From NCBI GenBank assembly GCA_016209795.1, contig JACQVI010000009.1:1-45705 (forward strand): DNA of 45,705 bases. The letters run 5' to 3'. The translations under genes were made by a program, and so were the position numbers. Under the pieces are notes generated by a model. That model saw only the letters and a program-made list of their open reading frames with translations, made no database searches and had not been told where the DNA came from. This document shows positions 1 to 45,705 of the stretch, piece by piece. Each line of letters begins with the position of its first letter. Position 1 is the first letter of the stretch. Source of the DNA: Ignavibacteriota bacterium (GTDB lineage Bacteria > Bacteroidota > Ignavibacteria > UBA10030 > SZUA-254).

Positions 1-66
1 ACTATATACATTCTTTAAAGAAGGAATTTTTATTTTGATAATACAATTTTTACATTTTATTATATG

Positions 67-73
67 AAGGAGA
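67..73 (+). promoter_or_regulatory. Ribosome binding site of nrdJ
   Basis: AAGGAGA lies eight bases before the ATG at 82 and fixes that start. The 81 bases upstream are very AT-rich, with GATAAT at 37-42 as a possible -10 box, but the -35 region is not convincing and the leader is cut by the window edge. A cobalamin riboswitch, common before B12-dependent reductases, cannot be seen in what is left of the leader. Confidence 0.75.
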
Positions 74-81
74 CATGTTAA

Positions 82-2862
82 ATGGCAAATCCTGAATTGA
101 CAATTCTTGGTGGAAAAGACGAAACAGAGTCAGCGCCGGTACGCATTCCTGAGACCGCAGTACAAAAGCGCGGGTTAACGTTTAGACGCCATTTTACCAA
201 ACCGAGTGTGCATCCATTTGATGAGATCGAATGGGAGCTTCGCACTGCTGTCATTACGAACGAAAAGGGTGAAACGATCTTCGAGCAGAAGAACGTCGAA
301 GTTCCCAAATCGTGGTCGATGACGGCAACGAACGTTGTAGTGTCGAAATACTTTCATGGTAAGCTTGACACGCCGCAGCGAGAAATCAGCGTTCGACAGG
401 TCGTCGATCGTGTTGCCAGAACAATAACAGAGTGGGGAAGGAACGGTGGCTACTTTGCATCAGTGGAAGATGCAGAAACATTTTACGCTGAGTTGACATA
501 TTTGCTTGTGAACCAATACATGGCATTCAACAGCCCAGTGTGGTTCAACGTTGGGATCGAAGAAAAACCACAATGCTCTGCTTGCTTTATTAATTCTGTG
601 GAGGACACAATGGAGGCAATCATGGACTTGGCAAAGACCGAGGGCATGTTGTTCAAGTGGGGCTCAGGCACTGGTTCGAATCTTTCGACACTTCGTTCAT
701 CAAGAGAAGGACTCTCAGGCGGCGGAACAGCATCTGGTCCTGTTTCTTTTATGAAAGGTTATGATGCGTTTGCGGGCGTCATCAAATCTGGTGGGAAGAC
801 ACGCCGTGCTGCAAAGATGGTCATCCTCAATGCTGATCATCCTGATATTTTGGATTTCATTCGCTGCAAAGCTGAAGAGGAGAAGAAAGCTTGGGCACTG
901 ATCGAAGCTGGCTATGATGGCGGCTTCAACGTTCCCGGCGGCGCATACGACTCTATTTTTTATCAGAATGCAAATCACTCCATCCGTGTCACTGATGAAT
1001 TCATGCGCTCAGTCATCGAAGATAAAGAATGGACAACGAAAGCAGTACTCAGTGGGCGCACAATGGACAGGTACCGTGCACGAGACTTAATGAAAGAGAT
1101 GGCTGAGGCGGCATGGATCTGCGGCGATCCGGGAATGCAGTTTCATACGACGATCAACAACTGGCACACATGTCCAAACACAGCGCCCATCAACGCATCG
1201 AATCCGTGCAGTGAGTACATGTTCCTCGATGATACTGCATGTAACCTTGCATCATTGAATCTGATGAAGTTTCTCACTGATGACGGGGAATTCGATGTCG
1301 AGTCGTTCTGCCATGCGGTTAATATTACAATAAGTGCTCAGGAGTTCGAAGTTGATAACGCAAGCTACCCAACACCGAACATCACTCAGAATAGCTACGA
1401 CTACCGCCCACTCGGTTTGGGATATGCAAATTTAGGCGCACTCCTCATGGCACGCGGTCTTGCCTATGACACCGAAGAAGGACGTGCATACTCTGCAGCA
1501 ATCACTGCCCTGATGTGCGGACAAGCGTACAAACAATCTGCACTCATTGCAAAAGAAGTGGGACAGTTCAAGGGATTCCAGAGAAATCGTGAGCCGATGC
1601 TCAGAGTCATGAAGATGCATGGTCTTGCTGCCGATAGGATTGAGGATCGCTATGTTCCGGGCGACTTACTCACCGCTGCCCGCAAGGTGTGGGATGATGC
1701 GTATGCGATCGGACGGGAGTATGGATTCAAGAATTCACAAGCAACTGTGCTTGCACCAACGGGCACAATCGGCTTCATGATGGATTGCGACACAACAGGT
1801 GTCGAGCCTGACATTGCACTCGTGAAGTACAAGAAGCTTGTTGGCGGTGGATTGTTGAAGATTGTCAATCAAACTGTCCCACTTGCACTGAAAAAATTAG
1901 GCTATATCGATGAGCAGATTGAGCACATCCTTGCATACATCGACAAGAACGACACGATCGAGGGCGCACCACACCTGAAGGAAGAACATCTCCCTATCTT
2001 TGATTGTGCATTCAAGCCTGCAAAGGGAACACGATCGATCGACTACATGGGTCACGTGAAGATGATGGCAGCCGTGCAACCATATATCTCAGGTGCAATC
2101 TCGAAAACAGTCAATATGCCATCGGATGTTACTCCAGACGATATTGCCAACACGTACATCGAGGCGTGGCGATTAGGACTGAAAGCCATCGCTATTTATC
2201 GTGACGGCTGCAAGCGTACCCAACCTCTTAATACAAGTCTCGATCAACTCACCGGAACTATTAAGCAAAAAGCTGTACGACGCAGACTGCCAGACGAGCG
2301 ACAGGCGATCACACACAAGTTCTCCATCGCAGGTCATGAAGGCTATATAACGGTCGGATTATACGAGGATGGAACGCCGGGTGAAATCTTCATCACGATG
2401 TCGAAGGAAGGCTCAACGATCTCAGGTTTGATGGATGGGTTTGCAACATCCATATCGATGGCATTGCAGTATGGCGTTCCGCTTCGTGTGTTAGTTGAGA
2501 AATTCTCGCACATGCGGTTCGAGCCAAGCGGCTTCACGGGCAACAAAGACATCCCGATGGCAAAGTCCATCTGCGATTACATCTTCCGATGGCTTGGGAA
2601 GAAATTCCTCCTGCCCGAAGAGCAGCCAACGAATGGCGACCCCAGCAATGGGAACGGGACACACACACAAAGCATGGAAAAGACCCATATCGCAAAGGTG
2701 CATTCGGCAATTGTTGACGAAACGCCTATGGCAAAAACGGAACGAGAAGTCTTCCAGGCACAAGCAGATGCACCACCCTGCCACAACTGCGGCAGCATCA
2801 TGGTGAGGAATGGAAGCTGCTACCGATGTGCGAATTGCGGAGAGACATCTGGTTGTTCCTGA
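82..2862 (+). CDS. nrdJ: Vitamin B12-dependent (class II) ribonucleoside-diphosphate reductase
   Basis: This 926-residue protein reduces ribonucleotides to deoxyribonucleotides with adenosylcobalamin as radical source, so it works with or without oxygen. What I see: the N-terminal half carries the reductase barrel signatures NPCSEYMFLDDTACNLASLN (active-site Cys in NPCSE) and APTGTIGFMMDCDTTG. The C-terminus ends in a Cys-rich knuckle (CHNCGS...CYRCANCG) and a terminal SGCS, as expected for the zinc and redox tail of the long NrdJ form. Length fits the family. No nrdA/nrdB is in the window. A Shine-Dalgarno sequence at 67-73 supports the start. The gene stands alone, followed by about 450 non-coding bases. 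Confidence 0.95.
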   Translation: MANPELTILGGKDETESAPVRIPETAVQKRGLTFRRHFTKPSVHPFDEIEWELRTAVITNEKGETIFEQKNVEVPKSWSMTATNVVVSKYFHGKLDTPQREISVRQVVDRVARTITEWGRNGGYFASVEDAETFYAELTYLLVNQYMAFNSPVWFNVGIEEKPQCSACFINSVEDTMEAIMDLAKTEGMLFKWGSGTGSNLSTLRSSREGLSGGGTASGPVSFMKGYDAFAGVIKSGGKTRRAAKMVILNADHPDILDFIRCKAEEEKKAWALIEAGYDGGFNVPGGAYDSIFYQNANHSIRVTDEFMRSVIEDKEWTTKAVLSGRTMDRYRARDLMKEMAEAAWICGDPGMQFHTTINNWHTCPNTAPINASNPCSEYMFLDDTACNLASLNLMKFLTDDGEFDVESFCHAVNITISAQEFEVDNASYPTPNITQNSYDYRPLGLGYANLGALLMARGLAYDTEEGRAYSAAITALMCGQAYKQSALIAKEVGQFKGFQRNREPMLRVMKMHGLAADRIEDRYVPGDLLTAARKVWDDAYAIGREYGFKNSQATVLAPTGTIGFMMDCDTTGVEPDIALVKYKKLVGGGLLKIVNQTVPLALKKLGYIDEQIEHILAYIDKNDTIEGAPHLKEEHLPIFDCAFKPAKGTRSIDYMGHVKMMAAVQPYISGAISKTVNMPSDVTPDDIANTYIEAWRLGLKAIAIYRDGCKRTQPLNTSLDQLTGTIKQKAVRRRLPDERQAITHKFSIAGHEGYITVGLYEDGTPGEIFITMSKEGSTISGLMDGFATSISMALQYGVPLRVLVEKFSHMRFEPSGFTGNKDIPMAKSICDYIFRWLGKKFLLPEEQPTNGDPSNGNGTHTQSMEKTHIAKVHSAIVDETPMAKTEREVFQAQADAPPCHNCGSIMVRNGSCYRCANCGETSGCS

Positions 2863-3318
2863 GCTTGTACCTCACCTCTGAGATGTTCAGAAACGCAGGT
2901 GACTCGTCATGCTGACATTCTTTTGGTCAGGATCTGAGTGCCGGAAATTCCACGCTGCTCTGCTCAGAATCCGACTAGAAACGTGTCGGAATGACGGTGC
3001 CCTGGTTTTGATGCCATTTTCATCCTCACCGGTGAAGCGGCGCTTCATGATCGCTCCTAAGAGGAGAGGGAAGTTGGAGCAGCGTGCCGATTGTGTTTTC
3101 TGAGTCATCGAGAAACCTTACCAATATCCTGCAGATCAGACTTTGACACCCTTGCATATCCTTCGCACGATCTTCACAGTTAAGAGCAGTAAATCGTAAC
3201 CGCAGTGCGCGGTGAGAGACCGCTAAGGACACGAAAACATCTTCTGGTTAGTTGCATCCCTCCAATTAGTTTCACATATTACCGTATAAGCTTCACTTTC
3301 AATATCTATCTTCGAGTC
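2863..3318. other. Intergenic stretch of 456 bases
   Basis: No open frame here looks like a protein: short frames have no family signature, and the frame running into the next gene from a GTG at 3205 encodes a residue string unlike the family. The stretch holds one dispersed palindromic element (2905-2996). I see no tRNA, no clear terminator after nrdJ, and no strong promoter in front of the next gene. Confidence 0.6.
2905..2996. repeat. Dispersed element of 92 bases with imperfect terminal inverted repeats
   Basis: The left end CGTCATGCTGACA (2905-2917) pairs with the right end TGTCGGAATGACG (2984-2996) at 11 of 13 positions. The left end shares GTCATGCTGA and a following ATCTGA with the short insert inside valS at 26555-26583, so both probably belong to one family of non-autonomous palindromic repeats. 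No open frame and no transposase are linked to it. Confidence 0.5.
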
Positions 3319-4221
3319 ATGGCTGACGTGCGAAAACAACTTTCCGAAAATGTTAAGGGCGAATTCTTCGTCGATTCCACGTGCATCAACTGTGATGTCT
3401 GCCGTCAGCTTGCACCTGAAACATTCGGTGAAGCCGATGATTTTTCCTATGTCTATGCCCAACCACAAACAGATGAACAATGGAGAAGAGCACTCAGAGC
3501 ACTTTTAGCCTGTCCCACTGGCTCAATAGGCACGCTTGGAACGAACAACAGCAAACAGGTCATCAACGATTTCCCAATACAGATCGAGAATGAAGTGTAC
3601 TATTGTGGATTTAATTCACCAAAGTCGTATGGGGGGAACAGTTACTTCATCAAACACGCTGATGGAAATTGGCTGATCGATTCACCAAAGTTTCTTCCAC
3701 ACCTGGTGAGAAAGTTTGAGGAGGTTGGCGGACTCAAGTATATTTTCCTCACACATCGAGACGATGTTGCAGAAGCGCACAGATACGCTACGAAGTTTAA
3801 CGCAAAACGGATCATCCACCGATTTGAACTCTCTTCGCAGCCCGCCTCTGAGATTGTGATTGATGGAGACAAGCCCGTCCAGCTATTTCCTGAATTTCTC
3901 ACCATCCCAACCTCGGGCCATACAAAAGGGCACTGCGTTCTGCTCTACAAAAATTACTTTCTCTTCACAGGGGATCACCTCTGGTGGAGTCGGAAGAGAA
4001 ATTCTCTTTCAGCCTCGGAAGAAGTCTGCTGGTACTCGTGGCCAGATCAGATCAAGTCGATGGAAAAGTTGTTACAGTTTCGATTTGAACGGGTACTTCC
4101 CGGACACGGGCAGAGAATGCAGTTGTCTTCACACGAGATGCACCAACACTTGACGCATCTGGTAGCACGGATGAAGTCCAGTCACGATGTAGATAATGAT
4201 AAGAGTTGGAGTGATGATTGA
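3319..4221 (+). CDS. Ferredoxin-domain / metallo-beta-lactamase-fold hydrolase fusion
   Basis: The 300-residue protein joins two domains. Residues 1-75 form a small [4Fe-4S] ferredoxin: C22, C25 and C28 in TCINCDVC, then C65 in ACPTGSIG. Residues 85-285 are a metallo-beta-lactamase fold with GHTKGH, FTGDHLWW and LPGHGQ, the usual metal ligands of its later motifs. The first metal motif is THRDDVAEAH instead of HxHxDH, a variant of a known subfamily. The start at 3319 (MADVRKQ) is preferred over a GTG at 3205, since the extra 38 residues are unlike the family. An oxidoreductase or hydrolase role in the cytoplasm is likely; the substrate is unknown. Confidence 0.8.
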   Translation: MADVRKQLSENVKGEFFVDSTCINCDVCRQLAPETFGEADDFSYVYAQPQTDEQWRRALRALLACPTGSIGTLGTNNSKQVINDFPIQIENEVYYCGFNSPKSYGGNSYFIKHADGNWLIDSPKFLPHLVRKFEEVGGLKYIFLTHRDDVAEAHRYATKFNAKRIIHRFELSSQPASEIVIDGDKPVQLFPEFLTIPTSGHTKGHCVLLYKNYFLFTGDHLWWSRKRNSLSASEEVCWYSWPDQIKSMEKLLQFRFERVLPGHGQRMQLSSHEMHQHLTHLVARMKSSHDVDNDKSWSDD

Positions 4222-4285
4222 TTAAATCCTGAAGATTGAAACCTAAGGCATGAAACACAAAACCAAACCGAAAGGAGCAACTCAC

Positions 4286-4684
4286 ATGAAAACATTTTCA
4301 ATTTCCATCCTTGTCATGGCTCTCTGCTTACCTGTAAGTAACATTGATCTCTTTGCTCAAGAGGAGGCGGAGCTGAGTGGACTCGAGATCGTCGATGCAC
4401 GTCTTGGCAATGATGTACAGGACAGAATGATTGTCGATGAGGATTCTGTGTTCACCAAAAATTCCAAAGTCTATCTCTGGATGAAAGTCGTTGGCAGCGC
4501 TTATGACGAGATCACAGTAACGTGGACAATTGAAGACCACTCATACTCAACAACGCTGTCTATCGGTGGAAGTCCGTGGAGAACGTGGGCATACAAAACT
4601 GTCTGGCTGGCAGGTGATTGGACTGTTACAATTGAAGATGCTGCGGGGAATGTGTTGAAGGAGATGAGTTTTCTGGTGGAATGA
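4286..4684 (+). CDS. Exported DUF2914-like protein
   Basis: This 132-residue protein starts with a clear signal peptide (MKTFSISILVMALCLPV, probable cut after FAQ). The rest is one small beta-rich domain with VYLWMKVVG, GGSPWRTW and GDWTVTIED, which resembles DUF2914, a domain of exported and cell-surface proteins without an assigned reaction. The ATG at 4286 has an AAAGGAG site at 4271-4277; an in-frame upstream ATG at 4250 lacks one and would spoil the signal peptide. Its stop is three bases before the start of the following lipoprotein gene, so the two are probably co-transcribed. Confidence 0.7.
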   Translation: MKTFSISILVMALCLPVSNIDLFAQEEAELSGLEIVDARLGNDVQDRMIVDEDSVFTKNSKVYLWMKVVGSAYDEITVTWTIEDHSYSTTLSIGGSPWRTWAYKTVWLAGDWTVTIEDAAGNVLKEMSFLVE

Positions 4685-4687
4685 AAC

Positions 4688-5695
4688 ATGAAAAACTGCT
4701 TGCATTTGATATTATCAAGCGCCCTCTGTTTGACATTTCTTTCATGTGCTAACACAAGCTTTTGGAGACAAATTGGAAGTTTTTCCGAAAAACAGCCCAC
4801 CCAATTGCTGTTCGACTCATACGGTACGCTCTATATCAGTACTTGGAAAAGTGGGATTTACCAAAGCACCAACCAAGGACGTTCATGGGTTCCCATGAAT
4901 CGAGTGGATGACTCTAAACCATCGAGTGTTCACTACATCCTAGGCATTCACCCTTCTGGACGGATGTTCGCAACCGATCAGCAGCAAATTTACTGGAGTG
5001 ACAACCGTGGTAAGTCGTGGAAGAAAGTAGAACAGAATTTCTATCCCTCAGGATTCTTTGGCTTCTCCTTTGATTCAGAGGGTAGGATCTTTACTGCGGG
5101 GTCATTGTACGAGAGTACCGACCTCGGAATGTCATGGAAATCAATTGATCGAGGCGTTGAACACCTGAGAAATCGCTTCATCTCTGTCACAGACAGTGAT
5201 GTCCTGTTCGCAGGCGGATACATTATCGACACTCTGAGAAGTGCAGCCTGTGTCTACCGAAGCGCCGATCATGGGGTAACATGGAATCCAACAACGCTCG
5301 GTGGTGGAACCGTCACAAGCATTACAGCCCAACCGAGAGCAATCGTTTTCGTGAGCATTTGGGGTAATGGCTTGTGGAGATCTTCTGATAATGGATTATC
5401 CTGGGAGAAGATCTATTATGGTCCACGGCAAGGAGATTTACGGTTTGGAACTATCTTCTCTGATGCCAGTGGAGTTTTGTACTCTGGAGTAAGTTACACA
5501 GAGGGTGGCGATCCTTATGTTCCCCGGAGTACGTTTGTTGAAAGCACTAACGGTGGACGGACATGGACTACCAAGATCGAAGGAGTGAAGTATGGATGGG
5601 TCCAAACACTCACCCAAGATCCTAAAGGCTATCTGTATATTCTCGACATGGAAGGAAACATCTACAGAGGGAAAATAGGATTGAAGCCCCAATGA
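4688..5695 (+). CDS. Asp-box (BNR) beta-propeller lipoprotein
   Basis: The 335-residue protein begins with a lipoprotein signal (lipobox LSC at residues 18-20), so it should be anchored in a membrane after export. The body carries about six Asp-box turns of the type S-x-D-x-G-x-x-W (for example SDNRGKSW, SADHGVTW, SSDNGLSW, STNGGRTW), spaced 45-60 residues apart, which form the hairpins of a sialidase/YCF48-like propeller. No catalytic residues of a sialidase are evident, so a binding or scaffold role is more likely. It follows the DUF2914-like gene by three bases and ends 13 bases from the convergent guaA gene. Confidence 0.75.
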   Translation: MKNCLHLILSSALCLTFLSCANTSFWRQIGSFSEKQPTQLLFDSYGTLYISTWKSGIYQSTNQGRSWVPMNRVDDSKPSSVHYILGIHPSGRMFATDQQQIYWSDNRGKSWKKVEQNFYPSGFFGFSFDSEGRIFTAGSLYESTDLGMSWKSIDRGVEHLRNRFISVTDSDVLFAGGYIIDTLRSAACVYRSADHGVTWNPTTLGGGTVTSITAQPRAIVFVSIWGNGLWRSSDNGLSWEKIYYGPRQGDLRFGTIFSDASGVLYSGVSYTEGGDPYVPRSTFVESTNGGRTWTTKIEGVKYGWVQTLTQDPKGYLYILDMEGNIYRGKIGLKPQ

Positions 5696-5708
5696 GACCT
5701 AAGATTTG

Positions 5709-7271
5709 TCACTCCCACTCAATCGTACTCGGTGGCTTGGAGCTGATGTCGTAGACGACTCGATTCACGCCGCGCACTTCGTTGACAATTCGACTTGAAG
5801 CTTTGGCAAGGAGTTCGTGCGGAAGCTGTGCCCAGTCGGCGGTCATGCCATCGAGACTTGTTGCGGCGCGCAGAGCGATCACATTCTCGTACGTTCGCTG
5901 ATCGCCCATCACACCAACGGTTTGCACAGGCAGTAGCACTGCAAATGCTTGCCAGAGCGATTCGTACAATCCTGCCCTATGAATCTCTTCTGTAAAAATC
6001 TCATCTGACTTGCAGAGAATTGAGAGCTTCTCTTTTGTCACCTCACCGATGATGCGAACAGCAAGACCTGGACCGGGAAACGGATGACGTGTAATGAATT
6101 CTTGAGGTAAACCAAGCTCACGGCCAATGGCACGTACTTCATCCTTAAATAACTCACGAAAAGGTTCGATCAGCTTCAGGTTCATCTTCTCAGGAAGTCC
6201 GCCGACGTTGTGATGTGTCTTGATCTTATGTGATGGACCACGGAATGAAACAGATTCAATCACATCGGGATAGAGCGTCCCCTGTGCAAGGAAGCTGACA
6301 TTTCCGATCTTTTTTGCTTCACGCTCGAAAATCTCGATAAACGACTCTCCGATGATCTTCCGTTTCTGCTCGGGATCGGCTACACCTTTAAGCCTCTCCA
6401 AGAAGACATCCGTCGCATCGACGTAGTCAAGGTTGAAGTGGTAGGTATCTCGGTAGAGCTTAACGACATTTTCACTTTCGTTTTTCCTCATCAAACCGTT
6501 GTTGATGTGGACACAATAAAGCTGATCCTCGATGGCTTTGTGCAGAAGAACAGCAAGCACCGACGAATCCACCCCGCCACTCAGAGCACAAATGACATTT
6601 TCCTCTCCAACCCGTTCTCCAATTTCCTTGATCTGCTTCCCGATAATGGAATCGGCAGTCCATCCACCTTTGCAGCAACAGATGGTGAACACGAAATTCC
6701 GGAGTATTTCTTTTCCCTTTATCGTATGCACAACTTCCGGATGAAATTGCACACCGTAAATCTTCTTTTCCTTGTTGTGAATGGCACAAATGGACGAGTT
6801 ACGAGAATGCCCGATTCGTTCAAATCCAAGTGGCAGCTTCGTCAGTGCGTCTCCATGACTCATCCAGACAGTTGTGGTGATTGAATTTCTCCTGCCATCT
6901 CTCTGAAAACCTGCAAACAGGTCTGAGGTATCATCAACGACCACTTCAGCATAACCATACTCTCTCTTTGCTGAACGATCGACCTCACCACCGAGTTGGT
7001 AGGCAATCATCTGTAAGCCATAACAAATGCCTAAGATTGGTATGCCAAGCTGAAAAATCTCAGGCGAAGTGTGGGGAGCGCCTGGCTCATAGACACTGGC
7101 GGGACCACCCGAGAGAATGATCCCTTTTGGCTTCAGGTTTTTGATCCCTTCAATTGAAATATTGTAAGGATGAAGTTCAGAGTACACCCCAAGCTCTCGT
7201 ACACGCCGAGCGATGAGCTGAGAATATTGTGAGCCGAAATCGAGGATGAGGATCAGCTCAGTGTAAAGCAC
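5709..7271 (-). CDS. guaA: GMP synthase (glutamine-hydrolysing)
   Basis: GuaA makes GMP from XMP, ATP and glutamine in purine synthesis. The 520 residues show the whole two-enzyme layout: an N-terminal class I amidotransferase with C83 (GICYGLQ), H177 and E179 (QFHPEV); an ATP pyrophosphatase P-loop SGGVDSS at 231-237; and the dimerization domain with [12 protein letters not shown] and the C-terminal KPPSTIEWE that contacts XMP. The start is a GTG; no ATG lies closer to the conserved [11 protein letters not shown]. It stands alone on the minus strand and is convergent with the lipoprotein gene. Confidence 0.97.
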
Positions 7272-7357
7272 ATTATTGCCTAATCGTTGTTGATTATAGT
7301 ACCGAGAATCAATCTAAAATACGAAATCCCGTGCTACTTGCCAAAGAACACTCTTCC

Positions 7358-8167
7358 CTATTTCTCCACCCACTCTCCGTCCTCATAAAAGTTGAATTCA
7401 TTCTCCGTGGTATTATAGATGATCATTCCATTGACAGGCTTGAGCGCATCTCGTTGAGCTTTGGTCATGCGTGGCACGACAAAACCACTTGTTGTCGAAA
7501 CAACGTCTAAAGCACCTTGAGGTTGAGATGTACCGATGCCAACCTGACCAGATGGGTTGATATGAACAAAATCACTCCAGAGTAGTGAATCATCCGGCGC
7601 AGATCGACAGACCTTAAAGGAATCATCCACAAACCCCATAAACCAACTCTCGCTCTTTGGATCATCACGACCGATAAGATTAAGGAAGACATTCTTGATG
7701 ATGCCTGTGTAACGAGCAGTACTGGTGTCAGGCTTTTTGCTATGGATAAACCGTGCATACGGCTTAAGACCATTTCCATCAACTTCCACACCCGAGCCAC
7801 CAACGATAAAGTCTTTGTACTGTGTTAAATCCCACCCAACTTGCAGCGATCCCTCCTGTCCCAATGGTGGAATAGGGTTCGGTCCAGGAGGTGCAACCCA
7901 GAGAACAACACCGACATCTTGCTCTCCCGGCAGTTGATGCAGAGAACGGAAATTGAGTGCAAAGGCATACTTGCTTGTGTCGTACCTTTGGAATTCCCCT
8001 CCGTCCAAGAAGAGATTCTCCATGATCCAGAGCCCGCCACGAGCAGAGTCGTAAACAAACCGGTTTTGTTGAACCTCACTATCGGGGAAAGTTATTTGCG
8101 CTGAGGCAGAAAAAACCAACAAAAAAATTGCAACTACTTGCACCTGAAGGAATAGGATAATTTTCAC
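7358..8167 (-). CDS. Exported protein with tail-fibre-like C-terminal motif
   Basis: The 269-residue protein has a signal peptide (LLVFSASAQ, cut near residue 24). Its C-terminus contains GQVGIGTSQPQGALDV and VVPRMTKAQRDALKPVNGM, then IIYNTTENEFNFYEDG. This string is widespread in exported Bacteroidota proteins and resembles the shaft-end of phage tail fibres. The middle (residues 25-190) has no family I recognise. The start is a GTG with AAGGAG six to seven bases before it (bases 8174-8179 on the plus strand read CTCCTT). A cell-surface role is inferred; no reaction can be named. Confidence 0.65.
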   Translation of the reverse strand: MKIILFLQVQVVAIFLLVFSASAQITFPDSEVQQNRFVYDSARGGLWIMENLFLDGGEFQRYDTSKYAFALNFRSLHQLPGEQDVGVVLWVAPPGPNPIPPLGQEGSLQVGWDLTQYKDFIVGGSGVEVDGNGLKPYARFIHSKKPDTSTARYTGIIKNVFLNLIGRDDPKSESWFMGFVDDSFKVCRSAPDDSLLWSDFVHINPSGQVGIGTSQPQGALDVVSTTSGFVVPRMTKAQRDALKPVNGMIIYNTTENEFNFYEDGEWVEK

Positions 8168-8307
8168 ATTAAGCTCCTTTTGAAAATGGAAAGATTAATC
8201 AGTTGCTTATTATAAATTGTAAGAATTTATTGAGCGGAGAGGAAAGAAGCAATAGAGCAACGTCGAAAGGGAGTTCTACGCTGCTGATTGACTAACAACC
8301 CTGAAAA

Positions 8308-11277
8308 CTAATCCACTTCCGAGTTTAATGCATACTCCTCCACCAGCACACATGCACACACAAGGTTTCGATCTCCGTAAGCATTGTTAATACGGCTCAC
8401 AGGTGTCCAGAATTTTCGCTTCCGGGTCCAAGGAGCGGGAAAGGCCGCCTTCTCGCGTGAGTAAGGAAAGTTCCACTTATCGCTTACAACCATATCAGCG
8501 GTGTGAGGTGCGTTTTTCAGCACATTATTTACTCTGTCTGCAACGCCTTGCTCAATCTCAGCGATCTCTTCACGAATCGAAATCAGCGCATCGCAGTAGC
8601 GGTCGAGTTCTTCCTCTGTCTCGCTCTCCGTCGGTTCAATCATCAGTGTGCCGGGGACTGGGAATGAGACTGTCGGTGCGTGAAAGCCGTAATCCATCAG
8701 TCGCTTGGCGATGTCCTCAACGTCAACACCCGCAGTTTCCTTGAAGCGCCGCATGTCGAGAATAAACTCGTGTGCTACATGTCCATTGGCTCCCTTGTAG
8801 AGCACGGGATAGTACTTCTCTAACCGCTTCGCCATATAATTTGCATTGAGAATGGCAACCTTCGTCGCATGCGCCAGTCCCTCCGCCCCCATCATTGCAA
8901 TGTACGCCCACGAAATCACAAGAATGCTCGGACTTCCCCACGGTGCTGCTGAAACCGATCCAATGGATTTTTTGCTGTTGATTGGAACGATAGAATGAGA
9001 AGGAAGAAAAGGCTTAAGTTTTTCGATAACTCCGATGGGTCCCATACCCGGTCCACCGCCGCCGTGTGGGATGCAAAATGTTTTGTGGAGATTAAGATGA
9101 CACACGTCTGCACCAAGCTCAGCCGGACGACATAAGCCAACCTGTGCATTCACGTTCGCTCCATCCATGTACACTAATCCACCATATTCATGGATGATGC
9201 TGCAAATCTCTTTAATGCCTTCCTCAAATACACCATGTGTCGAGGGGTAGGTTATCATAAACGCGGCAAGTCGATCGGCATATTGTTTCGCTTTAGCCTT
9301 AAGATCGTTGATATCGACAGTTCCATCATCATTAGAGCGAACAACAATAACGTTCATTCCCGCCATCACTGCACTGGCGGGATTTGTCCCATGTGCAGAC
9401 GATGGTATGAGGCATACGTTGCGATGACCTTCACCACGCCCTTCATGAAAAGCATGAATCACAAGCAGGCCAGTGTATTCACCCTGCGCACCAGAGTTTG
9501 GTTGGAGCGAGATAGCACCGAAGCCCGTGATCTCCTTAAGCATGGATTCTAACTGTACAAACAACTCCTGATATCCTTGTGCCTGATCCATCGGAGCGAA
9601 GGGATGCAAACTGTTAAATTCTTTCCACGTCACCGGAACCAACTCTGTCGTGGCATTGAGTTTCATCGTACATGAGCCAAGCGGAATCATGCTCATCGTG
9701 AGTGAGAGGTCTTTCTCTTCAAGCGACTTGATATATCGCAGCATCTCTGTTTCGGAGTGATGCTTATTAAAGACAGGATGAGTGAGGAAAGGGGTGGATC
9801 GCTTCATCTTGCCTTCATAACCCGGAGATACTTGTTGTGTAATCAGATCAACAGTAACATTCTTCGTCCGATTGTGCGAGAAGATTTCAAGCAGTGTATT
9901 CACCTCTTCGAGAGTTGAAATTTCATCGAGTGAAATCCCGATAGAACAATCTTCAAACCAGCGAACATTCATTTTTTTCGAATGCAAAGTAGACTCGATA
10001 TAATGCTTCGTTGCTATATCGCTAGCAACATGGAGCGTATCAAAGAAATCATCATGGAGGATACTGTAGCCAAGCCTCTTTAGACCTACAGCGAGAGCTT
10101 TCGTGAGACAGTGAATGCGTTCCGCAATAGCTTTCAATCCTTTCGGACCATGGTACACAGCGTACATACTTGCCATGACAGCAAGAAGCACTTGAGCAGT
10201 ACAGATGTTTGATGTCGCTTTTTCACGCCGGATGTGCTGCTCTCGAGTTTGGAGAGCCATCCGTAACGCTGGCTCGCCGCGTGAATCAACCGAAACACCT
10301 ATAATGCGTCCGGGAACAAAACGTTTAAACTCTTTCTTCGTCGCAAAATATGCAGCATGTGGACCACCGTAGCCAAGTGGAACACCAAATCGCTGCGTAT
10401 TCCCAACTGCACAATCAGCACCAAATTCTCCCGGAGGAGTAAGCAATGTCAGACTCAACAAATCGGCGGCAACGACCACCAATGTACCAGATCGATGTGC
10501 TCGTTCGCAATATGATTGATAATCATAAATCGCACCATCCGATGCGGGGTATTGGAGAAGTGCACCAAAAACTTGTCCAGAAAAACTAAACAAGTCGTAT
10601 TTTCCTACCACAACATTTATTCCAAGCGGTTTTGCACGGGTTTGAACAACTCCTATGGTCTGGGGGTGACAATCATCGGAAACAAAAAAGATTCCATCTT
10701 TCGGTCGATCCTTCAGTGCGAAGAACATCGCCATTGCTTCCGCTGCTGCTGTTGCTTCATCGAGAAGAGATGCATTGGCAATCGGTAAGCCTGTGAGGTC
10801 GATAATCATTGTTTGGAAATTGAGAAGCGCTTCCAACCGTCCCTGTGCAATTTCTGATTGATACGGTGTATATTGCGTGTACCAACCGGGGTTTTCGAGA
10901 ATATTCCTTTGGATAACGGATGGGACAACGGTGTCAGAATAACCCATCCCAATGAGAGAGCGATAGACATGGTTTTTGGAAGCAATCGTTTTTAGCAGCT
11001 CCAATGCTTCACGTTCACTTAACTGCGGTTGCAGCGAGAAGGGTCGCTGTGTGCGGATTGGTTTTGGAATGACACCTTCGATGAAGTTATCAAGTGTGCT
11101 TGCCCCCACCATGTCCAGCATTTGGTTGATTTCATGTTCATCGGGTCCAATATGGCGATGAGCGAAGAGGTCATTGGAAGATGGTTCGAGGTTCGAATGA
11201 GCGCCTGTGGCGCCATGGCGCAAGGCGCCAGTTGGAGATTTGGAAACTGCGATTTGCGATTTGCGATTTGAGTACAT
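8308..11277 (-). CDS. gcvP: Glycine dehydrogenase (decarboxylating), P protein of glycine cleavage
   Basis: GcvP decarboxylates glycine with pyridoxal phosphate and passes the aminomethyl group to lipoyl-GcvH. The 989 residues form the long, fused type: an N-terminal half from [15 protein letters not shown] to about residue 470 and a C-terminal half with the PLP lysine in [16 protein letters not shown]. The first 28 residues are odd. They are encoded by a heptamer repeat (11249-11269) and a GCGCC palindrome (11201-11229), no Shine-Dalgarno sequence precedes the ATG, and family members begin 10-20 residues before RHIGP. The true start may therefore be non-canonical or lie within the repeat. 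gcvH lies upstream, 121 bases away. Confidence 0.95.
11201..11229. repeat. GCGCC-rich palindromic element inside the 5' end of gcvP
   Basis: GCGCC units in both orientations (GGCGCCATGGCGC at the core) form a strong hairpin. On the minus strand they encode [10 protein letters not shown] of GcvP. A related run of GCGCC/GGCGC units lies at 32274-32317 in a sorting-domain relic, so this is a dispersed element. Confidence 0.55.
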
Positions 11278-11320
11278 TGTTAGATTTAGATTACCGATTA
11301 CGGATTACAGATTGCAGATG
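11249..11320. repeat. Degenerate heptamer repeats around the gcvP start
   Basis: GCGATTT occurs three times in tandem at 11249-11269. Beyond the ATG the sequence continues as imperfect GATTACC/GATTACG/GATTACA/GATTGCA units to about 11320. Similar GTAATCC/GAAATCT/GCAATCC units occur at 33012-33041 and shorter runs at 32191-32202. They fill most of the gcvH-gcvP gap. Confidence 0.6.
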
Positions 11321-11398
11321 TGTGATTTTAGAATAATAACTGCTGTTTACTACTATTTTCTGTCCACTCAGCACTAACTACTTACCACTACCCATCCT

Positions 11399-11779
11399 TC
11401 ATTTTCCAATCAGCTCCCGATATCCCTTCGCATCAAGCAGGCTATTCAATTCATTCTTATTGTCGATTTTTACTTTAATCATCCAGCCTCCATCGTAAGG
11501 TTCTTTGTTCACAAGCTCAGGAGTCTTATCGAGTCGAGGATTCACTTCGAGCACTTCGCCAGATACGGGAGTATAGAGATCGGATACCGCTTTGACTGCC
11601 TCAATAGTTCCAAAGGACTCTCCTTGTTTCACGTGTTTTTCTTTTGCGGGAAGTTCAACGAACACAACATCGCCAAGTTCACTCTGTGCATAATCCGTTA
11701 TACCGATAATACCAACATCATCTTCGATGCGAATCCATTCATGATCTTTCGTGTATTTCAAATGTTCTGGAAAGTTCAT
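11399..11779 (-). CDS. gcvH: Glycine cleavage system H protein
   Basis: The 126-residue H protein carries the lipoyl arm that shuttles the aminomethyl group between GcvP and GcvT. The lipoylated lysine is K63 in GTIEAVKAVSDLY, and the family opening KYTKDHEWI is at residues 8-16. Length is normal. It starts 17 bases after the accC stop and is followed by gcvP after a repeat-filled gap of 121 bases, so it is the link between the acc and gcv genes. No gcvT is in the window. Confidence 0.95.
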   Translation of the reverse strand: MNFPEHLKYTKDHEWIRIEDDVGIIGITDYAQSELGDVVFVELPAKEKHVKQGESFGTIEAVKAVSDLYTPVSGEVLEVNPRLDKTPELVNKEPYDGGWMIKVKIDNKNELNSLLDAKGYRELIGK

Positions 11780-11796
11780 TGGAATAGTTTTGGGAG

Positions 11797-13137
11797 TTAA
11801 TCTTTATTGTAATGTCGCTCAATGAAACTTGTATCATAGTCCCCACTTGCAAATGCGCCGTTTTGCATGACCTTTCGGTGGAACGGAATCGTGGTGTGAA
11901 TGCCTTCCACAGTAAATTCCTCCAATGCACTCGCCATCTTTAGAATCGCCTCGTCACGCGTTGACGCAGAGACAACCAATTTTGCTATGAGCGAGTCGTA
12001 ATAGGGTGGGATGTGGTACCCAGCATAGCAATGCGTATCAACTCGAACACCATACCCTCCAGGGAGGTGGAAACTCGTAATCTCTCCAGGCGACGGACGA
12101 AAATCATGGTCTGGATCTTCAGCGTTAATTCGACACTCGATAGCATGTCCGCGCGGTGTGAAGTTCTTCTTCCGCAGCCGCTCACCTGCAGCAACTCGCA
12201 TCTGAAGCTTAATTAGATCCAATCCCGTTACTTGCTCCGTGACCGGATGTTCGACTTGAATGCGTGTATTCATTTCCATGAAGTAAAAGTTCTTCTCTTT
12301 ATCAAGAAGAAACTCTATTGTTCCAGCACCTTCATACTTCACACCTTTGGCGCCTTTGACTGCAGCAGCCCCCATGTTCTCCCGAAGTTCATCATCAACT
12401 ATCGGTGACGGCGATTCTTCAATAAGTTTTTGATGGCGTCTCTGGATCGTACAATCACGCTCATTCAGATGAACAACATTTCCATATTGATCACCAAACA
12501 TTTGGATTTCAATGTGCCTCGGCTGCTCAACAAACTTTTCGATGTACACATCGGGATTTCCAAAAGCTGAGCCTGCTTCACCACTCGCCATCTGAAAGGC
12601 TTTTTCGAACTCACCTTCCTCAAACACAATGCGCATTCCTTTCCCTCCGCCACCAGCCGCTGCTTTGATCATCACAGGATACCCAAGCGCTTTCGCAATC
12701 TCCAATCCTTGCTTGACTTCTTTGACGACGCCTTCGCTTCCCGGAACAACAGGCACACCAGCTTTCTTCATCGTCTCCTTTGCCAGCGCTTTGTCACCCA
12801 TTGCAGTAATTGCATCGGGAGAGGGTCCAATAAACTTCAACCCTTGCGAAGCACAGATTTCGGCAAACTGCGCGTTCTCCGCAAGGAATCCATAGCCAGG
12901 ATGGATTGCCTCCGCATTCGTGATCTCTGCGGCAGAAATGATGCGCGGAATGTGCAGGTAGCTTTCTCGACTCGGTGCAGGACCAATGCACACTGCCTCG
13001 TCGGCAAACTTGACATGCAGTGAATACCGATCAGCTTCAGAGTATACTGCAACGGTTTTGATGCCAAGCTCACGGCACACACGAATCACCCGAAGTGCAA
13101 TTTCCCCTCTATTTGCTATCAGGATTTTTTTGAACAC
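11797..13137 (-). CDS. accC: Biotin carboxylase subunit of acetyl-CoA carboxylase
   Basis: AccC carboxylates biotin on AccB using ATP and bicarbonate, the first half of malonyl-CoA formation. The 446 residues match the family length and show [16 protein letters not shown] at the N-terminus, the ATP-grasp glycine loop [11 protein letters not shown] near residue 160, and the catalytic region [14 protein letters not shown]. The start is a GTG directly at the conserved [10 protein letters not shown]. It lies 61 bases after accB, in the frequent efp-accB-accC order. A propionyl-CoA carboxylase role is less likely because accB is adjacent. Confidence 0.95.
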
Positions 13138-13198
13138 AGAACGTGAACAGCTGAAAAGTTTAAATGAATGGGAAAGAACAACGGTGCGATGCGATCAT

Positions 13199-13675
13199 CT
13201 ACACCGGCTCGATGAGAAAAAGAGTTTGATTGTACTCAACCGGCTGACCATTTTCAACCATAATTTTCACAATGCGGCCAGCCATGTCGGATTCGATTTC
13301 ATTCATCAGCTTCATCGCTTCCACAATACACAATACAGTTCCTTTTTGAACGATTTGACCAACTTCAACGTAGGGATCAGCGTCTGGCGCAGGCGCTCGA
13401 TAAACCGTTCCAACGATCGGCGAGTTGATTTCGTGATACTTAATTTCAGGGAGAGCGGGCGCGGTTGGAGGCACCGTCTCTGCCGGTTGCGCTGATGGCG
13501 AGGCCGGTGCAGGAGCTGCATGAGTCGTTACCGCTGCTGGCTGGGAAACAGCAACGATATTATTCAGAGAATTCTTTGAGATGCGTATGCGCAATCCTTC
13601 TTCTTCAACTTCAATCTCTCCAACATTGCTTTTCTCAAGGATTCGAATTAATTTCTTCAGGTAGGATATGTCCAT
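13199..13675 (-). CDS. accB: Biotin carboxyl carrier protein of acetyl-CoA carboxylase
   Basis: The 158-residue carrier has the AccB opening ([16 protein letters not shown]), an Ala/Pro-rich flexible linker at about residues 46-76, and a C-terminal biotinyl domain with K122 in [13 protein letters not shown] as the biotin site. It works with AccC, encoded 61 bases downstream, and with the carboxyltransferase AccA/AccD, which is not in the window. Efp is encoded 75 bases upstream on the same strand. Confidence 0.95.
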
Positions 13676-13750
13676 GATGTTATTCTCATTCCACCGTTGG
13701 CAACAATGTTATTTCTTCACCAATGTCTTTCCAACAAGCTAGTAAAAGCT

Positions 13751-14317
13751 CTATGCTGCCTTTATACGTTCAATATAATCCCCAGTACGGGTATCAACCT
13801 TAATGAGATCACCCTCATTGATGAAGAGCGGAACATTCACAGTCGCACCAGTTTCGACCTTTGCAGGTTTTTGAGCATTGGTTGCTGTATCACCCCGGAC
13901 ACCGATGACTGTTTCAACAACTTTTAATTCAACAGCGATTGGTACTTCGACAGAAACGATTTCACTTCCGTTGAACAACATATCAACTGTTTCACTCTCC
14001 TTCAGAAATTGTGCAGCGTCACCAATCAATTTCTGATCAACGTGAATCTGATCGTATGTTTCTTGATCCATAAAGACAAAATCAGATCCATCGCGATACA
14101 AATACTGGAATTCCTTGTTCTCAATACGGACAGCATCGACCGCTTCGCCTGCGCGAAAACGAATTTCGATCACCTTTCCAGATTTTAAACTCTTTAACTT
14201 TGCCCTGACGAATGCACGCCAGTTACCCGGATTAACGTGCTGAAACTCAACAATCGTCCACAAGTTGCCATCCATGCGTATAGTCATACCAGATCGAAAA
14301 TCAGACGTTGTAGCCAT
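13751..14317 (-). CDS. efp: Elongation factor P
   Basis: EF-P enters ribosomes stalled at proline runs. The 188 residues show the three beta-barrel domains and the closing signature ending in GDYIERIKAA. The loop that reaches the peptidyl-transferase centre reads VNPGNWRAFV, with N32 at the place of the modified Lys or Arg (PGKG or PGRG in well-studied proteins). No lysine or arginine is available at the tip itself, though R34 is close. It is first in the efp-accB-accC-gcvH-gcvP string. The start ATG matches the family; a promoter should lie in the 155 bases shared with the divergent gene at 14473. Confidence 0.95.
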   Translation of the reverse strand: MATTSDFRSGMTIRMDGNLWTIVEFQHVNPGNWRAFVRAKLKSLKSGKVIEIRFRAGEAVDAVRIENKEFQYLYRDGSDFVFMDQETYDQIHVDQKLIGDAAQFLKESETVDMLFNGSEIVSVEVPIAVELKVVETVIGVRGDTATNAQKPAKVETGATVNVPLFINEGDLIKVDTRTGDYIERIKAA

Positions 14318-14422
14318 GATACTCCATAGGATTGAAAAAGCAGAAATTTGAAATAGTTAGCGAATAATAATACGAAGAAGTGGGGTGAAAGTCAAGATAA
14401 CTTTCAAAACTGCTCATGATCG

Positions 14423-14451
14423 TTGCTTTTCGAGCAGGATATTCATACTAT
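14423..14451 (+). promoter_or_regulatory. Possible promoter of the 14473 lipoprotein gene
   Basis: TTGCTT and TACTAT are separated by 17 bases, a sigma-70-like pair, with the ATG about 22 bases beyond the -10 box. The match is imperfect and the region is AT-rich, so this is a candidate only. Confidence 0.3.
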
Positions 14452-14472
14452 TAATGGTTATTATGGATTGAT

Positions 14473-14811
14473 ATGCGATTATTCCCTCTACTTATCGCCC
14501 CTTGTGTTGTCGTGGTCTCCTGTTCTACGGAGAACACCAACATCCATGTAATTGAAGAACAGAAATTTATCAACTTCTATGCTCACTTGATGATTCTTCA
14601 AGAGGAAGCAAAACTCATGGGCTTGGATTCAACTGCGACCAGAGCACATGTTGACAGCCTCTATCAAGCATATCACCTCACAGACGAACAAATAAAAACC
14701 TCACTTGACGAATACAAAAAAGATTTGTCGACATGGAAGAGATTCCACGACAAGGTCATCCAACGATTAGAACAAATCCAGAAGGAAGAAACCAATAAAC
14801 CAAGACGTTAA
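14473..14811 (+). CDS. Small lipoprotein, DUF4296-like
   Basis: The 112-residue protein has a short lipoprotein signal (VVVVSCS, Cys at residue 17) and a helical body with KFINFYAHLMILQEEAKL, then LYQAYHLTDEQIKTSLDEYK. The pattern (a helix after the anchor, then a short helix opened by LTDEQ) resembles DUF4296 lipoproteins of Bacteroidota. The C-terminal helix is charged and could form a coiled coil. Function unknown. The next gene starts 43 bases downstream on the same strand. Confidence 0.6.
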   Translation: MRLFPLLIAPCVVVVSCSTENTNIHVIEEQKFINFYAHLMILQEEAKLMGLDSTATRAHVDSLYQAYHLTDEQIKTSLDEYKKDLSTWKRFHDKVIQRLEQIQKEETNKPRR

Positions 14812-14854
14812 TAACAGAATAGTTATCTTGTGTGAAGAGAAAGGGTTATTGACA

Positions 14855-15502
14855 ATGAAGATAGGAATACTAGGAACAGGCATGGTTGGAGCCGCCATCG
14901 GAACGAAACTTGTGCAGCTTGGTCACTCCGTGAAAATGGGCTCACGCACTGTAAACAATCCCAAAGCTGCTGAATGGGTCAAAGCAAGCGGAGCGAACGC
15001 AACGCAAGGAGTATTCGCAGACGCAGCAGCATTCGGAGAGATTGTCTTTAACTGCACAGCAGGAATGGGTTCGCTCGACGCGCTCAAGCTTGCTGGCGTA
15101 AGCAATCTGCGAGGGAAAATTCTCATTGACATTGCCAACCCGCTTGACTTCTCGAAAGGGATGCCACCCACGCTCTCTGTATGCAATACCGACTCGTTAG
15201 GAGAGCAAATCCAGCGTAGTTTCCCCGAGGTTAAGATTGTAAAAACATTGAACACCGTCAACTGTCACGTGATGGTTAACCCCTCGATTGTCCCCGGTCC
15301 TCACGACATTTTTATATGCGGCAACGATTCCGATGCAAAAGCGAAGGCCACAGAGATTTTAAAAAATTGGTTCGGATGGAAATCCGTGATCGACCTTGGG
15401 GATATCTCGGCTTCCCGAGGAATGGAAATGTATGTGATATTTTGGGTGCGGTTATGGAACAAGCTGCAAACTGTAGATTTCAACATACGTGTGGTGAAAT
15501 AG
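14855..15502 (+). CDS. NAD(P)-binding oxidoreductase of the F420-dependent NADP reductase-like family
   Basis: The 215-residue protein is a single Rossmann domain with a C-terminal extension. GILGTGMVGAAIG (residues 4-16) is the nucleotide-binding loop and MGSRTVNNPKA contains the SR typical of NADP binding. KTLNTVNCHVMVNP and GDISASRGMEMY are family signatures, the latter near the normal C-terminus, so the gene is complete. The ATG at 14855 places the Rossmann strand at residue 3; an in-frame start at 14828 adds nine unlikely residues. Substrate unknown; a general dinucleotide-dependent reductase role is inferred. Confidence 0.75.
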   Translation: MKIGILGTGMVGAAIGTKLVQLGHSVKMGSRTVNNPKAAEWVKASGANATQGVFADAAAFGEIVFNCTAGMGSLDALKLAGVSNLRGKILIDIANPLDFSKGMPPTLSVCNTDSLGEQIQRSFPEVKIVKTLNTVNCHVMVNPSIVPGPHDIFICGNDSDAKAKATEILKNWFGWKSVIDLGDISASRGMEMYVIFWVRLWNKLQTVDFNIRVVK

Positions 15503-15599
15503 TCCAAGTCATTTTTCGATGCATTCCTTCATAGTAATCGGAATATAATCATCAAGAAAATGTTGGGAGTTACCAGCAAACCAACTCACTGTAGGACTT

Positions 15600-16277
15600 A
15601 TGAAAACTATCCTCGTCGTCGATGATGAAAAAGATATCATCGATCTGTTAAAATACAATTTGCGGAAAGAGGGCTACAACGTCTTGACTGCGACAAACGG
15701 CAAAGACGCCCTTTCTCAGTCACAGCAGCGCCCAAACCTCATTATCCTTGACGTCATGATGCCAGAATTGGATGGCTTTGAAGTTGTCAAACAGTTGAAA
15801 AAAGATAGCAAAACTTCAAGCATCCCAGTTATCTTCCTCACCGCAAAGGGAACGGAACTTGACGAGGTACTCGGACTTGAGCTTGGTGCCGAAGATTACA
15901 TCGTCAAGCCAATAAGTATCCCGAAATTGCTTGCACGCGTGAAGAATGTCCTTCGCAAACACGAAGAAAGGGTTGCCATAGAACATGCTATCAATGTAGG
16001 AGTTATTGAGATTGTACCGTCCCAACACATTGTTCGAGTAAATAAGAAAGAGCTTTTCTTCCCAAAGAAAGAATTCGAAGTCCTGCTGTACTTAGCAAAC
16101 CACATCGGACAGGTTGTGAGCCGTGAGACGCTGTTGAATACAATTTGGGGAACTGATGTCCGCGTTGTTGATCGGACCGTCGATGTGCATATCAGAAAAA
16201 TCCGGGAGAAGCTTGGCAAGTACGTGGAATATATTGAAACGGTGAAAGGGGTCGGCTACCGAATACGAGAGAAGTAA
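15600..16277 (+). CDS. phoB: PhoB-type response regulator (OmpR family)
   Basis: The 225-residue protein has a receiver domain (acidic pocket VDDE at 7-10, phosphoacceptor D51 in LIILDVMMPELDGFE, conserved K in EDYIVKPIS) and a C-terminal winged helix with TVDVHIRKIREKLG and ETVKGVGYRIRE. This is the PhoB/OmpR architecture. The call phoB rests on context: a phosphate transporter, its DUF47 partner, and remnants of phoR and phoU follow within 2.4 kb. Its usual kinase partner PhoR is broken here, so the regulator must be orphaned or served by another kinase. It is convergent with the phosphate transporter gene, 34 bases apart. Confidence 0.85.
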   Translation: MKTILVVDDEKDIIDLLKYNLRKEGYNVLTATNGKDALSQSQQRPNLIILDVMMPELDGFEVVKQLKKDSKTSSIPVIFLTAKGTELDEVLGLELGAEDYIVKPISIPKLLARVKNVLRKHEERVAIEHAINVGVIEIVPSQHIVRVNKKELFFPKKEFEVLLYLANHIGQVVSRETLLNTIWGTDVRVVDRTVDVHIRKIREKLGKYVEYIETVKGVGYRIREK

Positions 16278-16311
16278 ATAGCGCAATCAGGTTCATCGTC
16301 CGCGCTTCACA

Positions 16312-17325
16312 TCACATGATCTGGGAGACAATCAAGTAGGCAACACCACCGATGAGCGCAGAGATCGGAATCGTCAGGATCCACGCCCAGACGATCTTCC
16401 CCGCTATTCCCCACCGAACTGCTGATAAACGACGCACTGATCCCACACCCATGATCGCACCAGAAATCGTGTGCGTCGTGCTGACAGGGATGCCGGCAAT
16501 CGCTGTGCCGACAAGAACAGCTGCACCGGCGGATTCAGCACAAAATCCACCGATAGGCTTAAGGTGTGTCAATCTCATTCCCATTGTACGAATGACTTTC
16601 CACCCTCCGGCTAACGTACCAAGTCCTATTGCGCTGTGCGCAGCAAGAATGATCCACACCGGTACATAGAATCCCCCTGATTTATCGTACAGCCAAGGTG
16701 GTATATCTGCGCTCGTTGTGAAAAGCAGCACGGCGATAATCCCCATAGTTTTTTGGGCATCGTTGGTTCCATGTCCAAGACCAAACGCGGCAGATGACAG
16801 TAACTGACCAACACGGAACGTACGATCAACACTCCGCACATTGGAGCGCCTGTAGATCCAGTTAACTGCAATCATCAGCAACATCCCGAGAACCAGACCG
16901 ATTATTGGTGAGAGAACAATAAACAGCGCTACTTTCATCAGCCCTGACGTTATGAGTGCAGCCCAACCTGCTTTCGCAATCGCTGACCCTGCCAAACCGC
17001 CAATGAGAGAGTGTGAAACACTGATCGGGAGTCCGTACTTCGTGCAGAAATGTGTCCAGATAATAGCTCCTACCAATGCCGCTAGTATCATGCCCTCCGA
17101 AGTTACCGTCGGATGCACAATCCCCTTTCCGATCGTGTTCGCCACATGTACCCCAAAACCGAACGCAGCTACAAAGTTGAAGAACGCTGCCCAGAGAACT
17201 GCCATCTTCGGCGACAATACACGCGTTGAGACTACCGTCGCAATAGAATTTGCGGCATCATTCATGCCGTTCAAAAAATCAAAGAAGAGAGCTAACAAGA
17301 TAATAAAAATTGTTAGTGTTAGCAT
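16312..17325 (-). CDS. pit: Low-affinity inorganic phosphate transporter, Pit family
   Basis: The 337-residue membrane protein imports phosphate (as a metal-phosphate complex) using the proton or sodium gradient. The two family signatures are present: NGMNDAANSIATVVSTR near residue 20 and GHGTNDAQKTMG near residue 190, each opening an inverted repeat of hydrophobic helices. Length fits the compact bacterial type. It lies 18 bases after the DUF47 gene, a pairing seen in many bacteria, and so forms a two-gene operon with it. Confidence 0.93.
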   Translation of the reverse strand: MLTLTIFIILLALFFDFLNGMNDAANSIATVVSTRVLSPKMAVLWAAFFNFVAAFGFGVHVANTIGKGIVHPTVTSEGMILAALVGAIIWTHFCTKYGLPISVSHSLIGGLAGSAIAKAGWAALITSGLMKVALFIVLSPIIGLVLGMLLMIAVNWIYRRSNVRSVDRTFRVGQLLSSAAFGLGHGTNDAQKTMGIIAVLLFTTSADIPPWLYDKSGGFYVPVWIILAAHSAIGLGTLAGGWKVIRTMGMRLTHLKPIGGFCAESAGAAVLVGTAIAGIPVSTTHTISGAIMGVGSVRRLSAVRWGIAGKIVWAWILTIPISALIGGVAYLIVSQIM

Positions 17326-17343
17326 GTGAGGTCGTTAAGCGTA

Positions 17344-17988
17344 CTACGCGTGCTTGATCAAGAGTGCTTCAAGAACATTTGCAGCATCTTCGCATTTATC
17401 CGTTGCAGTTTCGAGTCCCACATAGATCTCTTTCAGTTTAATGATATTGATAGGATCTTTTTCATGTTCGAACAATTCAGCTATCGCTGTCTCAAAAACC
17501 TCGTCTGCTTGGTTCTCATATTCATTGACTTTTTGCAAGACTTGATGAAGCTGTTCAGGTTTATTCAAATTACGGATAAATGACACACCGCGATGAAGCT
17601 CACCAACGGAGCGATCCAGAATATCGATCAATTTTACCATATTGGGAGGGCACTCTTTCAATTTGTACAAGACAAATCGAGTAGCACTCCCATTGAGAAA
17701 ATCCAAAACATCGTCTAAAGCCGAAGTGAGCAGATGAATATCTTCACGATCAAACGGAGTGATAAACGTTCTATTCAATTCTGAAAATATCTCATGGGTA
17801 ATCGAATCGCCCTCATGTTCCAAGTCTTGGATTTGACGGACAATCGATTCCCTTTCAGCTTTTGATTTCTGAGGAATCGCTGTCAGTAATTCAGATGCCC
17901 TCAATAAATTTTGTGTTGATCGCTCGAGAAACATATAAAACTTATCATCGTGAGGCAACAGTACTTTGAAAAACCGATCAAATTTCAT
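17344..17988 (-). CDS. DUF47 family PhoU-like accessory protein of Pit
   Basis: The 214-residue protein is all helical with DLEHEGDSITHEIFSELN and ETATDKCEDAANVLEAL, the two E/D-rich motifs of the DUF47 (TIGR00153) family. These are PhoU-like bundles thought to control Pit transporters. It is the upstream gene of the pit operon. The 194 bases in front of it, shared with the divergent phoR remnant, must hold the promoter but I see no clear Pho box there. Confidence 0.9.
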   Translation of the reverse strand: MKFDRFFKVLLPHDDKFYMFLERSTQNLLRASELLTAIPQKSKAERESIVRQIQDLEHEGDSITHEIFSELNRTFITPFDREDIHLLTSALDDVLDFLNGSATRFVLYKLKECPPNMVKLIDILDRSVGELHRGVSFIRNLNKPEQLHQVLQKVNEYENQADEVFETAIAELFEHEKDPINIIKLKEIYVGLETATDKCEDAANVLEALLIKHA

Positions 17989-18182
17989 AATGAATATATC
18001 TATGGTTTACGTAAGAGATGAAGCTCGGAGAGCCAATGTACACAATAGTACGGTCAAATTCAATTTTTACAGCACGTTGCGTTGTGCACCCAGCGCAAAG
18101 ATATTGATTTTCGTACGAGATATTCTTACAATACAATTGCCATTATGATGGTACCATACCTTTACAAGACACAACGTACTCA

Positions 18183-18506
18183 ATGAACATTCAAACCAAA
18201 CTTCTTCTTTTGCTTCTTTCGTTATCCATTGCCATTCTTATCACCGCAGCCGTCTTTTCAGTGATAACTCTTGATAACTATTTTCTTTCACGGGTAATTG
18301 AGGAACTCAAAACACAAGCAAATCAAGCAGAGTTTGTCGTGCGTACATTCAGCGAACATAACTCGACACGATATTCTCATCTTCAACAGTATGCTCAATC
18401 TGCAAACACCCGGCTTACGCTAATTGATCGCACTGGCAATGTCCTCTTTGAATCCGAACTTCCAGAAGAAAAACTCATTACAACCGGAAAATGGTGGCAG
18501 AGGTGA
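18183..18506 (+). pseudogene. phoR: phoR remnant: N-terminal part of a PhoR-like sensor kinase
   Basis: This 107-residue frame has a membrane helix at residues 7-30 and the start of an extracytoplasmic sensor (SANTRLTLIDRTGNVLFESE), the layout of PhoR kinases. It stops after about 100 residues. The second membrane helix, HAMP, PAS, histidine and ATPase domains are all missing. From about base 18485 the sequence changes to the 3' end of phoU in another frame. This looks like a deletion junction. A free-standing small membrane protein is possible but unlikely, given what follows. Confidence 0.75.
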
Positions 18507-18673
18507 TTCAGTTGATTAAGAATAACAAGGAACAAATCGAAGGAGGACTGGAGTTGATTCGTGTCAGCAGAAATCTCGAGCGTGTCGCAGACTTAGCAAC
18601 AAATATAGCTGAGGAAGTTATTTTTGTTACACAGGCAAGGATTGTTAAGCATCGTGCTGATGAGAAAAAGTAA
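18491..18673 (+). pseudogene. phoU: phoU remnant: C-terminal 60 residues
   Basis: The frame encodes IEGGLELIRVSRNLERVAD then LATNIAEEVIFV, the conserved last-but-one helix of PhoU (RNLERIADHATNIAE in typical members), and ends at the normal C-terminus. The first three quarters of PhoU are absent. It overlaps the end of the phoR remnant by 16 bases in a different frame, and its 3' end overlaps the convergent kinase gene by 29 bases. PhoU normally represses the Pho regulon through the PstSCAB transporter, and no pst gene is in the window. Confidence 0.8.
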
Positions 18674-20501
18674 TTTCTCCTTCCGAGTGATGCATCTTCT
18701 TCAGAGTAAACTTAAACGTACTCCCTTTGCCCGGCTCGCTTTCCACCCAAATTCGTCCGCCATGTGCCTGGATAATCTCACGGCAAATCCAGAGTCCTAA
18801 GCCAGCGCCCTTAATCTCTTTCGTCTGATCGGTATCAATCCGTGAAAACTTCTTGAAGAGTTTGTCTACTTTATCTGGAGAAATTCCAATTCCTTCGTCC
18901 GAAACCGAGATGACGATTTCAGTTGATGAGTGCTCTTCGCAGAGAATGGAAGTTTTACCTCCACTTGGTGAGTACTTCACCGCATTGCTCACTAAATTTT
19001 GCAGCGTTTGACGCAGCTTGGCTTGATCACCCATGATGAAGAGGGCGTTTGGTTCAACTCTGTACTCAAACTTATGTTTGCTCGAGAATCGCACCATTGA
19101 AACAGCATCCTGGATGAGACGATCTATGTTAACAATTTTGAAGTAATAACTCAGCTGGCCAGATTCAATTTTTGTTATTGAGAGGGTATCCTCGGCAAGC
19201 TTGTTGAGTCGGTTTGCTTGATCAACAACGAGCTGCAGATATTCTTTCGCTCGCTGGATGTTCTGGATATCTTTGTTCTTGAGCAATGACCTCGCTGCAA
19301 GCATGATACTGGAAAGCGGCGATCGGAAATCGTGGGAAACCATCCCCAAAAATTCCGACTTCATCTTATCCAGTTCTGTCAGTTTCATGTTCGCCTGGCG
19401 AAGCTCATCATAGAGTTTTGCATTGTTAATGGCGATCCCAAGCTGGTCACACAAGGTTTCGAGCACCATCGCATCTATCTCATCGAATGCGTGAAGTTTG
19501 GTGTCCTCAACATTTAACACACCAACGACCTCGTTATCAAGCTTGATGGGAACTGTGAGTTCCGATTTCGTATTGTGGTATTCATACACGATGTATCGAG
19601 GATCCTGAGACACATCATTACTCAAGACTTTTTCCCCGTGTGTGGCAACCCACCCAATAATTCCTTTGTCAACGTTTTGTTTGTAGCCGTGTGGAAGAAA
19701 GTCAGCAAAATTTCCAGAGTGTGCTTCGAGGATAAGCTCTGTCTTATCTTCCGAAAGAAGAAGCACTGTGACGTCAAAATAATTGAATGTCCTTTGGATT
19801 GCACATGCCGCAACGCGTAAGAGATCATCAAGCTGCAGCATGGACGAAAGTTGTCGTGTCACAGCATTGATCAATTCAATTTGACTGAGGCGCTTGCGCT
19901 CCTTCTGAAAACTAGAGGCATATTTCAGCGACGTTGCCAGATAAAGACCTAAGAAGTTGGCAATGGTAGCATCTTCTTCCGTATAGAATGCAGGCTTGGA
20001 AGAACCAAAGATTAACGATCCGACGATTTCTTTGCCTGTTTTCATTGGAACTCCCAACAGTGATGTGATGCCAAGATCCCGAAGCTTCCCTTCTATTGGT
20101 TCACTGAACACTGGACCAGAATTGATATCCTCAATGAGAGAAGCCTGGTGTTTGATCACCCATCCTAACACTCCTTCGTCAATGCTGAAATAATTACGAG
20201 TGAGATCGCTAATCTCAGATAACGCTGGGATTGTGTGAATGATATAATGGCTCTTGGCATCGTTCAGAAGACCGATTACACACACATCATAGCTAATGAG
20301 TCGCTTCGCTTCTGAGTTAAGGACGTCCAGAACATTATTGTAACTTTCAGCACCATCAACTCTCGATGTAATTTCATAGAACAGATTCAATCGGCGTAAT
20401 ATCCCGTGCTTTTGAATAACAGACTCTTCAGCCATCTCTGCGATCGTTTTAGACCGTTGAATCCCCTTCTTTCGCTCTACTGTATTTTTCATTGGCACCA
20501 T
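18645..20501 (-). CDS. Soluble GAF-GAF sensor histidine kinase
   Basis: The 618-residue kinase has no membrane helix. Two GAF domains (about residues 45-195 and 215-365) precede a short coiled coil and a HisKA domain with phosphoacceptor H390 in GMVSHDFRSPLSS. The ATPase domain follows with the N box NLVSNAVKYSP, G1 DEGIGIS, F box FKKFSRID and G2 GAGLGLWI. All catalytic motifs are intact. There is no adjacent response regulator on its strand. The nearest is the phoB gene 2.4 kb away, whose own kinase is broken, so cross-pairing is conceivable but not shown. A start at the second in-frame ATG (20492) is also possible. Confidence 0.9.
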   Translation of the reverse strand: MVPMKNTVERKKGIQRSKTIAEMAEESVIQKHGILRRLNLFYEITSRVDGAESYNNVLDVLNSEAKRLISYDVCVIGLLNDAKSHYIIHTIPALSEISDLTRNYFSIDEGVLGWVIKHQASLIEDINSGPVFSEPIEGKLRDLGITSLLGVPMKTGKEIVGSLIFGSSKPAFYTEEDATIANFLGLYLATSLKYASSFQKERKRLSQIELINAVTRQLSSMLQLDDLLRVAACAIQRTFNYFDVTVLLLSEDKTELILEAHSGNFADFLPHGYKQNVDKGIIGWVATHGEKVLSNDVSQDPRYIVYEYHNTKSELTVPIKLDNEVVGVLNVEDTKLHAFDEIDAMVLETLCDQLGIAINNAKLYDELRQANMKLTELDKMKSEFLGMVSHDFRSPLSSIMLAARSLLKNKDIQNIQRAKEYLQLVVDQANRLNKLAEDTLSITKIESGQLSYYFKIVNIDRLIQDAVSMVRFSSKHKFEYRVEPNALFIMGDQAKLRQTLQNLVSNAVKYSPSGGKTSILCEEHSSTEIVISVSDEGIGISPDKVDKLFKKFSRIDTDQTKEIKGAGLGLWICREIIQAHGGRIWVESEPGKGSTFKFTLKKMHHSEGEITFSHQHDA

Positions 20502-20529
20502 GCTTCTTTTGATAAACTATGACAACACA

Positions 20530-21528
20530 TTACTTCTTGACTACCGAACCAATCACAAACGGTGCTTCTCCATGTTGCCGCAAGGTATCCATCACCTTGT
20601 CGGTACCGCGCTGTGAGGTTACAATGACCAAACCAACTCCAAGATTGAACGTTCGGCGCATATCGTCTTCAGGGACGTTTCCACATTTCTGTATTAGCTT
20701 AAAAACGGCTGGACGTTCCCATCTCTGCCAATCAATGTTGACAGTCAATCCTTTTGGCACCACTCTCGAAACATTGGCTACAAGACCACCACCTGTAATG
20801 TGAGCAAATGCGTGGGTTTCAGCAAAATGTTTAACTGTCATAATTGCCTGGAGATAGGAACGATGAATAGTTAACAACGCTGCACCCAACGTTGTGCCAA
20901 GTTCTTCAACGTAATTATCGACTTTGTAACGTTCGAACAACACGGCTCGCGCCAACGAATAACCATTTGTATGCAAGCCTGTAGATGGGAGTCCTATCAA
21001 GCTATCACCCGCTTTCACTCGTTTCTCGTTGAACAACGTTTTCTTTTCAGCTACTCCAACAATCATACCCGCTACATCATACTCATGTTCATGATAGAAC
21101 CCAGGCATTTCAGCTGTTTCACCACCGATCAATGAACAACTGTTCTCCTTGCAAGCTTTCACCATCCCCTTAACCACACTTTCAGTGATCGATGGACTGA
21201 GTTTACCTGTCGCAAAGTAATCCAGGAAGAACAGCGGCTGTGCACCACATACAGCTATATCATTGACACAGTGATTCACTAAATCCTGTCCTACTGTATC
21301 ATGCTTTTTCATCATGAATGCTACCTTCAATTTTGTTCCAACACCATCAACACTCGAAACCAGAACAGGCTGTCGGACACCACGAAACTTGCCATCATAG
21401 AATGCAGCAAACGCTCCGATATCAGCCAGCACTCCACGCGAGAACGTCGATCGAACCTTATCACGGATTCGACGAACTAACTCATCGCCTGCTGGTATGT
21501 TCACACCAGCTTTTTTGTACGTTTTCAC
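20530..21528 (-). CDS. purM: Phosphoribosylformylglycinamidine cyclo-ligase (AIR synthetase)
   Basis: PurM closes the imidazole ring of aminoimidazole ribotide with ATP in purine synthesis. The 332 residues show the PurM fold: SSVDGVGTKLKVAF, GQDLVNHCVNDIAVCGA, and ITGGGLVANVSRVVP of the ATP site. Length is normal. The start is a GTG; residues before GVNIPAGDELV match the family length. It lies 28 bases downstream of the kinase gene start on the same strand. guaA, of the same pathway, is about 13 kb away, so the purine genes are scattered. Confidence 0.95.
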   Translation of the reverse strand: MKTYKKAGVNIPAGDELVRRIRDKVRSTFSRGVLADIGAFAAFYDGKFRGVRQPVLVSSVDGVGTKLKVAFMMKKHDTVGQDLVNHCVNDIAVCGAQPLFFLDYFATGKLSPSITESVVKGMVKACKENSCSLIGGETAEMPGFYHEHEYDVAGMIVGVAEKKTLFNEKRVKAGDSLIGLPSTGLHTNGYSLARAVLFERYKVDNYVEELGTTLGAALLTIHRSYLQAIMTVKHFAETHAFAHITGGGLVANVSRVVPKGLTVNIDWQRWERPAVFKLIQKCGNVPEDDMRRTFNLGVGLVIVTSQRGTDKVMDTLRQHGEAPFVIGSVVKK

Positions 21529-21674
21529 AATATTCGTACCTTCATAATGGCATTAAATATAGCCACAAATCTGAACAAAAAACAAGGATATGCTGCGATA
21601 CATCACCGACACAATTGCAACGTGTTGCGAAAAAAGTCCCTTTTAAGTATATTCTGAACACTTTTTTATAAGTA

Positions 21675-22337
21675 ATGAAAACACTGCAAGTTCATGGTAA
21701 AGGAAAAGAGTATATCGTAGGCAAGATACTTTGTCTTGGTAGAAACTATGTTGAACATGCTCAGGAAATGCAATCAGAAATACCCAATGTACCCATTGTT
21801 TTTATCAAACCTTCGACTGCCATTATTAACAGTGATGAAGATATCATTATCCCAAAAATCTCACAACAGTTGCACCACGAAGTTGAACTTATTGTGGCTA
21901 TAGCGAAGGAAGGAAAAAACATCTCAAGTGAACAAGCATTGGAATACGTTCTTGGCTACGGTGTGGGATTGGATATGACGTTACGGGATATTCAAACAGA
22001 AGCAAAGAAAAAAGGATTACCCTGGAGTGTGGCAAAGGGCTTTGATACATCAGCTCCAATATCTGATATCATAGCTGCATCGAAAATTAAGAATCCACAA
22101 GACCTTAGATTCCGATGTAAAGTCAATGGGACTGTACGTCAGGAAACTACCACCAGTAAAATGATCTTCCCAATTGAGAAGATTATAGAATACCTCTCTT
22201 CTATTTTTACGCTTGAACCGGGTGATCTTATATTCACAGGAACACCTGAAGGCGCTGGTGAAGTAAAGACGAGAGATATCATAGAAGCAGAACTTGTTGG
22301 TTACACATCAATACGACATAGAGTAAGAACAGCATAA
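21675..22337 (+). CDS. Fumarylacetoacetate hydrolase family protein
   Basis: The 220-residue protein is of the short FAH type: GKILCLGRNYVEHAQEM, FIKPSTAII, HHEVELIVAI (metal-binding Glu pair) and DLIFTGTPEGAG. Members are Mg-dependent enzymes that act on beta-dicarbonyl acids (acylpyruvate hydrolase, oxaloacetate tautomerase/decarboxylase). The exact substrate cannot be told. The metallopeptidase gene begins six bases after its stop, so the two are likely co-transcribed. Confidence 0.88.
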   Translation: MKTLQVHGKGKEYIVGKILCLGRNYVEHAQEMQSEIPNVPIVFIKPSTAIINSDEDIIIPKISQQLHHEVELIVAIAKEGKNISSEQALEYVLGYGVGLDMTLRDIQTEAKKKGLPWSVAKGFDTSAPISDIIAASKIKNPQDLRFRCKVNGTVRQETTTSKMIFPIEKIIEYLSSIFTLEPGDLIFTGTPEGAGEVKTRDIIEAELVGYTSIRHRVRTA

Positions 22338-22343
22338 GCAGAG

Positions 22344-24608
22344 ATGATGTTGCGGGGATGTTTTGTAAGCATTCTGTTATTTTTACTTCTTTTTGGATCG
22401 CCCATTTCTCCTTCCTCCGTTTTTCAAGCAGCCAATGGACTCGATACTATGGAGACTACTCTAGGATCATACCTTTGGCCCACAGATGCAAGCACAAAAA
22501 TTACTTCCTCATTTGCTGAATATCGCTCTACGCACTTTCACGGCGGCATCGATATCAGTACAAATGGCGTGAATGGCTACAAGGTATTTGCTGTAAACGA
22601 TGGATATCTCTATCGAATTCGTATCACCCCAAACGGCTATGGAAAAATGCTGTATGTTAAACATCCTGACGGATACATTAGCACCTACGCTCACTTGCAA
22701 ACGTTTAACAGTGATATCAATCGGATTGCACGTGAAGAACAATACCGACGAGGAACGTATGAGATTGATGTGATGCTCGAACTAAGGCAGTACCCTATAA
22801 AAAAAGGTGAGGTCATCGCTTATACGGGTGAGACTGGCTTTGGTCCACCACATCTCCATTTTGAAATTCGAGACGCGGATTTGAATTTAGTTAGTCCACT
22901 GCTTATCACTAAATATACGATTGAAGATAACATCCCGCCCGCAATTTACCGTATCATGGTTTCGCCGCTCAGCTATAACTCGACAGTGGATAATCAATCG
23001 AACCCAGTCATTATCCGACTACCACGGCGGAAGCACGATGGTCTTAAGCTTTTAAACCCAATCCGTATTCATGGACAAATCGGGCTAAGCATAGAAACAA
23101 AAGATCGATCGGGCGGCTCGTTGAGCAGAGCCGGTATCCATCGCATGGAGTTCTACCTTGATGATAGTGTAGCATTTGCCATGCAGCTCAATCATGTCCC
23201 TGTAGAAAAGACAAAGCAGATCAGTTTACACTACGATTTACCTGCTATCAAAGAAGGGCGAGGAAAATTTCAAAAACTATATCTCGATTGGGGTAACTCT
23301 CTGCCCTTCTACGAAAATCGGCCAGAAGGTCGAGGCATCATAGATACTGATCGTCTCAAAGAAGGAGACCACCGCTTCCGTATTCTTTGCAAGGACATCA
23401 CAGGAAACCGTACTGAAGTAACAGGAACAATCATCGTTAACCATAAACCTAAATTTCAGCTTGAACACATTTCTGAAGATGAGGTCATCCTTACCACAAG
23501 TGATGTCGAATCGATTTCAAAGTGTTTTATCTATGGGAAAAAGCTCTACGCACCGCAATGGTCCCAGCATACACTCACCAAAGAACGACTCAGGATCGAC
23601 ACAAACAAGGTCACTCTGCCAGTTAACTCTAAGCGCTACGACGTTCTACAAATCATTACTGAGACAAAGCATGGCTCACGGTCATCACCTCGTTTTCACT
23701 TTCTCAAAAAACCACCCGGTGAAAAAGCGAGGGATGTGTTCATCAAAACGGAAATCCAGCAGGATTACGTTCGATGCACTATCGCTTCGCCGGGCATGTT
23801 TACAGAAACACCTGTGGTCACTGTGCAAGAGGGATCTTTTGATCGACGCATCGACATAGATGCTGTTGATCTTTATACATACGTCAGAAGCTTTGTGCCG
23901 TCCGAAACACTCAACGGTCACTGCATCATCACAGTTAACGCAGAAGTAAACGGTAAACCAACCTCGACTCAAGAGTCATTAGAACTATATTGCATTCCGG
24001 CAAACAAGTCTGGATCGCTTGCCTTGGGGAATGACGGTCCAATCATCTCGTATGATTCTGGTGCTGTTTACAAAGCGCTTTACATGAGAATCGCCAGCGA
24101 GCGTAACCGACGATCGACTATCTATACCTTCGAACCACAGGATGTTCTCCTCAACAAAGGAATTACCATCTCCCTTCCTTCCTACACAGAAGAAGAAAAT
24201 CATTCCTTAGGCTTATACTTTCGATCTGATGGCGAATGGACACTCCAGACCTCTCAAAAAGATAGTGCAACCAACACATACTCGACGACGCTGACGAGAA
24301 CGTTAGGAGAGCTTGCCCTCCTTCGAGATAATGAACAACCGACTATTGGGAGATTACGAGTGCTTCCACGTGGTGGAAATGTCTATATTTCATTCAGATA
24401 CCACGATAATCTTTCCGGAGTTGATACAGATGAAATAAAAATGTACCTTGATGGTAAGCTGGTGATTCCTGAAATCGACGGCGAGCATCACCGTGTGTGG
24501 TACCAGGCCGACAAACCGTTGGCAAAAGGAAAACATACCCTTACGATTACTGTCAAAGATCGAATGAAAAACGTATCAACCGTAACACGAACATTCAGTG
24601 TGAAATAG
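22344..24608 (+). CDS. Exported M23 family metallopeptidase with C-terminal Ig-like region
   Basis: The 754-residue protein has an N-terminal signal or anchor helix, then a LytM/M23 peptidase domain with the zinc ligands H66 and D70 (HFHGGID), H117 (TYAHL) and H170-x-H172 (GPPHLHFEIRD). The zinc site is complete, so it should cut peptidoglycan cross-links. The remaining 550 residues are beta-rich and probably several Ig-like or fibronectin-like domains; the last (DNLSGVDTDEIKMYLDGK) resembles Ig-like modules of other exported proteins. No sorting domain is seen at the C-terminus. ATG codons at 22344 and 22347 are both possible starts. Confidence 0.88.
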   Translation: MMLRGCFVSILLFLLLFGSPISPSSVFQAANGLDTMETTLGSYLWPTDASTKITSSFAEYRSTHFHGGIDISTNGVNGYKVFAVNDGYLYRIRITPNGYGKMLYVKHPDGYISTYAHLQTFNSDINRIAREEQYRRGTYEIDVMLELRQYPIKKGEVIAYTGETGFGPPHLHFEIRDADLNLVSPLLITKYTIEDNIPPAIYRIMVSPLSYNSTVDNQSNPVIIRLPRRKHDGLKLLNPIRIHGQIGLSIETKDRSGGSLSRAGIHRMEFYLDDSVAFAMQLNHVPVEKTKQISLHYDLPAIKEGRGKFQKLYLDWGNSLPFYENRPEGRGIIDTDRLKEGDHRFRILCKDITGNRTEVTGTIIVNHKPKFQLEHISEDEVILTTSDVESISKCFIYGKKLYAPQWSQHTLTKERLRIDTNKVTLPVNSKRYDVLQIITETKHGSRSSPRFHFLKKPPGEKARDVFIKTEIQQDYVRCTIASPGMFTETPVVTVQEGSFDRRIDIDAVDLYTYVRSFVPSETLNGHCIITVNAEVNGKPTSTQESLELYCIPANKSGSLALGNDGPIISYDSGAVYKALYMRIASERNRRSTIYTFEPQDVLLNKGITISLPSYTEEENHSLGLYFRSDGEWTLQTSQKDSATNTYSTTLTRTLGELALLRDNEQPTIGRLRVLPRGGNVYISFRYHDNLSGVDTDEIKMYLDGKLVIPEIDGEHHRVWYQADKPLAKGKHTLTITVKDRMKNVSTVTRTFSVK

Positions 24609-24673
24609 GCTTTCTTTAATCGCCGGATTGCCTAGTTCTAAAACTGAATCTTGAAATTTGAAACTTTAGTATT

Positions 24674-27427
24674 ATGTCTGAATTACCAAAAGCCTATATC
24701 CCAAAAGATGCTGAAGAGAAATGGTATCCCTTTTGGGAGAAGCATGGTTTCTTTCATGCGAAAGTGAATCCACAGAAGAAGCCGTATACCATCGTTATCC
24801 CTCCACCTAATATCACGGGCATCCTCACGATGGGACATGTCTTGAATAATACAATCCAGGACATTTTCATCCGGTGGAAACGGATGCAAGGCTATGAAAC
24901 GCTTTGGATGCCTGGAACAGACCACGCAGGAATCGCAACCCAGAATGTGGTTGAGCGAGAGCTTTTGAAACAAGGGAAGACCCGTCACGATCTCGGTCGA
25001 GAGGTATTCCTCAAACGGGTTTGGCTATGGAAAGAAGAATACGGCGGAACAATCATTGAACAATTGCGTAAGCTTGGCACTTCATGCGATTGGCAGCGTG
25101 AACGCTTCACGATGGATGAGGGACTTTCGGAAGCAGTGCAGGAAATTTTCATCCGCCTGTACAACAAAGGATTGATCTATCGAGGGAAATACATTATCAA
25201 CTGGTGCCCAAAGGACCACACTGCCATTAGCGATGATGAAGTCAACTTTGCCGAGCATCAGACGAATCTCTGGTACATTAAATATCCAATCAAAGACTTG
25301 AAGGAGTACGCCGTCGTTGCAACCACGCGTCCTGAAACAATGCTTGGTGATACTGCAATCGCTGTACATCCTAACGACAAACGCTATAAACACCTTGTTG
25401 GTCGTACAACAATTTTACCACTAGCTAATCGAGAAATCCCAATTATTACAGACGAGTATGTCGATCCAACGTTCGGAACAGGGATGGTAAAGGTAACACC
25501 TGCGCACGATCCGAACGATTACTGGATTGGACAACGGCATAATGCCAGAATTGGGCAACGCCACCAGATGGTTCCTATCAACATTTTGGATGAGTCTGCT
25601 CGACTGAACGAGAATGTCCCGCAAAAGTATCAAGGGATGGATCATCTTGATGCTCGTAAAGAAGTGGTTAAAGACTTAGAAGCACTTGGCTTGTTGGAGA
25701 AAACCGCTCCGTATGTGCATAATGTGGGTCGATGTTACCGATGTGATACGATTATCCAACCGTATCTCTCTGACCAATGGTTTGTGAAGATGAAACCACT
25801 TGCTGAGAAAGCACTCAAAGTGGTAGTTGATGGAAAAATCAAATTCCATCCTGAGCAGTGGGTAAAAACGTATCAACACTGGATGACAAACATTCGTGAT
25901 TGGTGCATCTCTCGACAACTCTGGTGGGGACATCGCATCCCGGTATGGTACTGCGTCGGTGATGTTGCATGTAAGCTTGAATGCAAACAACCACTTGTTT
26001 CAAAGACAAAGCCCGAAAAGTGTCCTCACTGTGGCTCGGCAAATTTAAGACAAGACGAAGACGTTCTCGATACATGGTTCTCTTCCTGGCTGTGGCCCTT
26101 TTCGACACTCGGCTGGCCCCATGATAATCCGGACCTCAGATATTTCTACCCAACGGATACGCTCGTAACCGGTCCCGATATTATTTTCTTCTGGGTTGCA
26201 CGGATGATCATGGCTGGTTTAGAGGTGATGGGTGAAATCTCTTTGCCTGATGGTTCCCCACGAACACGGGTTGAGGACATTGTTCCCTTCAAAGATGTTT
26301 ACTTCACCAGTATTATTCGTGACATCCAGGGTCGTAAGATGAGCAAGTCGCTCGGCAATTCCCCTGACCCGCTTGATGTAATGAGAAAGTACGGTGCTGA
26401 TGCGCTGCGCTTTACAATTGTATACCTCGCTCCTCTCGGACAGGATGTTTTGTACTCCAACGAGAAGTGTGAGATCGGCAGAAACTTTGCCAACAAGATT
26501 TGGAACGCGGGAAGGTTTTTGTTGATGAACAAAGAACAACTCGATAGTTCTTCTGTCATGCTGAGCGACAGCGAAGCATCTGAAAAACATCTAGACCTTG
26601 CCGACCGCTGGATTCTGTCCCGTCTCCACTCTACTATTGGCGATTTAAACGAGGCGCTTGAGCACTTCGAGATCAACCAGGCAACAAAGATCCTGTACGA
26701 GTTTGTATGGCATGACTTCTGCGATTGGTATGTGGAGATGATCAAAGGCAGATTGTATGGAGACGAAACCACAGAGGTAAAACAGTTTGTGCTTGGTCGT
26801 GCAATCTGGATATTCGATCAGACATTACGTCTGCTTCATCCTTTCATGCTGTTTGTTACCGAAGAACTCTGGCAACATATCGAACAACGGAAACCGGACG
26901 ATTCTCTTATGGTTGCACAATTCCCAATGAAAGAAGATCGGTGCATTGATAAAGAAACGGAAGCTGAGATGACTTTTGTCCAGAATACGATCAACAGCGT
27001 TAGAAATGTGAGAGGTGAGTTGTCAGTACCGCCATCAAAGGACATTGAGCTGATCATCAACTTTTCCGATAAGGCAAAGGCTGAAACTATCAAGAAATAC
27101 CAGAGCTACTTCCAGCGACTTGCACGTGTGACAAAAATAGATCACTTGAGAGATGGCAAGAAGCCGAAACACGCCGCAAGTGCAGTTGTGGATGGCGGTG
27201 AAGTGTTTATCCCGCTTGAAGGGATTATCGACCTTGAAGCAGAACGAACGCGCATCCAAAAAGAGATTACTCATGCGCAGAGCATGCTTGAGAGCACTCA
27301 GAAGAAATTAGCCAACGAGAGCTTTGTGGGTAAAGCACCAAAAGAGGTTGTAGAAAAGGAGCGGGAAAAATTAGAGAATTTCAAAACTATTTTGGAGAAG
27401 CTGAAGAAGAATTTAGAGAGGCTATAA
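24674..27427 (+). CDS. valS: Valyl-tRNA synthetase
   Basis: ValS charges tRNA-Val and edits mischarged threonine. The 917 residues show PPPNITGILTMGHVLNNTI, where the HIGH motif reads T52-M-G-H, a variant known in some ValRS. Also present are the editing-domain string TTRPETMLGDTA, a zinc-like CPHCGS insertion, GRKMSKSLGNSPDP for KMSKS, and the C-terminal coiled-coil tRNA arm (last 65 residues). Around residue 630, between the KMSKS region and the anticodon-binding domain, an in-frame element adds about ten residues (SVMLSDSEASE), discussed separately. Start ATG at 24674; the upstream 65 bases have no clear Shine-Dalgarno sequence. Confidence 0.97.
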   Translation: MSELPKAYIPKDAEEKWYPFWEKHGFFHAKVNPQKKPYTIVIPPPNITGILTMGHVLNNTIQDIFIRWKRMQGYETLWMPGTDHAGIATQNVVERELLKQGKTRHDLGREVFLKRVWLWKEEYGGTIIEQLRKLGTSCDWQRERFTMDEGLSEAVQEIFIRLYNKGLIYRGKYIINWCPKDHTAISDDEVNFAEHQTNLWYIKYPIKDLKEYAVVATTRPETMLGDTAIAVHPNDKRYKHLVGRTTILPLANREIPIITDEYVDPTFGTGMVKVTPAHDPNDYWIGQRHNARIGQRHQMVPINILDESARLNENVPQKYQGMDHLDARKEVVKDLEALGLLEKTAPYVHNVGRCYRCDTIIQPYLSDQWFVKMKPLAEKALKVVVDGKIKFHPEQWVKTYQHWMTNIRDWCISRQLWWGHRIPVWYCVGDVACKLECKQPLVSKTKPEKCPHCGSANLRQDEDVLDTWFSSWLWPFSTLGWPHDNPDLRYFYPTDTLVTGPDIIFFWVARMIMAGLEVMGEISLPDGSPRTRVEDIVPFKDVYFTSIIRDIQGRKMSKSLGNSPDPLDVMRKYGADALRFTIVYLAPLGQDVLYSNEKCEIGRNFANKIWNAGRFLLMNKEQLDSSSVMLSDSEASEKHLDLADRWILSRLHSTIGDLNEALEHFEINQATKILYEFVWHDFCDWYVEMIKGRLYGDETTEVKQFVLGRAIWIFDQTLRLLHPFMLFVTEELWQHIEQRKPDDSLMVAQFPMKEDRCIDKETEAEMTFVQNTINSVRNVRGELSVPPSKDIELIINFSDKAKAETIKKYQSYFQRLARVTKIDHLRDGKKPKHAASAVVDGGEVFIPLEGIIDLEAERTRIQKEITHAQSMLESTQKKLANESFVGKAPKEVVEKEREKLENFKTILEKLKKNLERL
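26555..26583 (+). repeat. Short dispersed palindromic element inserted in frame in valS
   Basis: GTCATGCTGAGCGACAGCGA and the nine bases after it contain GCTGAGCG/GCGAAGC-type half-repeats and match the GTCATGCTGA end of the element at 2905. The translation SVMLSDSEASE is a residue string produced by this class of repeat in many unrelated proteins, and it interrupts an otherwise normal ValRS sequence. Confidence 0.6.
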
Positions 27428-27438
27428 ATCATTGCAGA

Positions 27439-28755
27439 ATGAAGAAAAAGAATGGAGTAATATTAGTCATCTTCCTGACTGAGCTTCTTGCTGCTTCAGC
27501 CGTGTATGCTCAGTCTACTGTTCGCTTTGCAGTGATTGGCGATTATGGGTTAGCTGGCCAAGCTGAATCAGATGTCTCGAACCTCGTCAAAAGTTGGAAT
27601 CCCGATCTTATTATCACTACTGGAGATAATAACTATGAGAACGGCGCTGATTTAACCATCGATCAAAACATCGGTCAATACTATCACGAGTTCATCTCTC
27701 CATACGTAGGCAGTTATGGTGTTGGAGATACCATCAACCGATTCTTCCCTTCGTTAGGCAACCATGATTGGAGAACTGCTGGCGCATTGCCATATCTCAA
27801 TTACTTTACACTCCCAAGTTACGAACGTTACTACAATTTCGTTTGGGGACCAGTCCACTTCTTTGCCGTTGATAGCGATACAAATGAACCCGATGGACAA
27901 ACGAGTACATCGATCCAAGCGCAATGGTTACAATCAACAATGAGCATTTCAAGCTTGCCATGGAAAATCGTCTACATGCATCATCCACCGTATAGCTCAA
28001 GCTCAAGGCACGGTTCAACACCATCAATGCAATGGCCCTACAAAGAATGGGGTGCAACCGCAATCCTCGCAGGGCACGACCATACGTACGAGCGTATCTT
28101 CCACGATAGTCTCACCTATGTTGTCAACGGACTCGGTGGAAAAAGTATTTATTCATTTGGTACATCCGTCAGCGGCAGCCAAGTACGCTACAACGCCGAT
28201 TACGGTGCGATGTTAGTAACTGCAACCACAGAAGCTATAACGTTCCAATTTATTACTCGTAAAGGAATCGTCATAGATACATATACCATCACTTCCAAAT
28301 ACACTATCGCTGTAAATCTTCAGGATGGATGGAACATTGTTTCGGTTCCTGTAAGAGTGTTAGACCCAAGAACGCTCATACTTTTTCCCAGCGCTATTTC
28401 TGATGCTCACAGCTATGAAACATCTGGATATCAAGTAAGGGATACCCTTCAGAAAGGCATCGGTTACTGGTTGAAATTTACCTCTCCTCAAAATGTCAAC
28501 ATAGTAGGACAACCCGTTGGCGAAGACACCATCGATGTAGAGACAGGCTGGAACATCATTGGCTCAATCTCCAATCCAGTTTTAGTTAACGAGATCATCC
28601 AGCTTCCGTCCGAGATTGTTGTATCACCATACTTTGAATACAGCGGGAAGTATATCGTTGCCGATTCGATAATGCCTGGGAGAGGCTATTGGGTGAAAGT
28701 AAATCAAACGGGGAAGCTTATATTATCTTCAACAACAGCGGTGAAACGGGAGTGA
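27439..28755 (+). CDS. Exported metallophosphoesterase with two C-terminal GWN repeats
   Basis: The 438-residue protein has a signal peptide (cut after VYAQ, residue 25) and a calcineurin-like phosphoesterase domain with the dimetal motifs GDYG, TTGDNNYENG, SLGNHDW, MHHPPYSSS and LAGHDHTYER. It is closest to purple acid phosphatase-type exported enzymes. From about residue 285 there is a separate module with two repeats, DGWNIVSVPVR...KGIGYWLKF and TGWNIIGSIS...PGRGYWVKV, each ending in GYW. Similar modules end many exported proteins of this bacterial group. It starts 11 bases after valS. Phosphate release outside the cell would fit the phosphate genes in this window, but no regulatory link is visible. 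Confidence 0.85.
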   Translation: MKKKNGVILVIFLTELLAASAVYAQSTVRFAVIGDYGLAGQAESDVSNLVKSWNPDLIITTGDNNYENGADLTIDQNIGQYYHEFISPYVGSYGVGDTINRFFPSLGNHDWRTAGALPYLNYFTLPSYERYYNFVWGPVHFFAVDSDTNEPDGQTSTSIQAQWLQSTMSISSLPWKIVYMHHPPYSSSSRHGSTPSMQWPYKEWGATAILAGHDHTYERIFHDSLTYVVNGLGGKSIYSFGTSVSGSQVRYNADYGAMLVTATTEAITFQFITRKGIVIDTYTITSKYTIAVNLQDGWNIVSVPVRVLDPRTLILFPSAISDAHSYETSGYQVRDTLQKGIGYWLKFTSPQNVNIVGQPVGEDTIDVETGWNIIGSISNPVLVNEIIQLPSEIVVSPYFEYSGKYIVADSIMPGRGYWVKVNQTGKLILSSTTAVKRE

Positions 28756-28767
28756 GATAAGCACAAC

Positions 28768-28796
28768 TTGCTTACTCTAAGTCGATTCTGTATATT
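28768..28796 (+). promoter_or_regulatory. Possible promoter of the 28848 propeller gene
   Basis: TTGCTT and TATATT are spaced by 17 bases, with TG just before the -10 box. Transcription from here would give a leader of about 45 bases before the ATG at 28848, which has AAAGGA upstream. Confidence 0.35.
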
Positions 28797-28847
28797 AGCT
28801 TCCCCAAATCTTTAAGCATTAATCATGTTTTCATAAAGGATGTATCC

Positions 28848-31538
28848 ATGAAATGGCGTCATTATCATTGTACACTTGTATTATTGTTCATTTTCATTCA
28901 GCCTCAAAGTTTTGCCCAGAAAGGGAAAGAAGAAAAAACATCGATCTACAAATTAACTCCTGCCACGCTCAAATCGTTCAAGGCTCGGAGTATCGGACCT
29001 GCTGTCATGGGTGGACGGATTTCTTCCATTGCACTTGACCCAGAAGACCCTTACACCTTTTATGTCGGATTAGGGACCGGTGGCGTGATGAAGACGTCGA
29101 ACAACGGTGGATCGTTCGATGCAATCTTCGAGAAAGAGCCTGTCGCTGCAATCGGTGCCATCGCTGTAGCACCATCGAATGCGAAACACGTTTGGGTTGG
29201 CACAGGCGAAGCAAACGATCGTAACAGCTCAAGTTGGGGTAACGGTGTTTACCATTCAACTGATGATGGGGGGACATGGACAAATGTCGGATTGAAAGAA
29301 ACCAAAACCATAGCACGTATTGTGGTCCATCCCACTGATACCAACACCGCCTATGTTGCTGCGATGGGTGACCTGTGGACTCATACGGGCGAGCGCGGAC
29401 TGTTCAAAACAACCGATAACTGTAAGACGTGGAAAGCAATTCTCACCGCTGCAAAGCCCTATGACGAGCATGTCGGTTGTGGTGATGTTTCAATCGATCC
29501 ATCAAATCCGAACACAGTCTATGCAGCGCTCTATGCACGTCACCGTACGCCGTGGTCATTTATGTATGGTGCGCATTGCACCGATGGCAAAGACCTCGGT
29601 GGGCTTTTTAAAAGTACCGATGGTGGAGCCACCTGGAAAAAACTCCAGAACGGTTTGCCCACACTCACTGGTCGGATTGGACTTACTGTGTTCAAAAAGA
29701 ATCCCAAAATTCTTTATGCCATCATTCAAAGTGACGAAGGCGGTACAAGTGACATTGGCGACGTTCGCAGTAAACGAGGCGGTGTATTCCGCTCTGAGGA
29801 TGCTGGAGATAGTTGGACACGCGTGAATCAATTGAATCCACGACCGTTTTACTTCAGTCAGATTCGCGTCGATCCTGAAAATGATCAGCGCGTGTATGTT
29901 TTAGGCTTTGCCCTCCACGTCTCTGAGGATGGGGGAAAGACATTCCGTGAAGATCACTTCGAAAAAGTCCATCCCGATTGCCACGAGCTTGTCATCGATC
30001 CTCGCAATCCAAAGCGGCTGCTGTTAGGAACAGATGGCGGAGTCTATCAAAGCTTCGCTAATGGTAAAGGCTGGGAACATCTTAACAGAATGGCAGCGGG
30101 AGAGTTCTATCGTATTACAGTTGACATGAGCACGCCGTATCGCATCGCTGGTGGACTGCAAGATAATCTTAATTGGGTAGGACCAAGCAGAACTCGCACT
30201 AAGGAAGGAATCCTCAACAGCGACTGGATTAACATCGGTGGCGGGGATGGATTTTATTGTGTGTTTGATCCCGACAATCCAAACATTGTTTATGCCGAAT
30301 CCCAACAAGGGTATGTGCATCGGTTTAACATTGGGAATGGAGAATACAAGAATTTGCGTCCAGAACCTACTGAAGGACAAATGGCGTATCGTTTCCACTG
30401 GAACTCACCGCTCATTGGAAGTAAGCACAGCAAGGGCGGAATGTACTTAGCTGGCAACCGAGTGTTCAAACTCATGGAGAAAGGCGAACAGTGGAAAACC
30501 ATCAGTCCTGATCTTTCAACTCAAGACCGTGATAAGATTATGTCCGTTGGGAGTGGTGCTGAGAATTATGGCGTGGTCTATACCTTAGCTGAATCACCCG
30601 TCAAAGCCGGACTGCTCTTGGCAGGAACGGACGACGGAAAATTCTGGATCACTGAACATGATGGAGAGACCTTGCCTGACGGCAGGCATGCCTGGACTGA
30701 TCTAACACACAATCTCCCAAAAGAAGCAAAAGGTCAGTGGATCAGCCGGGTAGAAGCAAGCCACCATGATGCAAAAGTTGCCTACCTTGCCGTTGCAGCA
30801 TATCGGACAGGAAATTACGCCCCGCTCATCTACCGAACTGACGATGGCGGCAGAAGCTGGAAGAGCATTACAGGTAACCTTCCATCGGATGGACCAGTAA
30901 AAGTTATCCGTGAAGGTATAAGGAATCCAAATCTTCTTTTTGCAGGAACAGAGTTCGGTCTCTTTATAACTCTTGATCGAGGCAATCACTGGATGAAGGT
31001 TGGAGAATTGCCTACTGTTGCCGTTGATGACATAGTGATTCACCCAAGAGACTACGACCTCGTTCTTGCGACACATGGACGCAGCATTTATATTGTTGAT
31101 GATATCCAACCTCTTGAAGAACTTACAACTGAGATTTGGGACAAAGAAGCTCACCTCTTCACTGTCCGACCAGCCTATGGTTACTATCAGCTCGAAGGCT
31201 TTGCAGATTGGAATGGCACAACTGTCTTCCGTGGAGCGAACCCCCCGCTTGGCGCCATTATCAATTTCTACGTGAAGGAGTACTTAGGCGAGCCTGCTAA
31301 AATCTCGATCACCAACGCCGCCGATAAGGTTGTGGCAAACTTGACCGTTCCGTGCGGTCCCGGCTTTAACCGCACCTCGTGGGATTTAAAGATGACAAAA
31401 GACCTGTTGACCGAGTACGGCGGTGAAGGACAAAAGTTTGTGAAGCCCGGTGAATATACTGTCACGCTGAATTATGGCAAAACCAAACACATGCAGAAAC
31501 TCAAGGTCGAGATTGCGGCGGGGATTGAGACAAGGTGA
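28848..31538 (+). CDS. Exported Asp-box (sortilin/VPS10-like) beta-propeller protein
   Basis: The 896-residue protein has a signal peptide (cut after SFAQ, residue 24) and opens with FKARSIGPAVMGGRISSIAL, typical of large BNR-repeat exported proteins annotated as glycosyl hydrolases. Asp-box turns are frequent (STDDGGTW, TTDNCKTW, STDGGATW, SEDAGDSW, TDDGGRSW), enough for two propellers. The C-terminal 150 residues form a separate beta-sandwich ending in GEYTVTLNYG. No sorting domain is present. No catalytic acid pair could be recognised, so glycosidase activity is not supported. A short palindrome (GCCTGACGGCAGGC at 30676) lies within the coding sequence without disturbing it. Confidence 0.82.
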   Translation: MKWRHYHCTLVLLFIFIQPQSFAQKGKEEKTSIYKLTPATLKSFKARSIGPAVMGGRISSIALDPEDPYTFYVGLGTGGVMKTSNNGGSFDAIFEKEPVAAIGAIAVAPSNAKHVWVGTGEANDRNSSSWGNGVYHSTDDGGTWTNVGLKETKTIARIVVHPTDTNTAYVAAMGDLWTHTGERGLFKTTDNCKTWKAILTAAKPYDEHVGCGDVSIDPSNPNTVYAALYARHRTPWSFMYGAHCTDGKDLGGLFKSTDGGATWKKLQNGLPTLTGRIGLTVFKKNPKILYAIIQSDEGGTSDIGDVRSKRGGVFRSEDAGDSWTRVNQLNPRPFYFSQIRVDPENDQRVYVLGFALHVSEDGGKTFREDHFEKVHPDCHELVIDPRNPKRLLLGTDGGVYQSFANGKGWEHLNRMAAGEFYRITVDMSTPYRIAGGLQDNLNWVGPSRTRTKEGILNSDWINIGGGDGFYCVFDPDNPNIVYAESQQGYVHRFNIGNGEYKNLRPEPTEGQMAYRFHWNSPLIGSKHSKGGMYLAGNRVFKLMEKGEQWKTISPDLSTQDRDKIMSVGSGAENYGVVYTLAESPVKAGLLLAGTDDGKFWITEHDGETLPDGRHAWTDLTHNLPKEAKGQWISRVEASHHDAKVAYLAVAAYRTGNYAPLIYRTDDGGRSWKSITGNLPSDGPVKVIREGIRNPNLLFAGTEFGLFITLDRGNHWMKVGELPTVAVDDIVIHPRDYDLVLATHGRSIYIVDDIQPLEELTTEIWDKEAHLFTVRPAYGYYQLEGFADWNGTTVFRGANPPLGAIINFYVKEYLGEPAKISITNAADKVVANLTVPCGPGFNRTSWDLKMTKDLLTEYGGEGQKFVKPGEYTVTLNYGKTKHMQKLKVEIAAGIETR

Positions 31539-31614
31539 GCCTTAGGATTCAAGCTTCAGGTCTCAGGTTTCATGTCTCCAACTGTAATCTGAAATATGTA
31601 ATCCAAGTAAGCAA

Positions 31615-31695
31615 TTATCTGAGCAAAAGCATCTTCTTCACGCTCGTAAAAGTCTCACTTGTTAGAGCGCCATCCTCGTCTATCAACTGAGCGGC
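31615..31695 (-). pseudogene. Relic of a T9SS sorting-domain tail (relic 1)
   Basis: The last 27 codons of a gene like the M6 protease are kept here: AAQLIDEDGALTSETFTSVK and then KMLLLR with its stop. Over 81 bases I count three differences from the 3' end of the gene at 33051. Homology ends abruptly at 31695, just before the stop of the retropepsin-like gene. It is a cut-off copy, not a gene. Confidence 0.75.
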
Positions 31696-31702
31696 ATGTT
31701 CT

Positions 31703-32080
31703 TCACATCAAACGAAGCTTGGTCACACGAGGATCAATAATGACATCGTCAGCCTCGAAGTCCAGTTTCATACGCCATTTTTGAAGCGTCGCCGCACCGA
31801 TAATGATTGGTTCCAACAGATCAGGGATAACCATAAACTCATCAGAGAATCTGTATTCACCAATGTAAAAATCAAGCCTGACCACCTCCGAGGCGTGGAG
31901 AGTCTCTCCATTCTTTGCTGGTCCAAAGTCAAGAGGCTTGGGTAAGCGCAAAACCTGTTCAAGCCGAGATGCGATCTTGGGATTTATGCAAGAGTAAGAT
32001 GTACCACTATCAAAAAGTGCAGTCGTTTCCTCCTTCCCCTTTGTTCCCTCTAGGAGAATATTTTTCTGAATAACAGCCAT
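31703..32080 (-). CDS. Retropepsin-like aspartic protease domain protein
   Basis: The 125-residue protein is a single retroviral-protease-like domain: the flap-side active loop is ALFDSGTSYSCI with D24-S25-G26, and the closing hydrophobic motif is IIGAATLQKW. Such half-size domains act as dimers. Serine replaces the usual threonine of DTG, which is tolerated in pepsin-type enzymes. There is no signal peptide, so it should be cytoplasmic. It lies between two sorting-domain relics and shares no operon with an intact gene. The natural substrate is unknown. Confidence 0.7.
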   Translation of the reverse strand: MAVIQKNILLEGTKGKEETTALFDSGTSYSCINPKIASRLEQVLRLPKPLDFGPAKNGETLHASEVVRLDFYIGEYRFSDEFMVIPDLLEPIIIGAATLQKWRMKLDFEADDVIIDPRVTKLRLM

Positions 32081-32116
32081 ACTGAATTAATTTACGATTT
32101 ACCTATCTGAAAAACA

Positions 32117-32168
32117 AAAGCCGATTCACCCAATCCCGCCAGGTCGGGATGGAATCGAGACCGGCTTT
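32117..32168 (-). terminator. Long imperfect hairpin with T-run on the minus strand
   Basis: AAAGCCG (32117-32123) pairs with CGGCTTT (32162-32168), GATTC with GAATC, and ATCCCG with CGGGAT in the middle. Read on the minus strand the hairpin is followed by TTTTGTTTTTC. It lies about 45 bases beyond the stop of relic 2 and was probably its terminator. Confidence 0.5.
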
Positions 32169-32212
32169 CTCATAGAGTACTGCAATCAGTAATCAGAAAT
32201 CCAGCCCAGCCA

Positions 32213-32325
32213 TTACCTGAGCAGCAACACCTTCTTCACATCCGTAAACGCTTGCCCTGAGTAAGCGTCTGGAGCGCCGTGGCACTTTGCGCCACTTGGC
32301 GAAGGGTCGCATTGCGCAAAATGTT
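32213..32325 (-). pseudogene. Relic of a T9SS sorting-domain tail (relic 2), interrupted by a GCGCC element
   Basis: The minus strand encodes DAYSGQAFTDVKKVLLLR and a stop, the end of a sorting domain related to that of the M6 protease (SETFTSVKKMLLLR). In front of it lies the GCGCC-rich element at 32274-32317 and then a stop in the same frame, while a neighbouring frame still shows LYFYN, like the VYFYR core of the domain. The bases after the stop (AATCCAGCCCAGCC) also match those after the M6 gene. So it is the remains of a second related gene. Confidence 0.65.
32274..32317. repeat. GCGCC-rich palindromic element
   Basis: GCGCCGTGGC, TTGCGCCAC and TTGCGC units in both orientations resemble the element at 11201-11229 in gcvP. 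It lies within sorting-domain relic 2. Confidence 0.45.
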
Positions 32326-32353
32326 ATAGAAGTATAGGGTTGTGTACCATCAG

Positions 32354-32617
32354 CTATTTGTAAACATTACCTCGCCAATCAACGGCTTCGATATATACTC
32401 TTCGGAGCTCAAAATCAAATTCAGCAATGATGCTTAACTTACCAGCTCGGATTCGGAGAAACCCATCCCCTTCCCCTTTGAGTCTCTCTGATGTCAAGAT
32501 TGACATCTTCGCCCTGAAATTTCTTCAACGCAAGCATTAAGAACGAAGTCTTCGTGAATATTGTTTTTGTCGTAAGAACTTAAGAGAGCGAGAAGAAAAA
32601 TCGACTCTCCAGTTCAC
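32354..32617 (-). pseudogene. Frameshifted RelE/ParE-type toxin
   Basis: A GTG at 32617 overlaps the antitoxin stop (GTGA) and opens NWRVDFSSRSLKFLRQ, like RelE-family toxins. After about 18 codons the frame shifts at a run of five A to NIHEDFVLN, then to ALKKFQGEDVNLDI, then to RLKGEGDGFLRIRAG followed by KLSIIAEFDFELRRVYIEAV and DWRGNVYK with a stop. Each shift amounts to one extra base, so start and stop are again in phase over 264 bases. Put together the pieces make one normal RelE-type protein of about 87 residues. As it stands no active toxin can be made. Confidence 0.75.
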
Positions 32618-32811
32618 AGTTGGACGCTTCTGGTCTTTACTGCCTTACGAGTGGGCTTGACGTAACGCTTCTCAATATCTCTGTGTTCATTTTCAGAGAC
32701 AAACGGTAGAACAAGTGCTCTCAAACTCATCAATTCTTGAGCTAAAACTTCCCGTACACCTTCCTTGACGGTATCTTTTAACTCTCTCTTGGAAATAGTG
32801 ATTGTAGCCAT
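32614..32811 (-). CDS. Putative antitoxin of a RelE-type toxin-antitoxin pair
   Basis: The 65-residue protein (ISKRELKDTVKEGVREVLAQ at residues 5-24, then a Lys/Arg-rich tail) is a small helical protein located directly before a RelE-type toxin frame, with which its stop codon overlaps by the GTGA arrangement. That position and size are those of an antitoxin; the family itself I do not recognise with certainty. It is intact although its toxin is frameshifted. It has no signal peptide. The upstream 240 bases are AT-rich near the gene and then contain heptamer repeats. Confidence 0.6.
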   Translation of the reverse strand: MATITISKRELKDTVKEGVREVLAQELMSLRALVLPFVSENEHRDIEKRYVKPTRKAVKTRSVQL

Positions 32812-33011
32812 GGTTTACTTTGTCGTTGATGAATAATTAAAAGCCGAAATTTATATAGACAATGTAATAGTTTTTAAAATAAAAACAAAAAGGTGAGCTT
32901 GGCAGTCATATCTATAATACCTGAACATCAGTCAGGCGGGCTGTACATCCAATCTCAATCAGTGCATTGCAGATTGTGAATTCAAAAGTGCGAGCAGATC
33001 TAATCTCCATT

Positions 33012-33041
33012 CCGTAATCCGTAATCCGAAATCTGCAATCC
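33012..33041. repeat. GTAATCC-type heptamer repeats downstream of the M6 protease gene
   Basis: CCGTAATCCGTAATCCGAAA and the following TCTGCAATCC are four imperfect heptamers. The same type occurs at 11249-11320 and, weaker, at 32191-32202. The 239 bases between 32812 and 33050 hold nothing else that I can name. Confidence 0.5.
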
Positions 33042-33050
33042 AGCCCAGCC

Positions 33051-36000
33051 TTATCGGAGCAAAAGCATCTTCTTTACGCTCGTAAAAGTCTCACTTGTTA
33101 GAGCGCCATCCCCGTCTATCAACTGAGCGGCGAGACGATAGAAATAGACGCCGCTTGGGAGATTGCCAGCAACGAATTCTACTTCATTCGTCCCAGCGGT
33201 AAACTCTTCCCTGTCAGCCAGTGTTGCAACAACCTGCCCAAGAATGTTCAAGATTTTCAAAGTGACAAAAGCATCCTGAGGCAAACCAAACCGAAGTGTC
33301 GTTCTTGGATTGAATGGGTTAGGATAATTTTGATCCAGAAAATATGCCAGTGGCGTTTTGGACACATTCGTCCCAGACCCTTTAACAAATTGATTTCCTC
33401 CAAGTGATGAACTACTTCCTGTTCCTGAAACAACGACTAGATACTTTGCCAACGCCTCAACAACTTGAGGGTCAATTTGCTCACCACGACTTCTCATTGC
33501 ATCAAAGTTCGTTTGTGCAGCATTCATGTCTCCCATCCCGACAGAAGCAACGATTTTCCTCGTCTGCAAGAAGAACCATAGATCATCACTGGTGGGTAAA
33601 AGCAGGATTTGATCTGCAAGCGCACTCGCTCCCTGAAAATCGCCTTGATCCATCTTCGTTTGGACGCGCAGGGCAGAAGCAAGCGTTCGAACCTGTGGAG
33701 ATTGGGATGTAGCTTCAGCAACCACAAGGAAGACTTCCCACGGTATATCGAGAGCGTTTGGATAGTCTCCGCCCGGACCGACATACAGTGCCAACTGATG
33801 AAGTGCGTCTATTGCATTTTCAGCGTTCTCCTCAACATCCACTCTCAGTTGTTTGAGCCAGTCTACCATCTCTTTGCTGCCCGGTGGGTTGACATCAAGC
33901 GCCTCAACAATTCCTCCAGGCGGTACAATAACTGTCTTTGCCGGTGTCGTCACTGGACTTCCAAGTTGGCTTGTCGTGTCGACTGAACCACAGAACATGG
34001 TCGATCCCGTTCCCCAATAGGTATAGCGGGCTCGCACTGTTGTCGTCGTGGCATTATTGATCAATCGGCAACTGTAGGTATTAGTGCTGTACACATTGTT
34101 CCAACCGCCTCGAGGTTCATAGGTATAATACGATGTACAGCCTGGCGGACACGGAGCAGAAACTTCCGGTGTCCCGGGCATCAGTGCTTGCTCACAGTCG
34201 CAGTGGAAAATCGATGCCAAGTAACCCAGAAAGGCTGTTGCTGAATTACGAACATAGACTTCGCTCAATCCGTGCCGATAAAACGTATTGTAGCCACGTT
34301 TGATCTCGTCTGCACTGAAGGAGACTCGTGAATTGAGTCCAGTGACATCAACCCCACTTCCGACGTTATTCTGCACTCGTGAGCTATCGAGAAAAAGTTT
34401 TCCGGCAGCGTAGACGTAGATGCCGGGACCAATGTTTTCCGCTCCATTATTTTCAATACGAGAATACGTGACAGTTACCTTTGCATTGCCAACGGCGAGT
34501 CCACGTCCACGGTTGTTGACCAATCCGCATTTGTACATCTTCAGTCCCGTAGACGAAGTACTAATTGTTGAGACTGTAACTCCGCTGTAGAGCGTCTGCG
34601 AGACTGTATCACGCTCCATGTAGCTATTCGCTGCAGTGTTCCCAAAGTAAATTCCCGTTTCAGCGTATTTGATGTCGCAGTAGGTGAGCGTGTCGGGTCC
34701 ACCGCCGCTGCAGACGATTCCACCCCAAATGCCCGGTGCCGGTGTTGCACTGCTGGAGGTGAAGGTGACGCGCTGGGTGGAGCTTCCCTTTGCCACGAGT
34801 TTACCATTCACTAACAGGGAATCTCCAGAATCAACCCTCACATTTGTTCCTGGTAAGACAGTAAGAGTGACGCCATTTTGAACAGTAACATTATCAACGA
34901 CTCGAACATCATAACTCCACGTTGTATTCTGTGTGATAGTTCCAGCCGCCATCGTTAACTTAAGGGCGATTGTATCAATGACAGTATACTCTGAATCACT
35001 CGGGCTGGCAGCACGGTGTCGATGTATACCATTAAGTGCAAAATGTGCGGGCTGTATGTTTGTGAACCCTTCTTCTGTTTGGTAATCGTGTCTTGCCTGT
35101 GGTACTGTGAGATCGTTAAAGCTCTGCCTGTTAGTGATAGAATCCTTCGGAAAGAAATCAGTACGAAAAGATATGCTTCTTGAGCTATCTGCTGGGATCA
35201 ACCGTGTTCGATCATAAGGTCCATCAAACCCAGTGGGAGAATTATGATGCCAGATCAACAATATTCCAGGCTGTGTTGCGAAACTATCAGGCGGAGTTGG
35301 GAGGTAGAGATCAAAGCCTTTTCGGAGCCGTGTTTCAAAAATGAAATGCTCATCTCCTGCAATATTGCGATTGATCGGCTCTATGCGATAATATTTTGGA
35401 CTGTTGTAATTGTAGATAACTTTATAGTTTGTTGTATCTCTTCGAAGAGTATCGGGTTTTATCCATCCCATGGATAGTCGATAGTATGGTGAAAGTGAAG
35501 CAGGGCATGCACCCTTACGAAATGGACCATTATTGACGCCTCCAGCCATCAAATCGTAGTTAAAAAGATCAGTTCCGTTACAAGTTCCGCAATATTCATC
35601 GTAGAAGCCTATAAGATGCCCAAACTCGTGTGCAGTCCAGCCGAAGTGCGTAAATGATAGGTTAAGGGTGCTTATTCCAGGACCTTTCCGTTCACTCATT
35701 CTAATGTGTGATCCATAAAACGCATTGGCGGCATTCCAATCCTGCGAAGGTATCACGTTTCCTGCATACAGGATAATGTACTTCAACGTATCTGAGGGTG
35801 TCTCTGTTGGCGACACCCATCCGTACGATACTGCCCTTGCAAATGAGGAATCAAACAGGCGATTGACTACTCCATAGTAGAAGCTAACCGGCTGGGGAAA
35901 CGATATCCACTGCGGCGTGCCGTTCGCATTGGTGGGATTGACAACACGTCCTTGTATCTGAAACTTGCCCAGCGACATCTGATCCCAGTAATCGCGAAAA

Positions 36001-36626
36001 CTGCCAAAGACTGGCTCGTTCTCAGGATGTGTTATATTTTCGTCCGTTGTAACTGTATCAAACCACTCATTATTGCCCGAAAATAACATCTTTTCAAAAT
36101 CTGATTTCAGATATCCGTTAGACCATGTTATCGGTGGAATTGTATCCCTATAATGTGGCTTATCACTGAATTCAACGCAGATGACATTGATCTTGATTGT
36201 GAGCGGTCTCCCCTGCGCATTCCGCTGCGCCTGAAGCTGTTTGTACTTCTGTGCCTGAATCGCTATTCCGGAATCGTTTTGAGCAATGAAGGCGTCGATC
36301 TCTGCCTCGCGTGCTGCACTGCGCTGGAGCTGATACGATGAAGCTGGCGGAGAATCAATCCCAACACGATACGATGTAGGAGCAAATTCTCCACTTGCAT
36401 CGAGCGTTGCGTAATAATACCAACCGTTGGGTCCTTGCACAAAGCGATAGCCGTCTTGCGTCTCCATCCAAGTGCGGTGCTCATCACCCCACGCTTTGGC
36501 TGTGAATGTAACGCTGTTGGGCTGAGACCACGTCGTCAGACCAGTATTGAAGTTGGTAGCACCGGCTTGGAGAGCAATCATAAAGATGCTCATCAATGCT
36601 TTAAAGATGTGGATGTTGTGTTTCAT
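33051..36626 (-). CDS. Exported M6-type metalloprotease with beta-helix region and T9SS sorting domain
   Basis: The 1191-residue protein has a signal peptide (cut near residue 23), a propeptide-like region, and a zinc protease domain with TAHEFGHLIGFYDEY (H333, E334, H337). This fits the M6 / immune-inhibitor A type. Residues about 570-800 look like a right-handed beta-helix (TYCDIKYAETGIYFGN, then SRIENNGAENIGPGIYV). The last 85 residues form a type A sorting domain (DQNYPNPFNPRTTLRFGLP to KKMLLLR), so it should be secreted by the type IX system and fixed to the surface. It starts 22 bases after P1 and has GAGG before its ATG. A broken paralogue of its 5' end lies at 38329. Confidence 0.9.
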   Translation of the reverse strand: MKHNIHIFKALMSIFMIALQAGATNFNTGLTTWSQPNSVTFTAKAWGDEHRTWMETQDGYRFVQGPNGWYYYATLDASGEFAPTSYRVGIDSPPASSYQLQRSAAREAEIDAFIAQNDSGIAIQAQKYKQLQAQRNAQGRPLTIKINVICVEFSDKPHYRDTIPPITWSNGYLKSDFEKMLFSGNNEWFDTVTTDENITHPENEPVFGSFRDYWDQMSLGKFQIQGRVVNPTNANGTPQWISFPQPVSFYYGVVNRLFDSSFARAVSYGWVSPTETPSDTLKYIILYAGNVIPSQDWNAANAFYGSHIRMSERKGPGISTLNLSFTHFGWTAHEFGHLIGFYDEYCGTCNGTDLFNYDLMAGGVNNGPFRKGACPASLSPYYRLSMGWIKPDTLRRDTTNYKVIYNYNSPKYYRIEPINRNIAGDEHFIFETRLRKGFDLYLPTPPDSFATQPGILLIWHHNSPTGFDGPYDRTRLIPADSSRSISFRTDFFPKDSITNRQSFNDLTVPQARHDYQTEEGFTNIQPAHFALNGIHRHRAASPSDSEYTVIDTIALKLTMAAGTITQNTTWSYDVRVVDNVTVQNGVTLTVLPGTNVRVDSGDSLLVNGKLVAKGSSTQRVTFTSSSATPAPGIWGGIVCSGGGPDTLTYCDIKYAETGIYFGNTAANSYMERDTVSQTLYSGVTVSTISTSSTGLKMYKCGLVNNRGRGLAVGNAKVTVTYSRIENNGAENIGPGIYVYAAGKLFLDSSRVQNNVGSGVDVTGLNSRVSFSADEIKRGYNTFYRHGLSEVYVRNSATAFLGYLASIFHCDCEQALMPGTPEVSAPCPPGCTSYYTYEPRGGWNNVYSTNTYSCRLINNATTTTVRARYTYWGTGSTMFCGSVDTTSQLGSPVTTPAKTVIVPPGGIVEALDVNPPGSKEMVDWLKQLRVDVEENAENAIDALHQLALYVGPGGDYPNALDIPWEVFLVVAEATSQSPQVRTLASALRVQTKMDQGDFQGASALADQILLLPTSDDLWFFLQTRKIVASVGMGDMNAAQTNFDAMRSRGEQIDPQVVEALAKYLVVVSGTGSSSSLGGNQFVKGSGTNVSKTPLAYFLDQNYPNPFNPRTTLRFGLPQDAFVTLKILNILGQVVATLADREEFTAGTNEVEFVAGNLPSGVYFYRLAAQLIDGDGALTSETFTSVKKMLLLR

Positions 36627-36648
36627 GGTAATCCTCTCTTTAGAATTG

Positions 36649-38286
36649 TTATTTGAGAATGGTGAGTTTACGACTTAAAATTGAATTTTTAGTTTCCAAT
36701 TTATACAAGTAAACCCCACTGGGAATACGTAAGGCATTAAAGCTAACTGAGTGTTTCCCTGGCATCTTAGTATCGTTCACGAGCGTCTGAATTTGCTGGC
36801 CAAGCATATTGTAAACATTAAGTTTGACCCAGCTTTCCGAGGGAATATCAAATTGTATTATTGTTGTTGGGTTGAAGGGGTTGGGGTAGTTTTGATACAG
36901 GTAAAGTTGTTGTGGTATCTCCAATACCAGATTCTCGATTGATGTAATGACCTCACCTAAATTTCCATTCTTGCTTACTTGCAGCGCACGTATTGAAAAA
37001 TCAAACTGATGAAAACCTACAACGATAGCACCTCCTCTGCAATCTGTACTGGCTCTTGCATCTGAAAAAACCGGAACATTCAGCGTAACATCTGCTGTAT
37101 CCCAGAGGCGTACCCCTGCCGTATCGATACGCTGAGCTACTATTGAATTTCTATATCTACTATCTGTACTAATGTAGATTTTGGAATCTTCTATGCTCGT
37201 AAAGACTGCCCAAGTAGCCATGGATGTACTATCTACTGTGCTTACCTGAATTGCACCGTCTTGAAAGACAGATTCACCACTCTCCCTTACTCTTTGTGTA
37301 AATGTCCTCATTATGTTCGGTCTGGCCCTTTTTCCCCATGCAATCGTTGCTCCCCCATCTTGATTCGCTTCGATAACAACCCAGGGTGGATTTAGCCCAG
37401 TACTTTGCAAGCTGTCCTCAAGAATAATACCATCATTTCCCCAGAGTATTACACCACTTGAATCAACTCGTTGGCAAGTCGCTCTCCAGTAAGGATCACC
37501 GTTGTTGTAGTCAAGATACTTCATTCCTGCAATGACAAGACCACTATAACCATCTGGAGCAATTCTTTGTATACCAATTTGATCTTGCTGAACACCACTC
37601 GGTCCCCATAATCCATTTCCCAAGGCATCAAATCTTTGGATTCTTGAAGCTCCAAAAATCATTATTACTCCCTTTTGCCCGTCACTTATCATCAATGGTC
37701 TTTCTGGCGAATTCCAGACATATCTCCCACTATCTCCCCACAGTCGTGTGCCTAAGCTGTCAATTCTATTTATTCTTAAATCCCCCATCGTATCCACCCA
37801 TGCAACAATACATCCGCCTTCACCATCAGGCACTATTGCCTGTTGATCCTGATTTGTCTCGGATATCGAGACACGCACACCTGTCGCTCCCCAAAGCAAG
37901 TTGCCACTGCTGTCAACTCTCTGTACTCTAATCCTGAATGTTCCACCAATTTGAGCTATGGAATCATCTGAGTATGCAATCAACACACCTCCTCTTCCAT
38001 CCTCCGTGATCTTAGCAAACCATTGCTCCGGCAGTTCACCGAGAATACGGATACTCGTTCCCCATGGCTTGTAGCCGTATCGATCAAGTCGCTCCAAAAC
38101 TAACCTGCGGGGATAACCGAGGTTTTGTTCATAAGTGATGTAACAACCCCCGGCACTGTCACTAGCGATCTCAGGTAAGAGACCGTAGCCGACGATGAGA
38201 TTATTCGTGGGATCGGTGGACCATTGGGCGTAAGAGCAGTATGTGAGTACAGCAGTAGTTAGTATGGAGTAGGTTATCCTGCGCAT
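36649..38286 (-). CDS. P1: exported repeat protein with T9SS sorting domain
   Basis: The 545-residue protein has a signal peptide (TAVLTYCSYAQ), a body of imperfect repeats of the form QR-[VI]-D-[ST]-x-G-x-x-LWG (RVDSSGNLLWG, RIDSLGTRLWG, RFDALGNGLWG, RVDSSGVILWG, RIDTAGVRLWD), and a type A sorting domain (YQNYPNPFNPTTIIQFDIP to SRKLTILK). The repeats suggest a beta-propeller. The ATG at 38286 is preferred over a TTG at 38292. P1 is the first gene of a P-M6 pair. Its first 150 residues are almost the same as those of P2 and P3, while its C-terminal half is closer to P3. No reaction is suggested; adhesion or surface binding is inferred. Confidence 0.85.
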   Translation of the reverse strand: MRRITYSILTTAVLTYCSYAQWSTDPTNNLIVGYGLLPEIASDSAGGCYITYEQNLGYPRRLVLERLDRYGYKPWGTSIRILGELPEQWFAKITEDGRGGVLIAYSDDSIAQIGGTFRIRVQRVDSSGNLLWGATGVRVSISETNQDQQAIVPDGEGGCIVAWVDTMGDLRINRIDSLGTRLWGDSGRYVWNSPERPLMISDGQKGVIMIFGASRIQRFDALGNGLWGPSGVQQDQIGIQRIAPDGYSGLVIAGMKYLDYNNGDPYWRATCQRVDSSGVILWGNDGIILEDSLQSTGLNPPWVVIEANQDGGATIAWGKRARPNIMRTFTQRVRESGESVFQDGAIQVSTVDSTSMATWAVFTSIEDSKIYISTDSRYRNSIVAQRIDTAGVRLWDTADVTLNVPVFSDARASTDCRGGAIVVGFHQFDFSIRALQVSKNGNLGEVITSIENLVLEIPQQLYLYQNYPNPFNPTTIIQFDIPSESWVKLNVYNMLGQQIQTLVNDTKMPGKHSVSFNALRIPSGVYLYKLETKNSILSRKLTILK

Positions 38287-38328
38287 GTTCAATTCAGTCT
38301 GATCCTTATGGGTGAACTTATCAAATTG

Positions 38329-38547
38329 TCAAGACAAAATCAACCCGGTACTACTCACCGCAAATTCTCCTGTCGCATCAAGTGTTGCATAGTAATAATA
38401 TTCATCGCCCCACGCTTTGGCAGTGAATGTGACGCTATTCGGCTGTGACCACGTTGTCAAGCCTGTATTGAAATTAGTTGCCTGGGCTTGCGTGACGACC
38501 ATAAGCAGGACTGCCAGAACCACGAAGATTTGAAGATTGTGTTTCAT
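38329..38547 (-). pseudogene. Truncated copy of the M6 protease 5' end
   Basis: The frame begins MKHNLQIF and continues ATNFNTGLTTWSQPNSVTFT, as in the M6 protease at 33051. Residues 50-69 of the intact protein are missing in frame, then YYATLD.ASGEF-like residues follow, and homology stops at residue 83. The protease domain, beta-helix and sorting domain are all gone. It lies 22 bases after P2, the same spacing as between P1 and the intact M6 gene, which shows that the pair was duplicated as a unit. A longer frame from 38742 is chance read-through. Confidence 0.8.
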
Positions 38548-38569
38548 AGTACCCTCCATAAAGTTAATG

Positions 38570-40144
38570 TTATTTGAGAACTGTGAGTTTACGGACAAAA
38601 AATGAATTTTCAGTTTGTAACCTGTACCAATACACACCGTTAGGTATTCCAGAAGCATCAAAGGTAGCTTGATAAGTACCCGGTGCTCTGACTTCGTCCA
38701 CAATATTTCGCAGGTGTTCACCAAGTACATTGAACACGTCAAGCTTTACCCAACTTTGATGTGGAATATCAAACTGTATTGTTGTTGTCGGGTTAACTGG
38801 GTTTGGATAATTTTGATAAAGGAAAAATTCGTATGGTACACGGTTCGTTGCATCATCTACTGCTGTGATCACTTCGCCAAGATTTCCATATTTACTAACT
38901 TGCTGTGCTCTTACTGTAAAGTCTGTTTCACGCCACCCCACTAGAATACAACCGCCATTTGCATCTGAAGTTAACTTTAAGCCACCTAATGATATAAGAC
39001 AAAGTGCGATATCGTTTGTATCCCATTGTGCTAATCCACTTGTATCAAGTCTTTGAGCATAGATACCCGGTGGTGTTCGATTATCAGTCCATACAAATAC
39101 CGCTGTCGCAGAATCAGAGGGTATTAGACCAGCAATACTTTTCATTGAAACAATACTGCGCAAAGGTATCCCACCATACTCAAACACCGTGCTTCCATCG
39201 TTTCTGACAATCTGCGTGCGGAGATCCCATACACCATTACCCGTGTTTTGAGGCCAGGTCAGCATTGAATAACAGTTTTGTAATGCAAAATCCATCAAGA
39301 TAAAACTATTTGTTCTCAAAGTATCAATCGTCACGCCTAAACTATCCCAGAGTAGCGTCCCTGTAGTATCCACTTTCTGGTGATTCAGCGTGAAAACCTG
39401 TTGCCCATTTTCAAAACCGAGGTATTTACCGCCAAACAGATATACGTAAGCGCTGCCATCAGTCTTTATTATTCTTGCACCTGTCGGTACAGTTACACCC
39501 GAAATTGGCCAATGCATATTTCCGTTTTGACCAAAATGCTGTAATCTTCCAATTCCAAAGACAGTATAACAACCACCTTTGCCATCACTTGTCATGGGTG
39601 GTCTCTCTGCTGAATTCCAAACGTATTTTCCACTGTCTCTCCACACTCTTGTTCCAGTACTATCAATTCTATTAATGCGAAGATCTCTGTCCTCATCGAC
39701 CCATGCTACGATGCAGCCACCTCTGCCGTCAGCTACAATCGCCTGTCGATCTTGGTTTGTCTCAGATAATGATATGCGCACCCCTGTTGATCCCCACAGC
39801 ACATTCCCGCTGCTATCCACTCGCTGTACACGTATTCTCCCTATTCCACCAATTTGAGCTATGGAATCGTCTGAGTATGAAATCAGAACCCCTCCTCTTC
39901 CATCCTCCGTGATCTTCGCAAACCATTGCTCTGGCAGTTCACCACGTATGCGTACAGGCTGAGACCATACTTTGTAACCGTAACGGTTCAATCGCTCCAA
40001 AACTAATCTGCGGGGGTAACCGAGGTTCTGCTCGTAGGTGATATAACAACCTCCAGCACCATCACTGGCAAGCTCGGGCAAAAGCCCATAGCCAACGATG
40101 AGGTTATTGGATGGATCGGTAGACCATTGGGCATAGCTCTGCAC
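38570..40144 (-). CDS. P2: repeat protein with T9SS sorting domain, start region damaged
   Basis: The 524-residue frame has the same repeats as P1 and P3 (RVDSSGNVLWG, RIDSTGTRVWR, KVDTTGTLLWD, RLDTSGLAQWD) and ends in a sorting domain (YQNYPNPVNPTTTIQFDIP; Val replaces the Phe of PNPFNP). The only usable start is a GTG at 40144. The bases before it still encode a signal peptide (ISLLVFLAFLPVQSYAQ) in the same frame, but no ATG, GTG or TTG precedes it before a TAG at 40205-40207. The counterpart of the P3 start is a GTG at 40202, out of phase. P2 is probably a decaying copy that can no longer be exported. Confidence 0.7.
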   Translation of the reverse strand: MQSYAQWSTDPSNNLIVGYGLLPELASDGAGGCYITYEQNLGYPRRLVLERLNRYGYKVWSQPVRIRGELPEQWFAKITEDGRGGVLISYSDDSIAQIGGIGRIRVQRVDSSGNVLWGSTGVRISLSETNQDRQAIVADGRGGCIVAWVDEDRDLRINRIDSTGTRVWRDSGKYVWNSAERPPMTSDGKGGCYTVFGIGRLQHFGQNGNMHWPISGVTVPTGARIIKTDGSAYVYLFGGKYLGFENGQQVFTLNHQKVDTTGTLLWDSLGVTIDTLRTNSFILMDFALQNCYSMLTWPQNTGNGVWDLRTQIVRNDGSTVFEYGGIPLRSIVSMKSIAGLIPSDSATAVFVWTDNRTPPGIYAQRLDTSGLAQWDTNDIALCLISLGGLKLTSDANGGCILVGWRETDFTVRAQQVSKYGNLGEVITAVDDATNRVPYEFFLYQNYPNPVNPTTTIQFDIPHQSWVKLDVFNVLGEHLRNIVDEVRAPGTYQATFDASGIPNGVYWYRLQTENSFFVRKLTVLK

Positions 40145-40303
40145 TGGCAGGAAAGCTAAAAAGACAAGAAGCGATATCGTGGCTAATCTAAACGTACGGC
40201 ACCTCTAATCCTCTTGCGAGGACTGATGACACAGTCTACAAAATTTTTATTAGAAGGTCAAGCATTTTCACAATTTTTTTCATTACCCAATACAAATAAA
40301 CAA

Positions 40304-40329
40304 AAAAGCCCTCAATAATGAGGGCTTTT
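40304..40329 (-). terminator. Rho-independent terminator of P3
   Basis: AAGCCCTC and GAGGGCTT (40306-40313 and 40320-40327) pair around a six-base AT loop, extended by A-T pairs. On the minus strand a run of six T follows. It lies about 25 bases after the P3 stop. Confidence 0.85.
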
Positions 40330-40352
40330 GGAGAATTACATATCTTGATCTC

Positions 40353-41981
40353 TCACTTGATCAGAATTAACTTCCTGACGCTCGTGTAATTTCCAGCGTT
40401 GAGCCGATAGAAGTAGATACCTGTCGATAATGCACTTGCGTCTCCGCCTTCGGCGGAAAAGATCACTTCGTAGCGCCCCGGTTCTTTCACTCCGTCAACT
40501 AACGTCGCAACCTCTTGACCCATGAGATTGTAGACGTTCAATAGTACATGAGCACGCTCTGGAATTTCAAAGCGAATTTTCGTATGTGGATTGAAGGGGT
40601 TCGGAAAATTCTGATACAAGTAAAGTTGTTGGGGAATTTCAAACAGTGACTCACGAACTGAGAGTATAATTTCGCCGAGATTCCCATTTACGCTGACCTG
40701 TTGCGTTCGAATGCCAAAATCTGATTGGTCAAATCCTACTACAATAAAACCCCCTACTGCATCTGTTATAGCATCCACATAACCAAGCTGTCGTAAACTA
40801 ATTACGTTATCGTTGGTATTCCATAATCTATTTCCACTTGAATCTATTCGTTGACCATAGAGTGAATTGTTATTTCTTCCATCGGCATTGATGTAGATTT
40901 TTGAATCATGCCCGCTGGTCACTATAGCCCAAGTCCCATTTGCTGCACTGTCAAATGCACTAACTTCTATCGGGCCACCAGAAAAAGCCAATGAGCCATC
41001 TGATCTAACTCTCTGTGTGTATGCCCTGTTGAAGTTACCCACCCTCTTGACCCACACGAATGTTGCGCCACCATCAACATTGATCGCAACTGGATTTCCT
41101 TGCACATTAAAGATGGATGAATCATCAAGTACAACGTAGGGATTCTTCCACACAAAAACCCCACTAGAATCTATCCTTTGTGCTACAATCAATATATTTG
41201 AACTGCTTCCCGTGCCGTCATAGACGATGACTCCGCCATCGTTATCCGCAATAACACTCCTGGTACCAAAACCAACATTCACGGCTTGGCCACCCCAAAG
41301 CATGTTGCCATCGATATCGAGCTTCCTCAAAGATGCACCATAAGCAACAATGAATTTATCCATTTCGGTTTGTATTAACCTTGGCAGGTATTGAGTATTT
41401 ATCTCAACGATTACACCACTATCACCCCACGCTCTTACACCATTGTTGACGATCCTCTGCACTTTTATCATATTCAACGTATCTCTCCACGCTACAATGC
41501 ATCCACCTTGTCTATCCGAGACAATTGCCTGTTCATCCTGATTCGTCTCGGATAGTGATACACGCACACCTGTCGATCCCCAGAGCAAGTTGCCACTGCT
41601 GTCAACTCTCTGTACTCTAATCCTGAATGTTCCACCAATTTGAGCTATGGAATCGTCTGAGTATGAAATCAGAACCCCGCCTCTTCCATCCTCCGTGATC
41701 TTCGCAAACCATTGCTCTGGCAGTTCACCGAGAATTCGTATGCTCGAGCCCCAGGGCTTGTATCCGTAGCGGTTAAGTCGCTCTAACACTAATCGGCGAG
41801 GATAACCAAGGTTTTGCTCGTAGGTGATGTAACACCCTCCAGCACCATCGCTGGCAAGCTCTGGGTTAAGTCCATAACCAACGATGAGGTTATTGGATGG
41901 ATCGGTGGACCACTGGGCGTAAATATGTGCTGGGAAGAAAACTGCTAAGACAAGAAGCAATATCTTATATAGTCTCGGCAT
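40353..41981 (-). CDS. P3: exported repeat protein with T9SS sorting domain
   Basis: The 542-residue protein has a signal peptide (LLLVLAVFFPAHIYAQ), the repeats RVDSSGNLLWG, RIVNNGVRAWG, KLDIDGNMLWG, RIDSSGVFVWK and RIDSSGNRLWN, and a sorting domain (YQNFPNPFNPHTKIRFEIP to VRKLILIK). The ATG at 41981 has GAGG six bases upstream (plus-strand CCTC at 41988-41991) and is preferred over a TTG at 41993. A palindrome of 15 bases at 40443-40457 adds EGGDA to the sorting domain. P3 is the only one of the three with its own clear terminator. It is probably the source or sister copy of the P-M6 units downstream. Confidence 0.85.
   Translation of the reverse strand: MPRLYKILLLVLAVFFPAHIYAQWSTDPSNNLIVGYGLNPELASDGAGGCYITYEQNLGYPRRLVLERLNRYGYKPWGSSIRILGELPEQWFAKITEDGRGGVLISYSDDSIAQIGGTFRIRVQRVDSSGNLLWGSTGVRVSLSETNQDEQAIVSDRQGGCIVAWRDTLNMIKVQRIVNNGVRAWGDSGVIVEINTQYLPRLIQTEMDKFIVAYGASLRKLDIDGNMLWGGQAVNVGFGTRSVIADNDGGVIVYDGTGSSSNILIVAQRIDSSGVFVWKNPYVVLDDSSIFNVQGNPVAINVDGGATFVWVKRVGNFNRAYTQRVRSDGSLAFSGGPIEVSAFDSAANGTWAIVTSGHDSKIYINADGRNNNSLYGQRIDSSGNRLWNTNDNVISLRQLGYVDAITDAVGGFIVVGFDQSDFGIRTQQVSVNGNLGEIILSVRESLFEIPQQLYLYQNFPNPFNPHTKIRFEIPERAHVLLNVYNLMGQEVATLVDGVKEPGRYEVIFSAEGGDASALSTGIYFYRLNAGNYTSVRKLILIK
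40443..40457. repeat. TCCGCC/GGCGGA palindrome inside the P3 sorting domain
   Basis: TCCGCCTTCGGCGGA is a perfect palindrome with a three-base loop. It lies at the place where P1 and P2 have no residues, and encodes part of AEGGDA. Confidence 0.5.
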
Positions 41982-41993
41982 TGAACGCCTCAA

Positions 41994-42312
41994 ACTCTTT
42001 CAGGTTGATAACTGTCAACTAGTCGTATCTACCATACCGTAGGTAGACAACTCGTTGAGGAGAAAGAATTGTTGCACAAGTGTACAAAACTTTTTTTCTA
42101 GAAGCAAGTTTTTAAAACCTGAAGTTTTTTGAACCTTAAAAATCTCATGAATTGACTGTTTTTAAAGGATTGTCCGGAAGCTGTGATCGCCTTCATCATG
42201 AATGTTCAAGTACGAAGGCGAGCCAAGCTCACGTAAATACACGCGTGCAATCATGGAATTAATTTTGTATCTTCATCTACAAGTCGTCAAAACTACCACG
42301 AAGAAGTAAGCA
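41994..42312. other. Divergent intergenic region of 319 bases
   Basis: No coding frame is credible. The region must hold promoters for P3 (minus) and the DoxX-like gene (plus). An inverted repeat TCTACC/GGTAGA (42028-42033 and 42042-42047) lies about 50 bases before the P3 start and could be an operator. TAATTTTG near 42262 fits the TAnnTTTG promoter box of Bacteroidota, but no good partner box was found. Confidence 0.4.
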
Positions 42313-42765
42313 ATGATACTATCCTTCGATGAACTCGACAAACACATCGCCGGCTGGATGGAGAAGTATGGGTTGTTCTTTCTGAGAATTTCGCTTGGGC
42401 TTGTCTTCATTTGGTTTGGTGCGCTGAAAGCTGTCGGCTTTAGTCCCGCCACAGAGTTAGTCCAGCGGACTGTCTACTGGTTTCCACCGGAATCTTTTGT
42501 TGTAATCTTAGGCTTGTGGGAAATTGCAATCGGCGTAGGCTTGATCTTTAGGCCGTTGATACGTGGAGCGATTTTTCTTCTCTTCCTTCAGATGCCGGGA
42601 ACAATGCTTCCCCTCATTCTCGTCCCAGAAGTATGCTTCACGAAATTTCCCCTTGGTTTAACGCTCGAAGGTCAATACATCGTCAAGAACTTGGTACTGA
42701 TCAGTGCAGCTATAGTGATAGGTGGAACAGTCCGCCACAGAAAGAGAATGGGTAAGCTTGAATAA
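42313..42765 (+). CDS. DoxX-like integral membrane protein
   Basis: The 150-residue protein has four hydrophobic helices. FLRISLGLVFIWFGALKAVG in the first helix and GLWEIAIGVGLIF in the second are like DoxX/YkgB-type membrane proteins. In that group some members are tied to thiosulfate or quinone chemistry and many have no known role, so no reaction is assigned. It overlaps the following DUF429 gene. Confidence 0.7.
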   Translation: MILSFDELDKHIAGWMEKYGLFFLRISLGLVFIWFGALKAVGFSPATELVQRTVYWFPPESFVVILGLWEIAIGVGLIFRPLIRGAIFLLFLQMPGTMLPLILVPEVCFTKFPLGLTLEGQYIVKNLVLISAAIVIGGTVRHRKRMGKLE

Positions 42766-43534
42766 GATTTCATCTCCCAAAGGCATCATTTCTGACACGA
42801 AGAGCGAGACACTCATCATAGGGATTGACCTTGCGTGGGGAAATAAAAAGCCTGATGGCGTGTGTTTCATGAGAGCGAACAAACGTTCTGCTCACGTCGA
42901 TGGGTTTGCATACCCTCAAGGAGATTCAACATTGATCGAATTGTTGGAACCCTGGATCAGCAGGCACAATGAAGTGTTTATTACCATCGATGCACCGATA
43001 ATATGTCTTAACAAAACTGGAACACGCCCTGTTGATCGTCTCACGCACAGAATGTTTCACCGAGAACATGCAGCGTGCCATCCTGCCAATCTCACAAAGT
43101 GTCCACGCCCACCTAAGATTCTCAAGCTGTTGTGTGAAATAGGGATGAAACCCGGATGGAAGATTGGTCAAGGCATAAAAACAGCAGCAGAAGTCTACCC
43201 GCATCCTGCCATGGTGCGTCTTTTCAGATTAGAAAGAATCATCAAATACAAGAAAGGTCGTGTGCACGAGCGAAGGAACGAATTCCAACGGCTGCAAAAG
43301 CTGATGAAAAAGTGCTTACGTGAACACTTTTCCAATCTTAGACTCGATGAGGAAACAACGAATTTGCTTTCCGAAGATTGGAATAAACCGGTTGAAGACC
43401 TCACCGATGCACTTTTTTGCGCACTGATCGGACTCTGGCACTGGCACCATCGCGGAGACATGAGCGAAGTGATTGGCAATCTCACCACAGGATTTATTTT
43501 GCTGCCAAAAGATTTGCGGGCTATCACAACGTGA
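42722..43534 (+). CDS. DUF429 protein (predicted RNase H-like nuclease)
   Basis: The 270-residue frame contains IIGIDLAWGNKKPDG, FITIDAPI and DLTDALFCALIGLW, the three acidic strands of DUF429, an RNase H-like fold with a predicted nuclease role. The acidic residues D (IGIDLAW), D (TIDAP) and D (TDALFCA) are all present. The start is unsure: GTG at 42722 overlaps the DoxX-like gene by 44 bases, whereas a TTG at 42758 overlaps its stop by eight bases and would suit translational coupling. A substrate is not known. Confidence 0.75.
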   Translation: MEQSATEREWVSLNKISSPKGIISDTKSETLIIGIDLAWGNKKPDGVCFMRANKRSAHVDGFAYPQGDSTLIELLEPWISRHNEVFITIDAPIICLNKTGTRPVDRLTHRMFHREHAACHPANLTKCPRPPKILKLLCEIGMKPGWKIGQGIKTAAEVYPHPAMVRLFRLERIIKYKKGRVHERRNEFQRLQKLMKKCLREHFSNLRLDEETTNLLSEDWNKPVEDLTDALFCALIGLWHWHHRGDMSEVIGNLTTGFILLPKDLRAITT

Positions 43535-43610
43535 TATGGATTTTGATCGTCATTTTATTATATTCTGCACAAATAACTATTAACTAATAACAACTAAACG
43601 GGAAGTCATC

Positions 43611-44243
43611 ATGATGAACGTAAAATCACTGATCATTGCAAGCATGGTTGTCGCTTTATGTCCCTTTTCACTCTTACACGCTCAATTTAACGCTGGGATT
43701 TCAATTGGCGAAGAAGGGCTTCGAGGCTTTTATTTAGCAATTGGAAATTACTACAAAGTGCCTGAGCGACAGATCGTCATTATCAAGGATCGGCACATCC
43801 CCCCGGAAGAAGCCCCCGTCATGCTCTTCATTGCCGCGCGAGCTCGCGTAACACCGTCTGCTGTGATCGATTTGCGACTTGCGGGAAAGTCGTGGATGGA
43901 TATCACGATTCATTACGGTTTGAGTCCGGAGATTTTTTACGTCCCCGTTACAGTGGCAGTCTCTGGTCCTCCCTACGGCAAAGCCTACGGCTACTTCAAA
44001 AATAGACCGAAAAAGGAATGGAAGAAGATCGTCCTGACCGATGCTGAAGTTATTAATTTCGTGAATCTCAAATTTGTCTCTGAACATTATGGTTATGCTC
44101 CAGAAAAAGTCATCCGCATGAAAGAGAAGGGATCGAGCTTTGTAGCGATCCATGATGAAGTCAAAAAAGCGAAAGCGGGAAAGGCACACAAAGTAAAGGA
44201 AGCGAAGGGAAAAGAGAAGAAGGGCAAAGGCGGAAAAAAATAA
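43611..44243 (+). CDS. Exported protein of unknown function with Lys-rich tail
   Basis: The 210-residue protein has a signal peptide (cut after LLHAQ, residue 25). Its core contains VPERQIVIIKDRHIPPEEAP, then FIAARARVTPSAVIDLRLAG and MDITIHYGLSPEIFYVPV, a pattern I recall from unannotated exported proteins of other bacteria. A second copy-like part (GYAPEKVIRMKEKGSSFVAI) suggests an internal repeat of a helical unit. The last 40 residues are a Lys/Gly/Ala-rich basic tail that could bind nucleic acid or acidic polymers. No function is known. GGGAAG precedes the ATG. Confidence 0.65.
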   Translation: MMNVKSLIIASMVVALCPFSLLHAQFNAGISIGEEGLRGFYLAIGNYYKVPERQIVIIKDRHIPPEEAPVMLFIAARARVTPSAVIDLRLAGKSWMDITIHYGLSPEIFYVPVTVAVSGPPYGKAYGYFKNRPKKEWKKIVLTDAEVINFVNLKFVSEHYGYAPEKVIRMKEKGSSFVAIHDEVKKAKAGKAHKVKEAKGKEKKGKGGKK

Positions 44244-44376
44244 TTTCAGCCACGGGATAACACTACGCAAAACAGTATCCCAACACTCCATTAGTCCGAA
44301 GCAAGAGAATTAGCTAGTATGTGACGCAAAAGTAGATAATACTGTGCTGAGTTTCGTGCTGATCTTGAATATAAAC

Positions 44377-44432
44377 TAACTCAACCCCCCTCCCCTTCTC
44401 TTCCCAAGAGAAGGGGGGTCAGGGGGATGAGT
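44377..44432. repeat. Large intergenic palindrome (C-run/G-run element)
   Basis: CCCCTTCTCTT and AAGAGAAGGGG pair around CCC, and the stem extends through C5-6 and G5-6 runs to AACTCA/TGAGTT. It is a member of the widespread CCCCTC..GAGGGG type of dispersed repeat. The rest of the 282 bases between the two genes shows no other feature apart from a weak GGGATA/TATCCC hairpin after the upstream stop. Confidence 0.6.
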
Positions 44433-44525
44433 TCAGGCAAAAGAACGTAAGTGAGATGCTTAATATCGAGCTGCACAACATCACGTGTTGCAGCGTACCT
44501 CTTCTGGTTAAAGTAGAAGGATCAC

Positions 44526-45705
44526 ATGGCAAGAAGAATGATCTTCATAACGTTTTATGTTTGTTACTTCTGTAGTTTGGCTCTTTCTCAGAGCGATACC
44601 TTAGGAACATGGTTCTTCCGTTCCCCGTTGCCTACCCCACGTCAGGAAGTTCCTCATGCTGTACTTAATGGAAAGATTTACGTCCCGGGAGGATTAGCCA
44701 GCGGTGGTATTGGCTCAAGCGTTGTCGAGGTGTTTGATCCTGCAACAAATTTGTGGTCGACTGCTGCATCACTCCCTGAGCCATTACATCATCTCGGATT
44801 CGCCGCGGCGAATGGAAAGCTCTATGTGCTTGGAGGATACACTGGCAATTCGTTCACGCCAACTAATCGAGTCTATGAGTATCTGCCGGATTCAAATCTC
44901 TGGCGGCAGAAGACTTCTATGCCTGTTGCTCGCGGCGCTCATGTCGCTGTAGAATTCCAGGGAAAAATCTATGTCATTGGCGGTGTGCAAAGCGGCGTAG
45001 GAGTTACACAGCGAAATGACGTTTATGATCCAATAACCGACTCCTGGCAAAATCTTACCGATATGCCAACGGCACGTGAGCATCTTGCAGGTGCAGCCAT
45101 CGATTCCCTTATTTATGTAGTTGGTGGGCGGGTTGGCAGCAGCAATCGAAATACTCTTGAAGCTTACTCACCAACCTCCAATACCTGGTATACTAAGGCA
45201 AGCATGCCTACAGCGCGTGGTGGTCTCGCTGCTGCAACACTGAATGGACGGTTGTACGTCTTCGGCGGTGAGATTCCCGGAGTGTATCCTCAAAACGAAG
45301 AATACAATCCAGCAACAAACACATGGAGAACAATGGCACCCATGCCGACTCCTCGTCACGGGATTGGCGCAGCGACCGTTGGCGATTCTATTTTTATTAT
45401 TGGAGGTGCAACAGTTCAGGGCTTGGGCGTCACGGATGTCAATGAAGCGTTTACACTCTCACCCTTGACAAATGTTGTAGACAGAGAATCGATTCTTCAA
45501 AAACAATTTGTTCTCTATCAAAACTACCCCAATCCATTTAATCCCAACACAGATTTGAGATTTGAGATTAGGGATGTGAGTCATGTGAGATTGGTAGTGT
45601 ATGACATACGAGGGAGATGGACAGCAACAATTGTAAATGAAAGGCTAATACCTGGCATTTACACGAGAAAGTGGAATGCTGATGGAATGTCCAGTGGTGT
45701 CTACT
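44526..45705 (+). CDS. Exported kelch-repeat protein with T9SS sorting domain (3' end outside window)
   Basis: The open frame of 393 codons runs to the window end. It starts with a signal peptide (MARRMIFITFYVCYFCSLAL, cut after SQ). About six kelch repeats follow (GKLYVLGGYTG, GKIYVIGGVQSG, SLIYVVGGRVGS, GRLYVFGGEIPG, DSIFIIGGATVQ, each with a later W), enough for a six-bladed propeller. After residue 320 comes a sorting domain (LYQNYPNPFNPNTDLRFEIR) that breaks off at SSGVY, so only the last 20 residues or so are missing. It should be surface-attached by the type IX system; binding of a sugar or protein is the usual role of such propellers. Confidence 0.85.
   Translation, partial: MARRMIFITFYVCYFCSLALSQSDTLGTWFFRSPLPTPRQEVPHAVLNGKIYVPGGLASGGIGSSVVEVFDPATNLWSTAASLPEPLHHLGFAAANGKLYVLGGYTGNSFTPTNRVYEYLPDSNLWRQKTSMPVARGAHVAVEFQGKIYVIGGVQSGVGVTQRNDVYDPITDSWQNLTDMPTAREHLAGAAIDSLIYVVGGRVGSSNRNTLEAYSPTSNTWYTKASMPTARGGLAAATLNGRLYVFGGEIPGVYPQNEEYNPATNTWRTMAPMPTPRHGIGAATVGDSIFIIGGATVQGLGVTDVNEAFTLSPLTNVVDRESILQKQFVLYQNYPNPFNPNTDLRFEIRDVSHVRLVVYDIRGRWTATIVNERLIPGIYTRKWNADGMSSGVY

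Follow-up and report, generated by a model that had tools for sequence, protein, structure and literature searches.

In the pilin (pilS) and vls systems, silent donor cassettes feed an expressed copy. For type IX cargo and surface proteins of Porphyromonas gingivalis (Kgp, RagAB and FimCDE), a published account describes how alleles are exchanged and domains rearranged (PMC5266723). This exchange of type IX cargo alleles in P. gingivalis is the closest precedent, by analogy, for the locus described here, which carries genes for a predicted propeller protein, P, and an M6 family protease, M6, and lies within a window of 45,705 nt (the whole stretch of DNA analysed) from a draft Ignavibacteriota genome of 263 contigs. 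In both cases secreted or surface proteins appear to be diversified by recombination, leaving a mosaic that departs from the genome tree, and fimC, in the same account, combines a conserved 5' part with a divergent 3' part, as P does (PMC5266723). The protein families of P. gingivalis are different ones, however, and the exchange described for them takes place within one species, whereas in the window and its relatives it would run between genera, the P and M6 genes form tandem arrays and the partner protease has been lost repeatedly.

The array lies on the minus strand in the order P3, P2, M6 fragment, P1, M6 (Table 1). The preliminary description had recognised two units, P1 with M6 and P2 with an M6 remnant, and had proposed on the strength of their equal gaps and the likeness of the bases around them that the pair was duplicated as a unit and that the second copy had decayed; P3 is a third copy beyond these two. 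The gap lengths, the likeness around both gaps and the reduction of the second protease to 219 nt (stop included) were all reproduced, and 19 internal codons were found to be missing from this fragment. Equal gap length was rejected as the main proof of duplication, given that the two can be aligned only if 3-nt indels offset each other and that the P-M6 spacing in relatives ranges from a short overlap to about 20 nt. The case for duplication rests on the alignment of the two units, which runs unbroken from the signal peptide of P across the rest of that gene and the gap into M6, where it takes in the first ~85 codons; an independent repeat search returned 82% over 89 nt at the beginning of M6 and, in P, 74% over 300 nt.

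Table 1 Features of the P-M6 array in the window
Feature	Coordinates	Strand	Description
P3	40353-41993	minus	third tandem propeller-gene copy, 546 aa, type IX tail; M6 gene absent 3'
Terminator-like hairpin after P3	40304-40329	minus	11-pair stem and T run
Promoter-like site upstream of P2	40233-40261	minus	TTGACC-17-TAGACT
P2	38570-40144	minus	predicted propeller gene, frame open to at least 40189; open body, type IX tail
P2-to-M6-fragment gap	38548-38569	minus	22 nt
M6 fragment	38329-38547	minus	signal peptide and part of N-terminal domain, 72 codons; catalytic domain absent
P1 upstream region	38293-38345	minus	likeness to P2 upstream starts ~38337 (ATTTTG), directly after M6 fragment
P1	36649-38292	minus	predicted propeller gene, 547 aa, type IX tail
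P1-to-M6 gap	36627-36648	minus	22 nt
M6	33051-36626	minus	1191 aa: N-terminal domain, HEFGHLIGFYDEY site, beta-helix region, type IX tail

The absence of a good start in P2 was likewise borne out: no in-frame ATG, GTG or TTG precedes the sequence of its signal peptide, the first in-frame GTG (40142-40144) falls at the end of that peptide, and another GTG, at 40200-40202, lies in a different frame. A stretch resembling the promoter-like site of P2 was seen by eye upstream of P3 and of the P gene of the relative G013; promoter-like sites number 10 against 11.8 expected, and the P2 site alone is not significant. Nor is the count of terminator-like sites in the region (4 against 3.6 in shuffles). 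At the other end of the array, the M6 3' end with ~30 nt past the stop (33021-33131) recurs at 31584-31695 (100/112 nt, 89%) and more weakly at 32191-32248 (45/58). The open reading frames between these copies, judged by eye, are a toxin-antitoxin-like pair (32354-32811) and an aspartyl-protease-like frame (31703-32080), and the repeats and small frames together have a cassette-like layout with the end of a type IX gene as the repeat.

Matches to the C-terminal sorting domain (PF18962 and TIGR04183) were above cut-off in P1, P2, P3 and M6. A signal peptide was recognised by eye in P1, P3 and M6, and P2 encodes one without a start codon. No family of Pfam or NCBIfam reached its cut-off over the rest of P. 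In a model of P1 based on six sequences (pLDDT 73, pTM 0.68), residues ~28-449 form a beta-propeller in which eight strand groups were counted by eye, and against solved folds it matches propellers of seven to nine blades at Z 23-28, among them the eight-bladed designs Tako8/Ika8 (Z 25-26), along with BamB (Z 23-25) and Rsa4 (Z 28). The prediction from this model is that P folds into an eight-bladed beta-propeller, to which a type IX sorting tail is attached. The predicted fold is common to P and to the eight-bladed propellers BamB and the designed Tako8/Ika8 at an identity of only about 10%; unlike these, P carries a fused type IX tail, and likeness of fold assigns it no function.

The M6 protein matches PF05547 with 39.5 bits (cut-off 22) and TIGR03296 with 66.6 bits, below the cut-off of 110.8. 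The HExxHxxGxxD zinc site is present in the full gene as HEFGHLIGFYD and is absent from the fragment. The catalytic motif and the Pfam match are thus common to the window M6 and the M6 family metallopeptidases of PF05547, to which the window protein adds a beta-helix region, a type IX tail and a propeller gene as partner, and its N-terminal domain, in contrast to the family, here survives alone in several copies. A PDB sequence search with M6 and the P profile matched no solved structure, and a model of the N-terminal 560 residues of M6 (two sequences, pLDDT 30) gave no usable fold.

To examine the pair in relatives, P was searched for in 150 relatives, 395 genomes of the phylum, 391 of the class and a named collection, and the neighbours of 26 P loci were read. 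The matches in the named collection were PNNN01000061 (a Chlorobiaceae MAG, to which G013 corresponds), Ignavibacteriaceae MAG43, Bacteroidetes UR.bin72 and an Ignavibacteriales MAG. Directly downstream of P, on the same strand, an M6-related gene was found at 17 of the 26 loci: P1 and P2 of the window, five loci of G410, two of G635, and one each in G003, G013, G009, G068, G246 (C86), G497 (C69), G623 and G668. Seven loci have no M6 gene after P, namely P3, MAG43, in which the next gene is a different type IX gene, G246 C35, in which it is another P, and the distant P loci G611, G358, G023 and G028; the remaining two are cut by contig ends. Because 17 of 26 P loci precede a same-strand M6-related gene, the P-M6 pairing is real and conserved in order. 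The preliminary description had named two observations that would speak against it, P and M6 genes that are never neighbours in relatives and an intergenic likeness at chance level; on testing, the genes were found side by side in relatives and the units to align across both gaps. Its view of P and M6 as paired genes for type IX cargo, a status read from their sequences, is thereby upheld as far as a pair kept in order among relatives is concerned, as is its suggestion that the copy number changes, with three P genes in the window genome and five P loci in G410. No report of the pair was found in the PMC literature searched.

The P copies of the window do not share one history along their length. 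At fourfold sites, P1 and P3 differ at 4/19 positions in codons 110-165 and at 49/68 after codon 165, and P2 and P3 at 5/22 in codons 1-60 and 35/53 after codon 165. When G003 and G013 are the partners compared, silent divergence does not dip in the 5' part, and the P 5' region is therefore not simply slow. Protein trees were built from twelve rows (P1, P2, P3, G003, G013, G410a, b1, c and d, MAG43 and two of G635), leaving out G009, G068, G246, G497, G623, G668 and others, as well as G410b2, whose 5' part has a frame break. Over residues 23-160 the three window copies group together (93/95) and P3 with G003 is rejected (AU p 0.003), while over residues 165-445 P3 groups with G003, a P of another genus (98/100), and the three window copies together are rejected (AU p 0.012). 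For MAG43, P groups with G410a (91/89) over the first part and with G410b1 (100/100) over the body, where a grouping with G410a is rejected (AU p 0.0002). In twelve tests of triplets for a break, permutation p lay at 0.0005-0.006, uncorrected for the number of tests. Between window copies pN/pS is 0.52-0.75 in the body and 0.08-0.16 in the N-terminal part, rough values given silent sites near saturation, and the body alignments fall to 25-45% identity in places. These comparisons show P, at the level of sequence, to be a recombination mosaic, its first ~140 residues apparently homogenised within the genome and the rest apparently exchanged between diverged alleles, and the P bodies read as old alleles common to several genera. 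A recent common unit is accordingly confined to the P 5' part and the M6 5' end and does not take in the P bodies, which are old cross-genus alleles.

The most direct view of such an exchange comes from G410, a single-contig genome. Its locus b consists of two tandem units, each a P gene followed by a small gene (160 and 156 aa) in which the N-terminal ~97 residues of M6 are fused to a type IX tail. Over their first ~700 nt the two units, b1 and b2, scarcely differ. The next ~1,030 nt contain not one identical run of 25 nt, and from about codon 32 of the M6 part identity returns for 374 nt. No near-identical donor of the replaced b2 block was found in the G410 genome (best 72%), and its source is therefore outside or gone. 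The tail of the small genes and that of the neighbouring 1075-aa gene agree at 193/200 nt (L132 6091-8668 and 10284-13511), a likeness that would fit type IX tails serving as sites of recombination. Locus d holds a stand-alone M6 N-terminal gene of 317 aa; its P is interrupted between body and tail by a 319-aa open reading frame (L176 4138-7127).

We then compared the fate of M6 next to P across the 17 linked genes. HExxH is kept in nine (the window, G003, G013, G009, G410c, G246, G497, G668 and G623, the last counted as kept with its third ligand unclear) and lost in two that are also frame-broken (G410a and G635 C70); the catalytic domain is absent from four (the window fragment and G410b1, b2 and d), and two are unreadable (G635 C104 and G068). 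In G009 the catalytic part lies on a different contig from the P gene. Among M6 N-terminal domains of the 391 class genomes, open reading frames below 400 aa were found in 7/15 linked and 2/57 other cases (Fisher p 0.0001), a comparison from which one of 73 rows was dropped (G635 C104, contig end). The seven short linked genes come from only four genomes and four of them from G410, so the loss events are fewer than the counts. Among the 57 rows counted as unlinked, G635 C105 may stand next to a P gene that lies before it and is cut by the contig end, and of the two short ones G086 runs to a contig end and G508 is frame-broken. M6 next to P is thus shown, on these gene sequences, often to lose its catalytic part while apparently keeping its first ~90 codons, and the recurrence of this loss in other genomes tells against reading the second window unit as simply a decayed duplicate. 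Elsewhere, in UR.bin72 (L099 9872-10174), a contig end repeats, in the frame of M6, sequence of an upstream open reading frame; the assembly is probably chimeric there.

The window fragment itself has a long coding history. Over the 40 mature codons that can be compared with M6, pS is 0.745 and pN 0.037; 38/40 amino acids are kept, and codons 24-49 are the same at 26/26. In a neutral simulation with 0.1 substitutions per site a mean of 32/40 was kept, and 38 was never reached in 1000 runs. Since 38/40 amino acids are kept although the silent sites are saturated, selection must have acted on the encoded protein throughout almost the whole history of the fragment. Either the rest of the gene was lost recently, or the fragment is a recent arrival, or its product may still be in use, full function being disfavoured by the 19 missing codons. 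There is no reduced silent divergence between M6 and the fragment and hence no recent conversion is seen in the M6 arm of the window. Truncation at birth by a partial tandem duplication, followed by neutral drift, is contradicted by the 38/40 amino acids kept. The geometry does fit a partial tandem duplication, the P1-upstream likeness starting right after the fragment, and such an event may be kept only as a late one or as one that joined diverged units.

The explanation that we favour, and hold to be probable, is an array of two-gene P-M6 units in which a mosaic surface propeller changes by tandem copying and by recombination between conserved flanks, with M6 as its partner. Both proteins would be exported by the type IX system. 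The units appear to multiply in tandem, as the copies in the sequence themselves display, and recombination would run between the P 5' end on one side and the type IX tail and M6 5' end on the other, bringing in new propeller bodies, with the M6 5' end as the far flank that would travel with each P copy. P2 and the M6 fragment would together be one of these units, which broke recently and lies ahead of the intact P1-M6. The surface propeller may be under diversifying pressure as a binding or recognition protein, and M6 may act on the propeller or on the propeller's target. Plain duplication and decay, in which a full pair was copied and the P2 copy lost its start and most of its protease on the way to disappearing, would account for the joint loss of the P2 start and the M6 catalytic part, for a fragment that spent most of its history in a coding gene, as its saturated silent sites and conserved mature part indicate, and for the decaying pairs found elsewhere in G068 (stops in both P and M6) and G009. 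We consider it unlikely as the whole account, for it leaves unexplained the P3 body shared with another genus, the conserved 5' tract and the exchange between G410b1 and b2.

Two further readings give the broken unit a use. The stub could be a working product, a lone M6 N-terminal domain, probably a prodomain, that binds or inhibits intact M6, or binds P. The recurrence of stand-alone N-terminal domains in G410b1, b2 and d and the conservation of the mature part in the window beyond the neutral mean are in keeping with this, and for malaria SUB1 a stand-alone propeptide is reported to act as an inhibitor (PMC6993865). The window stub, however, is without its 19 mid-domain codons and its tail, its gene follows a P2 that itself has no start, and no M6 case was found in the literature searched; we consider a working stub very unlikely. 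Silent donor cassettes feeding an expressed P1, with P2 as the sequence store and the M6 stub as the 3' homology arm, would suit the open body of P2 without a start, the break in frame close to the G410b2 5' end and the conserved flanks around an exchanged centre in G410b1 and b2. Donor copies of pilS and vls are without expression signals, and P2 is without a start, yet it keeps a promoter-like site; tracts identical to a same-genome donor, as in those systems, are found neither for the G410b2 block nor for the bodies of P1, P2 and P3, which are saturated at silent sites with no recently shared tract. With reduced silent divergence confined to the P 5' end, we regard silent cassettes as highly improbable. 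It is also conceivable, if doubtful, that P-M6 arrays diversify the surface propeller through arms at the P start and the M6 start and that some of the stubs are secreted inhibitors or adaptors of intact M6. If the arrays are indeed a diversification system, each P copy would always carry a protease-gene stub.

Type IX cargo is abundant in the window genome, where the P query has 169 matches, nearly all through the type IX tail, and diversification of cargo genes is little described outside a few pathogens. Here a propeller-protease pair of environmental relatives appears to change by tandem copying and allele exchange, its protease being repeatedly cut to the N-terminal domain. This raises two testable questions: what the target of the variable propeller may be, and whether the cut-down protease domains have any role.
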